From Deltaproteobacteria bacterium (GTDB taxonomy: Bacteria > Myxococcota_A > Polyangia > JAAYKL01), in contig JAUVDV010000017.1 in assembly GCA_030595125.1 (NCBI GenBank), positions 1 through 64,000 on the forward strand: a stretch of DNA of 64,000 bases, given 5' to 3'. The position numbers and the translations under genes were made by a program. Under the pieces are notes generated by a model. It had not been told where the DNA came from and did not search any database. It was given only the letters and a program-made list of their open reading frames with translations. Every line of letters begins with the position of its first letter. Positions within the stretch are counted from its first letter, which is position 1. This document shows positions 1 through 64,000 of the stretch, one piece after another.

Positions 1-204
1 CAGGAAGATCGCCGACAGGTTGATATTGGGCCACCAGTAGTACCAGACGATCTGGTTTGCCGCGTTGGTGTTGCGCAACACCCCGGCGAAGGCCATATCG
101 CCGGTGTCGGCGGCCAGACCTCCGACGATCAGAAGGACGAGCGCACCGAGCGTGAGCAGTTGAAACGCCAGCGGAAACCAGGTCAGGCGAAAAAGACGGT
201 TCAT
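1..204 (-). CDS. FeS-binding polyferredoxin-like membrane protein, N-terminal fragment
   Basis: The reverse strand from the ATG at 202-204 is open to the window edge (68 codons), so only the N-terminus is present. It begins MNRLFRLTWFPLAF, continues with a hydrophobic helix (LLTLGALVLLIVGG), and then has RNTNAANQIVWYYWWPNINL. The pattern R-N-T-N-x-A/L-N-x-I/L-V-W-x-Y-W-W-P is familiar from membrane 4Fe-4S proteins of the NapH/polyferredoxin type, where it precedes the next helix and the Cys motifs. Those Cys motifs lie outside the window, so iron-sulfur binding is inferred from family resemblance. It is divergent from alaS across about 127 bp. The ORF track misses it because it is truncated. 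Confidence 0.6.
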   Translation of the reverse strand, partial: MNRLFRLTWFPLAFQLLTLGALVLLIVGGLAADTGDMAFAGVLRNTNAANQIVWYYWWPNINLSAIFL

Positions 205-331
205 TGTCGATTGCTTCTTCCTTGCTAACAGCTTACTCCTCCTGTTGCTAGCCTGCGATCTTCCTGCTACTTTCCGTTTTCTATTTGAAAATGACAACAA
301 TAAGGGGACCGTGCCCTCGAGTTTTGAATCG

Positions 332-2983
332 ATGCCCACGACAACCGCGCAAATCAGAACCGCTTTCCTGGAATTCTTCGAGAAACACGATCACAAGATC
401 CTCCCATCCGGACCCCTGGTTCCCCGGTCGGACCCAACGCTCATGTTCGCCAACGCCGGCATGGTGCAATTCAAGAACGTGTTCACGGGCCAGGGCAAGA
501 GGCCCGCCACCCGGGCGGCAACGGTTCAAAAGTGCATCCGCATCAGCGGCAAGCACAACGACCTCGAAAACGTGGGCAGCACCAGTCGCCATCACACCTT
601 CTTCGAAATGCTGGGCAACTTCTCCTTTGGCGATTACTTCAAGGAGGAAGCCTGCCGGTTCGGCTGGGATTTCCTGACCAAGACTCTGGCCATTGATCCG
701 CAAAGGCTATGGGTCTCGGTCTTCGAGGGCGACGAGAGCGCCCCCGCCGATGATGATGCCGTGGAAATCTGGCGCGACAAGATCGGTGTTGCCGGTGAAC
801 GGATCCTGCTTGGTTCCACAAAGGATAACTTCTGGGCCATGGGAGACACGGGTCCCTGCGGACCCTGTTCGGAAATAATGTACGATCGGGGTGAGGCGTT
901 CGGCGAGGCCGGCCTCGACAACGGAGAACGATTCTTCGAGCTGTGGAACCTGGTCTTCATGCAATACATGGTGACCGAGTCCGGCGCATCCATGGTGCCG
1001 CTGCCGGCGCCCAGTATAGACACCGGCGCGGGTCTGGAGCGAATAGCATCTGTCATGCAGGGAGTTGACTCCAACTACGACATCGACATTTTTGTGCCCT
1101 TGGTGGCGATCGCAGCGCGGATCTCCGGCAAAGAGTACGGAAAAAAAGAGAGTGACGATGTCTCCATGCGAGTCGTTGCCGACCACGCCAGAATGGCCGC
1201 GCACCTGATCTCCGAGGGTGTTTTTCCAGAAAAAACCGCGCGGGAATACGTGCTTCGGAGGGTGATGCGCAGGGCCATCCGACATGGGCATCGATTGGGG
1301 ATCGAGGATCTTTTCTTCCACGAGGTGGTTCACGGGGTCGTGGAGCAGATGGGCGATGCCTATCCGGAGCTGGTACAGCACGGCGATCTCATCAACCGTA
1401 TATGTCGTCAGGAGGAGGAGCGGTTTCGCACCACCCTGGGCCGCGGTCTCGATCTGTTACGCGATTACAGCGGCTGGAACGAGGGAGACGGCAGTCAAAG
1501 GGTGCTCCCCGGCGACGTGGCCTTCGACCTCACGGCAACCTACGGATTTCCACTGGATCTGCTGGTGGTCATCGGCGAGGAAGACGGTTTCATCGTGGAC
1601 GAGGCCGGCTTCCAGGAGGCGCAGAAGGTTCACCGAACTATCTCCGGAGCTGGAAAGATAGGCGAGAAGGCCGTCTCATCGGTTTACGCAGAGCTCCATA
1701 CGTCCCTCGATGAAACTGTATTTCTCGGTTACACAACCGGGCAAACCGAAACACAGATCCTGGCGATCGTGCTCGACGGCGAAACTGTCGAGGAGGCGAA
1801 GCGTGGCGACGAGGCGGAGATCGTGCTCGCCAGGACTCCCTTTTACAGTGAGTCGGGCGGCCAGATCGGAGACGCGGGAGCAATAAGCTGCGACGGTGGC
1901 GCCATGGATGTTACCGATACCCAGGAGCCCATTCGCGGCCTCATCGTACACAAGGGCACGATGGTCAAAGGACGTATTCGCGCCGGAGACAAGGTGAAGG
2001 CCTCTGTCGACGCAAATCGTCGCTATGCCATAAGCCGCCATCACACTGCCACCCATCTGCTTCATTCCGCCCTTCGAAAGTTGTTGGGCTCTCACGCGAC
2101 GCAAAAGGGCTCGCGAGTAGCGCACGACGGTTTGCGATTCGATTTCACCCACTTCGAGCCGCTCACACCCGACCAGATCCTGGAGCTCGAGCGTACGGTC
2201 TCGGAAGGGATCATCGGGAATTACCCGGTCAATATAGAGGAAACGACACTCGAGGCCGCACGGGCGAACGGCGTGATGGCAATTTTCGAGGAGAACTACG
2301 GCGACGTGGTGCGAATGGTTGAGGTGGGTTCGCAAAGCGCGGAACTCTGCGGCGGGATTCACGTGGACCGCAGCGGTGATATCGGACCGTTCTTCATTCT
2401 CTCTGAATCGGGGATCGCCGCCGGAGTCAGGCGAATAGAAGCTGTTGCCGGCAAGCCGGCTATCGAGTGGGTGGCCCATCAGAGGAAGATCATGGAAAAC
2501 GCGGCCTCCATACTCAGAGGAAAACCCGAGGATCTGGTCGACAAGGTGAGCAAGCTCGTGGCCTCGGAGAAGGAGCTGGCTCGGGAGATAGAGGGGTTGA
2601 AACGCGAGCTGGCCTCCGGTGGATCAGTAGACATCATGAGCGGCGTCAGGGACGTGAGCGGCGTAAAGGTTCTCGGGACGCGCCTGAGCGTGGGCGATCC
2701 AGCGACATTGCGCGATCTCGCCGATGAGCTGAAGCAGAAAATGGGGACGGGGGTCGTGTGCCTGACGGGAGACAACAACGGCAAGGCCTCAATAGTGGTT
2801 GCGGTCACGGGGGACTTGACGAAAAAGCTGAATGCAGGCCAGCTGATTGGCACGGTATCGGCAATCGTTGGTGGTCGAGGGGGAGGTCGCCCGGATCTTG
2901 CACAGGCGGGTGGCCCCGACGTGGAAAAGCTGGACCAGGCCGCGCAAGCGATATTCGACGCCGTATCGCAGGCGCTGAAATAG
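332..2983 (+). CDS. alaS: Alanyl-tRNA synthetase
   Basis: Charges tRNA-Ala with alanine in the cytosol and clears mischarged Ser/Gly-tRNA-Ala. The N-terminal class II catalytic core starts RTAFLEFFEKHDHKILPSGP and contains FANAGMVQFKNVF and TGPCGPCSEI. The editing domain shows the zinc-ligand motifs HTATHLLHSALRK (HxxxH) near residue 580 and CGGIH further on, followed by the C-terminal C-Ala/DHHA1-type region ending in GGRGGGRPDLAQAGG. From Met332 it is 883 residues, the normal family length. The track ORF begins 29 codons earlier (245), but conserved family sequence starts at MPTTTAQIRTAF. A GTG at 311 sits behind AAGGGG and is an alternative start. It seems to be a single gene followed closely by the PilZ gene (30 bp). 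Confidence 0.97.
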   Translation: MPTTTAQIRTAFLEFFEKHDHKILPSGPLVPRSDPTLMFANAGMVQFKNVFTGQGKRPATRAATVQKCIRISGKHNDLENVGSTSRHHTFFEMLGNFSFGDYFKEEACRFGWDFLTKTLAIDPQRLWVSVFEGDESAPADDDAVEIWRDKIGVAGERILLGSTKDNFWAMGDTGPCGPCSEIMYDRGEAFGEAGLDNGERFFELWNLVFMQYMVTESGASMVPLPAPSIDTGAGLERIASVMQGVDSNYDIDIFVPLVAIAARISGKEYGKKESDDVSMRVVADHARMAAHLISEGVFPEKTAREYVLRRVMRRAIRHGHRLGIEDLFFHEVVHGVVEQMGDAYPELVQHGDLINRICRQEEERFRTTLGRGLDLLRDYSGWNEGDGSQRVLPGDVAFDLTATYGFPLDLLVVIGEEDGFIVDEAGFQEAQKVHRTISGAGKIGEKAVSSVYAELHTSLDETVFLGYTTGQTETQILAIVLDGETVEEAKRGDEAEIVLARTPFYSESGGQIGDAGAISCDGGAMDVTDTQEPIRGLIVHKGTMVKGRIRAGDKVKASVDANRRYAISRHHTATHLLHSALRKLLGSHATQKGSRVAHDGLRFDFTHFEPLTPDQILELERTVSEGIIGNYPVNIEETTLEAARANGVMAIFEENYGDVVRMVEVGSQSAELCGGIHVDRSGDIGPFFILSESGIAAGVRRIEAVAGKPAIEWVAHQRKIMENAASILRGKPEDLVDKVSKLVASEKELAREIEGLKRELASGGSVDIMSGVRDVSGVKVLGTRLSVGDPATLRDLADELKQKMGTGVVCLTGDNNGKASIVVAVTGDLTKKLNAGQLIGTVSAIVGGRGGGRPDLAQAGGPDVEKLDQAAQAIFDAVSQALK

Positions 2984-3013
2984 GAAGACGGAAGGCTAGA
3001 GGTAGAGAAACCC

Positions 3014-4651
3014 ATGGCAAAACCGGCATCAATAAGAGCAAAGTTGAAGTTTCCCAGCGTGGACGTATTCATCGATCGGTATTCGCCGAACATCTCCAAG
3101 GCGGGAATCTTCGTCAAGACACCCAAACCGAAATCCGTGGGAACTGAGGTCCGCTTCGAGTTTCAGATCGCGGACGGAACGGTTGTGATGCGCGGGGCGG
3201 GCGAGGTATCCTGGATTCGCGAGAGTTCCGATGATGGCAAACCCACCGGAATGGGGATCAAATTCAACAAACTCGACAGCAATAGCCGGCAAATTCTCGG
3301 GAGGATTCTGGATAATAAAAAGAACCTCCCTTCTGAAGAATCCAGATCCAAGTATTCCGACGCGCCCCCTCCTCCTCCGGCCGATATGGACGCGGATGAA
3401 ATCCAGCCGGAGGAAGTCCCCAGCGAGGTCGACGAACCGGACAGCCCCCTGGAGACCCCCGATGAGGTGGAGGCGGTACCCCAGGTCGCACAGGAGCCCA
3501 AAAAGAAAGAGACCGGATCCGCGAAGCGTACAAAGAGGAAACGGAAAAAAAAGGCAGCTGGTCTGGACATGGGCGCCATCGACAACTTGCTTGCGGATAT
3601 CTCGTCCGACTCCGCTCCAAGGAAACGTCGTCGCCGGAAGTCGAAACCGGAGGTGTCCACGCCGGAACCCGAAATTGAGGAGGCCGCGCCGGAGCCCGAA
3701 ATTGAGGAGCCTGCGCCGGAGCCCGAAGTTGAGGAACCCGTCGAGGACGAGCCCGAAGTCGAGGAGGAACCCGAGCCCATCGACGAAGAGATTCCCGTTG
3801 CTGCGCAAGATCCTGAACCCGAAGAGAAAAAAGATATGGAGTTGGACGAAGAGGAGGAGGCTGCCCTGGCTTCCCTGGGATCGTTCGATGAGTATACTAA
3901 CGACATTGAAACTGCCGAGGAAGTGGAAGATGAGCCCGAGGAAGCGCAGCCGGCCTTCACCTTTAGCGAGCCTCCCACGGAGCTGCCAGCCCAACCCGAA
4001 TCTGTTTCGTTTCTGAATGAGGAAGTGGACGAGGACTTCGAGGAAACTCTGGAGATCGGCGAGGAGACGCTTCTGGAAGGCGTTGTAGACAATGGAATCG
4101 AATCCACCAGCCCGGTGGATGATGATCTCATACTGGGCGCCGACGAGGACGATGACAGCGTTGCTCTGGAGACGCTCGATGAGACCGATACCGGCCTTAT
4201 AGGCGATCCGATCGATTCGCTGATCGACGATATCACCATGGACAGCGCTCCCCCCGCGCCGGGCAAGCCTCTCCTTGTCGGAGAGTCGGTAGACGACGCG
4301 CTGGATGACTTCTTTCCGGGCGATGGATCGAGACCTGACGACGAGGGGGCCAGGATATCCGTTCCGCCATCCCCCGGTGCACCGGATGAGCTCCCTTCGG
4401 ACGCCGTGCCCGACGGCCTGGTAAGAGAACGGCCTGCACAACCACCCGAGACACTACCCGAGGACGCTATTCCGGCCGGACTGGTGCGAGACAGGCCCGA
4501 ACGCCGGCCTCCACCGATCAAGGACATATACGCTTCAGCCGGCAGGGATCCGACCGGTGCGAGTGTACCCGTTCCGGAGTCGATTGTTCCCGGTGAGGCC
4601 GACGACGGAAATAAAAAGAAGGGGTTTTTCAAGAAGCTCTTCACCAAGTAG
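3014..4651 (+). CDS. PilZ-domain protein with long acidic tail
   Basis: The N-terminal ~100 residues form a PilZ-like domain of the kind common in Myxococcota: RAKLKFPSVDVFIDRYSPNI and NISKAGIF (the N-x-S-x-x-G part of the c-di-GMP motif), ending GMGIKFNKLDSNSRQILGRI. The leading RxxxR half of the motif is not clear, so nucleotide binding is uncertain. After that come Lys-rich (KRTKRKRKKKAAG) and very acidic, Pro/Glu-rich stretches with EPEIEE-type repeats for about 300 residues, and a basic end KKKGFFKKLFTK. No signal peptide or membrane helix is seen, so it is probably cytosolic. It could be a motility or signalling scaffold, but this is inference. It follows alaS by 30 bp and converges on the radical SAM gene. 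Confidence 0.75.
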   Translation: MAKPASIRAKLKFPSVDVFIDRYSPNISKAGIFVKTPKPKSVGTEVRFEFQIADGTVVMRGAGEVSWIRESSDDGKPTGMGIKFNKLDSNSRQILGRILDNKKNLPSEESRSKYSDAPPPPPADMDADEIQPEEVPSEVDEPDSPLETPDEVEAVPQVAQEPKKKETGSAKRTKRKRKKKAAGLDMGAIDNLLADISSDSAPRKRRRRKSKPEVSTPEPEIEEAAPEPEIEEPAPEPEVEEPVEDEPEVEEEPEPIDEEIPVAAQDPEPEEKKDMELDEEEEAALASLGSFDEYTNDIETAEEVEDEPEEAQPAFTFSEPPTELPAQPESVSFLNEEVDEDFEETLEIGEETLLEGVVDNGIESTSPVDDDLILGADEDDDSVALETLDETDTGLIGDPIDSLIDDITMDSAPPAPGKPLLVGESVDDALDDFFPGDGSRPDDEGARISVPPSPGAPDELPSDAVPDGLVRERPAQPPETLPEDAIPAGLVRDRPERRPPPIKDIYASAGRDPTGASVPVPESIVPGEADDGNKKKGFFKKLFTK

Positions 4652-4669
4652 CGACGCTCGTAGACCCGG

Positions 4670-5836
4670 CTAGATTCGTCTGAAGCGGAGGCCCCGCTCC
4701 ATTCCCTTGACAAGTGACCCATCGCCCAATTCCAGAAGCTCGTTCGCAGTTGGGGCGAAGGTCGAAAGCGCGCCAGGATCCGAGAGGAACGCTTCCAGAG
4801 TGAGGTAGTATCCGCTGCGGCGTGCCACGATATACGCGTTGCGAACCTCGGGGTCCAGATCCAGGAAGCGCCTGCACAACCCCTCGAGGCGTTCCGAGTC
4901 ATCGGATAGATGTCCCTCGAGATCCATGAGAAGATTGCGGTCGTGATCTGAAACGAGCCTGCCGCTCGCCCCTTTCAATCCCACCACCATTTCCAGGATT
5001 TCCTGAACCATCTCGTGCTCCTCGAGCATTTCGAACTCACCTCGGGCGCGCATGCCCTCCAGAGGGGATCCTTTATCAACCCAGAGAGTGCGGAGCCTCA
5101 CGTGATGAGGATCGATTGCTTTGAGGACTGCTGCCGTGTCCCGGGCGTGCTCCGAAGTCAGAGCCTTTCCTCCGAGCCCCGGCATGACGTAGCAGCACAC
5201 CTCGAAGCCCGCATCGACTGCCCTCTTGCAACCGATTATGTGGTGCTCGGCACGACAACCCTTGTCTATCAACTTGAGAACGGCGTCGCTCCCGCTCTCC
5301 ACACCCACGTGAATACGTGTCAGCCCTGCGGCGCGAAGCATAGCCAACTGCTCGGGTGAACGGGCGGCGAGAGTCCTGGACCGCGCGTAGGTTGTCACCC
5401 GGTTTACCGTGGGAAAACGCTCCTTCAGTCGCTCCAGGATGGGAACGAGTATCCCGGGGGGACGTACCAGCGAGTCAGCGTCCTGCAAGAAGACATTTTG
5501 CCCTCCTCTGCTCATCCACAGGGCAACCCGTCGCTCCTCCTCTGTGGACACGGGATCGTTTATCAGATCAAGGACCGCGCGGGTGGTGATCTCCCCGTTT
5601 TTTCCCTTGCTCGATGCGCGCTCGCGGACCGACTGCGCCGCCTGAGCCAGGAGGTCTATCTCGGCCAGCAGATCCTCTGTTGGTCGTTTGGAGAAGCGCG
5701 TGCGTTTGTACACTGCGCAAAAGGCGCACTTGTTCCACGGGCAGTTTCGAGACACGCGCAACAGGAGGCTGGTCGCCTCGCTCGGCGGGCGAATTGGCCC
5801 TAACTCGCATCCGTCAAGATTGGTAACGATCTTCAT
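4670..5836 (-). CDS. Radical SAM protein of unknown substrate
   Basis: 388 residues. The cluster-binding motif is at about residues 33-41 (NCPWNKCAFCAVYKR), with spacing C-x4-C-x2-C as found in Elp3/NifB-like radical SAM proteins having CPxNxCxFC. Downstream are TTYARSRTL, the SAM-site strand GLTRIHVGVESGSD and VCCYVMPGLGG, all typical of the Elp3/HemN-type radical SAM barrel. There is no obvious second FeS or B12-binding domain. The C-terminal 100 residues are helical and without a recognised motif. It overlaps nothing, converges on the PilZ gene (18-bp gap), and lies divergent to the VWA lipoprotein. Substrate cannot be deduced from context. Confidence 0.85.
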   Translation of the reverse strand: MKIVTNLDGCELGPIRPPSEATSLLLRVSRNCPWNKCAFCAVYKRTRFSKRPTEDLLAEIDLLAQAAQSVRERASSKGKNGEITTRAVLDLINDPVSTEEERRVALWMSRGGQNVFLQDADSLVRPPGILVPILERLKERFPTVNRVTTYARSRTLAARSPEQLAMLRAAGLTRIHVGVESGSDAVLKLIDKGCRAEHHIIGCKRAVDAGFEVCCYVMPGLGGKALTSEHARDTAAVLKAIDPHHVRLRTLWVDKGSPLEGMRARGEFEMLEEHEMVQEILEMVVGLKGASGRLVSDHDRNLLMDLEGHLSDDSERLEGLCRRFLDLDPEVRNAYIVARRSGYYLTLEAFLSDPGALSTFAPTANELLELGDGSLVKGMERGLRFRRI

Positions 5837-5922
5837 GGGGGGAACTTAGCACAACTCGATTGGGTTACGAGCCCGCAATTATGTTAAAATGCTACTTCGT
5901 TCACAAAGAAAGGGTCAGGGCA

Positions 5923-6957
5923 ATGAAGCGCGTGTTGTTGATGATGTCGGCTATCGTGCTGTTGTTTGGTTGTCATCAAGTCGGTAGTCTGGATGGAGAT
6001 AACGGCCCGGACTCCGATGCGGACACTGATGCGGACACTGACACCGACACTGACACCGACTCCGATGCCGACTCGGATTCGGACAGCGATTCCGATGGCG
6101 ACAGTGACACCATCTGCGTTGAACAAGAACTTGATATTGAAGTCCGGCCGGTTCGCCTGGTCATCCTGCAGGATTCTTCGGGATCCATGGCCGGAACAAG
6201 CTGGCTCCAGATCACAACCGCTTTAACCAACATCCTTAACCTGTGGTCTGGCTCGGGCATCGAGTTCGGGTTCGACTATTTCCCCAATGTTGGAGATTGT
6301 GGGATCAACTCGGCCATACCGATCGCTCCGACCGCCGGCGCCGAGACAAACATCATCAACTGGATGACCACCCATAGCCCCGGCGGCATGACCCCACTCT
6401 TTGAAACCATGACAAACTATTTTAATCCCGGTTACGCTGCGGGCTTCCCGGCGTCTGATGCCGATTCGTACCTGGTAGTGATCACGGGCGGCACGCCGGA
6501 CTGCGGCAGCGCAAGCGCGGCTAGCTTCACGGTATTGACCAACAACCTGCTTGCGAACCAGATCAAGACCTTCGCGATTGGGTTCAACTACTCCAGCGAA
6601 TATCTCGATGCGGTGGCGGCATCGGGCGGCATGCCTCCTCCGTACGATGTTCCCGTCAACGCCACCAATTCGCTCAGCTTGCAGAACGCACTCGACGACA
6701 TTGTGCTGCTGGTGTTCACCTGTATCTTCAACGTGCAGGGTCCGGAGGCAATCACGGAAACCGACATCATCAATTTCTATTTAGACGGCGTGATCGTGCC
6801 CATGAACGACGGTTGTGGTGGCTACGGCGAGGGCTGGCAGTGGGTTGACGCGGAGTGCACCCAGGTGGAGTTCTGTCCGACATTGTGTGCCGATATCAAG
6901 GATGGAGATCCTCCGGACATCATGGCCATATTGAGTTGCCCCCCGCCCGGTCCGTAG
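5923..6957 (+). CDS. VWA-domain lipoprotein with Asp/Thr/Ser linker
   Basis: Start chosen at Met5923 (MKRVLLMMSAIVLLFGCHQ), which follows an AGGGTCAGGG ribosome-binding site; the track ORF starts 21 codons earlier. The signal peptide ends in an LFGC lipobox, so the mature protein is likely lipid-anchored at the cell surface or periplasmic face. A linker of alternating Asp with Ser/Ala/Thr (about 40 residues) precedes a von Willebrand A-type domain with the MIDAS motif DSSGS (RLVILQDSSGSMAG). The C-terminal ~80 residues contain six Cys and a sequence GCGGYGEGWQWVDAECTQVEFCP that resembles Cys-stabilised caps. Probably adhesive or metal-binding; ligand unknown. Forms an apparent operon with the next gene (16-bp gap). 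Confidence 0.8.
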   Translation: MKRVLLMMSAIVLLFGCHQVGSLDGDNGPDSDADTDADTDTDTDTDSDADSDSDSDSDGDSDTICVEQELDIEVRPVRLVILQDSSGSMAGTSWLQITTALTNILNLWSGSGIEFGFDYFPNVGDCGINSAIPIAPTAGAETNIINWMTTHSPGGMTPLFETMTNYFNPGYAAGFPASDADSYLVVITGGTPDCGSASAASFTVLTNNLLANQIKTFAIGFNYSSEYLDAVAASGGMPPPYDVPVNATNSLSLQNALDDIVLLVFTCIFNVQGPEAITETDIINFYLDGVIVPMNDGCGGYGEGWQWVDAECTQVEFCPTLCADIKDGDPPDIMAILSCPPPGP

Positions 6958-6973
6958 CGAAAGGAACGACGAT

Positions 6974-7411
6974 ATGCTCAGAGCGATCACCATGAACATG
7001 GTTGCGATCCTCGTGGCTTTTAGGGTAGGCGGCTGCGCCGGCAACCCGCCGCCGCTTTATCAGGATGCGGGCTCCGACGGCGACCCGAGCGGCGACACGG
7101 ACAGTGACACGGACAGTGACACGGGAACGGGGGAGCAGGTGGAGGAGGGGGAGCCCTGCGAGATCATGTTGTGGAGCTACGTCATCATGGCCGGTGAATG
7201 TCAGCCCACAGGAGACGAGTGCCCCGGAGGCACCTTCCCGATGTCACCGCAGGGCAACTGCGTGGACGGTCTCGACTGCTGTATTCAGGACGACCAGTGC
7301 GAAACCCAGGCCTTCGGCATAGCCTCCTGCCAGCCCGATCCGTGCACCCTCGGTTATGCGGTGGGCTGTCCGGATCACGGCTGGTGCTGCCTGTTCGGCA
7401 AGGAGCAGTAA
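6974..7411 (+). CDS. Small Cys-rich lipoprotein
   Basis: 145 residues. The N-terminus MLRAITMNMVAILVAFRVGGC is a short signal peptide with a VGGC lipobox, preceded by AAAGGAA 8 bp before the ATG. The lipobox is followed by an acidic DTDSDTDSDTGTG linker like that of its upstream neighbour. The ~90-residue mature domain has 12 Cys in a regular spacing (CEIM, CQPTGDECPGG, CVDGLDCCIQDDQC, CDPCTLG-like, CPDHGWCC), suggesting a disulfide-knotted extracytoplasmic domain. No family recognised. Co-transcription with the VWA lipoprotein is inferred from the 16-bp spacing. It converges on the EF-G paralogue. Confidence 0.7.
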   Translation: MLRAITMNMVAILVAFRVGGCAGNPPPLYQDAGSDGDPSGDTDSDTDSDTGTGEQVEEGEPCEIMLWSYVIMAGECQPTGDECPGGTFPMSPQGNCVDGLDCCIQDDQCETQAFGIASCQPDPCTLGYAVGCPDHGWCCLFGKEQ

Positions 7412-7421
7412 CTCGCTTTTC

Positions 7422-9506
7422 CTAGTCGTCTTCCTCATCGGACTTGTAGGCGGCGATGACTTTTTGAGCCTGATCGAAGGGGACCTCGTCGTAGTGGGAG
7501 AAGCCGACGGTGAAGGTGCCGCGGCCTCCGGTCATGGAGTCGAGATCCGGGGCGTACTGAAGCAGTTCGGCCATGGGAGCCTGGGCGCGAATGACCTGAT
7601 TCTTGCCCTTCGCCTCCATGCCCATGACCTTTCCACGTCGTTGACTGATGTCACCCATCACATCCCCCATGGCCTCGTCCGGACAGACGACCTCCAGGTT
7701 CCAGATGGGCTCCAGGAGGTACGCATCGGCCTTCCCCACGGCCAATTTGAATCCCTTGGACCCCGCCATCTGGAAAGCGCCGTCGGATGAATCAACGTCA
7801 TGGTACTTGCCGTCAAAGAGCGTAACGCGTACATCCACCAGGTTGTATCCGGCGATGACGCCCTGGATCATGCGTCCCACGACGCCCTTCTCCACGGATG
7901 AGATCCACTGTCTGGGGATGGACCCACCCACGATCTTGTTGACAAACTCGAAACCGCCTCCATGGGGAAGCGGCTCCACGTTGATGTAGCAAACACCAAA
8001 CTGGCCGCGTCCTCCGGTTTGTTTCTTGTGTTTGCCCTCCACGTTCTCCACCTTCTTGCGAATAGTTTCGCGATAGGGGATTCGGGGGATGGCGAGCTCC
8101 ACTTCCACATCGAACTTTCGCTTCATCTTGTCGATGGTGGTGTCTATATGAACCTGTCCCATGCCCGCGATCTGGGTTTCCTTGACCTCCGCGTCGCGGA
8201 TGATCTTGATGGTGGAGTCTTCCTCCGCAATCCGGTTCAGAGCCTGGCCCACCTTGTCTTCCTCGTTTTTGTCCTTGGCTCTCACCGCGTAGGTGATGAT
8301 GGGATGCATCTCGGGCAAGGACGGGAAGATGACCTTTTGTTTGTCTGTGCAGATGGTGTCGCCCAGGACGGTGTTCTTGAGCTTGGCAATGGCGATAATA
8401 TCTCCGGGGCCCGCGCTCGGAACACTCTCCTGTTTCTTTCCAACCGGGATGAGGATCTGCCCGAAGCGCTCCTTTTCGTCCCTGGTTGCGTTGTAGAATC
8501 CCGTGTCGACCTTGAGGGTGCCCGACCAGATCCTGGCGATGGTCAGACTGCCGGTGAACTTGTCCTGTACTGTTTTGAATACCGTTGCCGCGAACGGCGC
8601 GTCCGGCTTCGGTTCACATACGATCTCGGCGTCTTCCCACGTTCCGGTGCGCGCAGCTCGATCCGACGGCGCCGGAAAGCGATCGCAGATGAGGTCGAGC
8701 AGCGGCTCGATTCCCACGTTCTTTGTGGCGGAAACCGCTACCGCCGGCACCAGGGTGCCGTTCAGCATTGCGCTTGGAAGCGCGCCGTCGATCTCCTCCT
8801 GGCTCAGCTCCATGGTATCGAGGTACTTCTCCATCAGGTCGTCGTTGCTCTCCGCGATAACCTCTATTAGCGTCTCGCGGGCCGCCTCGGACTCGTCGAC
8901 CATATCCGCCGGGATGTCGGCTTCCTCCATTCCCTGACTTCCGTCCGCCGGGAACATGTAGGCCTTCTGCCGCAGAACATTCACCACGCCCTTGAACGAG
9001 TCCTCGACACCGATGGGAATGATGAGGGGAGCAATCCGCTTGGAAAGCAGCTCCCTGGCTCTGTCCAGAGTCTCCTTGAAATTGGCTCGCTCGCGGTCCA
9101 TCTTGTTGATCACGACGAGTCGAGGTATCTCGAATTCCTCGGACAGGGCGTACATCTTCTCGGTCATCACCTGAACGCCGTCCACCGCCGAGATCACAAC
9201 TATTGCGGTATCGCTTGACGCCAGAGCGTTGCGGGCGTCAACGAAAAAATTGTTGTCGCCGGGCGTGTCGTTGAGTTGGATCTTCTTCTTCTTCCACTCG
9301 CCGACAGCGAATGCCGTTGTGATGGAGCTCTGCCTCTTGATTTCCTCGGGCTCGAAATCGAAGTTGGAGGTTTCGTCCAGTACCGCTCCAAGCCTGGTGG
9401 TCGCACCCGTGTCAAACAGGATCGCCTCTCCAAGGGAAGTTTTTCCACTGCCCCCATGACCGATCAGACACACGTTGCGAATATTCTTTTCTTCGTACTT
9501 TTTCAT
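7422..9506 (-). CDS. EF-G paralogue (EF-G-2/FusA-like translational GTPase)
   Basis: 694 residues with the full EF-G architecture: GTPase domain with P-loop GHGGSGKTS at residues 16-24, switch/G3 DTPGD near 79, G4 NKMDRERANF near 133, then domains II to V including TGGRGQFGVCYINVEPL and MGDISQRRGKVMGM. Canonical EF-G has AHIDAGKTT in the P-loop; the GHxGSGKT form marks the EF-G-2-like subgroup (for example Thermus EF-G-2), whose cellular role is less clear than that of FusA. The start MKKYEEKNIRN has upstream AAAGGTC. It stands alone between a convergent lipoprotein gene and the cell-division genes, not in a str operon, which supports its being an accessory paralogue. Confidence 0.9.
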   Translation of the reverse strand: MKKYEEKNIRNVCLIGHGGSGKTSLGEAILFDTGATTRLGAVLDETSNFDFEPEEIKRQSSITTAFAVGEWKKKKIQLNDTPGDNNFFVDARNALASSDTAIVVISAVDGVQVMTEKMYALSEEFEIPRLVVINKMDRERANFKETLDRARELLSKRIAPLIIPIGVEDSFKGVVNVLRQKAYMFPADGSQGMEEADIPADMVDESEAARETLIEVIAESNDDLMEKYLDTMELSQEEIDGALPSAMLNGTLVPAVAVSATKNVGIEPLLDLICDRFPAPSDRAARTGTWEDAEIVCEPKPDAPFAATVFKTVQDKFTGSLTIARIWSGTLKVDTGFYNATRDEKERFGQILIPVGKKQESVPSAGPGDIIAIAKLKNTVLGDTICTDKQKVIFPSLPEMHPIITYAVRAKDKNEEDKVGQALNRIAEEDSTIKIIRDAEVKETQIAGMGQVHIDTTIDKMKRKFDVEVELAIPRIPYRETIRKKVENVEGKHKKQTGGRGQFGVCYINVEPLPHGGGFEFVNKIVGGSIPRQWISSVEKGVVGRMIQGVIAGYNLVDVRVTLFDGKYHDVDSSDGAFQMAGSKGFKLAVGKADAYLLEPIWNLEVVCPDEAMGDVMGDISQRRGKVMGMEAKGKNQVIRAQAPMAELLQYAPDLDSMTGGRGTFTVGFSHYDEVPFDQAQKVIAAYKSDEEDD

Positions 9507-9617
9507 CGGGCCCTTTGACCTTTCCGTTCACATCAATATCGATAAACAGGACCAGCCTATTTAGATCACGTGCGATCGAACGTCAATCTATGTATGTTTT
9601 AAGAGGAAAAGGATCCT

Positions 9618-10178
9618 CTATAGGCTGGCGGGATCTTTTGCCCGGGACAGGCGCAGATCCCTCTCGAGGAGGAGCTCGTTCAGGGTATCGTCGAGATCGG
9701 TCATCATTACCCTGGCCATCCGCATATCCCGTTGAAATTCTTCCAATGTCGTCCGGGCCTCGGTGAAACTGAGGTTGCAATCGCGTTGCTTCTTCAGGCT
9801 CGAAACCACGAGGCGTCGGAGCAAGCCGGCGCGGCGAAGGAACTCGGTGCCGGATGCGGCATTGAAGAGATATCGCAAGGATTTCCCATGCCGCATGAGC
9901 CGATAGAGGAGACCTGCTCCCGCCGCCGACAAATGCTCGGCTTCCACCAGGTCGGCCTGCGCAGTTTCAACACCGGTGACGGCCTGCGCCAGTTTGATCT
10001 CCAGCTGTTCGATCCGCCTGGAGGTCCTGTCGATGTCGGAAGTTCGAGCGGCTATCTCAATGTCCAGATCCTCGTCGTCGATAAAAGAGAAATCATCGTA
10101 TGAGGCTCCCCCCGCGAGGAAGAGCAGTGATAGAAAACATATCGTCTTGATCCTTTGAGGCATCCTATCGAGCCTCAT
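9618..10178 (-). CDS. EnvC-like secreted coiled-coil protein lacking a LytM domain
   Basis: 186 residues: a signal peptide (IKTICFLSLLFLAGGAS), then two long heptad-rich helices separated by AGLLYRLMRHGKSLRYLFNAASGTEFLRRAGLLRRL. That central segment resembles the region of EnvC/murein hydrolase activators that lies between the coiled-coil arms. In EnvC the coil binds periplasmic FtsX and a C-terminal LytM (M23-like) domain activates amidases; here the protein ends after the second coil, with no M23 motif. It directly follows ftsX, overlapping by 14 bp (ATG at 10178 behind TGAGG; an ATG at 10163 is an alternative). Its role as periplasmic FtsEX partner is inferred from synteny and coil resemblance. 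Confidence 0.6.
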   Translation of the reverse strand: MRLDRMPQRIKTICFLSLLFLAGGASYDDFSFIDDEDLDIEIAARTSDIDRTSRRIEQLEIKLAQAVTGVETAQADLVEAEHLSAAGAGLLYRLMRHGKSLRYLFNAASGTEFLRRAGLLRRLVVSSLKKQRDCNLSFTEARTTLEEFQRDMRMARVMMTDLDDTLNELLLERDLRLSRAKDPASL

Positions 10179-11067
10179 CGAGTCGCCTCAGGGACAGTCG
10201 TGCGCCGGCAAACCCCGCCGCCAGCCCGCCCAGCAAGAGGCCGATCAATACAAACGAGCCGAGACGCACCATGGATCCGCCGCCGATGAGGGGGAGAATC
10301 TGTCCGACCACGAGATCGATCCGATTCATCATGAAGTGAAGCGCCGCGAGGGCCAGGCACATCGCTGCAACGGCCTCCAGAGATCCCTCGAGCAGGAACG
10401 GCAGCCTGACATATCTATCGGTGGCGCCGACGAAACGAAGCACCTCGATCTCCTTTCGCCGGGAATTGACCCCCGCTCTGATCGTTGCCGCCACCACGAG
10501 GATCGCGACTATCATGGTCAGCAAACCAAGACCCCACACTGCGAGGCGCCCGATCAGGCTGACAGCGGACAGGCGTTCGAACCATTCGTCGTAAACCTGA
10601 ACCTCTTCGACTATCGCAACATTGTTGAGACGAGCGGCCAGATCCGTGCGCGCCTGCGTGTTTCGGGAGAGCGTCGGCTTCAGGCGAATGTCGAGGGACC
10701 CGGGGAACGCAGTCGCCGGCAAGCTAGCGCCCATTTCACCGTAGCTTCCCAGATCCCTGGAGAACCTGTCACGAGCATCCTCCGGCGTCACCGCGTCGAC
10801 ACCTACCACGCCGTCGATCTTGCGGACTGCGCCGGCGAGTTTCATGATATCTTCATCGCTGGTGTCGTCCTCTAGGTAGACGGTGAGCTCGGCTGCGTCT
10901 ACCCACCGGGAGAGCAGGGTATCCATGTTGACAGCAGCGGTCAGCGTTGCGGCGAAGCTCAGGAACGCGGCGCCAAGCGTGATCACGGACAACAGATGAA
11001 ACCATGGGCGTCTTCGAAAACCGCCAAACGCGCGACGAAAAATGTGAGCTACCTTGTTGATTTTCAT
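10165..11067 (-). CDS. ftsX: Cell-division ABC transporter-like permease FtsX
   Basis: 300 residues. Cytosolic N-terminus, a first membrane helix (FHLLSVITLGAAFLSFAATLTAAV), a periplasmic domain from about residues 55 to 165 containing AAELTVYLEDDTSDEDI and the FtsX-typical VTPEDARDRFSRDLG, then three further helices (about 170-280). With FtsE it forms the FtsEX complex that transmits ATP hydrolysis to periplasmic murein hydrolase regulators at the division septum. Its ATG overlaps the FtsE stop by 4 bp (ATGA), implying translational coupling, and the EnvC-like gene follows immediately. Family identity rests on topology, the periplasmic domain and the ftsE neighbour. Confidence 0.92.
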   Translation of the reverse strand: MKINKVAHIFRRAFGGFRRRPWFHLLSVITLGAAFLSFAATLTAAVNMDTLLSRWVDAAELTVYLEDDTSDEDIMKLAGAVRKIDGVVGVDAVTPEDARDRFSRDLGSYGEMGASLPATAFPGSLDIRLKPTLSRNTQARTDLAARLNNVAIVEEVQVYDEWFERLSAVSLIGRLAVWGLGLLTMIVAILVVAATIRAGVNSRRKEIEVLRFVGATDRYVRLPFLLEGSLEAVAAMCLALAALHFMMNRIDLVVGQILPLIGGGSMVRLGSFVLIGLLLGGLAAGFAGARLSLRRLDEAR

Positions 11068-11807
11068 GTGCCTGTTCCTGTCGCTGCTTCCGCGCCATTT
11101 GAGGACATGCCGACAAGGCGTCCTCCCTCGAAGGCAATGACACGGTGCGGGCGAGCCGCCATCAACATGCGATCGTGAGTCGCGAACACCACCGTCGTGC
11201 CCGCCGCAGATACCTGCTCCAGTACATCGAGCACGAAGTTCGCAGAATAGGTGTCGAGGCTTCCCGTGGGCTCGTCGGCAAGTATGAGCGATGGAGATCC
11301 CACCAGCGCGCGGGCGATGGCCACCCTTTGCTGCTCGCCGCCCGAGAGGAAGCCCGTCAGGTCCGCGCCCCTTCCCGGCATGCCGACTTGTTCCAGCACT
11401 TCCTCTACCCGGGAACGCATCGCGAAGACGGAGAGCCCCGCTACCTCGAGGGGAAGGCCGACGTTGGCAAAGATGGAGAGATCGTCGATCAATTTGAAAT
11501 CCTGAAACACGACGCCCATGGAGCGCCGCAGCACCGAAACCGCCGACCTGCGCAGGTTCGAAATATCGTGCCCGTCGAACGTCAGAGCGCCCGTGTCTGG
11601 CACCTCCGCCAGGTGCATCAGCCGCATGAGCGTTGTCTTTCCGGCTCCCGACGGGCCGGCGATGTAAACGAATTCACCGGGAAAAATATCGAAAGAAATA
11701 TCGAAGAGAGCGGGCTTGTCGGGTTTGTAGAAACGACTCACCCTGCTCAGGGTTATCAATGGCCTTGTCGAATTGACCACAACTTTTTTTGCGCGACGTG
11801 ACTGCAT
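11064..11807 (-). CDS. ftsE: Cell-division ATP-binding protein FtsE
   Basis: 247 residues, slightly longer than E. coli FtsE because of a basic 18-residue N-terminal extension. Walker A GPSGAGKT at residues 51-58, ABC signature LSGGEQQRVAIARAL around 154, Walker B LILADEPTGSLD and the switch FATHDRML. The sequence RLMHLAEVPDTGALTFDGHDIS is typical of FtsE. It is the cytosolic ATPase partner of FtsX and overlaps it by 4 bp. The intergenic region upstream is shared divergently with nrdJ. Confidence 0.95.
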   Translation of the reverse strand: MQSRRAKKVVVNSTRPLITLSRVSRFYKPDKPALFDISFDIFPGEFVYIAGPSGAGKTTLMRLMHLAEVPDTGALTFDGHDISNLRRSAVSVLRRSMGVVFQDFKLIDDLSIFANVGLPLEVAGLSVFAMRSRVEEVLEQVGMPGRGADLTGFLSGGEQQRVAIARALVGSPSLILADEPTGSLDTYSANFVLDVLEQVSAAGTTVVFATHDRMLMAARPHRVIAFEGGRLVGMSSNGAEAATGTGT

Positions 11808-11923
11808 ATCTGATCATTTAAAATGACGAAGGTTGTTTTGGCAAAAAAACGGCGATCAATAGCTTGTTCCAGCATCGTTCTGGCTGTAAAACTGAACCTT
11901 CGTCCACTGAACAAAAAGTGGTC

Positions 11924-11943
11924 TGTGGGCAAACTGTGGACAG
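11924..11943 (+). promoter_or_regulatory. Pair of weak DnaA-box-like sites upstream of nrdJ
   Basis: TGTGGGCAA (11924-11932) and TGTGGACAG (11935-11943) are each 7/9 to TGTGGATAA, the complement of the DnaA box, in the same orientation with an 11-bp pitch. The identical pitch occurs at 27677-27696. DnaA control of nrd genes is known in E. coli; here it is only a hypothesis. Confidence 0.3.
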
Positions 11944-11965
11944 CACTGTGTTTTTGTGCAGGCAA

Positions 11966-12013
11966 GTACTAGATATTGATGGGTTTGGAGGGGGTGTGCA
12001 CAAGATATTGTGG
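11966..12013 (+). promoter_or_regulatory. Tandem NrdR-box-like sites
   Basis: Box 2, GCACAAGATATTGTGG (11998-12013), matches 13 of 16 positions of the NrdR consensus ACACWATATATWGTGT. Box 1, GTACTAGATATTGATG (11966-11981), matches about 10 of 16. The centres are 32 bp apart, about three helical turns, which is the arrangement NrdR uses on ribonucleotide reductase promoters. Location upstream of nrdJ supports the call; box 1 alone would not be convincing. The nrdR gene itself is not in the window. Confidence 0.6.
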
Positions 12014-12146
12014 TAAAGTTCTTGACATCGGGTCCAAAAACGGGCAGAAAATTCAGAGTCGGAAACACTGAACAATGCAATGACCAGACGTCGCGAGCCC
12101 CTGTCGTGTCGTAGGGGGTAGTTTTTCTTTAAAATCGAACTTCCCT

Positions 12147-12160
12147 GGCACCAAGGTGCC
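12147..12160. repeat. Perfect 14-bp palindrome in the nrdJ leader
   Basis: GGCACCAAGGTGCC is a perfect inverted repeat ending 28 bp before the nrdJ ATG. It could be an operator or an mRNA hairpin near the ribosome-binding site. A related TGGCAC-TCG-GTGCCA inverted repeat occurs at 27731-27745. Confidence 0.35.
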
Positions 12161-12188
12161 GGAATTACTGTGTTTGTGGGAGACGGTA

Positions 12189-14951
12189 ATGAGTACGATC
12201 GAGCGAACGATCACAAAGTCGGAAAAACGGGCAAAAGACAGCGAAAAAAAGGCATCTTCCACCGGGGGAGGGCTGAAATTTTCTCGCCTCATGACACGAG
12301 TGGGAACCCACCCGTACGATGAGATCAAGTGGGAGCAACGGTCTGCCTCTATAACGAACGACAAGGGTGAAAAAATTCTCGATGTCGAGGATGTCGAAAT
12401 TCCCGAGTTCTGGAGCCAACTCGCCACCAACGTGGTGGTGTCCAAGTACTTTCGCAGCCAGTCCCAGTCAGGGGAACGCGAGACCTCGGCTCGACAAATA
12501 ATCGACCGGGTTGTCGACGCCATCTGCTCGTGGGGGCGCCGCGACGGGTACTTCGCGTCGGCTCATGACGCGGAAACTTTCGAGCACGAACTCACCTATA
12601 TTCTGCTGCACCAGATGGCAACATTCAACAGCCCCGTCTGGTTCAATGTGGGTATCGACGAGCAACCGCAGGCGTCAGCGTGCTTCATCAACTCAGTGGA
12701 AGACACCATGGAGTCCATCATGGGGCTCGCGACCACCGAGGCCAACCTGTTCAAGGGCGGCTCAGGTTCGGGGACAAACCTCTCCACGATCCGTTCGTCA
12801 CGGGAGAAGCTTTCCATGGGCGGCCAGGCCTCGGGGCCGGTGTCTTTCATGCGCGGGTTCGACGCCTTCGCCGGTGTCATCAAGAGCGGCGGCAAGACAC
12901 GCCGCGCCGCCAAGATGGTCATCCTCAACGTGGATCATCCGGACATCGTCGAGTTCGTCAATTGCAAGGTAGACGAGGAAAAAAAGGCGTGGGCGCTCAT
13001 CGAGGCGGGTTACAGCGGCGACATCAACGGGCCGGCATACGGTTCGGTCTTTTTTCAAAACTCCAACAACTCGATCCGCGTCACTGATGAATTCATGAAA
13101 GCAGTGATCGAGGATCGCTCTTACGAGACCAAGGCCATTCTGGATGGCTCAACGGTACAGACCCTGAGCGCCCGCGAAGTCATGCGACAGATCTCGGAGG
13201 CCACACACACATGCGGCGATCCCGGGCTGCAGTTCGACGATATGTGCAACCGCTGGCATACCTGCAAGGAGTCGGGGCGGATCAATGCGTCCAACCCCTG
13301 CTCGGAGTACATGTTCCTCGACAACACCGCGTGCAACCTCGCCTCCCTCAACCTGATGAGATTCATCGGTGAGGACGGCGAGTTCAACACCGACATGTTC
13401 CAGCACACAATCGACATCATGATCACCGCTCAGGACATCATCGTGGACAACGCCCGGTACCCCACAGAGCCGATCACGAAAAACAGCCACGAGTACAGAC
13501 CCCTTGGGTTGGGATTTGCAAACATCGGCGCGGTACTCATGCACCGCGGCCTTCCGTACGATAGCGACGCCGGCAGAGCCTACGCCGCCGGCATCACAGC
13601 GCTCATGACCGGTGAGGCGTACGTCCAGTCGGCGCGCATCGCCGCCGGTCTGGGTTCCTTCGATGGGTACGGCAATAACGCCGAGGCGATGAAAGAGGTC
13701 ATCGAGGCGCACAGCGACGCGGTCGAAGGCATCGATACCGACCTGGCCACTCCAGCCATAATCAAGGCCGCACAGACTGCCTGGGAGGAGGCCGCCACTC
13801 TCGGGGACAAGCACGGCTATCGCAACGCTCAGACTACTGTCCTGGCGCCCACGGGTACCATCGCGTTCATGATGGACTGTGACACCACCGGCATTGAACC
13901 GGACATCGCGCTGGTCAAGTACAAGCGATTGGTTGGAGGAGGCACTCTCAAGATCACCAACCAATCGGTCGGCAAGGCGCTCATCAGGCTCGGTTACTCT
14001 GAACTGGAAGTCCACGGCATAAACGAACACGTGGTGAACAACGAAACGATAGAGGGTGCGCCGAATTTGCTGCCCGATCACCTTCCAATTTTCGACTGTG
14101 CTTTCAAGCCCGAAAAAGGTGTGAGGAGCATCATGCCGCTCGGTCACGTCCGGATGATGTCAGCGGTACAGCCTTTCATATCCGGCGCCATCTCCAAGAC
14201 CGTCAATATGCCCAACGACGCAACCTCGGACGACATCTTCGACATCTACACGGAGTCCTGGAAACTCGGTCTCAAGGCCGTGGCCGTTTACCGCGATGGC
14301 TCCAAGCGCACGCAGCCTCTGTCCACCAGTGAGAAGGCGCAAAAAGTGCAAGCGGCACGAGCATCCTCGCCGGAGATGGCCCGTCGCCGCCTGCCGGACG
14401 AGCGCCGGAGCATGACGCACAAGTTCGACATCTCCGGACACGAGGGCTACATCACCGCGGGCATGTACACCGACGGAATGGTGGGCGAGATCTTCATACG
14501 CATGGCCAAGGAGGGCTCGGCTGTCTCCGGACTGATGGACTCGTTCGCGACGGCAATCTCTCTGGCGTTGCAATACGGTGTGCCGTTGCAGGTGCTGGTC
14601 GACAAGTTCAGCCACACCAGGTTCGAGCCGTCCGGGATCACCCGCAATCCGGAGATCCCCATCGCCAAGTCCATCATGGATTACCTGTTTCGGTGGCTCC
14701 AGCTTCGGTTCTGCCGCGACAACGCCGCCGCAGATGGCGTCGAAATCTCCGACGGCGGCTACCCCAAGGTTACGGTTCACGCGGTTTCGAGCATTCCGCC
14801 GATGCCCGCAGGATTCGCGGACTCGATTATCCCGCCCGGCTTCCATACCGAGGTCGACGCCCCGTTCTGCCCCGATTGCGGATCGATCATGGTTCGTTCA
14901 GGCGCCTGCCACCGCTGCATAAACTGCGGATCCACATCAGGCTGTAGCTGA
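12189..14951 (+). CDS. nrdJ: Adenosylcobalamin-dependent (class II) ribonucleotide reductase
   Basis: Reduces ribonucleotides to deoxyribonucleotides using coenzyme B12, so no NrdB radical subunit is needed; none is nearby. Start Met12189 (MSTIERTITKSEKR) follows GGGAGACGG; the track ORF begins 11 codons upstream. 920 residues: N-terminal conserved block GTHPYDEIKWEQR, FNSPVWFNVG, the loop KGGSGSGTNLSTIRSS, active-site motif NPCSEYMFLDNTACNLASLN near 370, and PTGTIAFMMDCDTTGIEPD near 560. The C-terminus carries CPDCG and CHRCINCG, the redox/zinc-type tail of long NrdJ proteins (VIB12_RNR_ext-like region). NrdR-like boxes lie about 180-220 bp upstream. A short hairpin follows the stop. Confidence 0.97.
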   Translation: MSTIERTITKSEKRAKDSEKKASSTGGGLKFSRLMTRVGTHPYDEIKWEQRSASITNDKGEKILDVEDVEIPEFWSQLATNVVVSKYFRSQSQSGERETSARQIIDRVVDAICSWGRRDGYFASAHDAETFEHELTYILLHQMATFNSPVWFNVGIDEQPQASACFINSVEDTMESIMGLATTEANLFKGGSGSGTNLSTIRSSREKLSMGGQASGPVSFMRGFDAFAGVIKSGGKTRRAAKMVILNVDHPDIVEFVNCKVDEEKKAWALIEAGYSGDINGPAYGSVFFQNSNNSIRVTDEFMKAVIEDRSYETKAILDGSTVQTLSAREVMRQISEATHTCGDPGLQFDDMCNRWHTCKESGRINASNPCSEYMFLDNTACNLASLNLMRFIGEDGEFNTDMFQHTIDIMITAQDIIVDNARYPTEPITKNSHEYRPLGLGFANIGAVLMHRGLPYDSDAGRAYAAGITALMTGEAYVQSARIAAGLGSFDGYGNNAEAMKEVIEAHSDAVEGIDTDLATPAIIKAAQTAWEEAATLGDKHGYRNAQTTVLAPTGTIAFMMDCDTTGIEPDIALVKYKRLVGGGTLKITNQSVGKALIRLGYSELEVHGINEHVVNNETIEGAPNLLPDHLPIFDCAFKPEKGVRSIMPLGHVRMMSAVQPFISGAISKTVNMPNDATSDDIFDIYTESWKLGLKAVAVYRDGSKRTQPLSTSEKAQKVQAARASSPEMARRRLPDERRSMTHKFDISGHEGYITAGMYTDGMVGEIFIRMAKEGSAVSGLMDSFATAISLALQYGVPLQVLVDKFSHTRFEPSGITRNPEIPIAKSIMDYLFRWLQLRFCRDNAAADGVEISDGGYPKVTVHAVSSIPPMPAGFADSIIPPGFHTEVDAPFCPDCGSIMVRSGACHRCINCGSTSGCS

Positions 14952-15015
14952 GCTGAAAAGCTAGTCGATATCCACAACAACCACTTGCGTGAATACAGCG
15001 AAGCGGGTGACGTCC

Positions 15016-15036
15016 AACATCTTGCCTGATGTTTTT
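15016..15036 (+). terminator. Possible terminator after nrdJ
   Basis: AACATC-TTGCCT-GATGTT followed by TTT: a 6-bp stem with a 6-base loop and a short T tract, 65 bp after the nrdJ stop. The stem is AT-rich and short, so the call is weak. Confidence 0.35.
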
Positions 15037-15044
15037 GAAATAAA

Positions 15045-15073
15045 ATGACGCGAAATGACGCGGTTGATATACT
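15045..15073 (+). promoter_or_regulatory. Possible sigma-70 promoter for the Lys-rich lipoprotein
   Basis: TATACT (15068-15073) is 5/6 to the -10 consensus; 17 bp upstream is ATGACG, a partial -35. It lies 35 bp before the ATG of the next gene, which has a strong AAAAAGGAG site. Confidence 0.35.
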
Positions 15074-15107
15074 GGCCCGACGATAAACAAGAAAAAGGAG
15101 AATCCTC

Positions 15108-15533
15108 ATGAAAAGCTTTCTTCATAGAGCAGCACTAGTGATCACGATGGTCATCGCGGCCGCATGGATGTCCGGGTGTGTCATCCATACGTATAGCGGC
15201 GATGGAAACAAGCCGACAAAAGCGAAACACGCTAAGTCCAACAAGAAACACAAGGCCAAGCCGGCTAAAAAGAAAAAGGCCAAACCGGTCAAAGAGAAGA
15301 AGGCCGAGCCGGTCAAAGAGAAGAAGTCCGTGCACGCCGAAAAGAAACCGGCCAAGCACGCCGAAAAGAAGCCGGCCAAGCACGCCGAAAAGAAGAAAGC
15401 CAAGCACGCCGAAAAGAAGAAAGCCAATCGTTCCGACAACAAGGGGACCGAGGCGACCGAAGAGAAGAAGTCCGTGCACGCCGAAAAGAAACCGGCCGGG
15501 CTCGTGCCGATGCACAAACCAGACTCGCAGTAG
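15108..15533 (+). CDS. Lys-rich repeat lipoprotein
   Basis: 141 residues. MKSFLHRAALVITMVIAAAWMSGC is a lipoprotein signal peptide (MSGC lipobox). The mature part is almost wholly Lys/Ala/Pro/Glu/His in short tandem units such as KPVKEKKAE and HAEKKPAKHAEKK, about 40% lysine. It resembles cationic, envelope-bound low-complexity proteins that could bind peptidoglycan or other anionic polymers, but no function is assigned. The strong Shine-Dalgarno sequence (AAAAAGGAGAATCCTC before ATG) suggests high expression. Stands 150 bp after nrdJ and 60 bp before nagZ. Confidence 0.7.
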   Translation: MKSFLHRAALVITMVIAAAWMSGCVIHTYSGDGNKPTKAKHAKSNKKHKAKPAKKKKAKPVKEKKAEPVKEKKSVHAEKKPAKHAEKKPAKHAEKKKAKHAEKKKANRSDNKGTEATEEKKSVHAEKKPAGLVPMHKPDSQ

Positions 15534-15593
15534 CTGGTGCATTAACCGGGCTAATAAGCGACAAATTCACCAAAAGATGCCATATACAGCCGC

Positions 15594-16670
15594 ATGAGCG
15601 CGGATGATACGAAGCGCCTCGCGCGGAGGCTTATCATCGCCGGGTTTGACGGGCTTTCCCTCCCGGACGATCTCGCGCGAGATTGCGCCGTCGGTGCGCT
15701 AGGCGGCGTCATACTTTTCAAGCGGAACGTCGAAAGCGCAAAACAGGTCTCGTCGCTGGTGGAGGAGATCAAGCGCAGCTTTCCGAAAGACAGACCTCCC
15801 GTTGTTGCGGTGGATCAGGAGGGTGGACGGGTGGTGCGCATTTCAAAGCCGCTTACCGTCCTGCCACCGGCGCGTGTTTTGGGTGATATCGACGATACGG
15901 AGCTGACCGGCGCGGCCGGGCGCCTTGTGGGGTTGGAGCTCAGATCCCTCGGGTTCACACTGAACCTCGCGCCCATTCTTGATGTGGACACCAACCCTAA
16001 CTCGCCGGTGATCGGAGACAGGTCCTTCGGGGGAAAACCGGATATCGTGATCAGGCACGGTTTCGCTTTCGCGCGCGGACTGAAGACCGGCGGGGTTCTC
16101 CCCTGCGCCAAGCACTTTCCCGGCCATGGTGATGCCTCCTTCGACAGTCACCTCTCCCTCGGGCTGGTAGAGCACGACGCAGCTCGCCTCGAGGCCGTGG
16201 AAATGGAGCCGTTTCGCGCGTGGGCCAGGACCGGCCTTGGACCGATCATGACCGCCCATGTGATCTACCCGAGCCTGGATCCCGACAACCCGGCAACCGG
16301 AAGCCGGAAGATAATCACGGACTTGCTGCGGGAGAGAATGCGCTTCTTCGGCGCAGTGTTGACAGACGATCTGGAAATGGGCGCCGTCGGACAATCCGGC
16401 GGGGCGGCGGCGATGTCGATCGCATCGGTACGGGCCGGCGCTGATGGTCTCTTCGTTTGCAGAAGTTCCGACGTACGCAATGAGGTGATCGACGCCCTTG
16501 TCGCGGAAGCCTTCGAACACAAGGGTTTTGAACGAAAACTACAAATCGCTGCGAAACGTCTCGAACCCCTGGGTTCTCCAGCGGGGCCGGATGTTGACTT
16601 CTCATGGATCGGGTCCGACGATCATCTGTCTTTGCAGGACAAAGTAATGTCCCGCTTCGACAGGATTTAA
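15594..16670 (+). CDS. nagZ: Beta-N-acetylhexosaminidase (GH3, NagZ-like)
   Basis: 358 residues, the usual single-domain NagZ size. GH3 motifs in order: GVILFKRNV, VAVDQEGGRVVRI, LNLAPILDVDTNP, IGDRSFGG, the signature KHFPGHGDASFDSHLSL (with the Asp-His pair of the mobile catalytic loop), and VLTDDLEMGAV with the nucleophile Asp of the TDDLxM motif. Removes terminal GlcNAc from muropeptides in cell-wall recycling. There is no signal peptide, in agreement with a cytosolic enzyme. No clear ribosome-binding site precedes the ATG. hflX begins 10 bp after the stop and is probably co-transcribed. Confidence 0.92.
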   Translation: MSADDTKRLARRLIIAGFDGLSLPDDLARDCAVGALGGVILFKRNVESAKQVSSLVEEIKRSFPKDRPPVVAVDQEGGRVVRISKPLTVLPPARVLGDIDDTELTGAAGRLVGLELRSLGFTLNLAPILDVDTNPNSPVIGDRSFGGKPDIVIRHGFAFARGLKTGGVLPCAKHFPGHGDASFDSHLSLGLVEHDAARLEAVEMEPFRAWARTGLGPIMTAHVIYPSLDPDNPATGSRKIITDLLRERMRFFGAVLTDDLEMGAVGQSGGAAAMSIASVRAGADGLFVCRSSDVRNEVIDALVAEAFEHKGFERKLQIAAKRLEPLGSPAGPDVDFSWIGSDDHLSLQDKVMSRFDRI

Positions 16671-16679
16671 GGAAATCTA

Positions 16680-18308
16680 TTGGCGGTCCACGGCAATCTG
16701 ACCGGTCTCAAGGCAACACACAAGAAAGCCCTCGAGCGCCTGAATAGTCGCCGGGTCCCGGCACAGAGCATCGTGTCGCCGGAGCTCGCCGGAACGATGG
16801 CCCTGCTATCCAGGGAGACAGGTCGCCAGATCGGTCTCTTTATAGATCGCCAGGGACAGGTGACCGACGTGGCGGTGGGCGACGCCGACAGGATTCTCCT
16901 GCCCGATTTCGGAAGGGTGCGAGCGGGGGAGCGGCGGTTTCGCGGTCTTCGACTGATCCACACGCATTTGCACAGCGAGCCCCTCTCCCGGGACGACCTC
17001 ACCGACCTCACCCGGTTGCGCCTGGACATGGTCGTCGCAGTCGGTGTCTCACCGGGAGGAGCCCCGGGCGCGGTTTATTTGGCGCACCTTCTTCCTCCGT
17101 CTGAAAAGGCCGAACTGCATCGCCTGCTGGGTCCCCTGAACCTGGGCATGCTCCCGAAAGATTTTCTGGAGGTGATGACCTCCCTGGAAGAGGAATTCCG
17201 ACGTCACTCGGTTGCCAGGACCGTGAGCATGCCCGAGGGACGCGCGGTGATCATTCACGTTACCAAAGATCGGCGGAAGCTCCGGGAGGCCGAGCTGGCC
17301 CTGGATGAGCTGAGCGAACTCGCCCGCACGGCGGGAGTCGAGGTGGCGGATCGTGTGATACAGATCCGGAAAAAGCCGGATCCCCTGTATGTGGTGGGGC
17401 GCGGAAAGCTCGAAGATATCACTGTGCGAGCGATGCAGCAGGACGCGGAACTCCTCATCATGGACTGCAACCTGGGGGCCAACCAGAGTCGCGCCATCTC
17501 CGAGATCACCGACCTCAAAGTAATCGACCGCACGCAACTGATCCTGGATATTTTTGCCCAGCGCGCCCACTCGCTGGACGGAAAGCTCAAGGTGGAGCTC
17601 GCCCAGCTCAAGTACCTGTTGCCCCGATTGGGCGCCAGGGATGACTCGCTGTCGCGTCTGACCGGCGGTATCGGCGGTCGGGGGCCTGGGGAGACCAAGC
17701 TGGAGATCGGCAGGCGGCGGGCCAGGGACCGGGTGACCAGGCTCAAGAAGAAACTGGACAAGCTGGGAAAGGCGAGGGTTCAGCGACGAGCCCGCAGGCA
17801 GCGCAACGAGGTGCCGGTAGTTTCAATAGTGGGGTACACCAACGCCGGTAAGTCCACGCTGCTCAACGTGCTCACGCACTCGGACGTCCTTGTGGAGGAC
17901 CGGTTGTTTGCAACGCTCGACACCGCATCGCGGCGTCTTCGGTTTCCACGGGAGAGGGAGATCATCATCACCGACACGGTGGGATTTATCAGAGATCTAC
18001 CGAAGGACCTCATCGACGCCTTCAAGGCGACCCTCGAGGAGCTCGACGACGCGTCGCTCCTCCTTCACGTCGTGGATATATCCGATATCAATCACGGCGA
18101 TCATATCAAGGCTGTGGAGCAGATCCTCCTGGATCTGGGGCTGGGCGACACGCCGAGGCTCATCGTGCTCAACAAGGCAGACTTGCTGGACGATCGGGAC
18201 GGTACCCCGGAGGCCAACAACCTCGACGGCGTACTCATATCCGCAATCGACAAAAACACCCTCAAACCCCTGCTCGCGCGAATCGAACAACATCTGTGGC
18301 GCACGTAG
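16680..18308 (+). CDS. hflX: Ribosome-associated GTPase HflX
   Basis: 542 residues starting at TTG 16680, which sits 7 bases behind AAGGA; no better start is near. An N-terminal extension (about 180 residues, longer than E. coli HflX) precedes the HflX domain with VVGRGKLEDI and NLGANQSRAISEITDLKVIDRTQLILDIF (quoted here in part), the linker TGGIGGRGPGETKLE, a coiled region of basic residues, and the GTPase with G1 GYTNAGKST near 384, G3 DTVGFI and G4 NKAD. HflX splits stalled or heat-damaged ribosomes. The extended N-terminal domain, seen in some proteobacterial homologues, has LIHTHLHSEPLSRDDL. Converges on the L-repeat lipoprotein gene. Confidence 0.95.
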   Translation: MAVHGNLTGLKATHKKALERLNSRRVPAQSIVSPELAGTMALLSRETGRQIGLFIDRQGQVTDVAVGDADRILLPDFGRVRAGERRFRGLRLIHTHLHSEPLSRDDLTDLTRLRLDMVVAVGVSPGGAPGAVYLAHLLPPSEKAELHRLLGPLNLGMLPKDFLEVMTSLEEEFRRHSVARTVSMPEGRAVIIHVTKDRRKLREAELALDELSELARTAGVEVADRVIQIRKKPDPLYVVGRGKLEDITVRAMQQDAELLIMDCNLGANQSRAISEITDLKVIDRTQLILDIFAQRAHSLDGKLKVELAQLKYLLPRLGARDDSLSRLTGGIGGRGPGETKLEIGRRRARDRVTRLKKKLDKLGKARVQRRARRQRNEVPVVSIVGYTNAGKSTLLNVLTHSDVLVEDRLFATLDTASRRLRFPREREIIITDTVGFIRDLPKDLIDAFKATLEELDDASLLLHVVDISDINHGDHIKAVEQILLDLGLGDTPRLIVLNKADLLDDRDGTPEANNLDGVLISAIDKNTLKPLLARIEQHLWRT

Positions 18309-18309
18309 G

Positions 18310-18327
18310 GGCGCAGCATGCTGCGCC
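18310..18327. terminator. Palindromic hairpin between convergent hflX and L-repeat gene
   Basis: GGCGCAG-CATG-CTGCGCC is a perfect 7-bp GC-rich stem with a 4-base loop, two bases after the hflX stop. The following T tract is weak (TTGAATT). Its position between converging genes suits a bidirectional terminator. Confidence 0.5.
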
Positions 18328-18354
18328 TTGAATTCGGCTGCTAATATAAACCGC

Positions 18355-19083
18355 CTACGGACAGCTGGCCGGTACCGGCGTGCATGCGTCGTCGAGGTTG
18401 CCCTCAACAGATATCATAGTGGGGGTGCTGGTGAGTTGGTCCAGCAAATCGCACACCTCGCAGTCGGGAAGAATGACGTTTTCGAAGATGAACAATTCCA
18501 CACCTACCGTGGTGAGGGCACTTAGCCCGTTCAGGTTCGTGAGGGAGGCGTTGTCACAAATTTCCAAGTTCTCACCCACCGATGTGATGCCGCTCAGACC
18601 GTCCAGGTTTGTGAGAACATAGTTTCCGAGGATGAAAAAGCACTCGCCCACTGAGGTGAGAGAGCCAAGTCCGTCCAAGTTGACTAGGGCGAAACTCGAG
18701 GAGATTTGCAAGTCTCTGCCCACCGAGGTGAGGGCGCCCAAGTCGTCCAGGTCAGTGAGAGCGTCGTTGTTGTGGATAATGAAGTGTCCGCCCACCGAGG
18801 TGAGGCAAATCAAGTCGCTCAAGTCGGTGCATGATGGGCACTCGATAATGAGTTGTCCCGAGATTGATGTGTATCCCGCGAGGGTTGCGACATCCGATTG
18901 TGTGTTGATCTTGAAACCGCCGCTGTACTCTCCCAGGGGGCAATCAGTATCGGTAACAGTATCGGTGTCGGTATCAGTATCGGTGTCGGTATCGGAGTCC
19001 CCGCCGGTGTCGTCGCTGTCGTCGTCACCACACCCACCACAAACCAGCACGGTCGCAAGCGTCATCAAAAGCAAGTATCGCAT
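18355..19083 (-). CDS. L-domain/LRR-like repeat lipoprotein (copy 1, about 4 repeats)
   Basis: ATG chosen at 19083 (MRYLLLMTLATVLVCGGC; GTG 19086 directly precedes it). Signal peptide with a CGGC lipobox, then an Asp/Thr linker, an N-terminal cap (GEYSGGFKINTQSDVATLAGYT... CPSCTDL), about four 24-residue repeats of the pattern LTNLDGLSALTSVGGxLxIxxNxA, and a C-terminal cap LPDCEVCDLLDQLT...NLDDACTPVP with four Cys. The repeats resemble bacterial receptor-L-domain/LRR beta-solenoids. Probably exported and lipid-anchored; ligand unknown. First of three paralogues in tandem on this strand; its leader is almost identical to that of the copy at 20257. Confidence 0.75.
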   Translation of the reverse strand: MRYLLLMTLATVLVCGGCGDDDSDDTGGDSDTDTDTDTDTDTVTDTDCPLGEYSGGFKINTQSDVATLAGYTSISGQLIIECPSCTDLSDLICLTSVGGHFIIHNNDALTDLDDLGALTSVGRDLQISSSFALVNLDGLGSLTSVGECFFILGNYVLTNLDGLSGITSVGENLEICDNASLTNLNGLSALTTVGVELFIFENVILPDCEVCDLLDQLTSTPTMISVEGNLDDACTPVPASCP

Positions 19084-19165
19084 CACCCCATCTTTCGTTC
19101 TGTACGTGAGAGTATTCTATCAGTGATAGCGAAAAAGATGTTTCGGAAAACGAATCGACGGCGCC
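18986..19165. repeat. 180-bp near-identical duplication, copy A
   Basis: Differs at only about two positions from 21314-21493. It covers the promoter/leader region, start codon, signal peptide, lipobox and start of the Asp/Thr linker of the L-repeat gene. Indicates a recent duplication or gene conversion. Confidence 0.9.
19117..19129. promoter_or_regulatory. 13-bp palindrome CTATCAGTGATAG (tetO-core-like), copy A
   Basis: Perfect 6-1-6 inverted repeat, 34 bp upstream of the ATG of the L-repeat gene ending at 18355. The 13 bases equal the core of the tet operator, suggesting a TetR-family site; no regulator gene is nearby. A hairpin in the leader mRNA is the alternative. Confidence 0.4.
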
Positions 19166-19212
19166 CTTACGACCCCAAATCCCTGTCCGGCCGCTGCCCT
19201 CATTCTTGGACT

Positions 19213-20193
19213 CTACGGACAATTACCCGGAACCGGTGTGCAAGTATCATCGAGGTTGTCGTAGACATCCATCGAGGTAGGTCCGCTGGTTAGCTGGTCC
19301 AGAAGATCGCACACCACGCAATCGGGAAGAAAGTCGTTGTCGGAGATCCAAAACTCATCACCCACCGAGGTGAGGACGCTCAGCCCGTCCAGGTTGGTGA
19401 GGGCGGCGTTTCCGAGGATTGACAAGTACCCTCCCACCGAGGTGAGGGCGCTCAGTCCGTCCAGGTTGGTGAGGGCGTCATTGTAGCCGATCCCCAAATC
19501 ATTCACTGAGGTGAGGGCGCTCAGCCCGTCCATGTCGGTGAGGGCTACGTTGTCTATTATCAGCAAGCACTCGCCCACCGAGGTAAGGGCGCTCAGCCCG
19601 TCCAGGTTGGCGAGGGTGTCGTTGCCCCTGATCGTCAAGTTCAAGCCCACCGAGAGGGGGTTGCTCAAGCCGGTTAAGCTGGTTAGGGCGTCGTTGTAGC
19701 CGATAAACAAGTCGCCCACTGAGGTGAGGGCGCCCAGGCCGTCCAGGTTGGTGAGGGCGTCGTTCCTGTAGATTTGCAATTCCCCACCAACCGAGGTGAG
19801 AGCGCTCAGACCGTCAAGGTCGGTGAGGGCGTCGTTCCAGCGGATATGCAAATACCAGCCTACTGAGGTAAGACAGTTCAACGCGCCCAAGTCGGTGCAC
19901 GAAGGGCATTCGATTGTCAGGTCTCCTGAAACCGAGGTGTATCCGGCAAGGGCTGCAACATCCGATTGGTATTCGATCATGAAATCGCCGATGTACTCCC
20001 CTTGAGTGCACTCGACCGGGCCGGTATCGGTGTCAGTATCGGTATCCGTGGCGGTGTCGGTATCTGTATCCGAGTCGGTATCGATGTCGGTGTCCGAATC
20101 GGCATCAGCGGTCCCTCCATCTCCGATGGATGAGCCACGCGAGCACCCGGCCACCAGCACGGTCGCCAGTGCCATCAACAGCAAGTACCTCAA
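19213..20193 (-). CDS. L-domain/LRR-like repeat lipoprotein (copy 2, about 7 repeats)
   Basis: The track ORF starts at a GTG (20253). Alignment of the leader with the two paralogues places the homologous start at TTG 20193 (RYLLLMALATVLVAGC, lipobox VAGC), behind GAAAGG; ATG 20226 is another candidate. Linker DSDTDIDTDSDTDTDT, N-terminal cap GEYIGDFMIEYQSDVAALAG with CPSCTDL, about seven 24-residue repeats (for example LTNLDGLSALTSVGGYLSIL), one of them with the variant LTGLSNPLSVG, and the four-Cys C-terminal cap LPDCVVCDLLDQLT...CTPVPGNCP. Same likely fold and location as its neighbours. The palindrome in its leader is degenerate (CTACCAGTGATCT). Confidence 0.75.
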   Translation of the reverse strand: MRYLLLMALATVLVAGCSRGSSIGDGGTADADSDTDIDTDSDTDTDTATDTDTDTDTGPVECTQGEYIGDFMIEYQSDVAALAGYTSVSGDLTIECPSCTDLGALNCLTSVGWYLHIRWNDALTDLDGLSALTSVGGELQIYRNDALTNLDGLGALTSVGDLFIGYNDALTSLTGLSNPLSVGLNLTIRGNDTLANLDGLSALTSVGECLLIIDNVALTDMDGLSALTSVNDLGIGYNDALTNLDGLSALTSVGGYLSILGNAALTNLDGLSVLTSVGDEFWISDNDFLPDCVVCDLLDQLTSGPTSMDVYDNLDDTCTPVPGNCP

Positions 20194-20256
20194 TGCCCAA
20201 GCCTTTCGTTTTGCACGTGAGAGCATTCTACCAGTGATCTCGGAAAGGCGCACGCA

Positions 20257-21411
20257 CTACGGGCAGTCGTAAGGAACCGGGGTGCAGCCGTCGTCGAGGT
20301 TGGCGGATACATAAATGGTCCCAGGCGTGGGGGTGAGCTGGTCCAGCAGATCGCACACCTCGCAGTCGGGTAGGTCGGGGTTGGATAGGATGCCAAAGTC
20401 CCCGCCCACCGAGGTGAGGGCGCTCAGCCCGTCCAGGTTGGTGAGGATGTTGTTGCCGTCGATCCACAAGTCCTCACCCACCGAGGTAATACCGCTCAAC
20501 CCGTCCAGGCTGGTGAGGGTGTAGTTGCAGGTGATGTCCAAGGCCCAACCCACCGAAGTCAGGGCGCTCAGGCCGTTCAGGTTGGTGAGGGCGTCGTTGA
20601 ATTCGATGGTCAAGTCCTCACCCGCCGAAGTGATGTTGCTCAGGCCGTACAGGCTGGTGAGGGAGTCGTTGCTGCCGATGTACAACCACCCAACCACCGA
20701 AGTCAGGGCGCTCAGGCCGTCCAGGCTGGTGAGGGCGTAGTTGTAGGCGATCCCCAAGCCCCCGCCCACCGAAGTGATGTTGCTCAGGTCGTTCAGGTTG
20801 GTGAGGACGGCGTTGGAGGTGATCCACAAGTCCCCGCCCACCGAAGTGATGTTGCTCAGGCCGTTCAGGTTGGTGAGGGCGTCGTTGCTGCGGATTTTCA
20901 AGTACCCACCTAGCGGAGTCAGGGCGCTCAGCCCGTCCAGGTTGGTGAGGGCGTCGTTGTCGTAGATGCTCAGGTTCCCACCCAGCGAAGTCAGGGCGCT
21001 CAGGCCGTCCAGGCTGGTGAGGGCGTGGTTGTCCCAGATGGTCAAGGACCCATCCACCGAAGTCAGGGCGCTCAGGCCGTCCAGGCCTTTCAGGTTGAGG
21101 TGGTAGATGTCCAAGTCCCCGCCCACCGAAGTGAGGCAGCTCAGTCCGTCCAAGTCGGTGCACGAAGGGCATATGATACGAAGATTTCCCAAAATCGACG
21201 TGTATCCCGCGAGGGTTGCCACGTCCGATTGCGTTTCGATAGTAAACTCGCCGGTGTACTCTCCCAGGTTGCACTCGACCGGGCCGGTATCAGTATCGGT
21301 GTCGGTATCGGTATCGGTATCGGAGTCCCCGCCGGTATCGTCGCTGTCGTCGTCACCACACCCACCACAAACCAGCACGGTCGCAAGCGTCATCAAAAGC
21401 AAGTATCGCAT
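20257..21411 (-). CDS. L-domain/LRR-like repeat lipoprotein (copy 3, about 10 repeats)
   Basis: Largest paralogue (384 residues from ATG 21411; GTG 21414 directly precedes it). The signal peptide and lipobox (VLVCGGC) are identical to those of the copy at 18355. Asp/Thr linker, N-terminal cap with CPSCTDLDGLSCL, then ten 24-residue repeats with DNA periodicity of 72 bp, and the C-terminal cap LPDCEVCDLLDQLTPTPGTI with CTPVPYDCP. The stop is separated from the start region of copy 2 by only a short leader, so the three genes form a tandem array, each with its own leader. Repeat copy number differs among paralogues (4, 7, 10), as expected from slippage or unequal recombination. Confidence 0.78.
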   Translation of the reverse strand: MRYLLLMTLATVLVCGGCGDDDSDDTGGDSDTDTDTDTDTDTGPVECNLGEYTGEFTIETQSDVATLAGYTSILGNLRIICPSCTDLDGLSCLTSVGGDLDIYHLNLKGLDGLSALTSVDGSLTIWDNHALTSLDGLSALTSLGGNLSIYDNDALTNLDGLSALTPLGGYLKIRSNDALTNLNGLSNITSVGGDLWITSNAVLTNLNDLSNITSVGGGLGIAYNYALTSLDGLSALTSVVGWLYIGSNDSLTSLYGLSNITSAGEDLTIEFNDALTNLNGLSALTSVGWALDITCNYTLTSLDGLSGITSVGEDLWIDGNNILTNLDGLSALTSVGGDFGILSNPDLPDCEVCDLLDQLTPTPGTIYVSANLDDGCTPVPYDCP

Positions 21412-21493
21412 CACCCCATCTTTCGTTTTGTACGTGAGAGTATTCTATCAGTGATAGCGAAAAAGATGTTTCGGAAAACGAATCGACGGCGCC
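21314..21493. repeat. 180-bp near-identical duplication, copy B
   Basis: Partner of 18986-19165. It ends one base before the stop codon of the beta-helix gene upstream, so the duplicated unit begins right at a gene boundary. Confidence 0.9.
21445..21457. promoter_or_regulatory. 13-bp palindrome CTATCAGTGATAG (tetO-core-like), copy B
   Basis: Same perfect palindrome as at 19117-19129, 34 bp upstream of the ATG of the ten-repeat lipoprotein. It has been preserved in both near-identical leaders, but because the duplication looks recent this is not independent evidence for selection. Confidence 0.4.
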
Positions 21494-21494
21494 T

Positions 21495-23342
21495 TTACGG
21501 CTGGCAGTCGTACGCGCCCATGTCCACGTCGACGCCCGGCAGCCCGACGCCGACGATATCATCCCACGGGATGCCATCAGCGTCATACGCGGCCGACAGC
21601 GTATCGTCCGAGACGTCGATACATGGAGAGGAAATCTCAATGTGGTAGTCGCCGATCACCCACTGGTCGTCAGTGGGATCGAAAATCGTTCCAAGATCGT
21701 CCCAGTGTCCCGGGCTCACGAAAACCGGATCCAGATCGATAATGAACGACCCCGGGTAGCCGCCCATCACGTCGCAGTAGCTCACCGTGGTGCTGCTGCC
21801 CGGCTCGTCCACGATCTCCGTGGCGCCGTTGTCCCACGCAATGCAATTGACCACCTCGGTCTCGGAGAGTTCCGCGTTGAAGATGGCGCCACCGGAATCG
21901 TCTGCCAGATTGCCGTTGATGACCGTGTTGACGATATTCGGATCTCCGCGCGTGCCGTTGTAAAACCCGCCGCCTCGCGTTGCCCGGTTTCCGTTGACGC
22001 GGGTGTTCACTATCCTCGGAAAATCCATCTCGATGGCAAACCCTCCGCCGTTGCCCTGCGCCGTGTTGCCCGCCACCAGGCAGGACGCGAAGGTTCCCTC
22101 GGACCACTCCAGGTGAACGCCGCCTCCGTTGCCGTCCGCAGTGTTGTACAAGATCTGCATCTGCTCAAAGACAGTTTCGTTGTCGTTACTCGCCACGCCC
22201 CCACCGTCGCCACCGGCCTGGTTATTAATGACAATGGACTGCTCGGCGAAGGTCTGCCCGCGAAAGCCGGCCAGGCCGCCACCGTCCATGTAGGCCGTGT
22301 TATTGGAGATGAGCGTTGTGTCCATGGCTGCAGAGCAGTTTCTGTTGTAGATGCCGCCGCCGTTCTGCCAGGCCACGTTGTCCTCGATGGTCAGGTTCCT
22401 CAACGTCGGATTGCAGGATCCGAACTGGGAGTCCAGGTAGATGCCGCCGCCGTTCTGCGTCGCAATGTTGTTCGTGATGACCAGGGCATCCAGCAGGGCG
22501 AGCCCGTTGAGGACGAACAGCGCACCGCCGTTCTGCGCGTGGTTGTCCGTGAAACTGCAATCCTGAATCGTGGGGGTGCTGTCCCACGCGAACACGCCGC
22601 CCCCGTCCACGGCGCGATTGTGCTGGAAAACACAATTTCGAAGATCGGTGGACGCGGCGTTCAGGTATGCGCCGCCACCTCGATGATGCGGGGATGGTCC
22701 CAGAGCCTCTCCTCCGGTGACGGTGAACCCGTCAAGGCCCGCGTTCTGCGCTCCGGATACCACATGATAGACTGCCGCCGAACCACCATCCTGTCGCCCG
22801 TCGAGAATGGTTTCGTTGCCGACGATATCGCGCTCTTCCTTCAGATGTTCCATCCCGGCGAAACCGCCGAATACGTGAACGTTCCCGCGCAGCTTGATGG
22901 TATCCGAAACGTCCGACACATAGGGTCGATAGGTTCCCCTGGCAACCCACACCTCGCAGTAGTTGAGCAACTGAGCCGCCGCGTAGGCGGAGTCGATGCC
23001 GTCCTGCACGTTGTCGAACGCCCCCAGCCAGGTTTCGCCGCATAAAATGGTGTTGGAGTTGAGGTTTACGTATCGAATGCAGCGACCATCGTCGTCGACG
23101 AAATTGTCCACGCACGAATCCGACTCGGTGTCGGAATCACTGTCGTCTCCCGGCGTTTCAGTGTCGGACTCCGTATCTGCACCTGCATCGAATTCATAAA
23201 AAGGGTAGAGCTTATCCCTGTCGCCGCATGCCACCGAGGCGTAAAGGGCGGTGATTAAAACCACATACCGTCCAATTTGAGGTACCTTGACAGGCAATAT
23301 TAGATCTTTCGGCTTCAATCTTGTGGGGATAAAATATCCCAA
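21495..23342 (-). CDS. Right-handed beta-helix lipoprotein
   Basis: 615 residues in the track, starting at a TTG; the true start may be a TTG nearer the hydrophobic segment (VVLITALYASVAC, lipobox SVAC), for example at 23297. An acidic DTESDTETPGDDSDSDTESD linker follows. The body is a polymorphic-outer-membrane/pectate-lyase-like parallel beta-helix: repeated NNxAxxxGGGVxx turns such as HNRAVDGGGVF, NNIATQNGGGIYL, NTADGNGGGVHL and NTAQGNGGGFAI, each about 22-25 residues. The early part IDSAYAAAQLLNYCEVWVARGTY resembles DUF1565/chlamydial-Pmp-type repeats. No catalytic residues are recognised. Likely a surface structural or adhesive protein; part of the surface island with the three L-repeat lipoproteins. 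Confidence 0.8.
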   Translation of the reverse strand: MGYFIPTRLKPKDLILPVKVPQIGRYVVLITALYASVACGDRDKLYPFYEFDAGADTESDTETPGDDSDSDTESDSCVDNFVDDDGRCIRYVNLNSNTILCGETWLGAFDNVQDGIDSAYAAAQLLNYCEVWVARGTYRPYVSDVSDTIKLRGNVHVFGGFAGMEHLKEERDIVGNETILDGRQDGGSAAVYHVVSGAQNAGLDGFTVTGGEALGPSPHHRGGGAYLNAASTDLRNCVFQHNRAVDGGGVFAWDSTPTIQDCSFTDNHAQNGGALFVLNGLALLDALVITNNIATQNGGGIYLDSQFGSCNPTLRNLTIEDNVAWQNGGGIYNRNCSAAMDTTLISNNTAYMDGGGLAGFRGQTFAEQSIVINNQAGGDGGGVASNDNETVFEQMQILYNTADGNGGGVHLEWSEGTFASCLVAGNTAQGNGGGFAIEMDFPRIVNTRVNGNRATRGGGFYNGTRGDPNIVNTVINGNLADDSGGAIFNAELSETEVVNCIAWDNGATEIVDEPGSSTTVSYCDVMGGYPGSFIIDLDPVFVSPGHWDDLGTIFDPTDDQWVIGDYHIEISSPCIDVSDDTLSAAYDADGIPWDDIVGVGLPGVDVDMGAYDCQP

Positions 23343-23524
23343 TCAGAAAGTAGCAACTAATGTGCCATTGGCAAATACTGTTTGACGCGGTCCTTCAGGG
23401 CGGTCCCTATTTCCGTTATTGATGACGCTGCTGCATTGAGTGGATATGGAAACCTCTTGACTTGGATGCCGCCCCTTTAGTACCAATTTCATCTCGTCAA
23501 ATAAAATTAGCTTGTCGCCTCGAA

Positions 23525-23558
23525 AATAAGAAATTCAAATGAATAAGAAATTCAAATG
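23525..23558 (+). repeat. Perfect 17-bp tandem duplication in a leader
   Basis: AATAAGAAATTCAAATG occurs twice head to tail (23525-23541, 23542-23558), ending just before the AAGGAG site of the IPT lipoprotein gene. It sits in the AT-rich end of a 227-bp gap (23343-23569) with no gene. Confidence 0.85.
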
Positions 23559-23569
23559 AAGGAGACGTC

Positions 23570-23956
23570 ATGAAAAAATCAATTCCGATAATCGCCCTGG
23601 CAGTAGTGGCCTGCCTGGCTCTCGGATGTGAAGAAGGATTCACGATAAAGAAGATCTCGCCCCCCATCGGGGTTATCGGGGGTGGAGAGCCGATAGATAT
23701 CCTGGGTTCCGGTTTCAACGCGAACATGGGCATTACAGTGTACTTCGGCAACTCCAAGGTGGACAATGTGGTCATTCGCAGCTCGAAAAAGATGACCATC
23801 TCGTCTCCCGGTTCCAACGGGCCGGGTCCGGTGAACGTGAGGATTGCCACCGACGACGGCAAGGAATTTCTTCTCAAGGATGCGTTCACCTACGTGGTCA
23901 CATCCAACATGGACATCCGCGATATCGGCATGCGCAAGAGCCTGAGAGAAAAATAG
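23570..23956 (+). CDS. IPT/TIG-domain lipoprotein
   Basis: 128 residues: signal peptide MKKSIPIIALAVVACLALGC with lipobox ALGC, then one IPT/TIG immunoglobulin-like domain (ISPPIGVIGGGEPIDILGSGFNAN..., quoted in part; VYFGNSKVDNVVIRSSKKMTI; VNVRIATDDGKEFLLKDAFTY). The GGxxxxIxGxGF and final AFTY are hallmarks of the domain. Strong ribosome-binding site AAGGAGACGTC before the ATG. Probably an exported binding or structural module. Converges on the CAP-domain gene 3 bp away. Confidence 0.82.
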   Translation: MKKSIPIIALAVVACLALGCEEGFTIKKISPPIGVIGGGEPIDILGSGFNANMGITVYFGNSKVDNVVIRSSKKMTISSPGSNGPGPVNVRIATDDGKEFLLKDAFTYVVTSNMDIRDIGMRKSLREK

Positions 23957-23959
23957 TCC

Positions 23960-24919
23960 TTACCTGCTCGAAACACCCAAGACTGCCCGAACACATATGA
24001 TGCTGGCTCCCATTTGCGGGTGCTCACCCTGAGTCACCGCGACTCCTATGTGGGTATAGTCGGTGCCCTGGATTTTTTTGTTATCTTGCAGCGCTTTTTT
24101 CAATGACGCCATGTCGCCGGCAAGGAAGCCGATGAAAGTAGTGCTCGACACAGGAGATCCGTTCAGGTCGAGAGCGGGCAACGAGCCTTCATTGAAGCAT
24201 GTTCCAAGAGCTTCTTTCGCCCTCTTGTCCAGCCATTTGAGCCGCTTGAGCCGCTTGCGCTTCTTTCCCGCGCGGGCATCGTTGAGCATTTCGACAAACT
24301 GCTTCGCTGCCGTCCTGGGTTTTATCTTTTTGGGGCGCGTTGCGAACAGTTGCGTTACCAGGATCATATCCTGGCCGTCCTTTTGTGTCTCGGCGATGCC
24401 GACCCCTACTTCCAGGACATCGGGATCGAGGATGTTGGCGCGGTGTCCCGGGGAATTCATCAATCCCTCGTGAGCCTGTACATCGTCTGCGGCGAAAGCG
24501 AGATTTTCGGTGAGGTGGACGAATGCGATTCCTGCGGCCCTGACGCGATCGCCCATTGAGCCCGAGATCTCGGATTCGTGAGCAACCTTCCCCGTGCGCG
24601 CCATTTCCTGACAGTACTTGCGGGCCACTTCGTTGAGTTCGGAGGATCTCTTGACGGTCGGAAGACCGTGGTTCTTTCGAGCGCGGTTGAGCGCAACGAA
24701 GAGCAAACGTTCGATCTCCCTGGTGGCCTTGTTGCTCGGGGTCGCCTCCCCGCTCGAAGTCCCGTCGCTCCCCGCGTGAGAGTCCGATGGTGATGTTAAC
24801 GCTTGCCCATGATCCTGTGCAGTAGAGTTTGCAGTTGTGTCACCTTCGCCGTGAGAGGATCCGCAGGCGGTGATCAGCACGAGCACGGGGAAAAAGACGC
24901 TCTTCAACCTCTGACGCAA
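23960..24919 (-). CDS. CAP/SCP-domain lipoprotein
   Basis: 319 residues from TTG 24919, which lies 6 bases behind GAGGG and inside the end of the GGDEF gene (16-bp overlap). Signal peptide MRQRLKSVFFPVLVLITACGS with lipobox ITAC, a Ser/Thr/Gly-rich linker, then a CAP (SCP/PR1) domain: LFVALNRARKNHGLPTVKRS, AHESEISGSMGDRV, ENLAFAADDVQ and MNSPGHRANILDPDVLEVGVGI, which carry the usual His/Glu cavity residues. The C-terminal ~130 residues have no recognised family. CAP proteins of bacteria are exported, but their activity is mostly unknown. Confidence 0.88.
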   Translation of the reverse strand: MRQRLKSVFFPVLVLITACGSSHGEGDTTANSTAQDHGQALTSPSDSHAGSDGTSSGEATPSNKATREIERLLFVALNRARKNHGLPTVKRSSELNEVARKYCQEMARTGKVAHESEISGSMGDRVRAAGIAFVHLTENLAFAADDVQAHEGLMNSPGHRANILDPDVLEVGVGIAETQKDGQDMILVTQLFATRPKKIKPRTAAKQFVEMLNDARAGKKRKRLKRLKWLDKRAKEALGTCFNEGSLPALDLNGSPVSSTTFIGFLAGDMASLKKALQDNKKIQGTDYTHIGVAVTQGEHPQMGASIICVRAVLGVSSR

Positions 24920-25797
24920 TTGCGTCCCTCGGCCTTGGCCAGATAGAGTTTTTCATCAACCCGGCGAACGAACTCGTTTTCAGTAATGTCTTCAGTGGTT
25001 ACGGTTGCCACACCGATGCTGACGGTGATGGGAATCTCTTCGCCCTCAAAAACGAATGTGTACGATGCGACCCGTTTGCGCAATTGCTCGGCGAGTTCCA
25101 TTGCGCCGTCATTGGGTGTCTCGGGCAGCAAGATTACGAACTCCTCGCCACCGTATCGTGCAAATATTTCCTCTCGCCGTGCGCGCGTGGAGATAAGTCT
25201 TCCGAGGGCCTGGAGAACATGATCTCCGGCGAGATGCCCGCTGGTATCGTTCACTCGCTTGAAATGATCGATGTCGAACATGAGTATGGAAAGCGGTCTC
25301 CCGTACCTTTGCGCCCTGGACAGCTCCCTCTCGAGCGACTCGAGAAAGTACCGTTTGTTGAATGCCTGGGTGAGACCATCGATGATGGTCATCTTGTAAA
25401 TCTCCTCGTGGTAGGCGGTCTCTACATCGCTGCCCACGAGGTACTTGAAAATGGTGTCGCCGATCTTGACCTGATCGCCGTTGCTGAGGACCTCCGCGAT
25501 GATCTGTTGTTCGTTGACGTAGCTTCCGTTGGTGCTCTCGAGATCCGTTATCAGCCGGCGCCCTCGCTCGCTGCTCAATTTTGCGTGACGGCGTGACACG
25601 GAGTCGCTGCCGACAACGATATCGCTTGAGGGATCGCGCCCGAGTGTGATGACCCTTCCCGTGAGCAAGTATTTTCGCCCCATGTTGGGTCCGGGTGGGT
25701 AGATTTGCACCAGCACATCCTGCTCGGACTCGGCTGGTTTGATGGCTACGGCATCAGTGACGCGGGTCTTTTCTGAAGTATCGTCGAAATCATTCAT
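24904..25797 (-). CDS. FHA-GGDEF diguanylate cyclase
   Basis: 297 residues. N-terminal FHA domain (about 45-120: GRDPSSDIVVGSDSVSRRHAKL, TDLESTNGSYVNEQQI; quoted in part) that would read phospho-threonine signals, then a GGDEF domain (about 135-295) with DGLTQAFNKRYF, FDIDHFKRVNDTSGHLAGD and the active-site loop RYGGEEF. Predicted to make cyclic di-GMP in the cytosol. An RxxD inhibitory site is not seen at the usual place. The combination FHA-GGDEF links kinase signalling and c-di-GMP; the Ser/Thr kinases at 32-37 kb and PilZ protein at 3 kb could belong to the same network, which is inference. Confidence 0.94.
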   Translation of the reverse strand: MNDFDDTSEKTRVTDAVAIKPAESEQDVLVQIYPPGPNMGRKYLLTGRVITLGRDPSSDIVVGSDSVSRRHAKLSSERGRRLITDLESTNGSYVNEQQIIAEVLSNGDQVKIGDTIFKYLVGSDVETAYHEEIYKMTIIDGLTQAFNKRYFLESLERELSRAQRYGRPLSILMFDIDHFKRVNDTSGHLAGDHVLQALGRLISTRARREEIFARYGGEEFVILLPETPNDGAMELAEQLRKRVASYTFVFEGEEIPITVSIGVATVTTEDITENEFVRRVDEKLYLAKAEGRNCVRG

Positions 25798-25923
25798 CTA
25801 CAGAACCTTACGGAACTTCATTTTGGAATCTCGATGCCTATTCGCCTTATATGAAAAATGATAAATAACATACTTCATGGCAAAACGCACTGCACATCGA
25901 TTGATGTCCATGGGGCCGAAATC

Positions 25924-26901
25924 ATGAGCGGATCACTGCTCACGGCCGAGATTCCAGGACACGCGTCCGGCCCGTGGTCGTTCCTGAAGGCTGCCGGTGA
26001 GAGCCTTGGATTTTGCGCCATTGGGGTTGCTCGCGCCGGCGAGGTTTCGCAAAGCGCGAGGGACGTGTTCGAGCGGTGGATTGGGTTGGGGTATCACGCG
26101 GGACTCGCATACATGGAGAAGTGGTCCGACGCCAGGATCGACACGGCCCATCATGGAATCGTGGATGGTTCCGCAGCGGTTGTGTGTGCGGCGCTACCGT
26201 ATTCCAGAGGCGCCGTGGAGACGGGGATCTGGAAAAGCGTGGCGGCCCACGCCAGATCGAAGGATTATCACCAGGTGATGGGAGATCGTCTCGGCGGGAT
26301 CGTCCGGGCCATACATGCGCGTTTCCCCGGGACGATATCGCGTGTCTTCGTGGACACCGCGCCGGTGATGGAGAGAACATGGGCCGTTGCTGCGGGTCTG
26401 GGGGGACTCGGGAAAAACGGAGCGCTCATTGTTCCGGGCGTCGGATCGAGAGTCGTGCTCGGAGAGATCGTTTGCTCCAACGTCCCTGAGCCCCAGCATG
26501 TGGAGGTCGCTTCGGTTCGAGGCCCTTGCCTGGAATGCGGAGCGTGTGTGGATGCGTGTCCCACCGGTGCGTTGGCTGCATCCGGGATAATAGATTGCAA
26601 CAGGTGTGTTTCCTATCACACCATAGAGAACACGCGGACGCCCATACCCTCCGATGTGAGCTCGGCAATGACGCTTATTTTCGGTTGCGATCTCTGCATC
26701 GACGCCTGTCCACTCAACCGTGTGGCGAACCGGTGTGAGCTCGATCCGCCGTCAGACAGGGGGCCCGACTCGATGACTCCGCAGGATGTGTCCGAGGCGT
26801 CGGACGAGATCCTGGCCGCTATGTTTCGCGGGACGTGCCTTGAGCGGACTTCCATTGAAACGATCAGACGCAATGCGCGTCTGCTCGTCGAGGCCAATTG
26901 A
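25924..26901 (+). CDS. queG: Epoxyqueuosine reductase
   Basis: Last step of queuosine synthesis in tRNA: reduces epoxyqueuosine using cobalamin and two 4Fe-4S clusters. Start Met25924 (MSGSLLTAEIPGH) is preferred to the track start 22 codons earlier, which has no family similarity. Key motifs: FVDTAPVMERTWAVAAGLGGLGKN with the conserved Asp and Lys, CLECGACVDACPTGA and CNRC, then CDLCIDACPLNRVANR. 325 residues, normal length. ybeY follows immediately. Confidence 0.93.
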   Translation: MSGSLLTAEIPGHASGPWSFLKAAGESLGFCAIGVARAGEVSQSARDVFERWIGLGYHAGLAYMEKWSDARIDTAHHGIVDGSAAVVCAALPYSRGAVETGIWKSVAAHARSKDYHQVMGDRLGGIVRAIHARFPGTISRVFVDTAPVMERTWAVAAGLGGLGKNGALIVPGVGSRVVLGEIVCSNVPEPQHVEVASVRGPCLECGACVDACPTGALAASGIIDCNRCVSYHTIENTRTPIPSDVSSAMTLIFGCDLCIDACPLNRVANRCELDPPSDRGPDSMTPQDVSEASDEILAAMFRGTCLERTSIETIRRNARLLVEAN

Positions 26902-26903
26902 CC

Positions 26904-27401
26904 ATGCGTGAAAAAACCAAAGAGTCGCAACGGCCCGGACCCGTGGTTGATGTACGATGCAGCAGAGCGGGTGGCGGCGTCGATCCCCGGACGGTGAGGA
27001 GGCGTGCGGAGAAGATCCTTTACGCCCTGGACATGGCTCATTCGGAGCTTTCGATCCTTCTTTGCGACGATGACCTCATTCGCGATCTGAACGCAGAGCA
27101 CCGCGACGTGAAAAGCGCTACCGATGTCCTGTCTTTTTCAATGCAGGGCGAGGACGATCCCGCAGATCCGGCGCGGATGTTGGGCGACGTGGTCATCTCC
27201 ATCGAAACCGCTGTGCGACAGGCGAGTAAACATGGGTGCTCCGTCATTGACGAGGTGACTACCCTGCTGGTTCACGGTGTGCTTCACCTGGTAGGTTACG
27301 ACCATCATGACAACGCGGAGGAAAGTCGAATGAACGCTCTTGCCAGACACCTGGAAGGCATCGTTTCCAGGCCGGTGAAGAGATTTCGGATAAGAAAGTG
27401 A
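26904..27401 (+). CDS. ybeY: Endoribonuclease YbeY
   Basis: 165 residues. The zinc-binding signature HGVLHLVGYDHHDNAEESRM (H-x3-H-x5-H) is intact near residues 125-140, and KSATDVLSFSM and LGDVVISIETA are typical. Single-strand-specific endonuclease for 16S rRNA 3' processing and ribosome quality control. ATG 26904 is preferred; the track uses TTG 26898. The gene begins 2 bp after queG, so translational coupling is likely. The 30-residue N-terminal extension is polar. Confidence 0.94.
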   Translation: MREKTKESQRPGPVVDVRCSRAGGGVDPRTVRRRAEKILYALDMAHSELSILLCDDDLIRDLNAEHRDVKSATDVLSFSMQGEDDPADPARMLGDVVISIETAVRQASKHGCSVIDEVTTLLVHGVLHLVGYDHHDNAEESRMNALARHLEGIVSRPVKRFRIRK

Positions 27402-27791
27402 AAAAAAACGAAAATACCTACTTGACCTCCCGGAAAAACTAATTTAGAAGCCCGCCCCCATTTCAGCCCGTTTCCACTCTTTCTGTGAAAAAAGAACGGT
27501 GTCAAATATGAGCCATGCAGGTGTCAAAAACAACATGCCTCGCTTGTGTATATAACCCAGAGAATTGGCCAAAATAGCTGTTTGCCATGGAATATCAGCA
27601 GTTTCGAGAGATTTGTCTTTTGGGGTCGGAGTTGTTTCGGAGGTTCTTTGCAAGATAATGCTTCGGGTGGCGTTTCTGTGGATAAATAGTGGATAACTTG
27701 GGTGGGGAAATCACAAGATCCCGATTTCACTGGCACTCGGTGCCACCGACAGGAATCACGATTTGGTGATTTTGGGGCTGTTATGGAGGTG
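27402..27791. other. Gene-free region after ybeY with DnaA-box pair and inverted repeats
   Basis: 390 bp, visibly more AT-rich than its neighbours and without a convincing ORF. Contents: two DnaA-box-like 9-mers (27677-27696), TGGCAC-TCG-GTGCCA (27731-27745), and AATCAC-GATTTG-GTGATT (about 27753-27770), the last possibly a terminator for the gene at 27792. The start of the region has an A-rich tract (GTGAAAAAAAACG) after the ybeY stop. Confidence 0.55.
27677..27696 (+). promoter_or_regulatory. Pair of DnaA boxes, 11-bp pitch
   Basis: TGTGGATAA (27677-27685) is the exact complement of the DnaA box TTATCCACA; AGTGGATAA (27688-27696) is 8/9. Same strand, 11 bp apart. No dnaA, dnaN or other origin gene is in the window, so this is not called an origin. 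Confidence 0.45.
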
Positions 27792-28115
27792 CTATAGATC
27801 CAGGCAGGTTTCCACGGCTCTGTGAAACGCCTCCAGCAGAACCCCGTGATTTTGCTGTTCCCAACAATTGGGGAAGCTCTCACGGAGCAGGTCGGGGCTG
27901 ACTGACAGAGCATCCGAGACGCTCTTTCCCGTGAGGAACCCGGCGACATCCGCGCAACCGGCGATCTCGGTGGTGGCGTTGGTGCCGAGACCGAAAGAGA
28001 CGCTGAGAATAATGCTTTCCTTGATCACGACTGTGGCGATGACGTGGCTGTCTTTGCATTCGAACTCACCGGTTCCGGTGATTGTGCTCGAAGATGTCGG
28101 ATCAGTAGGGTTCAT
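27792..28115 (-). CDS. NifU_N-like small protein
   Basis: 107 residues. The second half (GCADVAGFLTGKSVSDALSVSPDLLRESF, quoted here in part, then LLEAFHRAVETCLD) follows the pattern of NifU/IscU-type scaffold proteins: a Gly-Cys followed by a helix, L-x-x-G-K-S-V-x-D-A-L, and a final C near the end of a helix. The N-terminal half is a beta-meander like that of NifU_N, but the first of the three usual Cys ligands is missing. It may be a diverged FeS scaffold or a structural relative without cluster binding. Lies divergent from ybeY and just downstream of the CRP-like gene on the same strand (45-bp gap). Confidence 0.55.
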   Translation of the reverse strand: MNPTDPTSSSTITGTGEFECKDSHVIATVVIKESIILSVSFGLGTNATTEIAGCADVAGFLTGKSVSDALSVSPDLLRESFPNCWEQQNHGVLLEAFHRAVETCLDL

Positions 28116-28149
28116 ATGACTACACCTAACTGCACGATTGCTTTTCAGA

Positions 28150-28165
28150 AATGATAACGATCATA
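28150..28165. promoter_or_regulatory. Weak Fur-box-like palindrome upstream of the NifU_N-like gene
   Basis: ATGATAACGATCAT is an imperfect inverted repeat about 35 bp before the start of the NifU_N-like gene; TGATAAC-G-ATCATAC matches about 10 of 14 positions of the 7-1-7 Fur pattern TGATAAT-N-ATTATCA. It overlaps the 3' end of the CRP-like gene. Confidence 0.2.
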
Positions 28166-28892
28166 CATGGGAAGTAATACCTGACGCGAGATCTTCCAGT
28201 GTGTCCCTATCTCTGATGAGGATTCCCCTCTTGTCGTTCGTCACTATGTTCATTTTTCGCCATCGGCTCATCACCCGGATCGCCGTTTCGACGGTGGTCC
28301 CGACAAGGTCCGCGATGTCCTGCCGCGAGAGCACGATGGGGATGGTTGTGCCGTCGATAGTGGGTTTCTCGCCTATCCGATCGGCCAGCTTGAGCAGGAG
28401 GTGTGCGATGCGGTACTCCACGCCGCCCGCAGCGAGCTCCTTGATCTTTTGCATCAGCATTCGCTGTCGGCGCGCCATGCCTCTCAGGGAGCGCAGGGCC
28501 ACGCCGGGCACGTTGGCGAGCAGATCGAGAATCTGTTGCCGGGGGACGCACAGAAGGCTTGTGGGAGACAGGCAGATCGCTGCGGTTGTGTACGCTCCCC
28601 CCACCAGTGTCGATGTTTCGCCGATGGCATCCTTCGGCCCGTAGATTTCGATGATCACATCCTTGCCGGTTTCCGAGTGCTTGATGATCTTGATCCGACC
28701 CGAGATCACAAAATACAGGTACCGACAAATATCCCCTTCGTTCCAGATCAGAGAGTGACGATCCAGGCTCAGGCTGGTAGTCTCCCTTGCCACAGTTGCG
28801 AGGCGACTGTCAGGAACTTCCGAGAAGACCTTGAACGATCTTAGTTTTTCCAGTACGTCCGCACCCATCCGAGGCTCCCTTTTGTTGGACAT
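28161..28892 (-). CDS. CRP/FNR-family transcription regulator
   Basis: 243 residues. Cyclic-nucleotide-binding fold (about 15-130: LIWNEGDICRYLYFVISGRIKII, IYGPKDAIGE), the long dimer helix (about 130-160) and a Crp-type winged helix-turn-helix (LSRQDIADLVGTTVETAIRVMSRW). The Cys tetrad of FNR is absent and the cAMP contact motif is not clearly kept (GPKDAIGE rather than GExFGE-RSA), so the effector is unknown. Expressed divergently from the ECF sigma gene across 96 bp. Target genes cannot be assigned from this window. Confidence 0.9.
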   Translation of the reverse strand: MSNKREPRMGADVLEKLRSFKVFSEVPDSRLATVARETTSLSLDRHSLIWNEGDICRYLYFVISGRIKIIKHSETGKDVIIEIYGPKDAIGETSTLVGGAYTTAAICLSPTSLLCVPRQQILDLLANVPGVALRSLRGMARRQRMLMQKIKELAAGGVEYRIAHLLLKLADRIGEKPTIDGTTIPIVLSRQDIADLVGTTVETAIRVMSRWRKMNIVTNDKRGILIRDRDTLEDLASGITSHV

Positions 28893-28988
28893 GAACTACC
28901 GTGGCTTGAAGCAAGTTGTCAATCCGCTAATCGGTCCTCGGGATTGCGGACGCCAAAACGAGGTGTTAGAGTTTAGCGATGGAATAGC

Positions 28989-29729
28989 ATGACCGCCATG
29001 ACCAAACGCGCCAACATTGCGGTCTCCACGGAAACCTCCGGGAAAACCGCCAAAACCACGTCTGCTTCGGTGAATAAAGGCGCCCGTGGACTGTCCATCA
29101 CTAAGAAGACAGCAGCTGACCGAAAAGCGGAATCGAAAATAGACTTGGAATTGGTTCAGCGCTGTCAGAAGGGCGACGATGTTGCGTTCGGCCAGCTGAT
29201 AAGCCGATACCAACGAAAAGTTTTCACCATCGCCCTGGGCATGGTGAAGACACCCGACGACGCCATGGACATCGCTCAAGAAGCGTTCATAAAGGTCCAT
29301 CGCTACATCGGGAACTTTCAGGGGTCTTCGAGCTTTTACACTTGGCTCTACCGCATTATCGTCAACCTTTGCATCGATCATCTCAGGAGATCGGGGAAGT
29401 TTGCGAGTGTCGAGTTTGATGAGAGAATATATGCAAACGCATCGAGAGGCGGAAAAGAGGGAGTCCTGTCCTCGGGACTGGACGGAGATCCTTCGCGCAA
29501 TCTCGGGCGAAAGGAGTTGGCCGAACACATCCAGATGGCGATCGACGAGTTGCCGCCCTACCACAGGGCCGTGATCGTTATGCGCGAGATCGAGGGGATG
29601 TCGTACGCTGATATGGCAAAGGCAATGAAGGTGTCAAAGGGAACAATCATGTCGCGGTTGCATCACGCAAGGCAAAAGCTGCAACGTTCCCTCAAAGATT
29701 ATCTTCAAGGTGAGCTGGTGGTGAAGTAG
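28989..29729 (+). CDS. ECF (RpoE-like) sigma factor
   Basis: 246 residues. A basic, Ser/Thr-rich N-terminal extension of about 50 residues precedes region 2 (DLELVQRCQKGDDVAFGQLI; DAMDIAQEAFIKVHRYIGNF; SSFYTWLYRIIVNLCIDHLRR) and region 4 (AIDELPPYHRAVIVMREIEGMSYADMA; KVSKGTIMSRLHHARQKLQ). The quoted blocks are the usual -10 and -35 recognition parts. Alternative ATG at 28998. The next gene, 16 bp on, encodes a single-helix membrane protein of anti-sigma form, so the pair probably makes a regulated extracytoplasmic response. Target promoters are not evident. Confidence 0.93.
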   Translation: MTAMTKRANIAVSTETSGKTAKTTSASVNKGARGLSITKKTAADRKAESKIDLELVQRCQKGDDVAFGQLISRYQRKVFTIALGMVKTPDDAMDIAQEAFIKVHRYIGNFQGSSSFYTWLYRIIVNLCIDHLRRSGKFASVEFDERIYANASRGGKEGVLSSGLDGDPSRNLGRKELAEHIQMAIDELPPYHRAVIVMREIEGMSYADMAKAMKVSKGTIMSRLHHARQKLQRSLKDYLQGELVVK

Positions 29730-29745
29730 GAATATCGGTGATGTC

Positions 29746-30294
29746 ATGAAACGCTTGTCTGAAAAATTGCTCGCACGTTATCACGATGGGGAGATCGGCG
29801 AGAAAGACATGAAACGGATCGAAGCACTCATTGAGGAGTCGTCGGGAGATCGGGAGTCCCTGGAAGGGATGTCTCGGATCGGAGATCTCCTCCGGTTGAT
29901 GAACGAGGAGAACCTGGATTCGGTATCCTTCGAAGGCTTCGAACAGCGCGTCCTGAACAGTCTCGATCGCGCCGAGCGTCCGGGTTTCTTCGAAAGCGCC
30001 AGGGTGTGGATGAGTGAGTTCTTCGAGCATCGCAAAACTGTCTGGATCCCGACGGCATCACTCGTCGGGGCGGCGGCAGCCGTATTGCTTGCGCTTCCGC
30101 TTGTAACGGGCACGGTGCCGCCGGCAACAGATCCGGGAGGCGACGTCTCCTCGGGGATATGGGCGGCAGCGGCAGACAGTTCACCCGGCGGTTCCGAGGT
30201 TTCATTGATGAACCGGGGACAGGCTGTGGGAACGGAGTACAGTGTGCTCAACGAGCGCGGAGAAACGATCGGCGTCGTCTGGATAAACGAATGA
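29746..30294 (+). CDS. Candidate anti-sigma factor (single membrane helix)
   Basis: 182 residues. Cytosolic N-terminal ~100 residues start MKRLSEKLLARYHDGEIGEK, with the helical look of anti-sigma domains (SEKLLARYHDGEI is like the xxLSAYLDGEL start of such proteins), then one membrane helix near residues 102-126 (PTASLVGAAAAVLLALPLVTGTV) and a ~55-residue outer domain ending in NERGETIGVVWINE. The HxxxCxxC zinc motif (ZAS) is absent. The function is inferred from position 16 bp after the sigma gene. Confidence 0.7.
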   Translation: MKRLSEKLLARYHDGEIGEKDMKRIEALIEESSGDRESLEGMSRIGDLLRLMNEENLDSVSFEGFEQRVLNSLDRAERPGFFESARVWMSEFFEHRKTVWIPTASLVGAAAAVLLALPLVTGTVPPATDPGGDVSSGIWAAAADSSPGGSEVSLMNRGQAVGTEYSVLNERGETIGVVWINE

Positions 30295-30331
30295 TGGATT
30301 TCTCGAGAAAGGTGACGAGGGGCACAGAATC

Positions 30332-30802
30332 ATGAATGCGAGGCTGTTAGCCATAATAGTCGGCCTTTTTCTTCTCCTGGGCGCGACCGCGTCGCAAGCC
30401 TCGGACAAGGTGCGATGCGAGGTGCTCACCATCGAGGCGTCGCGCAGCGGCCAGGGGATCGATCCGGCGCTTGCACAGCACGCGTCAATTTTTCAGAAGG
30501 CGCCATTCTCGGGTTTCGACACATTCAAACTGGTTCATCGCCAGTCGTACGAGTTGACCCTGGGAGTTCCCGCTGCCCTCGCGATGCCTCAGTCGTTGAC
30601 GGGATCACTCCAGTTCAACAGCCGGCTGCAGGGGAGACTGGATCTCACCCTCTCCATCGTGCGCCCGCAGCGCAGCCCGATCCTCATCAACGGAAAAGCG
30701 ACACCCGGCTCCCCCTTCTTCGCGGCCGGTCTCAAGAGCGCTCATGGACGATGGGTCTTCGGCATCATCTGTGACCGGGCCAACGGCCTGATCCAACACT
30801 GA
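30332..30802 (+). CDS. Secreted protein of unknown function in the ECF cluster
   Basis: 156 residues: Sec signal peptide (LLAIIVGLFLLLGATASQAS), then a ~130-residue mainly beta domain with LVHRQSYELTLGVPAALAMP, LQGRLDLTLSIVRPQRSPIL and two Cys that could pair. No family recognised. It lies 37 bp after the candidate anti-sigma gene and is probably in the same operon; being secreted, it might take part in sensing envelope stress, but that is guesswork. Confidence 0.65.
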   Translation: MNARLLAIIVGLFLLLGATASQASDKVRCEVLTIEASRSGQGIDPALAQHASIFQKAPFSGFDTFKLVHRQSYELTLGVPAALAMPQSLTGSLQFNSRLQGRLDLTLSIVRPQRSPILINGKATPGSPFFAAGLKSAHGRWVFGIICDRANGLIQH

Positions 30803-30902
30803 TTTCACGGCCTGAATAATTCCCCACCCTCGAGATCTCGCAAGGCCCATCGCAACCCCGAAAACTTGACTCGTGATCTGGATGCCTGGAACCTGTTGAC
30901 AG

Positions 30903-32240
30903 ATGAGTTTTGTCAGAAAAAAGCAAGCCACTACAAGACGACTCCTGATTTCGCTTGTCGGCGTTTTCATCTTCTTGAGCGTAGACGTTCCCGTTGCGTT
31001 CGGATCTGATGACAAAGAGCCTCATTTTTATTCGGGGCTGGATGTCGGATTCGGTTCCGTCGACGAGGACTGGTTCTTCTCGGTCATGCTGGAGCAAGGA
31101 TTCTCATTCGGTGGTCTGGATGTTGCGCTCTGGGGCCCTTTGAGATTTCGCGTGATCGACAGTGATCCTCAGGATGATGGTACGTTGCGTGAACAGGATT
31201 GGGACGAGCCTTCAGACTTTGCGCGCATAGCCCGTTCGGTAACGTATTTTCACGAGTGGGACGATGCCGTGCTCGATATCCGATTCGGCGAGCTGAACGG
31301 CGTCGGCGTGGGGCACGGCTCGGTCATGGATTGTTACTTCAATTCCACCGACATGGATCACTACCAGGGGGGGCTGACCCTGGATGTGGATTATAACGGC
31401 AGCGGTCTGGAACTGGTCACCGAGAATGTTGTCAGCCCCGAGATTCTGCTGGGTCGCGTGTACATTGCTCCGATCGCCTGGTTCATCGAGGGAGACTGGC
31501 CCACGCGACTCGTGTTCGGGTACACCCTCGGCGCCGATATCAGCGCGCCGCGTCGCACCACTGCGAATAGCCCCACGACCTTACCCATCACGGGAGGAGA
31601 CGTATCGCTTACCCTGCTCGACAATGATGTGGTGGAGCTGACCCCCTATCTGGATATGATGGCCATGGACGGCGATCTCGGGTTGCATGCGGGCCTGGCG
31701 ACTTCATGGACCCTGTCACAAGAGCGAAATGTGTTCCTGCACCTGCGCGGCGAATACCGGCGCCTTGGAGGAGACAGCCATCCGGCGATTTTTAACCCGT
31801 TTTACGAATACAATCGAAGATATTATGGCCTGGACCCGGTGACCGACATGGAAAACACGCTGGCCGATTCCCTCGCCAACGATGGGTCCCAAACGAGTGA
31901 TGGGTTCATGGCCCATGCCGTTTTTGATTGGGACGAGAAGGTTCGTGTGGGAGCGCGCTACGACTCGGAGGGGCGTGACCGGCCTCACTGGGTGATGTTC
32001 AGGCTGGACGTGTCACCGGTGGAGCGGTTTTCCCTGGCCGGGTTCTACTCCGGTCAGGACAGGAGGCGCGGCGCAGGAGTCTTCTCGGTTGATTCGCTGA
32101 TCGGCGCGTCCATTCACTATCAGATTGTTGGGCCGTTGCGAGCATTCTCCGAGTTCACTCGAAGATGGCGGCGAGTGGGTGCGACCATGGACTGGGCCAA
32201 CGAATCTGCTTTCGGTGTAGGTTTGCTCTTCACCTATTAA
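30903..32240 (+). CDS. Putative outer-membrane beta-barrel protein
   Basis: 445 residues. Sec signal peptide (LLISLVGVFIFLSVDVPVAFG) followed by alternating polar/hydrophobic strands typical of barrels: FYSGLDVGFGSVDEDWFFSV, RLVFGYTLGADIS, VFLHLRGEYRRLGG, VRVGARYDSEGRDRPHWVMF, ending in Phe/Tyr (FGVGLLFTY), the C-terminal aromatic residue usual for BAM substrates. No specific family recognised. Follows the ECF operon by 100 bp and may be one of its targets. Confidence 0.7.
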   Translation: MSFVRKKQATTRRLLISLVGVFIFLSVDVPVAFGSDDKEPHFYSGLDVGFGSVDEDWFFSVMLEQGFSFGGLDVALWGPLRFRVIDSDPQDDGTLREQDWDEPSDFARIARSVTYFHEWDDAVLDIRFGELNGVGVGHGSVMDCYFNSTDMDHYQGGLTLDVDYNGSGLELVTENVVSPEILLGRVYIAPIAWFIEGDWPTRLVFGYTLGADISAPRRTTANSPTTLPITGGDVSLTLLDNDVVELTPYLDMMAMDGDLGLHAGLATSWTLSQERNVFLHLRGEYRRLGGDSHPAIFNPFYEYNRRYYGLDPVTDMENTLADSLANDGSQTSDGFMAHAVFDWDEKVRVGARYDSEGRDRPHWVMFRLDVSPVERFSLAGFYSGQDRRRGAGVFSVDSLIGASIHYQIVGPLRAFSEFTRRWRRVGATMDWANESAFGVGLLFTY

Positions 32241-32293
32241 ACGTCATTGACAAATTACTAGAAAAAAGTGAGCCGAAACATGCCACTAAAGCA

Positions 32294-32310
32294 ACTCAAT
32301 TGCATTGAGT
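32294..32310. repeat. Inverted repeat upstream of the zinc-ribbon kinase-like gene
   Basis: ACTCAA-TTGCA-TTGAGT, perfect 6-bp arms, about 100 bp before the ATG at 32409 in a 168-bp gap. Operator or hairpin; too short to decide. Confidence 0.3.
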
Positions 32311-32408
32311 GCATATGATGACTTACTCGGTTTACAGTTGAATATGAAGCTGCTAACATCGCGACCTAACTTGTTGGAATTTCTATGTTGATGGGAGGAC
32401 TGTAACCA

Positions 32409-34184
32409 ATGAGCAGGTGTTCCCACTGCGGTGAGACTCATGGCGCGGACAACCATTTCTGCCCGGTGACGGGCAAGCCCATTGAACTCGGGCCACGCCT
32501 CGTCGGTCAAACTCTGCTAGATCACTACAAGATTGTTACCATTCTGGGAGAAGGTCCCACCGGTATTGTGCTCGAAGTGGAGAATATGCAGACAGGTCAG
32601 CGCCTGGCTGCCAAGCTGATCCACCCACAACATACGCGTGGCGGAAATACTGCCGATCTTCTGCTCAATGAGGCCCACAAGGCAGGCAACCTCAATTGTC
32701 CGAACATCGCCAGGGTGATCGAGGTCGGGCGCGATACCGGCGCGGCGCCGGCCATTGTCCGGGAGTTGATGGTCGGAGAGTGTCTTGAAAATTATATAGA
32801 TGATCGGGGTCAGATACCACTGGGCGAAGCTGTGGGCATCACTTCCGATATTCTCAACGCGCTGAATGCCATTCACAAGGCGGGTATTCTCAACCTGGAT
32901 TTATCCCCCGCAGATGTGTTCCTGGACGAGTCCACCGGAAACAGGATTACCAAGCTCGTCGATTTCGGCGAAGGATATGTGAAATCCGGACTCTCTTCAG
33001 ATGGCGACGAAGAACCGGAGAGTTACAAGTACTACGCTCCGGAGCAACGGCGAAAAGGCTTCAAGGGAGATCATCGGGTCGACATTTTTGCGGCGGGCGC
33101 GATCATGTACCATATGGTAACGGGCCAGGAACCCGCAAGGATTCCGGCGCCGGCCAACTCGTTACGAAAGGACATGAGCCCCAAGCTCGCGGCCGTCGTC
33201 CACAAGGCGCTGGCCGCCGCGCCGGACAATCGTTATCAATCCGTCAAGGATTTCAAGAATGATCTCGAGGCGGCTTCGAGGGAACTGGTTCCCGCTCCGG
33301 CGCCACCCGCTCCCGCGCCGCCTGCTCCTGTGGCTCAGGCAGATCCGTTAGTTCCGGCACCGGCCCAACCGGTTGCTCCCCCGGCAGCCGTGATTCCAGC
33401 TTCGGAAGTGGAGCCGGAGGTAATTGATCTGCAACCTGAATCAGCGGTCAGTTACGATGAACCAACGGGCAGCGACGAGGAGTTGGCCCAACCATCTGTC
33501 ATCGTGGACATGCCCGAGGTTGAGGCGGCGGCTTCAAAACGAAAGCTCGTCACAATTCTGGCGATCGTCGGGGTGCTGGGCGTGGTTGGGATCATCCTGT
33601 ACTTCGCGCTGGGTATCGGCGGCGAAACTACGGAAGCGCAGTCGGACCAGGAGACGGTTGCTCCCCGAGAGAAAGTTGCGATCACCATCAAGGTAATGCC
33701 CGAGAATGCGACGGTCAGCGTGGATGGGAAGCGCGTGGAGGGTAACCCGCCGGTAATCACAGTCGAAGCAAGTGATGAGTTGCATACGGTCAAGGCGGTT
33801 GCGGAAGGGTATGAGTCCCTCGAAAAGGATGTGAACTTCGACAAGACCAAGGATGTTAAATTTGACCTGATGATGATTGTTGCGCTTGAGAACGAAACGG
33901 ATAAGGACGGCGTCAAGGAAGATGATGTTGAAGAAATAGTGGAGCCCGAGCCTGCGGTCGAGCCTGAGCCCGAGCCGGAGCCCGAGCCCGTTGTTAAACC
34001 GAAACCCAAGCCCAAGCCGAAGCCGATAGTAAAACCGAAGCCCAAGCCGAAGCCCAAGCCGAAGCCCAAGCCCAAGCCGATAGTAAAACCGAAGCCGAAG
34101 CCCAAGCCGAAGCCGAAGCCCAAGCCGACGGGCAAACCGAAAAAGAAAAAGGGCGGATTCGACACATCGAATCCGTATGGTTAG
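32409..34184 (+). CDS. Zinc-ribbon / degenerate Ser-Thr kinase / PEGA membrane protein
   Basis: 591 residues. N-terminal zinc ribbon (CSHCG...HFCPVTG), kinase-like domain about 40-295 with glycine loop [13 protein letters not shown], the ATP lysine in LAAKLI, and DFGE, but the catalytic loop reads [14 protein letters not shown] instead of HRDLKPxNI: the Asp is kept while His, Arg, Lys and Asn are changed. Then a Pro/Ala-rich linker, one membrane helix ([24 protein letters not shown]), a PEGA domain ([20 protein letters not shown]) and a C-terminal EPEPEP and PKPKPK tail coded by short tandem DNA repeats. Probably a pseudokinase or weak kinase signalling across the membrane. Strong site GGGAGGACTG before the ATG. 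The next gene encodes a TPR-PEGA protein. Confidence 0.85.
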
Positions 34185-34209
34185 TCTCATGCAAATCGGA
34201 GGGAGTTCG

Positions 34210-35538
34210 ATGAAACGTTACCTTGCATTGTTCACGGTTCTCGCGGTCTTCATGACCCTGTCACTGCCTGCTGTGGCACAGAAAGCCAAGGCGAAGAAGG
34301 CGTTCGACAAGGGTGTCGTCGCAATGGAGGATCACGATTACAAAAAAGCGTTGAGGTCTTTCGAAGACGCCTACGAGGCGGCGCCTCACTGGATGGTTCT
34401 GGCGCATATCGGCAATTGCCACGCCAAGTTGAACAAACCGGTCGAATCTATCGCCGCCTACGAGCAGTTCATCAAGGACGGTGGCGATGACATTGATCCG
34501 GACGAGCGCAATGCCGCTCGGAAGAACCTTCGGGAGCAGCGAAAGAAGGTGGGAACACTGTTCCTGCTGGTCAAACCGAAGTCGTCAAAGGTGAACATCG
34601 ATGGCGAGTCTATCGGGAACCCTCCGTTTGAGGAGATTCTGCTGAAAGCCGGTCCTCATCACATTCTCGTGATACGGGGAGACGAGGAGGAGGAAAAGGA
34701 CATCAGCATCTACTCGGGCAAGGAATTGACTGTTCGGATGTATCCGAAGGACGATTCCGTGGCGGCAGTCATTGCGCCGAAGCCCAAGCCGAAGCCCAAG
34801 ACGGCGAAAGAGCCTGAGCCTGAGCCCGAGCCTGAGCCTGAGCCCGAGCCCGAGCCTGAGCCCGAGCCGATCGAGGCCGTGCTGATGGTTTCCACGAATG
34901 TGGATCCGGCCACGGTGACTCTCGATAGCGAGGAGCGCGGAGAAACTCCACTCGAGGAGGACTTGATGGCCGGTGCGTACAACCTCGAGGTTGGCGCCGA
35001 GGGTTACATGCCCTACGCCGAAAACATCACGATCGCCGGCGGCATGGTAAATACATTCAACGTGTCTCTCGTTGGTGAAGACGAGAAGCCGAACCCGCTC
35101 TCAGTGCCTTTCTTCGTGGCGGTGGGGGTTGCCGGAGCCGGCCTGATCATGGGCGGAATCGGATGGGGCGTTTACGGTTCCAACAAGTCGTCCGCAGATA
35201 ACTACGGTTCGGAACTCGATTATCTGGTCAATCCGGACGACGGTGATCCCTTCAACTGGGATCAGGATTGCCCCGACGGCGTGGTGCTGACCCCCGGTAC
35301 GGCTCACGACTACTACTGCCGTAACGAGTGGGAGCGCAGAGAGTACGAGAGCAAGGCCAAAACAGGCCTGGGTCTCGGCATTGCCGGAACCTCCATATTC
35401 GTAGTCGGCGGCGCCATGGCCGCCCTCTTCTATTTCAAGCCGGAGTTATTCTTCGGCGCGGAGAGCGACGCACAGATCATCCTCACCCCCATCGCCACGG
35501 GCGACCAGACCGCCCTCATGCTCAGCGGTCGTTTTTAG
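34210..35538 (+). CDS. TPR-PEGA periplasmic/membrane protein
   Basis: 442 residues from Met34210 (MKRYLALFTVLAVFMTLSLPAVAQ), which follows GGAGGGAG; the track ORF starts 11 codons earlier inside the end of the kinase-like gene. Cleavable signal peptide, TPR-like helices (KKAFDKGVVAMEDHDYKKAL; WMVLAHIGNCHAKLNKPVES), a first PEGA domain (LFLLVKPKSSKVNIDGESIGNPP), an EPEPEP spacer, a second PEGA domain (LMVSTNVDPATVTLDSEERGETP), and C-terminal membrane helices (FFVAVGVAGAGLIMGGIGWGV; LGIAGTSIFVVGGAMAALFYF). Such TPR-PEGA proteins often accompany Ser/Thr kinases in Myxococcota, as here. Function unknown. Confidence 0.85.
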   Translation: MKRYLALFTVLAVFMTLSLPAVAQKAKAKKAFDKGVVAMEDHDYKKALRSFEDAYEAAPHWMVLAHIGNCHAKLNKPVESIAAYEQFIKDGGDDIDPDERNAARKNLREQRKKVGTLFLLVKPKSSKVNIDGESIGNPPFEEILLKAGPHHILVIRGDEEEEKDISIYSGKELTVRMYPKDDSVAAVIAPKPKPKPKTAKEPEPEPEPEPEPEPEPEPEPIEAVLMVSTNVDPATVTLDSEERGETPLEEDLMAGAYNLEVGAEGYMPYAENITIAGGMVNTFNVSLVGEDEKPNPLSVPFFVAVGVAGAGLIMGGIGWGVYGSNKSSADNYGSELDYLVNPDDGDPFNWDQDCPDGVVLTPGTAHDYYCRNEWERREYESKAKTGLGLGIAGTSIFVVGGAMAALFYFKPELFFGAESDAQIILTPIATGDQTALMLSGRF

Positions 35539-35559
35539 ACTTTAGACTAGTTCCATTTT

Positions 35560-37254
35560 TCAGGCAGGCGAAAGGCCTTCGTTGACATCAACGATCACGC
35601 TGTTGCGGTCGATCTCTTCGAGTTCGATGAACAGCTCCTTGCACTCGGCTTTTTCATTGAAGTGATCAGCCAGAAAAGTGGCAGCGTCCCCGAGGGCCGC
35701 GCTGTATGAGTCCCTCTCCTGGGATTTGGCGGCGAGACGTTGCCTGCCGGCCTCCAATTCGCTGTCGACGGAGGAGGGATGGTGTTCGAGTTGTTCACGA
35801 TACTCGGACAGCTGCGCTTCGATCCGTTCGATATCGTCGTTCCACTTGTTGATCTTGGCTTCGACCTTGGACACCGACTCGGCGCGACTCTGTCTGCGTG
35901 CGGCAGCGAAGCCGGCGGTCTCGTACGCCTTTCGCAGCCCCTCGGTCATCTCATCCCTGCCCTTGTCGATGGAAGCTATTATCTTTCGGGAGTCGTTCAA
36001 CTCTTCGCTGGCTTTGTTGTAGTCGTCTTTGAGACGATTGAGATCGCCCGTTGCAGCCGTCACCTCGCGCCCCAGTCTGGATTGCTCCCGCGAAAGATCT
36101 TCGATTTTACGACCGATCTGGGCAGTGAAATCCCGCCCCTTGCGTTGGAGATCGTCGTTTTGCTTGGCCTGCACTTGAAGTTCACCGGCCAGTCTGGTGG
36201 ACGCCGCGACAAGTCGCCAGATGCTCTCGATGGATTCCATGACCTTTGAAGGTCCGCCGCCAGGGTATGAGGTGGCAACCATCCTGCCGAAGATCGTGGC
36301 CTTGAGAGCCCATGTCGCGACATCGTTGAGGCCGGTAGCCAGAATACCGAGGCCCGGGTTGGCTGCGGCTCTTCTTTCCGGATCGGCTATCTCCCACGGT
36401 GAGACCGGCGCGATCCTTCGCTGCAGAGTTTTGAACTCCTCGAGCAGATGATGAGCGTCGCGGAATCGCTTGGTGAGATCCTTCTCGAGCAGGGTCATGA
36501 TTATCCGCTCGGCCCTCGGGTCGATATCCTTTTGGAACGTCTGAGGCGAGGGTGGAATCGATTTTTTATGGCTTTCTATGTAGCCGTCACGATCTCTTGC
36601 GAGGAATGGTAGCCGGCCGGTGAGCATCTCGTAGAAGATGACACCGATCGAATAAAGATCGGATTGGGGTGTCGCGTCTTCGCCGTGAGCCTGTTCGGGA
36701 GACATGTATTCCGGGGTGCCGAACACCGCGCCCTTGGCTGCCAGGCGTCCATCCTGGGAGAGGCGCGCCAGCCCAAAGTCGATGACCTTGACGAAGTTGC
36801 GACGACCGCTCTTGTTGATGAGAAAGATGTTGTCCGGCTTGATGTCCCGGTGAACGACGCCCAGATCGTGGCCGCGCGCAAGAGCCGCCGTCATTTGCTC
36901 CAGTATGTCAATCGAGACCGCAAGATCCATGGGGCCTCTGGCGATGAGGCCGGAGAGGCTATCGCCGATCAGCAGCTCCATTATCAGGTATGCAAGGCCG
37001 TCTTCTGTCTCCCCGAAATCGTTGATTTCAACGATGTTGGCGTGATTGATGCGATTGGCAGCGCGCGCTTCCCTCAGGAACCAGGCTCTGAAATGTTCCT
37101 CTCCGCGACGTTCGGGTTGGAGGATCTTGATAGCCACAACGCGGTCGATAAGCAGGTGCCTGGCCCGATATACGGCTCCCATCCCACCCACTCCCAGGCG
37201 AGATTCGAGGCGGTATCTATCGGCAACAACACGACCCAGTAATCGGTCCTTCAT
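35560..37254 (-). CDS. Ser/Thr protein kinase with C-terminal coiled coil
   Basis: 564 residues. Canonical Hanks-type kinase domain about 10-275: glycine loop GVGGMGAVYRA, VAIKIL, catalytic loop VVHRDIKPDNIFL, VIDFGLARL and GTPEYMSPEQA. All catalytic residues are present. The C-terminal half is soluble, with ~180 residues of charged heptads (DFTAQIGRKIEDLSREQSRL and so on) and no membrane helix, so it is a cytosolic kinase with an oligomerising or partner-binding tail. Opposite strand to the zinc-ribbon kinase-like gene; start 37254 has upstream AGAGAAACC. Upstream on the same strand lie the unknown and TPR genes, possibly one operon. Confidence 0.94.
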   Translation of the reverse strand: MKDRLLGRVVADRYRLESRLGVGGMGAVYRARHLLIDRVVAIKILQPERRGEEHFRAWFLREARAANRINHANIVEINDFGETEDGLAYLIMELLIGDSLSGLIARGPMDLAVSIDILEQMTAALARGHDLGVVHRDIKPDNIFLINKSGRRNFVKVIDFGLARLSQDGRLAAKGAVFGTPEYMSPEQAHGEDATPQSDLYSIGVIFYEMLTGRLPFLARDRDGYIESHKKSIPPSPQTFQKDIDPRAERIIMTLLEKDLTKRFRDAHHLLEEFKTLQRRIAPVSPWEIADPERRAAANPGLGILATGLNDVATWALKATIFGRMVATSYPGGGPSKVMESIESIWRLVAASTRLAGELQVQAKQNDDLQRKGRDFTAQIGRKIEDLSREQSRLGREVTAATGDLNRLKDDYNKASEELNDSRKIIASIDKGRDEMTEGLRKAYETAGFAAARRQSRAESVSKVEAKINKWNDDIERIEAQLSEYREQLEHHPSSVDSELEAGRQRLAAKSQERDSYSAALGDAATFLADHFNEKAECKELFIELEEIDRNSVIVDVNEGLSPA

Positions 37255-37289
37255 AGGTTTCTCTCGTTTGGCAACTGCGTTTTCTTTCC

Positions 37290-37715
37290 CTAGAGATTGT
37301 CGAGAAGGAATTTGGCCAACAACTCAGTGTCCTCCGAATCTCCATCTTCCCCAGCTTGAGTCATGACGGCACCGGATATATCACCGCTTTTCATCGCGCT
37401 CTTTTGCACCACTTCTATAACGGGCTCCCCTGTGAATCCCGGAACGACCTTGTAGGCTGAGTCTTCTATAAGCACCGAGTCCATGTAATGCTCGGCCCCC
37501 ATCTCAGTAAGGGTCTCCAGTTCTTTGACCCGTCCAACGAACTTGTAGGGATCGGTCTCGTCACCCACGTCCGCAACGAAATGAACTGCCTGCGCGAGCT
37601 TGTAGCGATGACCCTCGTCTGCGATCTTCAGGATATCGTCTTCGATGGTGGCCTTCTCTTCGACGATCCACTCATCCATCGTTTCTTGCGGCCAAAAAAG
37701 TCGGTTGCTGCCCAT
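37290..37715 (-). CDS. Conserved-looking protein of unknown function
   Basis: Start taken at Met37715 (MGSNRLFWPQETMDEW, behind GGGGAA), 26 codons inside the track ORF; 141 residues, no signal peptide or membrane helix. Features: RYKLAQAVHFVADVGDETDPYK, VGRVKELETLTEMGAEHYMDSV and IEDSAYKVVPGFTGEPV. Coding is supported by codon use, the ribosome-binding site and its place between the kinase (35-bp gap) and TPR genes on one strand. No family named with confidence; may be a small adaptor or substrate of the kinase (inference only). Confidence 0.6.
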   Translation of the reverse strand: MGSNRLFWPQETMDEWIVEEKATIEDDILKIADEGHRYKLAQAVHFVADVGDETDPYKFVGRVKELETLTEMGAEHYMDSVLIEDSAYKVVPGFTGEPVIEVVQKSAMKSGDISGAVMTQAGEDGDSEDTELLAKFLLDNL

Positions 37716-37825
37716 TATTCGTTCCCCAAACCCTGCAAGCCTAATAATATCTGACGGTAGATGGATATTACAGATGACTGCGTCTGTCGTCAAACACCCT
37801 TATAGCGTAAATATATTTTATTTGT

Positions 37826-38773
37826 TCACTCCGAATCGCCGATTTCGTTCTCAATCAATTTTCGCAAACCGTCTTCCATGTTCAGCGGAGAGATGACCCG
37901 CTCGAGGTTCTGGGAAAAGATCCACAATGTATCGAAGGCTTTTCGGTCCGGGTTCACACTCTGTGCGTACACTACTTCCCTCGGATCAATCTCCTGGAGA
38001 ATTTGGTCCTTGCCGGGGTAATCCGCCACCACGACGCGGGTTCCATTGAGCGTTTCGCGAAAACCCTGCTTCATGTCCCCGATGAGGTCACTGACAATCT
38101 TGTCGAGATCCCCGGCTGCGATTGCCCACGGAACTCTCGGTAGTTTGAGGTCCCGTTCCCTCGTCGCGAGAAAGGCGGTCACGGCATCTATTCTTCTGCC
38201 TTCTTCTCTGGCGATCAATCCGCTGCAATACCAGGTGTCTGAAATGTTGGGATCCAGGTTCAGCGAGCGATTCACAAGCTTCTTTGCCTCATCGATCTCA
38301 CCGAGGTCCAGAAGCGCTCGTCCGAGGATCGTCTGATATGCCGCCGGCAACGAGTCGATTTCGCCGATCTGGCTGATCCGCTCACGGGCGATCTCCTCGC
38401 GCCCCGTGCCGAGCAAGGCGTCCACCTCTACCAGTGCCACATCGGCGAGTTCCTGAGCCGAGAGATCCATTTCGGCGGCACGTCGGCACAGCCGAATCGC
38501 CTCATCGGGATCGGCATCGGGATGCACGAGCAGCTCTGCGGCGTTGAGGATCGGCTCCAGGTACCATTCATCAAGATCGATGGCTTTTTTGTAGTTCTCC
38601 AGCGCGTTGTCAAAGTCCCCACCCATGGCATGAACATAGCCGATGAGATTGTGAACCTCCGGATTTTCCGGCGAGATTTCCAGGGCCTGGTGGGCTGCGG
38701 CCAGCGCGAGGGTAACCTTTCCCCGCGTCACGAGATCCAAGCTCCTGTCCATGTGGGCGGAAAACCTGTCCAT
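37826..38773 (-). CDS. TPR-repeat protein
   Basis: 315 residues from Met38773 (MDRFSAHMDRSLDLVTRGKV), 9 bases after AAGGAGG; the track start is 11 codons earlier. At least five TPR-like units, for example ALAAAHQALEISPENPEVHN, ALENYKKAIDLDEWYLEPIL and AKKLVNRSLNLDPNISDTWY, then a C-terminal ~100-residue domain with YAQSVNPDRKAFDTLWIFSQ that is not recognised. Cytosolic. Head of a set of three same-strand genes that includes the kinase at 35560, which suggests a shared pathway. Confidence 0.83.
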   Translation of the reverse strand: MDRFSAHMDRSLDLVTRGKVTLALAAAHQALEISPENPEVHNLIGYVHAMGGDFDNALENYKKAIDLDEWYLEPILNAAELLVHPDADPDEAIRLCRRAAEMDLSAQELADVALVEVDALLGTGREEIARERISQIGEIDSLPAAYQTILGRALLDLGEIDEAKKLVNRSLNLDPNISDTWYCSGLIAREEGRRIDAVTAFLATRERDLKLPRVPWAIAAGDLDKIVSDLIGDMKQGFRETLNGTRVVVADYPGKDQILQEIDPREVVYAQSVNPDRKAFDTLWIFSQNLERVISPLNMEDGLRKLIENEIGDSE

Positions 38774-38864
38774 TGTCACCGGCCTCCTTGGAGCCGATCC
38801 CGGCAAGTACTTAGCCGGACTAGATAGTGCATGGTTCGGCGTCGGTCAACTCGATTGATATGAA

Positions 38865-39155
38865 TTACAGACCTTGCTCACGGGCGCGTTCGATGGCTGC
38901 GCGGATGGCGGGGGGGAGGTAGATTTCGGACAGATCGAGCCTGGCCAGGGCGCCGGCGAGGACGTCGCAGCGGTCTTCGGGCCCAAGTTGATCGTGGATG
39001 AGTACGATATTGAAGTCGTGAAGACGACACAGACCTCCCCTGGAAGAGCCGGCGTCGTTCCTGGAGATCAGGTCTTCGTAGCGCACCTCGATGCCCAGCT
39101 TGTTCGCTGCTCCCTCCAGCAACGACAGGAGGTTTCGCGGATCGGGGGTTTTCAC
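38865..39155 (-). CDS. Small protein translationally coupled to thyX
   Basis: 96 residues starting at GTG 39155, which overlaps the thyX stop as GTGA. The track ORF (243 codons) is mostly an out-of-frame shadow of thyX; only the part after the GTG has protein-like character: NLLSLLEGAANKLGIEVRYE, LCRLHDFNIVLIHDQLGPED and LARLDLSEIYLPPAIRAAIE. Two Cys at 43 and 63 in CRLHD and DRCD might pair or bind a ligand. No family recognised; coupling to thyX suggests a related role. Confidence 0.65.
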   Translation of the reverse strand: MKTPDPRNLLSLLEGAANKLGIEVRYEDLISRNDAGSSRGGLCRLHDFNIVLIHDQLGPEDRCDVLAGALARLDLSEIYLPPAIRAAIERAREQGL

Positions 39156-40645
39156 GGATCGAGGTCTGAAGGATCTATCTGCGGCTTGCGTCCGAACACG
39201 TTCTCGAAGCGCTCGACGAAGTGATCCTTTCCGCACAGGAGAAGCGCTCCGAGGGGCATGACCCTGGTGACCTCCTGCCCTATCCTGATGGCGAGATCCC
39301 TGATGTCCCACTGGGCGTGTGAGTCCTCCCGCAACCTTGCAAAGTGATACAGATCTCGCAAGTTGGTGGTCATGAGGACACGCCGGCGATGGGAGTTTGT
39401 CAGCACGTACGGCGCTGCCCCCGGATTTGTTGCGACGAGATCGTGAAATACTGCCTCGGTTCTGTCCGCAAATTTTCGCAGATCGTCTTCGAAACCGCAC
39501 TCGATAATGGATGGAGGCACGGTGAGCCCGAGATTCGGATCGTAGGCGCACACCGATTGGGTTGTCATGCGATGGCGCTTGAGCTGGGCATAACAAGCGG
39601 CGCAGACCGTGAGCTCGAACGTGAGGCTCACGTGCTCGAATTCCCGTCCGGGGCTGTCGAAGAACTCCATCCGGCGCATGGCCGCCTCGAAAAGACCCGC
39701 GAGTTTCTTCCTGTTCAGGTTGGAGGCTGCAGCCCGGCAGGCTTCGAACGAACGCCCCGACGCTTTGGCCAGCAACGCTGCCGCTATGATTTCGTCCGGG
39801 TTCCCGGGGCTTTCCACCAGGCGCACGGGATCTTCTTCGCCGGTGGCGCTCACTTCCTCGACGAGGATTTGATTTGCCAGATCCTTTAACTCCGCCGCCG
39901 TTTCAAGGTCGAACGAAGAGGCCTTTGTGAAGAGCAGCAACGAGGGGGCGATGGCGGTGGCTCGCTCGTGCAGGAGTTCTCCGAGTTCGCGCAGTTCGGC
40001 CAGTGGGGACGCGGCCATCCTTCTGATAATGAGCTCCAGGTTGCGGGCGTTTGCGGTGAAGCCGAGCTGGCCGTTGGTGGCGAGGATCGTTGCGTACCTC
40101 GCGTCCTCCTTTGCCCATCCGCTCAGCAGCCTGCGCCCCGATTTTTTTGTTGTGAGATCCGGATGGCGTTTCTCGAGGCGTTCGAGAAGAGCGTGATTGA
40201 ACTTCTTGTAGAGTTCGGACTGTTCCGCCACGATCTCGCACAACACGGCCTCGAACGGAGTGTTCCGGATCTCGTCGGGCAACACGAAATCGTGGTCCAG
40301 AGTGATGTATCGCTGGCTCTTTTCGGTGAACGAGCAGAGACGAAAGTGTTCGAGCGCCTCGATCGCCAATCTTGATATTCCAAGCAGGTCGAAGTTAAAG
40401 ACCGCATGCTCCGCCACCGAGTGATGGCCCATCCCGAAGATGATAGTGCGGTTGGATTTTCTGGCTTTCTCGACCTGTTCGAGGGACTCGCGCCGAAGTT
40501 CACCCACGGGTCTGGGATCGCGACTGATCCGCGCGTAGGCCGCACAGAGCACCTCCGGGGTCAGTCGATCGGGAGAGATGCCCGCCCCTCGCGCTTCCTC
40601 GAGCACGTTCGAGTCAATGTTGTATCCGGCGAGAACGACTCTCAT
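39152..40645 (-). CDS. thyX: FAD-dependent thymidylate synthase, tandem ThyX domains
   Basis: 497 residues, twice the usual ~230-250, made of two ThyX-like domains. Domain 1 has FGMGHHSVAEHAVFNF (about 70-86) and HFRLCSFTEKSQRYITL (100-116), the second part of the RHRxxSxNExSxRY signature with RHR changed to HFR and Asn to Thr. Domain 2 has KRHRMTTQSVCAYD (about 360), keeping RHR but losing the rest. ThyX methylates dUMP with methylenetetrahydrofolate and FAD at sites shared between subunits, so the two halves may build composite sites. Good ribosome-binding site (AAGGAGG, 10 bases). Overlaps the downstream small gene by 4 bp. Confidence 0.85.
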   Translation of the reverse strand: MRVVLAGYNIDSNVLEEARGAGISPDRLTPEVLCAAYARISRDPRPVGELRRESLEQVEKARKSNRTIIFGMGHHSVAEHAVFNFDLLGISRLAIEALEHFRLCSFTEKSQRYITLDHDFVLPDEIRNTPFEAVLCEIVAEQSELYKKFNHALLERLEKRHPDLTTKKSGRRLLSGWAKEDARYATILATNGQLGFTANARNLELIIRRMAASPLAELRELGELLHERATAIAPSLLLFTKASSFDLETAAELKDLANQILVEEVSATGEEDPVRLVESPGNPDEIIAAALLAKASGRSFEACRAAASNLNRKKLAGLFEAAMRRMEFFDSPGREFEHVSLTFELTVCAACYAQLKRHRMTTQSVCAYDPNLGLTVPPSIIECGFEDDLRKFADRTEAVFHDLVATNPGAAPYVLTNSHRRRVLMTTNLRDLYHFARLREDSHAQWDIRDLAIRIGQEVTRVMPLGALLLCGKDHFVERFENVFGRKPQIDPSDLDP

Positions 40646-40788
40646 GTCAGCACAGCCTCCTTCAAGGAATTAGCCTCAGGGAAACTCTAGCCAACCTGAC
40701 GGTTCACCGCAACAGCGCGATTCACACGACAGAATGTAGTCAAGCTGCCGGAATATGTGGTAAGGGCTCTTTTTTTCGGAGGAACGGA

Positions 40789-41406
40789 ATGCTGCTGCCG
40801 ATAAATCCTGTGCACCCGGAGCCGCGCAAAATACGCATGGCGGTGGATACACTCATGCGCGGCGGGGTCATTGCGTATCCAACGGGAACCGTCTTCGGAT
40901 TCGGCGCCGATCTGCTCAACAAGAAGGCGGTGGAGAAGGTCTACCGGATCAAGGGCGCCAGGAAAGACAAGCCGTTCTCGTTTCTCTGCGCGGATCTGTC
41001 ACAGATAGCCCGGTACGCTCGCGTCTCCGACGGGGCATACCGCATCATGCGTCGACTGGTTCCCGGCCCGTACACCTTCGTGCTCGAGGCCACCAGGGAA
41101 GTACCCAAGCTGTGCATGAGCAAGCGAAAGACCGTTGGAATAAGAGTCCCCGATCACCCCGTCGCTCTTGCCATCCTCACGGAATTGGGGCGCCCGATCA
41201 TCTCCACCTCGGCCAGGCGCGATGACGACGACGACGACTGGATACCCAACGACCCCGAGGAGATCAGCCTCAAGTTCAAGCAGCTCGACATGGTGATCGA
41301 CGCGGGAATGGGCGGCCTCAACCCGTCAACAGTGCTCTCGTTCAATGACCACGGCGGGATCGAGGTCATCAGACAAGGCGCCGGTCCGGTTGATGATATT
41401 TTGTAA
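40789..41406 (+). CDS. YciO/Sua5/YrdC-family protein
   Basis: 205 residues of the threonylcarbamoyl-AMP synthase fold: PRKIRMAVDTLMRGGVIAYP, TGTVFGFGADLLNKKAVEKV, RIKGARKDKPFSFLC, VPGPYTFVLEATREVPK, KRKTVGIRVPDHPVALAIL and PIISTSA. The sequence (SFLCADLSQIARYARVSD; DDWIPNDPEEI) is closer to E. coli YciO than to TsaC/Sua5. It probably makes or handles threonylcarbamoyl-AMP for tRNA t6A, but YciO itself is functionally less certain. Strong site CGGAGGAAC. Single gene facing the secreted-protein gene at 41412. Confidence 0.88.
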   Translation: MLLPINPVHPEPRKIRMAVDTLMRGGVIAYPTGTVFGFGADLLNKKAVEKVYRIKGARKDKPFSFLCADLSQIARYARVSDGAYRIMRRLVPGPYTFVLEATREVPKLCMSKRKTVGIRVPDHPVALAILTELGRPIISTSARRDDDDDDWIPNDPEEISLKFKQLDMVIDAGMGGLNPSTVLSFNDHGGIEVIRQGAGPVDDIL

Positions 41407-41411
41407 CCCCC

Positions 41412-42344
41412 TCAGGGATTGAGTTCGTCGAGGTCGAGGTTTCCCATTTTCGTATCAGGCACGCGAAACACAACGGTCACATCGCTTTGTGAATCTCCGT
41501 GAGTCCAGTAGTAGGCCACGTACCCGTTGAGCAGCCGCTGTCTGAGCGGAGGCGGCCCCTCGATGGACAACAGGTCGGCTCCTAGCGGGAAGGCGATCAC
41601 CGTGCGTGCGATCGCGTCCGGCCCTGCGATGGGTGGGAGAGGGATCGAAAGGGTTCTGGCTTCGAGCGCACCCTCTTTGGGAAGATCGGTGCTCGCCGTC
41701 AGGGCGGCGGAGGCTACGGCTCCTACCGGTACAGACTGCCGCAGTGAGACGTCGATCTGAGTTCCCTTATATCCATGGACGGACTTTGGCGCGATTGCGA
41801 CCCTGTCCGCCGATGCCGAGACACACAGATCCGGCGTCGAGAGTGTTTTCTTTCCGGGAAACCAGAATCGAATCGAATCGAGCCACATCGTTCCCTGGAC
41901 CTTCTGCTGTTTGTGAATCTTTATTCGATCCACATCGACCTCGTACACGGTCACTGCGACCTTGGGGGTCGTATGTTTTTTATCGGGAGAGGCGACCTTT
42001 CCCGGTTTGGCGGGGCATATGGGCGTTGGGGTAATTTTTTCACCGAACGCGGACAGGGGGTGCCACGGCACACCCGCGTCGAGTTGCGCCCTGATATCGT
42101 CACGCCACATACCCAGGTGCTCACTTGAAAGCATCACCAGGCATCCTCCTGCGGCGCACATGCTTCCGCGCGCGCAGTCGCTGTTGGATTCACACCTGCG
42201 TGTTTTGTCCTGCCCGGGTTCGTCAGGTCGCAACAGAACGATTGTGACGACAGCTACCACCACAACCACCGAAACCACGAATATTAGCAGTTTGGGTATT
42301 TGGAAATTGCGTTGTTTCCCCATTCGAACAGTATCTCGACCCAT
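41412..42344 (-). CDS. Membrane-anchored protein of unknown function with Cys-rich neck
   Basis: 310 residues starting behind AAGGAGG. N-terminal membrane anchor (LLIFVVSVVVVVAVVTIVLL, residues ~19-38), a short Cys motif CESNSDCARGSMCAAGGC typical of the Dickkopf/EGF-like C-x5-C-x5-C-x4-C inserts seen in myxobacterial exported proteins, and a 220-residue mainly beta domain (WLDSIRFWFPGKKTLSTPDL; IDVSLRQSVPVGAVASAALT) with no recognised family. The bulk is presumably periplasmic. Divergent from the barrel operon at 42479. Confidence 0.65.
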   Translation of the reverse strand: MGRDTVRMGKQRNFQIPKLLIFVVSVVVVVAVVTIVLLRPDEPGQDKTRRCESNSDCARGSMCAAGGCLVMLSSEHLGMWRDDIRAQLDAGVPWHPLSAFGEKITPTPICPAKPGKVASPDKKHTTPKVAVTVYEVDVDRIKIHKQQKVQGTMWLDSIRFWFPGKKTLSTPDLCVSASADRVAIAPKSVHGYKGTQIDVSLRQSVPVGAVASAALTASTDLPKEGALEARTLSIPLPPIAGPDAIARTVIAFPLGADLLSIEGPPPLRQRLLNGYVAYYWTHGDSQSDVTVVFRVPDTKMGNLDLDELNP

Positions 42345-42478
42345 CGAGCGGCCTCCTTTTTATCTCGAAATCTCAAACAGAATCCGACGCTTCGTGGCCA
42401 AGATTTGTCATTGTCCCTTTCCTTATTCCAATACTTTCGGTAAATAGTGTCAATTCGGATGTTGGTAGAAAGGCCATC

Positions 42479-43858
42479 ATGAAGGAAATACCAAACAGGC
42501 ACTTCTTCATCGCGTTCATCATGCTGGCAGTGCTTCTCCCGAGCTGGACAGTGTTTGCGCAGGATCCGGCGCCTAAGGATGACAGTGCGCCGGCTGTACC
42601 ACCGCCCCCGTCCGATGAGCCTTCCGACGTTCCGCCCCCACCGCCGGCTGCCGGCTCTCCGCCGGCGAAGTACAAATCGGACAAGACCAAGGTGTGGGGG
42701 ACCACGAAGACCGCGCCCGCTGAAAAGACCAAGTCCACAACGCTGACTTCGCCATCCGAAGAGGCCAAGAAGAAGGAAGCGGCTGAGCAGAAGAAGAAGG
42801 AAGCGGCCGAGCTGAAGAAGAAATGCGACGACCTGAAGAAGAGCGGCGAGGAGATGCCCGACGAGTGCAAGGCCGCCGATCTGGAGATTGTTTTCCAGGG
42901 CGCCGTCAAGAGGCCGACAAAACCGTTGAAGTCAGTGGTCCAGGCAAAGGATGTCGAGTCCGACAAGCTGCACGAGAAGGGTATTACTTACACAAAGGAT
43001 CCATATCTTTACGACGAAGCGAAGGTCAGTGTCTGGGAGATAGCCCGCAGGGAGCCGGAACTCCTGCCAGAGTCCAGGGCCGGCTTTTTCTCGGTGGGGG
43101 TCAACGCGGGATATCCTATGATGTTCGCCCGGGGATCGGTGGTGAGCAGTGTCTACCAGCCGGTGATCGATTTTGCGGCCGAGGCGCGATACCAGATGTT
43201 CCGGATGCTGCAACTCGCCGTCGTCGCCGATGTCCATATACTCAAGGGCGGATCGGTAGCTACCAAGGAGATAACGCCGTCGACTCTGTATCCCGATCAG
43301 GATCCGGCCGCCACGGTACCATTGAGGCATCCCCGCGATGTGGGCGCCACCGTTCAGAACTATGTGGGATTTGGACTGCGACCGACCGTGCGGTTCGACC
43401 TGGAATACAGAGGGTTTGAGTTGGTCACGGGCGTCGGCTTCGGCTGGCACCTGTTCCATACGTCCGGCAAGTGGCGAACCAAGTTGCCCGAAGATGATCG
43501 GGCGAACAGTTACGACATCGATATGCAAGCCCGATGGCTCGGGGACGACGAGGCGTTCTATGAGTTTGAAGCGACCGACAGCGGAGTATATTCCGTGTTC
43601 GAGTTGGCGTTTCTTCGCCGCTGGCTCGACGGGAAGTTGGGAGCGGGTATCCTCATGAAATACACCTTGCCCCTCCATGGTACGGTGGAGCCCGACGTGA
43701 AGGTCAAGGAGAGCTTCGGGGTCGGGACGTCTCCCGCATATTCCACCGACTGGTTGGGGTATACCACCGATGAGAACGATTACGGGGACACATTTATACG
43801 GAACTTGAGTTCCGTGAGCTTTCTTTCCTTCGGTCTGATCGCCGACTGGAGGTTTTAG
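42479..43858 (+). CDS. Outer-membrane beta-barrel protein with Pro-rich/charged N-terminus
   Basis: 459 residues: signal peptide (FFIAFIMLAVLLPSWTVFAQ), ~150 residues of Pro/Ala and then Lys/Glu-rich sequence (EEAKKKEAAEQKKKEAAELK), then barrel-like strands (GFFSVGVNAGYPMMFARGSV; ARYQMFRMLQLAVVADVHIL; YVGFGLRPTVRFDLEYRGFE), ending FLSFGLIADWRF with the C-terminal Phe of BAM substrates. The charged segment could be periplasmic and contact peptidoglycan. Forms an operon with the next barrel gene (2-bp gap) and probably the YihY gene. Confidence 0.72.
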   Translation: MKEIPNRHFFIAFIMLAVLLPSWTVFAQDPAPKDDSAPAVPPPPSDEPSDVPPPPPAAGSPPAKYKSDKTKVWGTTKTAPAEKTKSTTLTSPSEEAKKKEAAEQKKKEAAELKKKCDDLKKSGEEMPDECKAADLEIVFQGAVKRPTKPLKSVVQAKDVESDKLHEKGITYTKDPYLYDEAKVSVWEIARREPELLPESRAGFFSVGVNAGYPMMFARGSVVSSVYQPVIDFAAEARYQMFRMLQLAVVADVHILKGGSVATKEITPSTLYPDQDPAATVPLRHPRDVGATVQNYVGFGLRPTVRFDLEYRGFELVTGVGFGWHLFHTSGKWRTKLPEDDRANSYDIDMQARWLGDDEAFYEFEATDSGVYSVFELAFLRRWLDGKLGAGILMKYTLPLHGTVEPDVKVKESFGVGTSPAYSTDWLGYTTDENDYGDTFIRNLSSVSFLSFGLIADWRF

Positions 43859-43860
43859 AG

Positions 43861-44658
43861 ATGAGAGCGATAACAGAAAACAATAGGTTGATAAAATCAA
43901 CGATCACCGCCGCGATCATCATCGCATTCGCCGTTGTCCTCGATGCGCGTGAAGCAAGAGCGCAAGATGATCCGGATGTTCAGCTGGTTTCCACCAGGCG
44001 CGCAGGAGATCCGGGGTTCAGGACGGATCTGGGGTTTCATGTGGCCATCGGAGGAAACAGTTGCATCGGCGGCGGCTCCGGATACGCCAGTTGTTATGGC
44101 GCCGACGATTCGTGGGACACGAGCGTCGGAGTCTCGGGCGGTATTCTGCTCAGACCGCTCAAGTTGTTCTCGGTGGGCATGGACATTACTTACGGGAGAA
44201 TGCGTTACCACCAGATAACGGCCAACAAGTGGTCCGACCTGACCTTCGGACCGGTCGCGCGGTTCCATTTCCCAATTCGTTTCAAGGGCCTTTACTTCGA
44301 GCCGAATGTTGGTCTCCAGGTGGGGTTCGTCAAGGGGGTAATGTACGAGAACGAGAGCGATCTGCAGGATTCACTCAATCGCGAGCACATCCACATGGGC
44401 GCGTTTTTTGCGCTCCCGTTCGGTCTGGATTTCTTCCCGCTTCCCAGGCTGGGGTTTGGCCTGGAGTTCAGGCTTATCAGAACCATCTACACTGAAGTCT
44501 GTTTCGAATCATCGGGCGGCGTTGCCTGCCGGGGTATTAACGATGAAGCGCTGACAGATCGGTATGACCTTCCGTTCGGCGGCGTTCCTGCAGATAAGGG
44601 AATCGAGAAATTTCCAATGAAACTTTTCTGGGGAGTCCATGGGTTGTACTATTTCTAG
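43861..44658 (+). CDS. Outer-membrane beta-barrel protein
   Basis: 265 residues. Signal peptide (TITAAIIIAFAVVLDAREARAQ), then strand-rich sequence: FRTDLGFHVAIGGNSCIGGG, SVGVSGGILLRPLKLFSVGM, RFHFPIRFKGLYFEPNVGLQVGF (in part) and FALPFGLDFFPLPRLGFGLEF (in part), ending in FWGVHGLYYF. The size fits an 8- to 10-stranded barrel. Starts 2 bp after the stop of the previous barrel gene. Ligand or function unknown. Confidence 0.72.
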   Translation: MRAITENNRLIKSTITAAIIIAFAVVLDAREARAQDDPDVQLVSTRRAGDPGFRTDLGFHVAIGGNSCIGGGSGYASCYGADDSWDTSVGVSGGILLRPLKLFSVGMDITYGRMRYHQITANKWSDLTFGPVARFHFPIRFKGLYFEPNVGLQVGFVKGVMYENESDLQDSLNREHIHMGAFFALPFGLDFFPLPRLGFGLEFRLIRTIYTEVCFESSGGVACRGINDEALTDRYDLPFGGVPADKGIEKFPMKLFWGVHGLYYF

Positions 44659-44661
44659 TTG

Positions 44662-45555
44662 ATGCAACCCGAGAACAACTCGCTCTTAAAGACTATCAGC
44701 AACATCGCCCGGGCAACCGTCTTTCCGGGGGATCTGGTTATCTCCAAAAGGCGTTTTGTGGGGATCTATTCCATTCGTCTGATGTTCCTGGTGGGTCATC
44801 GACTCTGGAAGGATCGCTGCATGCGTCAGGCAGCTGCCCTTGCGTATCAGACCTTCCTCTCCCTGGTTCCACTTCTGGCCATCGCCCTCGCCGTGGCCTC
44901 GACGCTCGAACTCGAGCCTTACATGGACAGGGTGAGCAGCGCCCTGGAGGGCATCCTTCTGCCCGCCGCCGCCGCCGATGCCGGACAGCACATCCGCGAT
45001 CTGGTCTCCTCCATCAAGCCGAAGACGCTGACCATTTTTGGAGGCATCACGCTGGTGTTTCTGGCAATGACCTTGTTGTTCAACGTGGAACAGATCACCA
45101 ACGACATCTTCCGATGCTCCAAATCCCGCAAGCTCTGGCTGAGGATCCTGACCGGACTCGCCCTGATCATCTTCGCTCCCCTCGCGGTGGGACTCTCGTT
45201 TTATTTCACCGGAAAGGCGTTCTTTCTTCCTCATGCGGCCGCCGTTGTGCTCCCGTTCGTCTTCACCGTGACGGCCCTTTTTCTTTGCTACTGGAGGCTT
45301 CCCCATAGAAAAATCCTGATGCGCCACTCCCTGGTCTCTGCCCTGACGGCCGGGCTGTTCTTCGAGGCGGTGAAGATGGGTTTTGCCCTGTACGCGCGAC
45401 ACCTGGGGGTCACCCTTTCCTATGTCTACGGTACGATGGCCATCCTGCCCCTGTTTATGATCTGGGTATACCTGGCCTGGATCATCTTCCTGTTCGGCGC
45501 AGAACTGAACGCCGCTCTCCACGAGGTCAAGAGGCACGACACCTTCGAAGGCTGA
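44662..45555 (+). CDS. YihY/BrkB-family inner-membrane protein
   Basis: 297 residues with six hydrophobic helices. Family motifs: RCMRQAAALAYQTFLSLVPL, AMTLLFNVEQITNDIF, TLSYVYGTMAILPLFMIWVY and FLFGAELNAALHE, all typical of YihY/virulence factor BrkB proteins (once miscalled RNase BN). Function is not settled; a role in envelope transport is likely. ATG 44662 is preferred over the TTG at 44659. It directly follows the barrel gene, whose stop ends at 44658, so it is probably in the same operon. Confidence 0.92.
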   Translation: MQPENNSLLKTISNIARATVFPGDLVISKRRFVGIYSIRLMFLVGHRLWKDRCMRQAAALAYQTFLSLVPLLAIALAVASTLELEPYMDRVSSALEGILLPAAAADAGQHIRDLVSSIKPKTLTIFGGITLVFLAMTLLFNVEQITNDIFRCSKSRKLWLRILTGLALIIFAPLAVGLSFYFTGKAFFLPHAAAVVLPFVFTVTALFLCYWRLPHRKILMRHSLVSALTAGLFFEAVKMGFALYARHLGVTLSYVYGTMAILPLFMIWVYLAWIIFLFGAELNAALHEVKRHDTFEG

Positions 45556-45566
45556 TAGGCGGAATG

Positions 45567-46757
45567 TCAGACGAGACTGAAGGCGTGATCGAAATCGGCG
45601 ATAATATCCTCGATGTCCTCGCATCCTATTGAGACGCGAACCAACCCGTCGGTGATGCCGGCTGCCAGTCTCGACTCGCGGGGCATCGTCGCGTGGGTCA
45701 TGCTCGATGGATGCTGTATGAGGGTCTCGATCCCACCCAGCGAGACCGCCAGGGTCATGATGTCGACGTTATCCAGAAGCTTTGTGCCGGCTTCAATTCC
45801 ACCCTTGACCTCGAAAGAGATCAGCGCGCCGGGACCGTCCATCTGGCGCAATGCGAGCTCGTGCTGAGGATGGCTCTTCAATCCGGGGTAGCGAACCCAC
45901 TCCACCTTGGGGTGGGACTCCAGGTACGCGGCGGCCTTTATCGCATTTTCCTGGCAGGCCTTCACGCGCAGTGAGAGGGTTTTCAGTCCTCTGAGCACCA
46001 GCCATGCCTGATGGGGATCCATGCACGCGCCCAGGAAATTGGCGACCGGCTTGATCTTCGCGTACAGGTCCTTTGTGGAGGTCACGATCATGCCGGACAC
46101 AACGTCGGTATGCCCGTTGATGAACTTGGTCATGCTGTGGAAGACCACGTCGGCGCCGAGTTCGAGGGGGCGCTGCAATATGGGGCTCGCGAACGTGTTG
46201 TCCACTATCAACAGAGCGCCGTGATTGTGGGCGATCTCCGCGATCTCCTTGATGTCAGTCATTACGATGGTCGGGTTTGCCGGGGTCTCCACGAAGATGG
46301 CCTTCGTCTCAGGGGTCAGCGCCGCCTTGACCTCATCTGCTTTGGATGTGTCCACGAACGTTGATTTCACGGCGAACCTGGACCAGTCCCGTTCGATCAC
46401 CATTCGGGACGGACCGTACTGCGAACTCGTTCCGACCAGATGATCTCCGGCGTTCATCAGGGAGAACACCAGGTTGTTGATACACGCCATTCCCGAGCCC
46501 GTGGCGATGGCGCCCTGTCCACCCTCGAGGGCGCAGACAGCCTCTTCGAGACGCCCGATGGTCGGGTTGCCCATTCGCGTGTAAATATGCCCCTCGCCCT
46601 CGCCGGAGAAGAGCGCCGCCCCGTGCGCGCAGTTGTCGAAGCAGAACGTGGACGACTGGATGATCGGAGGTGCGACCGCCATTGTGGCAGGGTCGGAGTA
46701 TTGGCCCGCGTGGATATTCCTGGTTGCCAGGCCCTTGTTTTTCAGATCGTGGCTCAT
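45567..46757 (-). CDS. PLP-dependent Cys/Met metabolism (trans-sulfuration) enzyme
   Basis: 396 residues, full length. TRNIHAGQYSDPATMAVAPP, YTRMGNPTIGRLEEAVCALE, ATGSGMACI, VDNTFASPILQRPLELGADVV (in part) and the PLP-lysine motif SMTKFINGHTDVVSGM around residue 210 mark the cystathionine gamma-synthase/lyase family. The position occupied by the reactive Cys of methionine gamma-lyases reads SSQYGPSRM, so that activity is less likely; cystathionine gamma-lyase/synthase or O-acyl-homoserine sulfhydrylase is more likely, but substrate cannot be fixed. Strong AAAGGAG site. Single gene. Confidence 0.9.
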   Translation of the reverse strand: MSHDLKNKGLATRNIHAGQYSDPATMAVAPPIIQSSTFCFDNCAHGAALFSGEGEGHIYTRMGNPTIGRLEEAVCALEGGQGAIATGSGMACINNLVFSLMNAGDHLVGTSSQYGPSRMVIERDWSRFAVKSTFVDTSKADEVKAALTPETKAIFVETPANPTIVMTDIKEIAEIAHNHGALLIVDNTFASPILQRPLELGADVVFHSMTKFINGHTDVVSGMIVTSTKDLYAKIKPVANFLGACMDPHQAWLVLRGLKTLSLRVKACQENAIKAAAYLESHPKVEWVRYPGLKSHPQHELALRQMDGPGALISFEVKGGIEAGTKLLDNVDIMTLAVSLGGIETLIQHPSSMTHATMPRESRLAAGITDGLVRVSIGCEDIEDIIADFDHAFSLV

Positions 46758-46868
46758 TGACTGCGCTCCTTTCGGTGTGAAGCAAAGGTGTACTACCGAG
46801 TAGACTTAAAAACACATTGTGATGAAATTGTCGAGAGGAGATCGAATGCCGGACGGCACAATGACGAT

Positions 46869-47600
46869 TTAGGGACAGTTCGTCGGAACGGGCGTGCATG
46901 TGTCATCGAGATTATCTTGAACACCAATCTGAGAGGGGGTGGCAGTAAGCTGGTCCAGCAGGTCGCACACCTCGCAGTCGGGAAGAACGTCGTTCCCATT
47001 GATGAACAACCGCTCCACCGAGGTGAGGGCGCTCAGGCCGTTAAGGTTGGTGACGGCGGTGGCGTTATAGATTGACAAGTCCTCTCCCACCGAGGTGAGG
47101 GTGTTCAACCCGTCAAGGCTCGTCAGGACGTCGTTTGAGATGATCGACAAGCTCCCGCCCACCGATGTGAGGGCGCCAAGCCCGTCAAGGTTGGTGAGGA
47201 AGTCGTTCATGAAACCGATACGCAAGTCCCCGCCCACCGATGTGAGTGCTCCCAGACCGTTCAGGTTGGTGAGGGCCAGGTTCCCGGCGATTGTCAAGGT
47301 CCCGCCCACCGATTCAAGGCAAATCAACTCGCTCAAGTCCGTGCAAAACGGGGAGCCGATATTGAGGTCTCCCGAGATCGATGTGTATCCCGCAAGGGCT
47401 GAAAAATCCAATTGTGTAGGGATCATGAAATCGCCGCTGTATTCTCCCAGATTGCACTCTGCCGGGCCGGTATCCGAATCGGAGTCCGTGTCCGCATCCG
47501 TGTCGGTCCCACCGTCTCCGATGGACGAAACGTTCGAGCAGTCGGCAGCTGTCACGGCCAGCATCAGACCCAGTAGAAGATTCTTGATATGGCTCATCAT
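46869..47600 (-). CDS. L-domain/LRR-like repeat lipoprotein (copy 4, about 5 repeats)
   Basis: 243 residues, ATG 47600 six bases after GGAGG. Signal peptide MMSHIKNLLLGLMLAVTAADC (lipobox AADC), Asp/Thr linker, N-terminal cap GEYSGDFMIPTQLDFSALAG with CTDLSELICL, about five 24-residue repeats (LTNLNGLGALTSVGGDLRIG and similar), and the four-Cys cap LPDCEVCDLLDQLTATP ... CTPVPTNCP. Clearly a paralogue of the array at 18.3-21.4 kb but 25 kb away and more diverged, with a different signal peptide and no tetO-like palindrome in its leader. Confidence 0.75.
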   Translation of the reverse strand: MMSHIKNLLLGLMLAVTAADCSNVSSIGDGGTDTDADTDSDSDTGPAECNLGEYSGDFMIPTQLDFSALAGYTSISGDLNIGSPFCTDLSELICLESVGGTLTIAGNLALTNLNGLGALTSVGGDLRIGFMNDFLTNLDGLGALTSVGGSLSIISNDVLTSLDGLNTLTSVGEDLSIYNATAVTNLNGLSALTSVERLFINGNDVLPDCEVCDLLDQLTATPSQIGVQDNLDDTCTPVPTNCP

Positions 47601-47670
47601 GGCCCACCTCCATGTATTGGGACGATCATATCATTTTTTTGCAAGAGTCGTGACGTGCTACCAACACGCG

Positions 47671-48213
47671 CTACTGCTGCTTCTCGGCGTCTTCCTGGAT
47701 CTGCTTGAGGAGGCGCTCCAGTTCGGCCATGTCGCCGGGGTTTCCCCACGGATTCTGGTCCGCCTGACCGGGAATCAACGGATCATCCGTGTACGCGGGT
47801 GGCGTGTAGAGATACGAGTCTTCGAGGGTCGGGTATGCGTCGGCCTGGAGCCAGACGGACGCGAACATCGCGACGTACACGATGCCGATATGAAAGGCCG
47901 CGCCGATGGAGGAGTAGGCCATCGCCTTGTTTCCCGGTCGGTTTTTGAATTTGCCGGCATGGATCGAGGCGAATATCCCGATGAGCAAACCCACCGGTGG
48001 GATGATGCACGCCAGGATGACCGCCGCCCAGGACAGACCCGAAATCCGCCACCTCTTCATTTCCCAGGGTGCCATCCCGTAGGCACCGGCCTCGTCGTCT
48101 CCGAGATCGAGTGAACCCGGCGGTGAGTATTCGTCCGCCCCAAGGCTCGCGCCGCATATTCGACAGCTGTCGTAGCCGTCAATGTTTTCAGTACCGCATT
48201 TGGTGCAAATCAT
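47671..48213 (-). CDS. Zinc-ribbon membrane protein
   Basis: 180 residues. N-terminal zinc ribbon MICTKCGTENIDGYDSCRIC, an acidic spacer, and two or three membrane helices (ISGLSWAAVILACIIPPVGLLIGIFASIHAG in part; SIGAAFHIGIVYVAMFASVW) like DUF4190-type proteins, then a soluble tail MAELERLLKQIQEDAEKQQ. Cytosolic ribbon and membrane anchor; function unknown. Divergent from the HhH gene. Confidence 0.72.
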   Translation of the reverse strand: MICTKCGTENIDGYDSCRICGASLGADEYSPPGSLDLGDDEAGAYGMAPWEMKRWRISGLSWAAVILACIIPPVGLLIGIFASIHAGKFKNRPGNKAMAYSSIGAAFHIGIVYVAMFASVWLQADAYPTLEDSYLYTPPAYTDDPLIPGQADQNPWGNPGDMAELERLLKQIQEDAEKQQ

Positions 48214-48321
48214 CTCGTGACCCCATCATTGATTCCCAGTTTCATTAGAATCGACATCGATAAGAATATTCAACATTCATTTTTTTGGAAACTCCAGCGC
48301 GAAACGACCGATATAGGATGT

Positions 48322-48885
48322 ATGACGTTTTTACCGAATCACATCGCAATCGGGTTCCTCGTTGTTATAGCCGGAGTGTGCAGCGCGGTCGCCCGGCTCC
48401 CGGAGGCCTTTCCGGTTTCCGATCCCTGCACGCCACGAGTCGACGCAGCCGGCGGGGTCTGCGTGGAGATCGTGCACCCCTCTATCGTACCGGGGCTGGT
48501 TTGCTCGCCGACAGGGCGGGATCTCGCGGCCAGAGGGATCGCTGATCTGGGACTCCCTTCCGACTGTGCGCACGTGTGGCCCGAGGGTCCTTGCGCGAAG
48601 TGCACACGGCTGGTTTTCAAGGATGGTGCGAACGGGAAGTGTTCCTTCGTGCGGATCGAACCCATGGCCGGAGCTGCGCGCCTGGTGTGCGGGGTGGGGC
48701 TGGATCTGAACCGGGCGACGCAGGAGGACCTGATCCTGCTCCCGGGGATCGGACCGAAGAGGGCGAAGCAGATCGTCGAGTCCCGAGAGGCAAAGGGGCC
48801 GTACTCGGAGCCGGGGGATCTCGTTCGGATAAGGGGTATCGGTGAGAAGACGGTGGAGCGAATCAGGCCGTGGCTGGCCTGGTGA
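48322..48885 (+). CDS. Helix-hairpin-helix (ComEA-like) exported protein
   Basis: 187 residues from ATG 48322 (MTFLPNHIAIGFLVVIAGVC); the track ORF starts 35 codons earlier without support. N-terminal signal/anchor helix, ~100 residues with five Cys and no known family (PEGPCAKCTRLVFKDGANGK), and a C-terminal HhH pair: LNRATQEDLILLPGIGPKRA then LVRIRGIGEKTVERIRPW, as in ComEA DNA-binding proteins of competence. Could bind DNA outside the membrane; no other competence gene is near, so a DNA-uptake role is unproven. Confidence 0.78.
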   Translation: MTFLPNHIAIGFLVVIAGVCSAVARLPEAFPVSDPCTPRVDAAGGVCVEIVHPSIVPGLVCSPTGRDLAARGIADLGLPSDCAHVWPEGPCAKCTRLVFKDGANGKCSFVRIEPMAGAARLVCGVGLDLNRATQEDLILLPGIGPKRAKQIVESREAKGPYSEPGDLVRIRGIGEKTVERIRPWLAW

Positions 48886-48894
48886 GATAGGCTC

Positions 48895-49422
48895 TTATTC
48901 CTTGGGCTTGTGGCAGTAATCGCAGCTTCCAGAGAGCTTCTTCTTCTTGTGGCAGGGGATACAGGCTTTATGGTAGGCGGTTCGCGCGGACGGGGCGTTC
49001 ACCTCCTTGAACTTGTGGCAATCCGTTCCCTTTCCGCAGGTTTTCCTGCCGGCTCCCTTGTGATGGCATTTAAAGCACTTGACTCCCAACTCCTGGTGCT
49101 TCCAATGATCGAAGTCTGTCGGGCCCTTCCTGCCCTTTACGGTGCCGAGCACTCCCTTTTGAATCCCCTTGCCCACGAACCCGGAATCGGCGGGTTTTTC
49201 GTCGGCGGGAGCCGGAGCGGTCGCGGGTTCCTCGGCTGGCTTTTCTTCGGCCGGCGCTCCACCGTCCGTGGCATCGGTCTCGACGATCTCGCCCGTATCC
49301 TCGGGCTCCACATCTACCGGCGGCGGTTCCGGCTTGCTCACAGGCTGTTCTGTTGCCCCGCCGCACGCCCATACGAGTCCGGCTATGGCGCAACCAAGAA
49401 TTAGTGAAAGGGTTATTCTCAT
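48895..49422 (-). CDS. Tetraheme c-type cytochrome lipoprotein (class III-like)
   Basis: 175 residues. Lipoprotein signal peptide MRITLSLILGCAIAGLVWAC (lipobox VWAC), a ~70-residue Pro/Glu/Ala-rich tether, then ~90 residues with four heme sites: CFKCH, CGKGTDCH (the longer C-x4-CH form known in cytochromes c3), CIPCH and CDYCH, plus distal-type His (DHWKHQELG, CHHKG, AYHKAC). The layout HWKH...CxxCHH resembles cytochrome c3/c7 domains. Likely a lipid-anchored electron carrier in the periplasm or at the surface. No partner oxidoreductase is seen within the window, and cytochrome maturation genes are absent here. Confidence 0.88.
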   Translation of the reverse strand: MRITLSLILGCAIAGLVWACGGATEQPVSKPEPPPVDVEPEDTGEIVETDATDGGAPAEEKPAEEPATAPAPADEKPADSGFVGKGIQKGVLGTVKGRKGPTDFDHWKHQELGVKCFKCHHKGAGRKTCGKGTDCHKFKEVNAPSARTAYHKACIPCHKKKKLSGSCDYCHKPKE

Positions 49423-49859
49423 GCGGATCCTCCTTGGTGAATCATCTTGTCGGTAAGTCGGAATATATCGTCAAGCGGTCACGGACACAAGAATTCCCGG
49501 CTCATCCGGATCCAGCCGGGCCTATACGAACTGTGACTTCAGATTATACCGTTCCGCTCTTCATGCCGCGCCCTGAATAGAGCGCGGTCAGGATGAGCTT
49601 GGTCCTAGCTAGGCCTACGAAGCCACCGCCCAAGCCCGCAGGGCTTGCGAAAGCGCATCGTTGCCGTGGCGTTTACGCCGCGGGTGAGGACGGTCTGCAG
49701 TCCGATGATTTAAGCCCTCGGGGCTTGGCCGAAAGAATCAAAGGTCGAATGAAGACAACCAGGCCATCCTGACCGCGTCCTCATAAGGGCGCGGTGAACT
49801 GGCACCTGCGCAAGCACGGGGTTGCAACCGAGAGCGAACCGCAAGTAGACTTCAGCATC
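49423..49859. other. Gene-free region holding a MITE-like element
   Basis: 437 bp between the cytochrome gene and the methyltransferase. About 49566-49794 is a structured element described separately. The first 140 bases show no feature beyond possible promoter sequence for the cytochrome gene. The last 65 bases, in frame with the methyltransferase, lack family similarity. Confidence 0.6.
49566..49794. mobile_element. MITE-like non-autonomous element with inverted ends
   Basis: Ends are inverted repeats of about 30 bp: left CCGCGCCCT, a variable 8-base stretch, then CGCGGTCAGGATG (49583-49595); right CATCCTGACCGCG (49765-49777), then AGGGCGCGG at the outer edge (49786-49794). The outer 9 bp and inner 13 bp are perfect. 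Inside are three further hairpins: AAGCCC-GCA-GGGCTT, GGCGT-TT-ACGCC and AAGCCC-TCG-GGGCTT. No ORF or transposase. A target-site duplication is not clear. Could also be a REPIN-like doublet or a structured RNA. Confidence 0.6.
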
Positions 49860-50729
49860 ATGGATCTCCTCATCAACAAATTCGACGGCTACGAGCTCCT
49901 CGATTCCGGCGGCGAAAGGAAGCTTGAACGATTTGGCGACGTGGTGGTGGATCGCCCTTGCCCGCAGGCCATCTGGCCCGCAGATGATGCGATCAAATGG
50001 AAACAGGCCGGGGCGGCATTCCAGCGCGGCGAGGGCGGGACGGGCGACTGGGACCGGTTCGGCGGATGTTTTTCGGAATCGTGGGATGCAAAATGGAACG
50101 ATCTTGTCTTCCTGATCCGGCTGACGGGGTTCGGGAACATGGGGCTCTTTCCGGAGCATACTGGACACTGGGGGTGGATGGCCGATCTGATCTCCGCCAA
50201 CGGCGGGGGGCGCGTGCTCAACCTGTTCGCATACACCGGTGGGGCGTCCATGGCTTGCGCGCGTGCAGGGGCAGAGGTCACCCACGTGGACTCGGCGAAA
50301 TCGGTGAACGGATGGGCCAGGGAAAACGCGAATCGCTCGGGCATTGAAGATGGCTCCGTGAGATATCTGGCGGACGACGCGCTGAAGTTCACAGGACGGG
50401 AGATTCGACGCGAACGAAAGTACGACGGGATCATTCTGGATCCACCCACCTTCGGCCGCGGACCGAAGGGGGAGGTGTGGAAGATCGAACGGGATTTTTA
50501 TAATCTGGTGCGCGATTGCTCGGAGCTCCTGTCAGACGATCCGCTCTTTGTTCTTTTGACCTCTCATTCACCCGGGGTAACGCCCTCGGTCCTTCGGGCT
50601 CTGCTTTCGCCCCTCGATGGGCATGTGGAGTCCGGTGAGATGCTTTTGCAGGGCGGCGGCCACGCTCTGGCGGCGGGGGTTTACGCCCGCTGGACTCCTG
50701 GACCAAACCCCATCCCGGCCTTCCCCTGA
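49860..50729 (+). CDS. RlmI-like SAM-dependent methyltransferase
   Basis: Start at Met49860 (MDLLINKFDGYELLDSGGER), where family similarity begins; the track start lies at the edge of the MITE-like element. 289 residues. SAM-binding motif I LNLFAYTGGASMACARAGAE, VTHVDSAKSVNGWARENANR, and the catalytic-site motif LDPPTFGRG, as in the RlmI/Methyltrans_SAM family of rRNA cytosine methyltransferases; no PUA domain. The last eight residues and the stop codon are coded by a copy of the 62-bp repeat (50705-50766). Converges on the M48 protease gene. Confidence 0.88.
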   Translation: MDLLINKFDGYELLDSGGERKLERFGDVVVDRPCPQAIWPADDAIKWKQAGAAFQRGEGGTGDWDRFGGCFSESWDAKWNDLVFLIRLTGFGNMGLFPEHTGHWGWMADLISANGGGRVLNLFAYTGGASMACARAGAEVTHVDSAKSVNGWARENANRSGIEDGSVRYLADDALKFTGREIRRERKYDGIILDPPTFGRGPKGEVWKIERDFYNLVRDCSELLSDDPLFVLLTSHSPGVTPSVLRALLSPLDGHVESGEMLLQGGGHALAAGVYARWTPGPNPIPAFP

Positions 50730-50766
50730 GATAGGGGAAGGGGAAGATGATGGAGGCCGGCTTTAA
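50705..50766 (-). repeat. 62-bp palindromic intergenic repeat, copy 1
   Basis: Reads TTAAAGCCGGCCTCCATCAT... on the minus strand; identical at 62/62 to copy 3 and 59/62 to copy 2. Core hairpin CCTTCCCCT-ATCTC-AGGGGAAGG, 9-bp perfect stem, with CCGG arms outside. Lies one base after the M48 protease stop (same strand) and encodes the end and stop codon of the methyltransferase on the other strand. Confidence 0.92.
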
Positions 50767-50767
50767 A

Positions 50768-51919
50768 TCAGGGTTGATCAGGATCCTGAATATGGACGGG
50801 CGCGCACTCACCCTTGACCGCGCTCCAGTCAGCGGTCAGCGGACGAACGACGGGCTGCCCCCAGCTTTTAACGAGCGCTTCTAGTTCAGCCGCGCGATCA
50901 TCCGACGCCGGGTGGGTGGACAGGATGGTGGGGATGGATCCGGCGAGCCCCTCTTCTTCTGAGAGCATCTCCATGAACCGCATCAACCCGGTGGGCTCCA
51001 GGGCCGCCTTGTATATCAGCTCCATCCCGTGGAGATCGGCTTCCGTCTCCTGGTCCCGACTGAAGGACATGGACGCCAGGGCGGCCGCGTTGCCCACGAG
51101 GAAGCTCTCGATCTCACCCGTATTGCCCACAACCGCGTACACGATGATCATCAGCCCGATCTGCCGAACCATGTTCTTTATCCCGTGTCGGTGGAGTACG
51201 TGCTGGAATTCGTGGGCCAGCACCCCGGCAACCTGGTGGCCGTCAGTGGACCGCTCGAGCAGCCCCCGGTTGATGAACACGTATCCTCCAGGTAGGGCAA
51301 ACGCGTTGACCTCCTCGTCGTCGATGATTCGGATCTGCCACCGGTAGGGGGTCATTCCCAGTCCCATGACCAGTCGACTGCCCAGCTCCTGTACCGCCTT
51401 GTTCATGGCCGGATCGGAGCAGATCGCGTGCTGTTCGAGGATGTCCACGGCCGCCGACCTGCCGATCTCCACCTCCCACTGCGGGGGAACTTCTTCCACG
51501 ATCCTGCTTGCCGCCCAGCCGAAGCCCATCCACAACAGCAAGATGATAGCGGCGAGGATACCGGCGAGCACGGCCATCAGGGAGAGCCTTCCCGCCTTTC
51601 TGTGCGCACGGGTCGACGCGACTTTTTCGAGTTGATCGGTAACGGCACGCGGTGCCCCGACGGCAGCCATGTGGGCGGCGATTTCCCTGTCTGAAATGAG
51701 GAGGCGGACGTGTTCACCGTCGGTGCTCTCGCCCTCCATGCAGATATACTTGTCATCCATTCCCACAACGGAGATTTCAATACCGTTGTACGAAATGACC
51801 GCCTTGACCTCGCTGCCCACCAGCGCCTCGATGGAATCTCCTCTTACAAAGACGCTGCAGGTGAGCCCGGAATTGTTCTGGGGGCCGAACAGAATTCCTA
51901 TATAACCCTCGCTATTCAT
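50768..51919 (-). CDS. M48-family metalloprotease, membrane bound
   Basis: 383 residues. N-terminal ~110 residues form a cytosolic beta-rich domain (CSVFVRGDSIEALVGSEVKA; YICMEGESTDGEHVRLLISD) not usual in M48 proteins, then a membrane helix (LSLMAVLAGILAAIILLLWMGFGWAAS in part) and an M48 peptidase domain: VNAFALPGGYVFINRGLLER, the zinc motif AHEFQHVLHRHG and a Glu-containing EADLHGMELI as the third ligand. The domain after the helix would lie outside the cytosol, as in BepA/LoiP-like proteases of outer-membrane protein quality control. HExxH is intact (HEFQH). Confidence 0.9.
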   Translation of the reverse strand: MNSEGYIGILFGPQNNSGLTCSVFVRGDSIEALVGSEVKAVISYNGIEISVVGMDDKYICMEGESTDGEHVRLLISDREIAAHMAAVGAPRAVTDQLEKVASTRAHRKAGRLSLMAVLAGILAAIILLLWMGFGWAASRIVEEVPPQWEVEIGRSAAVDILEQHAICSDPAMNKAVQELGSRLVMGLGMTPYRWQIRIIDDEEVNAFALPGGYVFINRGLLERSTDGHQVAGVLAHEFQHVLHRHGIKNMVRQIGLMIIVYAVVGNTGEIESFLVGNAAALASMSFSRDQETEADLHGMELIYKAALEPTGLMRFMEMLSEEEGLAGSIPTILSTHPASDDRAAELEALVKSWGQPVVRPLTADWSAVKGECAPVHIQDPDQP

Positions 51920-52071
51920 CCTGCCAGATCATTCCATAACGCCATCATTTTCAAGCAAAAAACCCCAGGTCGAGCCCGCGCTCGAACCTTGACTTCAATT
52001 TCCAAACGTAATAAGGAAAAAGGCCGCAAAGCAAATAGAAGGTACCACTTTCTTCGAAAGGGTTACGTGTC

Positions 52072-52635
52072 ATGAAAAAACGGATTGCAGCAGCTTGTTG
52101 CCTGGTTCTTGTCACTGGAATCATTGGGCTCGGTTGCAAGGAAGAACTGGTCGGCGCTCCCTGCGTTCCTGAGACCGACAAGGGCGAGTTCACACCGTCT
52201 CTTTCTGGAATCACCTGGTCCATCGAGACGCGCTCGGTTCAGTGTGAGTCACGCGGCGCGCAGATGGTCTGCCTGACCAAGACCCAGGGCAACCAGTATT
52301 ACACAGAGGGTCTGGCTTGCGAGACCAACCAGGATCTGGAAACCTGCTGGGAGGATGACCGGGCTCAGCACAAGTTCTCTTTCTGCTCGTGTCGGTGCAA
52401 GGATGTGGACGAAAACACGTACAACACCAACCCCGACAAGTTCGATTACCTCTGCGAGTGTCCGCCCAACACCAAGTGCGAAGACGTGCTCGGGGACATC
52501 GAAGAGGCGCCCGAGAAGATCAAGGGCTCCTACTGCGTTCCCAACTGCATTGCGCGGCCCTGTGAGGCGGAGAAGGTCTGCAGTCCGTCCAAGGACAGCG
52601 AGAAACCCTGGGAGTGGGCCTGCAAGGAATACTAG
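52072..52635 (+). CDS. Cys-rich lipoprotein of unknown function
   Basis: 187 residues. Signal peptide MKKRIAAACCLVLVTGIIGLGC (lipobox GLGC). The mature part has about 18 Cys in short clusters (FCSCRCKDVD, YLCECPPNTKCEDV, YCVPNCIARPCEAEKVC), so it must be a disulfide-rich exported domain. No family is recognised. The next gene, yraN-like, follows by about 15 bp. Confidence 0.72.
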   Translation: MKKRIAAACCLVLVTGIIGLGCKEELVGAPCVPETDKGEFTPSLSGITWSIETRSVQCESRGAQMVCLTKTQGNQYYTEGLACETNQDLETCWEDDRAQHKFSFCSCRCKDVDENTYNTNPDKFDYLCECPPNTKCEDVLGDIEEAPEKIKGSYCVPNCIARPCEAEKVCSPSKDSEKPWEWACKEY

Positions 52636-52650
52636 ACCTCCTTTTTCCCG

Positions 52651-53040
52651 TTGCCGACTTTCATCAATCCAGAAACAAAGCAATTGCCAGTACGAGAAAG
52701 CACCAGTGAATCCGGTCGGCGCGGCGAGGATTATGTGTGCGATAAGATCACCGAGAACGGTTTCAAGATCATCGATCGCAATTTCCGGGAAAAGTTCGCC
52801 GAGATCGACATCATCGCTCAGGATGATGAGACGCTCTGTTTTATAGAGGTCAGGACGAGGGCGGACGACACACTGGGTCATCCCGCCGAAACGGTGACGC
52901 CCAAGAAACAGAGAATCATCCGACGGGCCGCCGAGGCATACCTGGCGCGAAATAATATCCAGCCAATGCCCATGAGATTCGACGTGGCGACCATCGTCTG
53001 GTCCACCGGGGAATACCAGTATTTCGAGAATGCCTTTTAA
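52651..53040 (+). CDS. YraN/UPF0102 endonuclease-like protein
   Basis: 129 residues. GRRGEDYVCDKITENGFKII, IDRNFREKFAEIDIIAQDDE, LCFIEVRTRADDTLGHPAET and TPKKQRIIRRAAEAYL show the restriction-endonuclease-like fold of UPF0102: Glu in RGED, Asp in EIDII, and E-V-R in place of the usual E-V-K. The R substitution of the catalytic-type lysine is a notable change. Start is uncertain: the track uses TTG 52651 without a ribosome-binding site. The TAA stop is part of a copy of the 62-bp repeat. Confidence 0.85.
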   Translation: MPTFINPETKQLPVRESTSESGRRGEDYVCDKITENGFKIIDRNFREKFAEIDIIAQDDETLCFIEVRTRADDTLGHPAETVTPKKQRIIRRAAEAYLARNNIQPMPMRFDVATIVWSTGEYQYFENAF

Positions 53041-53098
53041 GGCCGGCCGCCATCATCTTCCCCTTCCCCTATCTCAGGGGAAGGTCGGGATGGGGTTT
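53037..53098 (+). repeat. 62-bp palindromic intergenic repeat, copy 2
   Basis: 59 of 62 positions match copies 1 and 3; the central hairpin is unchanged. The first bases TTAA supply the stop codon of the yraN-like gene. Confidence 0.92.
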
Positions 53099-53121
53099 AT
53101 TAGGAAAAGCGTCGCGGGCTT

Positions 53122-53742
53122 TCAGCTCATCTTCACGCTATTGCGGTAGCTCTCCAGGAGCTTGTCCAGGCGTTCCATGGTTTCGGGCGAGACTTTGCCG
53201 GCCAAAAGCTCGGCGCGAATGGACTCGAGTTCTTTCACGTCCTGATGCCTGGCCTCTCTCAGGCGCTGCACCATGTCGTCGAATTCCTGGAACACCTCGT
53301 GGAGCTCGTCCCCTTTTCTGAGCTTGGCCCACAGTTGAAGGTGATCGCCGTCGATGCTCGACAGCAGCCTCCTTATCTTGTAGGCGGGTCCGGCGATCTT
53401 GTGGGTCGCCACAATGGTCATCAGGCCCAGAAGCAACACCAGGCCCAATAGCCCGCCTCCGAGAGTGAGCAGGGTGCGCGTCTTGTCCGAACCCGCCTGC
53501 TTGATGAAAGCCTCCTGGGCTGCCGGCGACATGCCTTCCTGTGCCATCGCCTGCATGACCATCAGCTCGGTGGATTCCGCCAGCGTGCCGTACAGAAAAT
53601 ATCCCATTATCCCGACGATGACGGCGGTGACCAGGGTCACACGCAGAACCCAGCCCAGCTGGAAATTCTTATCGATCAGGTAGTTTCGAATGTGTCGCTT
53701 AGCCTTGGGGCCGCTTGGTGAACCCTGCACGCTCGCATTCAT
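53122..53742 (-). CDS. Two-helix membrane protein with HAMP-like segment
   Basis: 206 residues. Helix 1 at about 30-52 (VLRVTLVTAVIVGIMGYFLY), a ~45-residue outer loop rich in Met/Gln, helix 2 at about 88-110 (LTLGGGLLGLVLLLGLMTIV), then THKIAGPAYKIRRLLSSI, which resembles the HAMP start in proteins of Deltaproteobacteria, and a coiled-coil tail (FDDMVQRLREARHQDVKELE). No kinase or receptor output domain. May be a truncated sensor-like scaffold; function unknown. Confidence 0.78.
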   Translation of the reverse strand: MNASVQGSPSGPKAKRHIRNYLIDKNFQLGWVLRVTLVTAVIVGIMGYFLYGTLAESTELMVMQAMAQEGMSPAAQEAFIKQAGSDKTRTLLTLGGGLLGLVLLLGLMTIVATHKIAGPAYKIRRLLSSIDGDHLQLWAKLRKGDELHEVFQEFDDMVQRLREARHQDVKELESIRAELLAGKVSPETMERLDKLLESYRNSVKMS

Positions 53743-53784
53743 CGAGTGTCCTCCATTGAGTGCCAGAAGCTACCAGACCTGATT

Positions 53785-54639
53785 TCAATCATCCAGAGTA
53801 TGCAGCGTTTTGAAGACGTTGCCAATCAAAGCTTCGGCAACAGCCTTGAGTGCTCTCATCTGGGCCGCTTGCTCGGTCTTGCGGGTCATGGGTCCGGCGA
53901 TCACGGGAACGGCGCCTTCTGCTGACGGCATGATGAGGAGGTTGTAGCCCGGGTTGGTAAATACGTTCAGGCTGAGTTTGACTATCAGCTGATCGCCCGA
54001 GTGTTCCATTCTGAGAATGGACCCCGACAATATGTAACCGCGCAGTTTTTCCTTCTTGAGCTTCTTGGTGACGCTCTTGGCCGTCATTCCTGGCTCTTGA
54101 ATGATCACGCCTGGTTCCCGACGCAGTCGCTTGATGACCACGTTTCGAAGCAAATCGGTAAGTTCGTCTCGTTGCACTTCTGATGAATTGCCCATGGCGT
54201 CAATGTGGATCAGAAACTCGGGTTTGGCCGATTGTGCATCCTCCACCGCACCTTCACCGCTCAACGCCTTGAGCACCCTCAGAGTGGCCTGCAGCTGTGA
54301 TTTTGCAGCCTTGTTGGAGTTGGAGTTCAATGCGGCGGCCACCTTGGGAATCACCGAGGTGTCTGCGATCTGGCCCAGAGCGGTGGCGGCTGAAATAACA
54401 ACCAATTCGTGATCGTCCTCGAGAGCGCGGACGAGCGCCGGAACACCGTCCTGGCAGCGTATCTGTCCCAGAGTGTTGGCAGCCTGCACACGAACACGAT
54501 AGCTCCCCCCGTTTTGAAGCATGTTTATCAGGTACTCGCTTCTGGCGTCTGCGAAGGCGTTGCTGCAAAGAAGGAGAACCACGACGAACATTCCCGCCGC
54601 CGTTTTCAGTTTCTGCCGGGTTCCCAATGGCATCAGCAT
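53785..54639 (-). CDS. HEAT-repeat periplasmic protein
   Basis: Start set at ATG 54639 (MLMPLGTRQKLKTAAGMFVVVLLL), 35 codons inside the track ORF, because the signal peptide ends there (LLLCSNAFA). HEAT-like repeats (YRVRVQAANTLGQIRCQDGV; PALVRALEDDHELVVISAAT; ALGQIADTSVIPKVAAALN) at about 25-140, then a ~150-residue domain with LLRNVVIKRLRREPGVIIQE and LRGYILSGSILRMEHSGDQL, similar to the lipoprotein/TolB-like fold that measures induced activity. Exported and probably protein-binding. Function unknown. Confidence 0.78.
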   Translation of the reverse strand: MLMPLGTRQKLKTAAGMFVVVLLLCSNAFADARSEYLINMLQNGGSYRVRVQAANTLGQIRCQDGVPALVRALEDDHELVVISAATALGQIADTSVIPKVAAALNSNSNKAAKSQLQATLRVLKALSGEGAVEDAQSAKPEFLIHIDAMGNSSEVQRDELTDLLRNVVIKRLRREPGVIIQEPGMTAKSVTKKLKKEKLRGYILSGSILRMEHSGDQLIVKLSLNVFTNPGYNLLIMPSAEGAVPVIAGPMTRKTEQAAQMRALKAVAEALIGNVFKTLHTLDD

Positions 54640-54946
54640 TATTCCAAGGGTGTTTATGACCACTAACGTTTTGACGTGTCGAAATTTAAAAACATCAAAC
54701 AATGACCAATTTAAATTAAATTTATCGTGTGCGCAGTTTTTCATATCTACCGTCTTCCATTATCCATTTTCAATAACGGGCTTGTAAAGCCCCCGCGCGT
54801 GTTTCTTGAGCTTGCTGTATCGATTTCGGGGGCTGTGGCGGGGGTTGACTTTTCTCAAGTCAACATGCCTAATACGCCGGTATTCGTCAGGTAAAGATGA
54901 TCCAAAAGCGCCGAAAGTTCGGCACTTTACATTCGGGAGGCCACGG
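54640..54946. other. Gene-free region between HEAT-repeat gene and ftsY
   Basis: 307 bp. It contains an AT-rich part (54660-54760) likely to hold the divergent promoter of the HEAT-repeat gene, and a perfect hairpin at 54844-54864. The track extends both flanking ORFs into it, but those extensions have no family similarity. Confidence 0.5.
54844..54864. repeat. Perfect 8-bp hairpin upstream of ftsY
   Basis: GTTGACTT-TTCTC-AAGTCAAC, 83 bp before the ftsY ATG. The left arm includes TTGACT, so it may overlap a -35 element; an operator or a leader hairpin is possible. Confidence 0.35.
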
Positions 54947-56218
54947 ATGAGCCCAGCAGTCCTCGTGGGACTAATCGTCGCAGCCATTGTAATAGTTGTC
55001 ATCATTGTTTTCGTCCTTCGGCGGCGCAAGGATGAGCAGGGGGAGCCCCTTCCCGAATCCGATGTCGATAGTGAGCTTCCACCCTCGCAGGAAGAACCCG
55101 CACAGGAGCCCGATGTAGGCGCAAAGCCCGAAGCTGAGCCCGATGAGGTGGTGACCGAAACCATCGAGGAGCCAGAGGTCAAGGCTGCGGAACCCATCGA
55201 GCCGCGCGTGACGGCGCCGGGTGTCCGCCTCGACGAATCCGAGGAGGCGGCGGCGGCCCAGAAGTTGCTTGACGCCAAGCGGGAACGAAAGCTCAAGAAG
55301 CTTCGCAAGGGACTCGCGCCAACCCGTGGAGGGTTCATCGCCAAGATCGGCGCTATTTTCAAGGAAAAGAAGACCATCGATCCGGCGCTCCTGGACGAAC
55401 TGGAGGAGACCCTCATCACGGCCGATGTGGGCGCGAAGACCGTCGAGTGGTTTATCGCTCTTCTCAAGGAGGCACTCGAAAAGAACGAGCTTGCGGATCC
55501 TGATGCGGTATGGAGTCTTCTGCGCGCGGAGGTCGAACGAGTTCTGGCCGTCGAGGCAGAGCCGTGGGATTTTTCAAAAAACAAACCGTTCGCGATCATG
55601 GTCGTGGGAGTAAACGGCGTCGGCAAGACCACAACCATCGGCAAGCTCGCATCCCAGTACTCCGGACAGGGCCACAAGGTTGTTCTGGCGGCCGCCGACA
55701 CATTCCGCGCCGCAGCTGTTAACCAGCTCGAGATATGGGGACGGCGTACCAAGTGTGAGGTTATCAAATCTACAGAGGGCGCCGATCCTTCATCGGTGGT
55801 GTTCGATGCCATCAAGTATGCGAAGGAAAACGGCGCGGACGTGGTCATCGCGGACACTGCGGGCCGGCTTCACACCCAGGCACCGCTCATGGAGGAGATC
55901 AAAAAGGTGTCCAGGGTCATGGACAAGGCGCTGGACGGTGCGCCGTACCAGATCCTGCTCGTTCTCGACGCGACCACCGGACAGAACGCGCTGCAACAGG
56001 TCAAGGAGTTCGGCGACGCCATAGGACTGACCGGTATAGCGCTCACCAAGCTGGACGGAACGGCGAAAGGCGGAGTTATCATCGGCATCTGCCACGAACA
56101 TAAGATCCCGGTGAGGTTCATCGGAATCGGCGAGGCCAAAGATGATCTTCGAGAATTTGACGTGAAAGATTTTGTGGAAGCGTTGTTCTACAAAGAAAAA
56201 GACGACGAGGAAGAATAA
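54947..56218 (+). CDS. ftsY: Signal recognition particle receptor FtsY
   Basis: 423 residues from Met54947 (MSPAVLVGLIVAAIVIVVII), six bases after GGGAGG; the track start is 47 codons upstream and lacks support. An N-terminal membrane helix is followed by an acidic Pro/Glu region, then the N domain (GGFIAKIGAIFKEKKTIDPA; LLDELEETLITADVGAKTVE) and the GTPase G domain: GVNGVGKTTTIGKLA, AADTFRAAAVNQLEIWG, DTAGRLHTQ, TKLDGTAKGG and FIGIGEAKDDLREFD. Docks SRP-ribosome complexes at the Sec translocon. The N-terminal helix is as in other Deltaproteobacteria and unlike E. coli. Confidence 0.97.
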   Translation: MSPAVLVGLIVAAIVIVVIIVFVLRRRKDEQGEPLPESDVDSELPPSQEEPAQEPDVGAKPEAEPDEVVTETIEEPEVKAAEPIEPRVTAPGVRLDESEEAAAAQKLLDAKRERKLKKLRKGLAPTRGGFIAKIGAIFKEKKTIDPALLDELEETLITADVGAKTVEWFIALLKEALEKNELADPDAVWSLLRAEVERVLAVEAEPWDFSKNKPFAIMVVGVNGVGKTTTIGKLASQYSGQGHKVVLAAADTFRAAAVNQLEIWGRRTKCEVIKSTEGADPSSVVFDAIKYAKENGADVVIADTAGRLHTQAPLMEEIKKVSRVMDKALDGAPYQILLVLDATTGQNALQQVKEFGDAIGLTGIALTKLDGTAKGGVIIGICHEHKIPVRFIGIGEAKDDLREFDVKDFVEALFYKEKDDEEE

Positions 56219-56361
56219 GCAACGACAATAAATATTGATTACGAAATGGACGTTGTGTTATAGTTGTCCACCAATAAAGACAGATTGAAAAAACTCAATT
56301 ATTTTAAATAGTTACACGTGGAAAAGACGAAGTTACAAATCGATCGCAAAAGGAATAGGCG

Positions 56362-57372
56362 ATGAAAAGAACACGCATCGAGCTGGCCGTAATGTTCGTT
56401 GCTCTCCTCCTTGGGCCGACGGCAGTGTTTGCGCAGGACGAAGATACGATGTCGTTTGGCGAAGAGGAGGTCGAGGCAGCTCCAGAGGAGGGTGAGGTCG
56501 AGGACTTCACGGGGGAAGAGGGAGCTGTACCCGGCGAGGAAGAGGGCATGGCCGAGGAAGGTGAAGGCGAGGGTGGCGAAGGCGTCGGGGCGACTGATGA
56601 AGATGTCCTCAGCGCGCTGGAAGACGATGAGGATCTTGAGGCCACGGGTGATGTCACTGTGGGAGCCGCTGCGCCGGGCGAGGAATCGGAGTTGCCGGGG
56701 CACCCCATCTGGGCGGTACAGCAGGTGTACGCTCTGAGGGCACACCGGGTAGATGTCCAGCCCTCGTTCGGTGTTTCCATGAACGATCCATTCGTGCAGC
56801 ACCAGTCGTTCAACGTCGGGGCGGCCTTCTACATCACAGAGGTTTTGGCGGCGGGGATCAGCTTCAACTGGTACCGCGGCTTCAACGCTCCGACCGAGAC
56901 CAACTTCTCGGTAAGCCGTGCGACTCACCAGACTGTGCCCATTAATGAGTACATGCTGGGGGCCCAGATCAATTTCACCTATGTTCCGATTTACGGGAAA
57001 TTCGCTCTTCTCAAGGAGTGGATTTTGCACTGGGACGTCTGGGTGCTCGGCGGCGGTGGATTTATTTTCACCAGGCCGTACGCCGTGATCGACCCGGAGT
57101 ATCGTGAATTTGATTTCGGGATGAAGTTCTCCTTCAACGTGGGTATCGGCGGCAGGCTCTACCTGACTCGTTTTGCCGCGATCTTCGTTGAGCTTCGCGA
57201 CTACATCTTCCCGGAGGAACTCGAGAGTCTAGAGACATACTCCACGGCCGAAGACAGGGAGCGAAAGAGTGATTGGATTGACGACAATTACAAGCTGACC
57301 AACAACGTCATGCTTCATATCGGTGTCAGCCTGTTCCTCCCGTTTACTTTCGATTACAAGCTTCCGAAGTAA
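56362..57372 (+). CDS. Outer-membrane beta-barrel protein, paired (1)
   Basis: 336 residues. Signal peptide (IELAVMFVALLLGPTAVFAQ), a very acidic Glu/Gly stretch of ~90 residues, then the barrel: HPIWAVQQVYALRAHRVDVQPSFGVSMNDPF (in part), FYITEVLAAGISFNWYRGFN, WDVWVLGGGGFIFTRP, RLYLTRFAAIFVELRDYIFP and the aromatic end SLFLPFTFDYKLPK. The LRDYIFPEEL block is typical of the beta-barrel family common in Myxococcota (often called outer membrane beta-barrel domain, TIGR04565-like). It precedes a second barrel of the same type with a 61-bp gap. Confidence 0.8.
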   Translation: MKRTRIELAVMFVALLLGPTAVFAQDEDTMSFGEEEVEAAPEEGEVEDFTGEEGAVPGEEEGMAEEGEGEGGEGVGATDEDVLSALEDDEDLEATGDVTVGAAAPGEESELPGHPIWAVQQVYALRAHRVDVQPSFGVSMNDPFVQHQSFNVGAAFYITEVLAAGISFNWYRGFNAPTETNFSVSRATHQTVPINEYMLGAQINFTYVPIYGKFALLKEWILHWDVWVLGGGGFIFTRPYAVIDPEYREFDFGMKFSFNVGIGGRLYLTRFAAIFVELRDYIFPEELESLETYSTAEDRERKSDWIDDNYKLTNNVMLHIGVSLFLPFTFDYKLPK

Positions 57373-57433
57373 GTAGATGAAAGCTGCAGGAGAAATGTCA
57401 AATTCTGATACTGCTCGAAAGGGGCTAGGAACC

Positions 57434-58357
57434 ATGAAGCGATATATATTTGTGTTGGCCTTCGCGGTGGTCTCGGTATGCACAACGGCCAAGACTGCAA
57501 CCGCTCAGGAGATCCTTCTTGAGGGTCCACTTGCGGGTGCGCCGGCGGTGCGTAAGCTGGTTCAATACCGTGAGATGCGGTTTTCCGCCGGGCCACAGTT
57601 TGGGTACACCTTGCTGAACGAGTACATGCACAACTTCATGCTCGGTGCGAAGCTCGAGTTCAACATCCTCGAATGGTTGTCGGTGGGATTGGTGGGGTAC
57701 TATGTTGTCAACGCCCCCACAAAGCTCACCACGCATATCTCTAATTCGGAGGATATCGCCGGGGATGCCACCACGCCGGCGGACAGTAACTTTCCGAGTT
57801 ACACCGGCGCGGGCAACTTCGAGGATCAGGTGTCCCACATGAAGGGGCTGTACATGGCTCAGATCGGGCTCATTCCTTTACGCGGAAAGCTGGCCGTTTT
57901 CGAGAAGTTGTTCGTCGCCATAGACGGCTATATTTTCCTCGGCGGCGGTGTAGTTCATTTCGAGGAGCGGGAATTGTGTAATCGCAGCGGCGATAGCTGT
58001 GGAGACATGAACCTGGACGGCAGCGGCTCTGTCGTTCGCGAGAGTCGCATCACGGGTACATTCACCTTTGGTGTTGGGTTCACCACGTATTTCAACGATT
58101 GGATAGGGTTGAGTCTCGAGTACCGGCTCGCACCGTTCAAGTGGAACGCGGGCGGAACCGACGAGGCGGGTCAAGCCGGTACAGAGTGGGAGCTTGTAGA
58201 GGAAGACGATGTCGTCTTCTGGGATCCGGTCGAAAAAGGATCGGGCGACTATCCGGACGGCAATATCAGCGAGGAAGACAGGAGTTGGAACTCCAATCAG
58301 AGCATCTCCATCGGCGTCATCTTCCACTTCCCGCTCGAGGCCACCGTCGCCCACTAA
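57434..58357 (+). CDS. Outer-membrane beta-barrel protein, paired (2)
   Basis: 307 residues from Met57434 (MKRYIFVLAFAVVSVCTTAK), behind AGGA; the track starts 19 codons earlier. Signal peptide, then LVQYREMRFSAGPQFGYTLL, FMLGAKLEFNILEWLSVGLV, AVFEKLFVAIDGYIFLGGGV and FTFGVGFTTYFNDWIGLSLEYRLAPF (in part), ending ISIGVIFHFPLEATVAH. Same fold class as its upstream neighbour; such pairs are known in Myxococcota but their role is not established. The stop is contiguous with the stop of the convergent REC-DUF4388 gene. Confidence 0.8.
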   Translation: MKRYIFVLAFAVVSVCTTAKTATAQEILLEGPLAGAPAVRKLVQYREMRFSAGPQFGYTLLNEYMHNFMLGAKLEFNILEWLSVGLVGYYVVNAPTKLTTHISNSEDIAGDATTPADSNFPSYTGAGNFEDQVSHMKGLYMAQIGLIPLRGKLAVFEKLFVAIDGYIFLGGGVVHFEERELCNRSGDSCGDMNLDGSGSVVRESRITGTFTFGVGFTTYFNDWIGLSLEYRLAPFKWNAGGTDEAGQAGTEWELVEEDDVVFWDPVEKGSGDYPDGNISEEDRSWNSNQSISIGVIFHFPLEATVAH

Positions 58358-60379
58358 TTATTTCTTCTTGAATAGATCCAACAGGCCCGAAGTTTCGGTT
58401 TGCTGCCGCATGCGGAGAATTCGCAGTTGCCTGGCCGCGTCGATGTTCTGAGGATCGATCTCCAGGGCTTTTTCGAAGAGTTTTTCGGCCCGGTCGGTTT
58501 TTTTCTCTCTCAGGTAGTAGTTGCCCAGAAGGTAGACTGTCAGCGCCAGATCCGGGTGTTTCTTGAATAGTGCCGTGAGGTCCTTCTCGGTATGAGCCGA
58601 CATCTTCCTGGGAGCGACCAGGTAGGCGGTCCAGATCCGGTACGCGCTGTAGCGGGGCTTGCTCTCGAGTTCTTCCGCCTGCTTCAGGAGCGGCAACGCG
58701 CGCGCGAAGTCGCCGTTTCTGAGAAAGGAGAAACCGTCCTCGAACAGGATCTCGTGTCGATCTTTTCCGGACTGAGTCTTGTGCTGTCCGGTCTTATCCT
58801 GCGAGGTGAGGTGAGCTTTTTTTTCTTCGTCGTCGATCTGTGCGATGTAGCTCTGTCTTGTTTCGGGATCGATCAGGGTTTTGTGGGCCGTATGAATTCG
58901 TATGAACAGCTCTTCGATCTTCTCGTGGACCAGGCCCTTGTCGATATTCACCAACGTGTCAGGGTGATATCTTCGTTGTCGCTCCTTGAACGCCCTTGTG
59001 ATCTCTTCGGGCGAAGCATCCCGCTGGACACCGAGAAGATTGAAGTAGTCTGCCGTCCGATACTTGATGTACTCGGCCAAAAACTGGTTTGCGGCCTCGT
59101 GTCGGGCGTCGATCTTGCTTGTCTGTGGTGATTCGATCGGTTCATCCCCGGACAGGGTCACCGGCTTCTGTCCCGAGGAAATCCCGGTCACGAAACCCAT
59201 GCGTTTCATGATAAAAAACGAGTAAAGCGTGGCGAGGACTGCGTCGATGTCACCAATCTCCGCAACGATATTGTTGATGGTCGCCTTCTTTTTTACCAGC
59301 CTCAGGATCTTCACTTCCTGGATTGAAAGATTGAGATCCGTTTGAGAATATTGGGATTCCTCAAGGGGAAAAGCTTCGCTGTCAGTGGTGACCCGCATCC
59401 TCTTGAAGATTTCTTTCGAGGACCAGAATTTCAAAACCCCGTCGAGAATGATCCGACCGGTGGGCATCCTGGCGATGATAATGTCGTCCTTCCAGGAGTC
59501 GCCGTACTCGATCTTGAATGTCCCCGCTTTCCATTTGAAGGTGGAAACGACCTTGTGGATCAGGTGAGACTCCAGTTCCTCGAAAAGTTCGTGGGGGCCA
59601 AGGAGTTGTTGTTTGAGAACCACTTCGCCGAAACGCTTGCCGGTCCGGTGCATCTCAACAAGAGCTGCGGAGTGCTGTTTTGCTGTCAATCGACCGTTCT
59701 CTACCAGGTGGGCTCCCAGGGTCTCCTCTGGAATGGAGGACTCGGCGTATACCGACAAGCCGTTGAGAAAGTAGATTCTCTTCTCGGTTGTTCCAGACAC
59801 GATTCGCAGTTTGCAAGTCTCTGATTGAGTGAACAGTCCGTGGACGATGAGCGGCAACGGATATTCCTCCAACTCGCCCATTTCGGGAATCTCCGCGTCC
59901 TCGCTTTGGGCCGGGCGCTCCGCTGACTCTGTCAGGTCACCGAACAGATCATTTCCGGAAAGGGCGGGCCTCGCGGATGACTGAACCTTCGCAGTGGGTT
60001 TCGTGGCTTGTCTGACCTTTTCAAGGAGGTTCCTGACCTGAAAGGGCTTTTGCAGGTAGAACGACACGTTTAGCTTGGCGGTCTCTGCCACCAGATCTTT
60101 CGATTGGAGCACCGCGCTCATCATTATCACCGGAACGTCGGCGCCCCATGGGGTCTTCCTGAGCCGTTTCAGGGCCTCTATTCCGTCGAGGCGGGGAAGG
60201 AGGACGTCGAACAGGATAATGTCCGGCCTCTCTTCTTGCGCCATTTTCAACCCCTCGATTCCGTCGACGGCTTCGAGTACTTTGTAGCCGTTGGATCCGA
60301 GGTAAATAGTCACAATTTTTCTGACATCCTCGTTGTCCTCCACAACAAGGATTCGCTTCACTGGATCTGGTTGCTTCAT
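58358..60379 (-). CDS. REC-DUF4388-DnaJ-TPR multidomain protein
   Basis: 673 residues from ATG 60379, five bases after GGAGG. Domains in order: response-regulator receiver (about 8-125) with DN at the acidic pocket (VVEDNEDV), phospho-acceptor FDVLLPRLDG and the conserved Lys in LQKPF; a DUF4388-like domain (about 175-300: HGLFTQSETCKLRIVSGTTE; EKRIYFLNGLSVYAESS; HLVENGRLTAKQ) with a following helical part; a J-domain (about 450-520: YFNLLGVQRDASPEEITRAF, with the HPD motif in RRYHPDT); and TPR-like helices to the end (ALPLLKQAEELESKPRYSAY; AEKLFEKALEIDPQNIDAAR). Cytosolic. A histidine kinase partner is not nearby. Predicted to couple phosphorelay input with chaperone recruitment or protein scaffolding. 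Confidence 0.9.
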   Translation of the reverse strand: MKQPDPVKRILVVEDNEDVRKIVTIYLGSNGYKVLEAVDGIEGLKMAQEERPDIILFDVLLPRLDGIEALKRLRKTPWGADVPVIMMSAVLQSKDLVAETAKLNVSFYLQKPFQVRNLLEKVRQATKPTAKVQSSARPALSGNDLFGDLTESAERPAQSEDAEIPEMGELEEYPLPLIVHGLFTQSETCKLRIVSGTTEKRIYFLNGLSVYAESSIPEETLGAHLVENGRLTAKQHSAALVEMHRTGKRFGEVVLKQQLLGPHELFEELESHLIHKVVSTFKWKAGTFKIEYGDSWKDDIIIARMPTGRIILDGVLKFWSSKEIFKRMRVTTDSEAFPLEESQYSQTDLNLSIQEVKILRLVKKKATINNIVAEIGDIDAVLATLYSFFIMKRMGFVTGISSGQKPVTLSGDEPIESPQTSKIDARHEAANQFLAEYIKYRTADYFNLLGVQRDASPEEITRAFKERQRRYHPDTLVNIDKGLVHEKIEELFIRIHTAHKTLIDPETRQSYIAQIDDEEKKAHLTSQDKTGQHKTQSGKDRHEILFEDGFSFLRNGDFARALPLLKQAEELESKPRYSAYRIWTAYLVAPRKMSAHTEKDLTALFKKHPDLALTVYLLGNYYLREKKTDRAEKLFEKALEIDPQNIDAARQLRILRMRQQTETSGLLDLFKKK

Positions 60380-60445
60380 GACAACCTCCATAATATGGTG
60401 TAAAGATTCAGCTGATCAATAACGAAACTCAAGAATGAGGATTTG

Positions 60446-60967
60446 ATGGGCGCAAAGGTAGTTAAAACATTGTCAAACGCATTTCTGACGGTGGGGATCG
60501 TCGCGTTGTTTCTTGCCTGTGGCCCCACCTGCCCGGAGATCAAGGGTGCTCTTGACGAAGAGGCGATCATTGGCGAGGACGTGGCTCGGGTCAACGCCCT
60601 GGTGGAGAAGCGCAAGGCGGCCATCGCCGAGGCGAAGAGCGGCCAGATAGAGACCTTCCCGCTGCAAAGACTGAAGTTTTCGGTGACGGCGTGGGAAATG
60701 GCCGTGTGGGTTCAGGCCAGGATTATCAAGATCTCTCCACGGTTTGAAGACTCGCCCAAGTACGTGGAGTACGCGTCGATAATCAACAAGATCAGGTGCT
60801 ATCTCGATAAGTTGGTCGCGGATCCTGAGCACACGGTTTCCGATGTTACCGGCAAGAAGCTTCAAGCCCACAAGACCCGTATCGATACCTTGTTTCGCAG
60901 GGAGGGCACGATTACCAAGAGCGAGTTCGCAAGCTATCTCGAAGAGGGGATCGTTTCGGAGAATTAA
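60446..60967 (+). CDS. Helical lipoprotein of unknown function
   Basis: 173 residues from ATG 60446 (GAGG five bases upstream; TTG 60443 in the track). Signal peptide VVKTLSNAFLTVGIVALFLACG with lipobox FLAC, then an almost wholly helical ~145-residue body (DVARVNALVEKRKAAIAEAK; LQRLKFSVTAWEMAVWVQAR; YVEYASIINKIRCYLDKLVA). No family recognised. The TAA stop is part of 62-bp repeat copy 3. Divergent from the REC-DUF4388 gene. Confidence 0.72.
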   Translation: MGAKVVKTLSNAFLTVGIVALFLACGPTCPEIKGALDEEAIIGEDVARVNALVEKRKAAIAEAKSGQIETFPLQRLKFSVTAWEMAVWVQARIIKISPRFEDSPKYVEYASIINKIRCYLDKLVADPEHTVSDVTGKKLQAHKTRIDTLFRREGTITKSEFASYLEEGIVSEN

Positions 60968-61025
60968 AGCCGGCCTCCATCATCTTCCCCTTCCCCTATC
61001 TCAGGGGAAGGCCGGGATGGGGTTT
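60964..61025 (+). repeat. 62-bp palindromic intergenic repeat, copy 3
   Basis: Identical at all 62 positions to copy 1 (inverted) and 59/62 to copy 2. The left end TTAA supplies the stop of the lipoprotein gene; the right end (TTTA) supplies the TAA stop of the convergent gene at 61024. Confidence 0.93.
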
Positions 61026-61449
61026 AGCGGGCGGGCCAGGACAGATTGACTGATTCCATCTGACATTGTTTGTCGTCACAGAGGCTCAGTTTCAGTTTTG
61101 CGGTGACTGTTTTTGCCTGGGCAACAGCAATGTATGGCACGGTAAAAACGACAGCTTTCTGCGCAAACTTGGTGGCGTCGCCCTTCTTGAACTTGACCTT
61201 TTTCAGGGTGATACCCTCACCGGGTATCAGGGTGAGCTTCCAGGGATATAGCTTGTTGCAGTGGTACCCATTGGTTCCGGTGACCGTGATAACGGCGGTT
61301 CGATTATCGCCGTCTCCTGATGTTTCGATCTTGACCTTGTAGAAGGAGCCGGCCTTGTTGACAACCGCCGCAGAGGTGGCCGATACGGCCGCGAGTAAGA
61401 ACAGAGAGGTTCCGATTGTGATGATGGCGAGTTTTCGATAGTTCTTCAT
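61024..61449 (-). CDS. Secreted beta-rich protein of unknown function
   Basis: 141 residues: signal peptide (LAIITIGTSLFLLAAVSATSA), then ~110 residues of beta-rich sequence with TAVITVTGTNGYHCNKLYPW, KLTLIPGEGITLKKVKFKKG, AVVFTVPYIAVAQAKTVTAK and two C-terminal Cys (LCDDKQC). The pattern GYHCNKLYPWKL is like the small calcium- or thiol-type exported beta-sandwich proteins of Myxococcota but is not a family I can name. Its stop is provided by 62-bp repeat copy 3. Confidence 0.7.
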   Translation of the reverse strand: MKNYRKLAIITIGTSLFLLAAVSATSAAVVNKAGSFYKVKIETSGDGDNRTAVITVTGTNGYHCNKLYPWKLTLIPGEGITLKKVKFKKGDATKFAQKAVVFTVPYIAVAQAKTVTAKLKLSLCDDKQCQMESVNLSWPAR

Positions 61450-61525
61450 TGCTGTAGTTTCCTTGTTCCAGACGTTCCTCTATTATGACGCTAGAAAATG
61501 ATTAATGTTACAAGCTTTTTAGATT

Positions 61526-62323
61526 ATGGACCAAGTATCCGCAAAAACAACGCCGGATTGGACCACAGATGCCATCTATGAGGGCCGGCTGGTTCTTCGC
61601 CAGTCACAAAAGGGATATCGATTTTCGGTTGATGCTCCGCTGCTCACTCGGTTCGCCTGTCTGGGCAAGCCCGCCGCGCATTGTGTTGACCTTGGGGCGG
61701 GGTGCGGTGTGGTCGGACTGGGAATACTCGCGGCAGGGGGCGCCCGTAGACTCACCTCGGTGGAAGTGCAGGAGGGGCTGGCATCGTTCTGTATGTTCAA
61801 CGCCCGCAACAACAACCTGGACGGCGCTTTCAACCTGGTAGCCAGTGACATGAGGAGCGCGGATGAGCGGCTTGTCGCGGGATCCTTCGATCTGGTCGTA
61901 TCCAACCCTCCTTTTTGGCCGGTGCAATCCAGCCGGCTTCCAGACGAGGAGGAGCGGCGAATAGCGTGTCATGAAGTAATGATTGATCTCGATGGGTTGG
62001 TCGAGATCGCCGCAAAACTTCTCCAACCCAGGCGGGGTAGACTCTGCGTGGTTTTTCCCGCCCGGCGATTGGACGACCTCCTGATCGCTCTCTCTCGGAT
62101 CGGTCTGGGGGCCGTCAAGCTTCAGGCTGTCCACCCCATACCGGGGGAGCCGGCGCAGGTAGTCCTGGTGGAGGCTCGTCATGGACGCCCCGGCAGCCTC
62201 GATCTGGTTGCACCGATCATCCTCAAGGAGGCGGACGGGACCGACAGTGGGGACGCGGTGGAGATGCTGAGCGGACGTTTCTCCGACAGCCTCAGGGCGC
62301 GGAAGGACAGGCGCACGGCTTGA
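61526..62323 (+). CDS. TrmN6-like SAM-dependent methyltransferase
   Basis: 265 residues. SAM motif I VDLGAGCGVVGLGILAAGGA, SVEVQEGL, and the N6-adenine methyltransferase-type motif SNPPFW, with GYRFSVDAPLLTRFACLGKP (in part), the typical N-terminus of tRNA1(Val) A37-N6 methyltransferases (TrmN6/YfiC). Normal length (~250). Substrate assignment is by resemblance. No ribosome-binding site is clear before ATG 61526; 76-bp gap upstream. Converges on the truncated large gene. Confidence 0.87.
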   Translation: MDQVSAKTTPDWTTDAIYEGRLVLRQSQKGYRFSVDAPLLTRFACLGKPAAHCVDLGAGCGVVGLGILAAGGARRLTSVEVQEGLASFCMFNARNNNLDGAFNLVASDMRSADERLVAGSFDLVVSNPPFWPVQSSRLPDEEERRIACHEVMIDLDGLVEIAAKLLQPRRGRLCVVFPARRLDDLLIALSRIGLGAVKLQAVHPIPGEPAQVVLVEARHGRPGSLDLVAPIILKEADGTDSGDAVEMLSGRFSDSLRARKDRRTA

Positions 62324-62341
62324 AGGGGATGGGGTCTTCGA

Positions 62342-64000
62342 TCAGTTGACCGGCAATCCGACGATGTCAAACGTATCGATGAGGTCAAAGAGAATAAGGC
62401 CCTCGGCCGCCTGATCTATCAGAACCAGATCCATATCGGGGGATATCGCAATATCCGTGATGTCGTTTCCCAGAACATAAGCCATTTCTGAGAAGCCGTT
62501 TATGGTCTCAAAAGTTATCTGCATGGAATCTATGGTGTTGGGATTGAAGTCTTCCTCGGGAAGGCACAGGGTGAACTTCATGTAGTAATTGTAGAACTCC
62601 ACGCCGTCGTACACCCGCTGGTTGCGCCACCGGGCCAATTCTTCGGAGTCATCGTCCACGTAAGGCATGCATTGTCCGGTGACGGGATCCATGGAGCCGT
62701 GATAGAGGTGTCCCGTGCTCCCCCCCTCGAGAACCCAGTGGTCGTTTGCCCGTATCTTGTAGTTGAAGACCTGGCCAAAACAATCCTGCGTGGGGAGCGG
62801 AGACATGAACCCTTTTATCAGGATCTTGTTGCTGTCCAGGATCTCTTTGACCCTGTAAATCAAGTCTGCATCTTCGAATTGCGAGCAGTCGATCCCTTCC
62901 GGGAGATTGGGCGGGGGATTGGGCTCGGAGGTGATCTCCAGTAGATCGCCATCGTATCCTTTCAACCCATCGATGTCGTATATTACGCCATCGATGTCGC
63001 TGCCCAGCAAACCAGAAGCGCAGAAATCCTTGGATTCGTCTACCAGCACCAATTCGTTCTCATCGCTCTCGTCCCAATAGAGGACACCGACGCCGCTTAA
63101 TCCGATATCGCCTTCCCACTTGATTCGCCACGGCTCGTTGCTGGACCGCCGGTTGTCACAGGAAAACATGATTCCGTACTCGCTGGTCTCGTCATCGGGA
63201 CCCTTGAAATCGGCGCCCGTGTCGCAAGGGTTTCCACCATCGCCCACGCCTGCGTCGAAGTATGGAGCGCTGTTACCCGAAACGGTCGCTTCGTCGATCT
63301 CCACTATCGGTTCGTCGAGGAGGCGTGGAATCGGGCATTCGGTCGGGTCGTCTTCTTCGTCCTCGCACCACCAGTCCGTGGCTGTCCTCAGGGAGTGGTT
63401 TTTAATGTCGTATCCCGCCGCCAGCGCGTTTCTGTCCTCCACGTCGATCACGAAGATGCCCGCCATTGTGGTGGATACGATCCCGAACGTTCCGCTGAAG
63501 GTATATGGATCAACAGGACCCTCCTCGCCGAGGTGAATCATGTTGATAGCTCGCGCCCTGCCGGGAACATCCAGGCTGAATGCGTTTGTGGCGAAGGGGT
63601 TGTCCTCACTGACAGGAAGGATGTCTCCTGTCACGAGATCAATCACGACTATGCCGCCCTGTTCGTTCTCGACGGCGTAGATCCAACGTTCCAGTTCGGG
63701 TTCGATCACCATGTCTCGCGTCGTGAACTCCTCGAGCTCCAGGCGGCGGATGATCGATCCATCGCCCAGGGGACCCGGTGTGGAAAGGGCGAGAGCCTCC
63801 TGAACAAGGATCTCACTGTCGAGCTCAATGATGTAACGGCCCTCTTTTCCGCCCACGTAAATGGATGAAGTCACATCCGAGGCCGTTATTGCCCAGGGCA
63901 CTATGCCCGCCGCAGAAGTGTCCGGGGGAGCATGCTGGATTCCGGTGTAGGTACCCAGCCGGAGGTATCCGAGCAGTCGGCCCTGTGAGCCGCTCTCAAA
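62342..64000 (-). CDS. Large exported protein of unknown function, 5' end beyond window
   Basis: The track starts at a GTG (63901), but the frame stays open through 64000 (…LGYLRLGTYTGIQHAPPDTS), so the gene runs off the window and the true start is not seen. At least 552 residues, rich in beta strands, Asp and Gly, with repeated patterns such as SIYVGGKEGRYIIELDSE, ERWIYAVENEQGGIVVIDLV, GTFGIVSTTMAGIFVIDVED and DMDLVLIDQAAEGLILFDLI near the C-terminus, suggesting a beta-propeller-like fold. Four or more Cys (WWCEDEEDDPTECP). Likely a surface or periplasmic protein; no family named. Confidence 0.7.
   Translation of the reverse strand, partial: FESGSQGRLLGYLRLGTYTGIQHAPPDTSAAGIVPWAITASDVTSSIYVGGKEGRYIIELDSEILVQEALALSTPGPLGDGSIIRRLELEEFTTRDMVIEPELERWIYAVENEQGGIVVIDLVTGDILPVSEDNPFATNAFSLDVPGRARAINMIHLGEEGPVDPYTFSGTFGIVSTTMAGIFVIDVEDRNALAAGYDIKNHSLRTATDWWCEDEEDDPTECPIPRLLDEPIVEIDEATVSGNSAPYFDAGVGDGGNPCDTGADFKGPDDETSEYGIMFSCDNRRSSNEPWRIKWEGDIGLSGVGVLYWDESDENELVLVDESKDFCASGLLGSDIDGVIYDIDGLKGYDGDLLEITSEPNPPPNLPEGIDCSQFEDADLIYRVKEILDSNKILIKGFMSPLPTQDCFGQVFNYKIRANDHWVLEGGSTGHLYHGSMDPVTGQCMPYVDDDSEELARWRNQRVYDGVEFYNYYMKFTLCLPEEDFNPNTIDSMQITFETINGFSEMAYVLGNDITDIAISPDMDLVLIDQAAEGLILFDLIDTFDIVGLPVN

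What the first reader, a model, noticed from the sequence alone, without database searches (positions are those of the whole stretch)
18355..21411. Array of L-repeat lipoproteins with variable repeat number and conserved Cys-bearing end caps
Three tandem genes and a fourth at 46869-47600 encode lipoproteins made of 24-residue units (LTNLDGLSALTSVGGxLxIxxNxA) in about 4, 7, 10 and 5 copies. All share an N-terminal cap (GEY...F.I..QSD...LAGYTS...CTDL) and a C-terminal cap with four Cys (LPDCxVCDLLDQLT...LDDxCTPVPxxCP). Repeats resemble receptor-L-domain/LRR solenoids. The caps plus expandable 72-bp units suggest a surface-receptor family diversified by repeat expansion. I do not know a described family with this cap.
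Basis: partly seen in the sequence, partly recalled or inferred. Interest (0 to 1): 0.7.

Follow-up and report, generated by a model that had tools for sequence, protein, structure and literature searches.

The report
Ninety-gene repertoire of diversifying surface lipoproteins
The three neighbouring genes belong to a family of about ninety surface-anchored, repeat-built binding proteins in this one bacterium, whose likely binding face has changed under strong selection, much as immune-receptor repertoires do in fungi and animals.

Summary
The four window genes are lipoproteins with a leucine-rich solenoid of 24-residue units. They belong to a family with 94 C-cap-bearing reading frames in this 5.4 Mb genome. 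Two other species of the genus have 32 and 48 C-cap matches; other genera of the family have 0-3, and other sampled families of the class none. Unit number runs from 0 to 23 per gene and differs between species at the same chromosomal place. AlphaFold2 (pLDDT 93.8) gives an LRR-like solenoid. Unit columns 16, 18, 20, 21 and 23, on and just after the beta strand, are hypervariable. In the ten-unit window gene these columns changed about nine times faster per nonsynonymous site than synonymous sites did (p about 2e-17). Other exposed columns look neutral and buried ones conserved. Synonymous change there is not raised, and only group II-intron-like reverse transcriptases were found, so targeted mutagenesis is unlikely. 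The caps are derived versions of caps on related Recep_L-like lipoproteins, not a new domain. Best reading: a genus-specific repertoire of surface binding proteins, diversified by gene and unit duplication plus positive selection. Ligands are unknown. New variant of a known kind.

The parts
18355..19086 (-). family gene 1: lipoprotein, 5 units counting the cap unit
   Evidence: Recep_L E 4e-4, just below the Pfam cut-off
18472..18831 (-). gene 1 repeat solenoid (72-bp units)
   Evidence: unit parse
18358..18480 (-). gene 1 C-terminal four-Cys cap
   Evidence: cap profile
19213..20253 (-). family gene 2: lipoprotein, 8 units
   Evidence: Recep_L E 3e-7
19330..19899 (-). gene 2 repeat solenoid
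19216..19338 (-). gene 2 C-terminal cap
20257..21414 (-). family gene 3: lipoprotein, 11 units; the array with the clearest positive selection
   Evidence: Recep_L E 1e-13
21286..21414 (-). gene 3 lipoprotein signal peptide (lipobox ...CGGC) and Asp/Thr linker
   Evidence: sequence; family-wide lipobox
21163..21273 (-). gene 3 N-terminal cap (GEY..F.I..QSD...LAGYTS)
   Evidence: N-cap profile; helix and strands in the model
20374..21162 (-). gene 3 solenoid: 11 units; hypervariable columns 16, 18, 20, 21, 23
20260..20382 (-). gene 3 C-terminal cap (helix plus strand, four Cys)
46869..47600 (-). family gene 4: lipoprotein, 5 units; the syntenic gene in congener G002 has 14
46983..47345 (-). gene 4 repeat solenoid
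46872..46994 (-). gene 4 C-terminal cap

Best explanation
The genes encode members of a genus-specific repertoire of cell-surface lipoproteins. A lipidated cysteine and a flexible Asp/Thr/Ser linker hold an LRR-like (Receptor-L-type) solenoid away from the membrane. Disulfide-capable caps close both ends. Each 24-residue unit adds one beta strand, and its outward residues (columns 16, 18, 20 and the following 21 and 23) form one continuous face that binds a ligand. Gene duplication, gain or loss of whole 72-bp units, and positive selection for new residues on that face give many binding specificities; some members keep a fixed face. Shown here: architecture, family size, unit-number change, predicted fold, and selection confined to the face. 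Inferred: surface exposure, that the face binds ligands, and that the ligands lie on other cells, particles or phages (recognition or adhesion).
For: Family size 94, against 32 and 48 C-cap matches in congeners, 0-3 in other genera of the family, and none in the 25 sampled genomes of other families in the class. Units per gene 0-23, median 8. Amino-acid entropy 3.3-4.0 bits at columns 16, 18, 20, 21, 23 and 0.3-2.5 bits at columns 1-15, 17, 19 and 22; column-specific synonymous codons show shared recent DNA ancestry. Window gene 3, tree built on framework bases: omega 9.1 at the five columns (67.5 of 111 N sites against 21 of 168 S sites, p 1.7e-17), 0.88 at other exposed columns, 0.36 at buried ones; pooled four youngest arrays omega 5.6, p 1.7e-22. 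AF2 pLDDT 93.8, strand at columns 17-20. Ser, Tyr and Trp make up 29% of columns 18 and 20; 729 different five-residue sets in 771 units. A single whole unit is present in one species and absent in another between otherwise matching units (C43/C141). Syntenic loci differ, e.g. 5 vs 14, 9 vs 4, 6 vs 3 units.
Against: No ligand, expression or localisation data. At stable orthologous loci the face is conserved between species (C8: pN 0.07-0.13 against framework pS 0.25-0.28), so not every member is diversifying. Most arrays are too old for a clean omega because the variable columns are saturated. The Nei-Gojobori counts on unit trees do not model recombination between units. The D/T linker and signal are shared with unrelated lipoproteins, so they do not by themselves argue for a receptor role.
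Confidence: 0.72

Rival explanations
1. Relaxed constraint: the five columns are simply exposed and free to vary, with no adaptive diversification.
For: They are solvent-facing strand or loop positions. Over all unit pairs, pN and pS at these columns are about equal.
Against: In young arrays N change at these columns is 5.6-9 times the synonymous rate, while other exposed columns give 0.6-0.9. N against S within the five columns alone is also significant (p 1e-4).
Confidence: 0.08
2. Targeted mutagenesis, such as a diversity-generating retroelement or local hypermutation, writes the variable codons.
For: Changes are concentrated in a few codons interleaved with conserved ones, as in diversity-generating retroelements.
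Against: In window gene 3 synonymous change is about equal in variable and framework columns (0.19-0.23 against 0.12-0.19). Adenine-bearing framework codons (AAC at columns 3 and 22, GAC at 5) stay largely fixed. The two reverse transcriptases found look like group II intron types and lie on contigs without family genes. Over all arrays variable-column pS does exceed framework pS, but those columns are near saturation.
Confidence: 0.05
3. Antigenic variation or decoy: members are shields whose faces change to escape phages, predators or grazers, with no ligand of their own.
For: Surface lipoproteins, many paralogues and rapid turnover are also typical of antigenic-variation families.
Against: Change is confined to one face rather than to all exposed surface. 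No silent cassettes: only one near-identical unit is shared between different genes of a genome. No switching element was seen.
Confidence: 0.15
4. Self or kin recognition by homotypic binding, working like myxobacterial TraA but spread over many loci.
Against: TraA is one polymorphic locus with a different architecture; some members here are conserved between species; no TraA/TraB link was tested.
Confidence: 0.15

Closest known systems
Receptor L-domain (Pfam PF01030) and related LRR_EndoS (PF23952) repeat proteins of bacteria
   Same: Repeat type, predicted fold, lipoprotein or secreted context; Recep_L above the Pfam cut-off in three of the four window proteins; homologous caps in other-genus relatives.
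   Different: About 90 paralogues in one genome with a conserved four-Cys C-cap variant and selection on one face; other genera of the family have only 3-24 matches to the full-length query.
Fungal HNWD/NLR high-internal-conservation repeats (Podospora, PMC4986451)
   Same: Highly similar repeats, repeat-number variation between alleles or species, positive selection on a few positions per repeat that map to the binding surface.
   Different: Those are WD, ANK or TPR repeats in intracellular NLRs with effector domains and repeat exchange between genes; here bacterial surface lipoproteins with LRR-like units, no effector domain and little exchange between genes.
Lamprey variable lymphocyte receptors (e.g. 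PMC3900441)
   Same: Capped LRR solenoids with variable unit number and a variable face.
   Different: Those are assembled somatically by a cytidine-deaminase-mediated, gene-conversion-like process; here variation is germline, between paralogues and species. No homology claimed.
Leptospira surface LRR proteins and Listeria internalin A
   Same: Bacterial surface LRR proteins; InlA is the best Foldseek match and Leptospira LIC10831 (4u06) and LIC11098 (4u08) are also hit. Leptospira LRR proteins are reported to bind host glycosaminoglycans and integrins (PMC11629876).
   Different: Different repeat consensus and caps; structural similarity is modest (TM about 0.45).

Membership tests
Receptor L-domain / LRR-like solenoid proteins | Match to the Pfam PF01030 model above its cut-off | tested here: met
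   30.9, 51.7 and 25.3 bits against a cut-off of 21.8 for three proteins; 20.9 for the fourth, just below
Receptor L-domain / LRR-like solenoid proteins | Parallel-beta solenoid with one strand per unit on one face | tested here: met
   AF2 pLDDT 93.8, pTM 0.90, one strand at columns 17-20 in every unit; Foldseek hits LRR proteins and insulin-receptor L domains
Bacterial lipoproteins | Signal peptide with a lipobox Cys | tested here: met
   A script placed a lipobox in 81 of 85 complete G000 members, a few doubtfully; the other four show one by eye; acylation not tested
High-internal-conservation repeats under diversifying selection (fungal HNWD/NLR type) | Positive selection on a few positions per repeat on the binding surface | tested here: met
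   omega 9.1 at five columns in window gene 3, p 1.7e-17
High-internal-conservation repeats under diversifying selection (fungal HNWD/NLR type) | NLR architecture (NOD plus effector domain) and repeat exchange between family members | tested here: not met
   No NOD or effector domain in the four window proteins; only one near-identical unit shared between genes of one genome. It evolves like that family but is not a member.
Variable lymphocyte receptors | Somatic assembly from cassettes by cytidine-deaminase-driven conversion | not testable with these tools
   No cassette stock seen; analogy only
Diversity-generating retroelement targets | Associated DGR reverse transcriptase and adenine-directed changes | tested here: not met
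   Only group II-intron-like RTs on other contigs; adenine-bearing framework codons conserved

The most novel reading that the evidence does not exclude
A bacterial, germline-encoded recognition repertoire: about ninety lipid-anchored LRR solenoids per genome whose ligand face evolves under strong diversifying selection through unit duplication and residue replacement. It would be a surface counterpart, in bacteria, of the NLR and variable-lymphocyte-receptor repertoires, used to tell apart prey, neighbours or phages.
Probability: 0.35. Interest if true: 0.85.

Novelty: new variant of a known kind. Interest (0 to 1): 0.66.

Why it matters
Large repertoires of diversifying repeat receptors are known from plants, fungi and jawless vertebrates. 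I found no paper describing one on a bacterial surface, with selection mapped to one face of an LRR solenoid, though the library searched is open-access only. If the faces bind distinct ligands, this genus has an evolved set of natural LRR binders and a tractable system for asking what drives recognition diversity in environmental bacteria.

Tried and rejected
Split-half selection of closely related units over all pairs failed: units do not sort by age across genes and the variable columns are saturated, so omega there is uninformative; within-gene young arrays were used instead. Sequence search of solved structures gave no credible hit; Foldseek was needed. A diversity-generating retroelement was considered and rejected. 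Inter-gene cassette exchange was looked for: only one near-identical unit is shared between genes of a genome. A common promoter or recombination motif was looked for in upstream and downstream 10-mers: the commonest (AAAGGCGGGG, at most 13 of 81) is weak, and many others are just the C-cap codons of the gene upstream. Near-identical genes in two congeners (C447/C77, C120/C204) lie in longer stretches at 94-97% identity, so they may be transfers or binning cross-talk and were not used as evidence.

Full report
Observation. Three head-to-tail minus-strand genes at 18355-21414 and a fourth at 46869-47600 encode lipoproteins with a (D/T)n linker, an N-cap, 24-residue leucine-rich units and a four-Cys C-cap. 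Counting the Cys-starting cap unit they have 5, 8, 11 and 5 units. Pfam Recep_L (PF01030) is above its cut-off in three of them and just below in the fourth. No Pfam or NCBIfam model covers the caps.

Family size. The C-cap alone gives 92 matches at E <= 1e-3 in the host genome (5.39 Mb, 203 contigs), 48 and 32 in two congeners, 0-3 in other genera of the family, and none in the 25 sampled genomes of other families in the class. Fetching the loci gave 94 C-cap-bearing reading frames in this genome and 868 units; genes carry 0-23 units, median 8. Nearly all complete members have a lipobox followed by an Asp-rich linker. Many members sit in their own genomic context, with neighbours conserved in the congeners, so the family is not an assembly artefact; a few fragments and contig-end truncations exist. 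One congener (G002) has a contig of the same length as JAUXHN010000074, from a Deltaproteobacteria MAG, CSMAG_2956, and is probably that genome. Placement of the class near Polyangia is my inference from genome sizes.

Variation in number. At loci with conserved flanking genes, unit number differs between species: window gene 4 has 5 units against 14 in G002; others are 9 against 4 and 6 against 3; elsewhere two genes stand where a congener has one. In C43/C141 a single whole unit is present in one species and missing in the other, between otherwise matching units. Other loci are stable (15/15/15, 2/2/2, 7/7).

Variation in sequence. Columns 16, 18, 20, 21 and 23 of the unit carry 3.3-4.0 bits of amino-acid entropy; columns 1-15, 17, 19 and 22 carry 0.3-2.5 bits and column 24 carries 2.9. 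Framework columns keep column-specific synonymous codons (TTG at 17, TCG at 12, GTG at 13), so units share recent DNA ancestry. In window gene 3 all within-gene unit pairs give framework pS 0.187, variable-column pS 0.232 and variable-column pN 0.611. On a tree built from framework bases only, the variable columns show 67.5 changes on 111 nonsynonymous sites against 21 on 168 synonymous sites (omega 9.1, p 1.7e-17). Other exposed columns give 0.88 and buried ones 0.36. The four youngest arrays pooled give 5.6 (p 1.7e-22), and N against S within the five columns alone is significant (p 1e-4). Building the tree on framework bases biases framework pS down slightly; the last comparison is free of that. 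Between species, stable orthologous members have conserved faces, so diversification is not universal. Most arrays are too old to test because the variable columns are saturated.

Structure. AlphaFold2 on the mature ten-repeat protein with four relatives gives pLDDT 93.8 and pTM 0.90: an LRR-like solenoid with one strand per unit at columns 17-20. Columns 17 and 19 are hydrophobic and conserved (buried); 16, 18 and 20 alternate with them and face out. Foldseek finds internalin A, SDS22, Leptospira LRR proteins and insulin-receptor L domains at modest TM. Columns 18 and 20 are rich in Ser, Tyr and Trp (29% together) and 771 units carry 729 different five-residue sets.

Caps. The C-cap profile matches a lipoprotein of another genus of the family at E 2e-10 and, weakly, other class members and a Bacteroidetes protein. 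The caps are a derived form of a wider cap, not a new domain.

How diversity arises. Synonymous change in window gene 3 is about equal in variable and framework columns, adenine-bearing framework codons are largely fixed, and the only reverse transcriptases found look like group II intron types on other contigs, so targeted mutagenesis is unlikely. Near-identical units are almost never shared between genes of one genome, so the evidence favours unit duplication or loss plus selected point changes over cassette shuffling. The signal peptide and linker are also fused to unrelated mature domains in at least 28 other lipoproteins in the fetched loci, and in G002 the place next to the PMP-like gene carries a different repeat lipoprotein with the same kind of signal and linker.

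Comparison. The closest evolutionary parallel in the papers read is the fungal NLR repeat families, with highly similar repeats, repeat-number polymorphism and positive selection on a few positions per repeat (PMC4986451). Surface LRR proteins that bind host molecules are known in Leptospira (PMC11629876), and single-locus polymorphic surface receptors in myxobacteria (PMC6372800). I found no paper describing such a family in bacteria, but the library is open-access only.

Verdict. A genus-specific repertoire of surface binding lipoproteins under diversifying selection: a new variant of a known kind. Function beyond 'binding face under selection' is inference.

Noticed in passing
window 21495-23342 (-): Lipoprotein with Chlamydia-PMP-type repeats next to the array. 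The congener orthologues (G002:C263:1256-3100, G001:C192:1235-3079) each show one in-frame TGA in the aligned stretch, possibly only an over-long start in the window ORF.
   Followed up: no
L192 3-1316 (-): In congener G002 the place next to the PMP-like gene holds a different repeat lipoprotein (DVDGDGDMDVLG..WWENT repeats, FG-GAP/VCBS-like by eye) with the same kind of signal peptide and D/S/T linker, so the anchor may be a module combined with different mature domains.
   Followed up: partly
G000 loci, e.g. C199:2489-3589, C163:14534-16312, C115:18081-20123; window 5827-6954 (+): At least 28 lipoproteins outside the family carry the same Asp-rich linker, some with a near-identical signal peptide.
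   Followed up: partly
G103 (loci L196-L199): A class member with a 1.6 Mb genome, 98% complete, has 20 matches to the ten-repeat protein: an apparently separate enrichment of such repeats in a small genome.
   Followed up: no
L170 4045-7925 and L146 1-3878: Two congeners share 3.9 kb at 97% identity including an identical family gene, above their usual divergence; recent transfer or cross-binning.
   Followed up: partly
window 15108-15533 (+): Small lysine/histidine/alanine-rich lipoprotein with a 24-bp DNA repeat (KHAEKK type).
   Followed up: no
G000 contigs C12, C27, C41, C51, C95, C185, C199: Contig ends often fall near or inside family genes, so the true number of members and units may be higher than counted.
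   Followed up: partly
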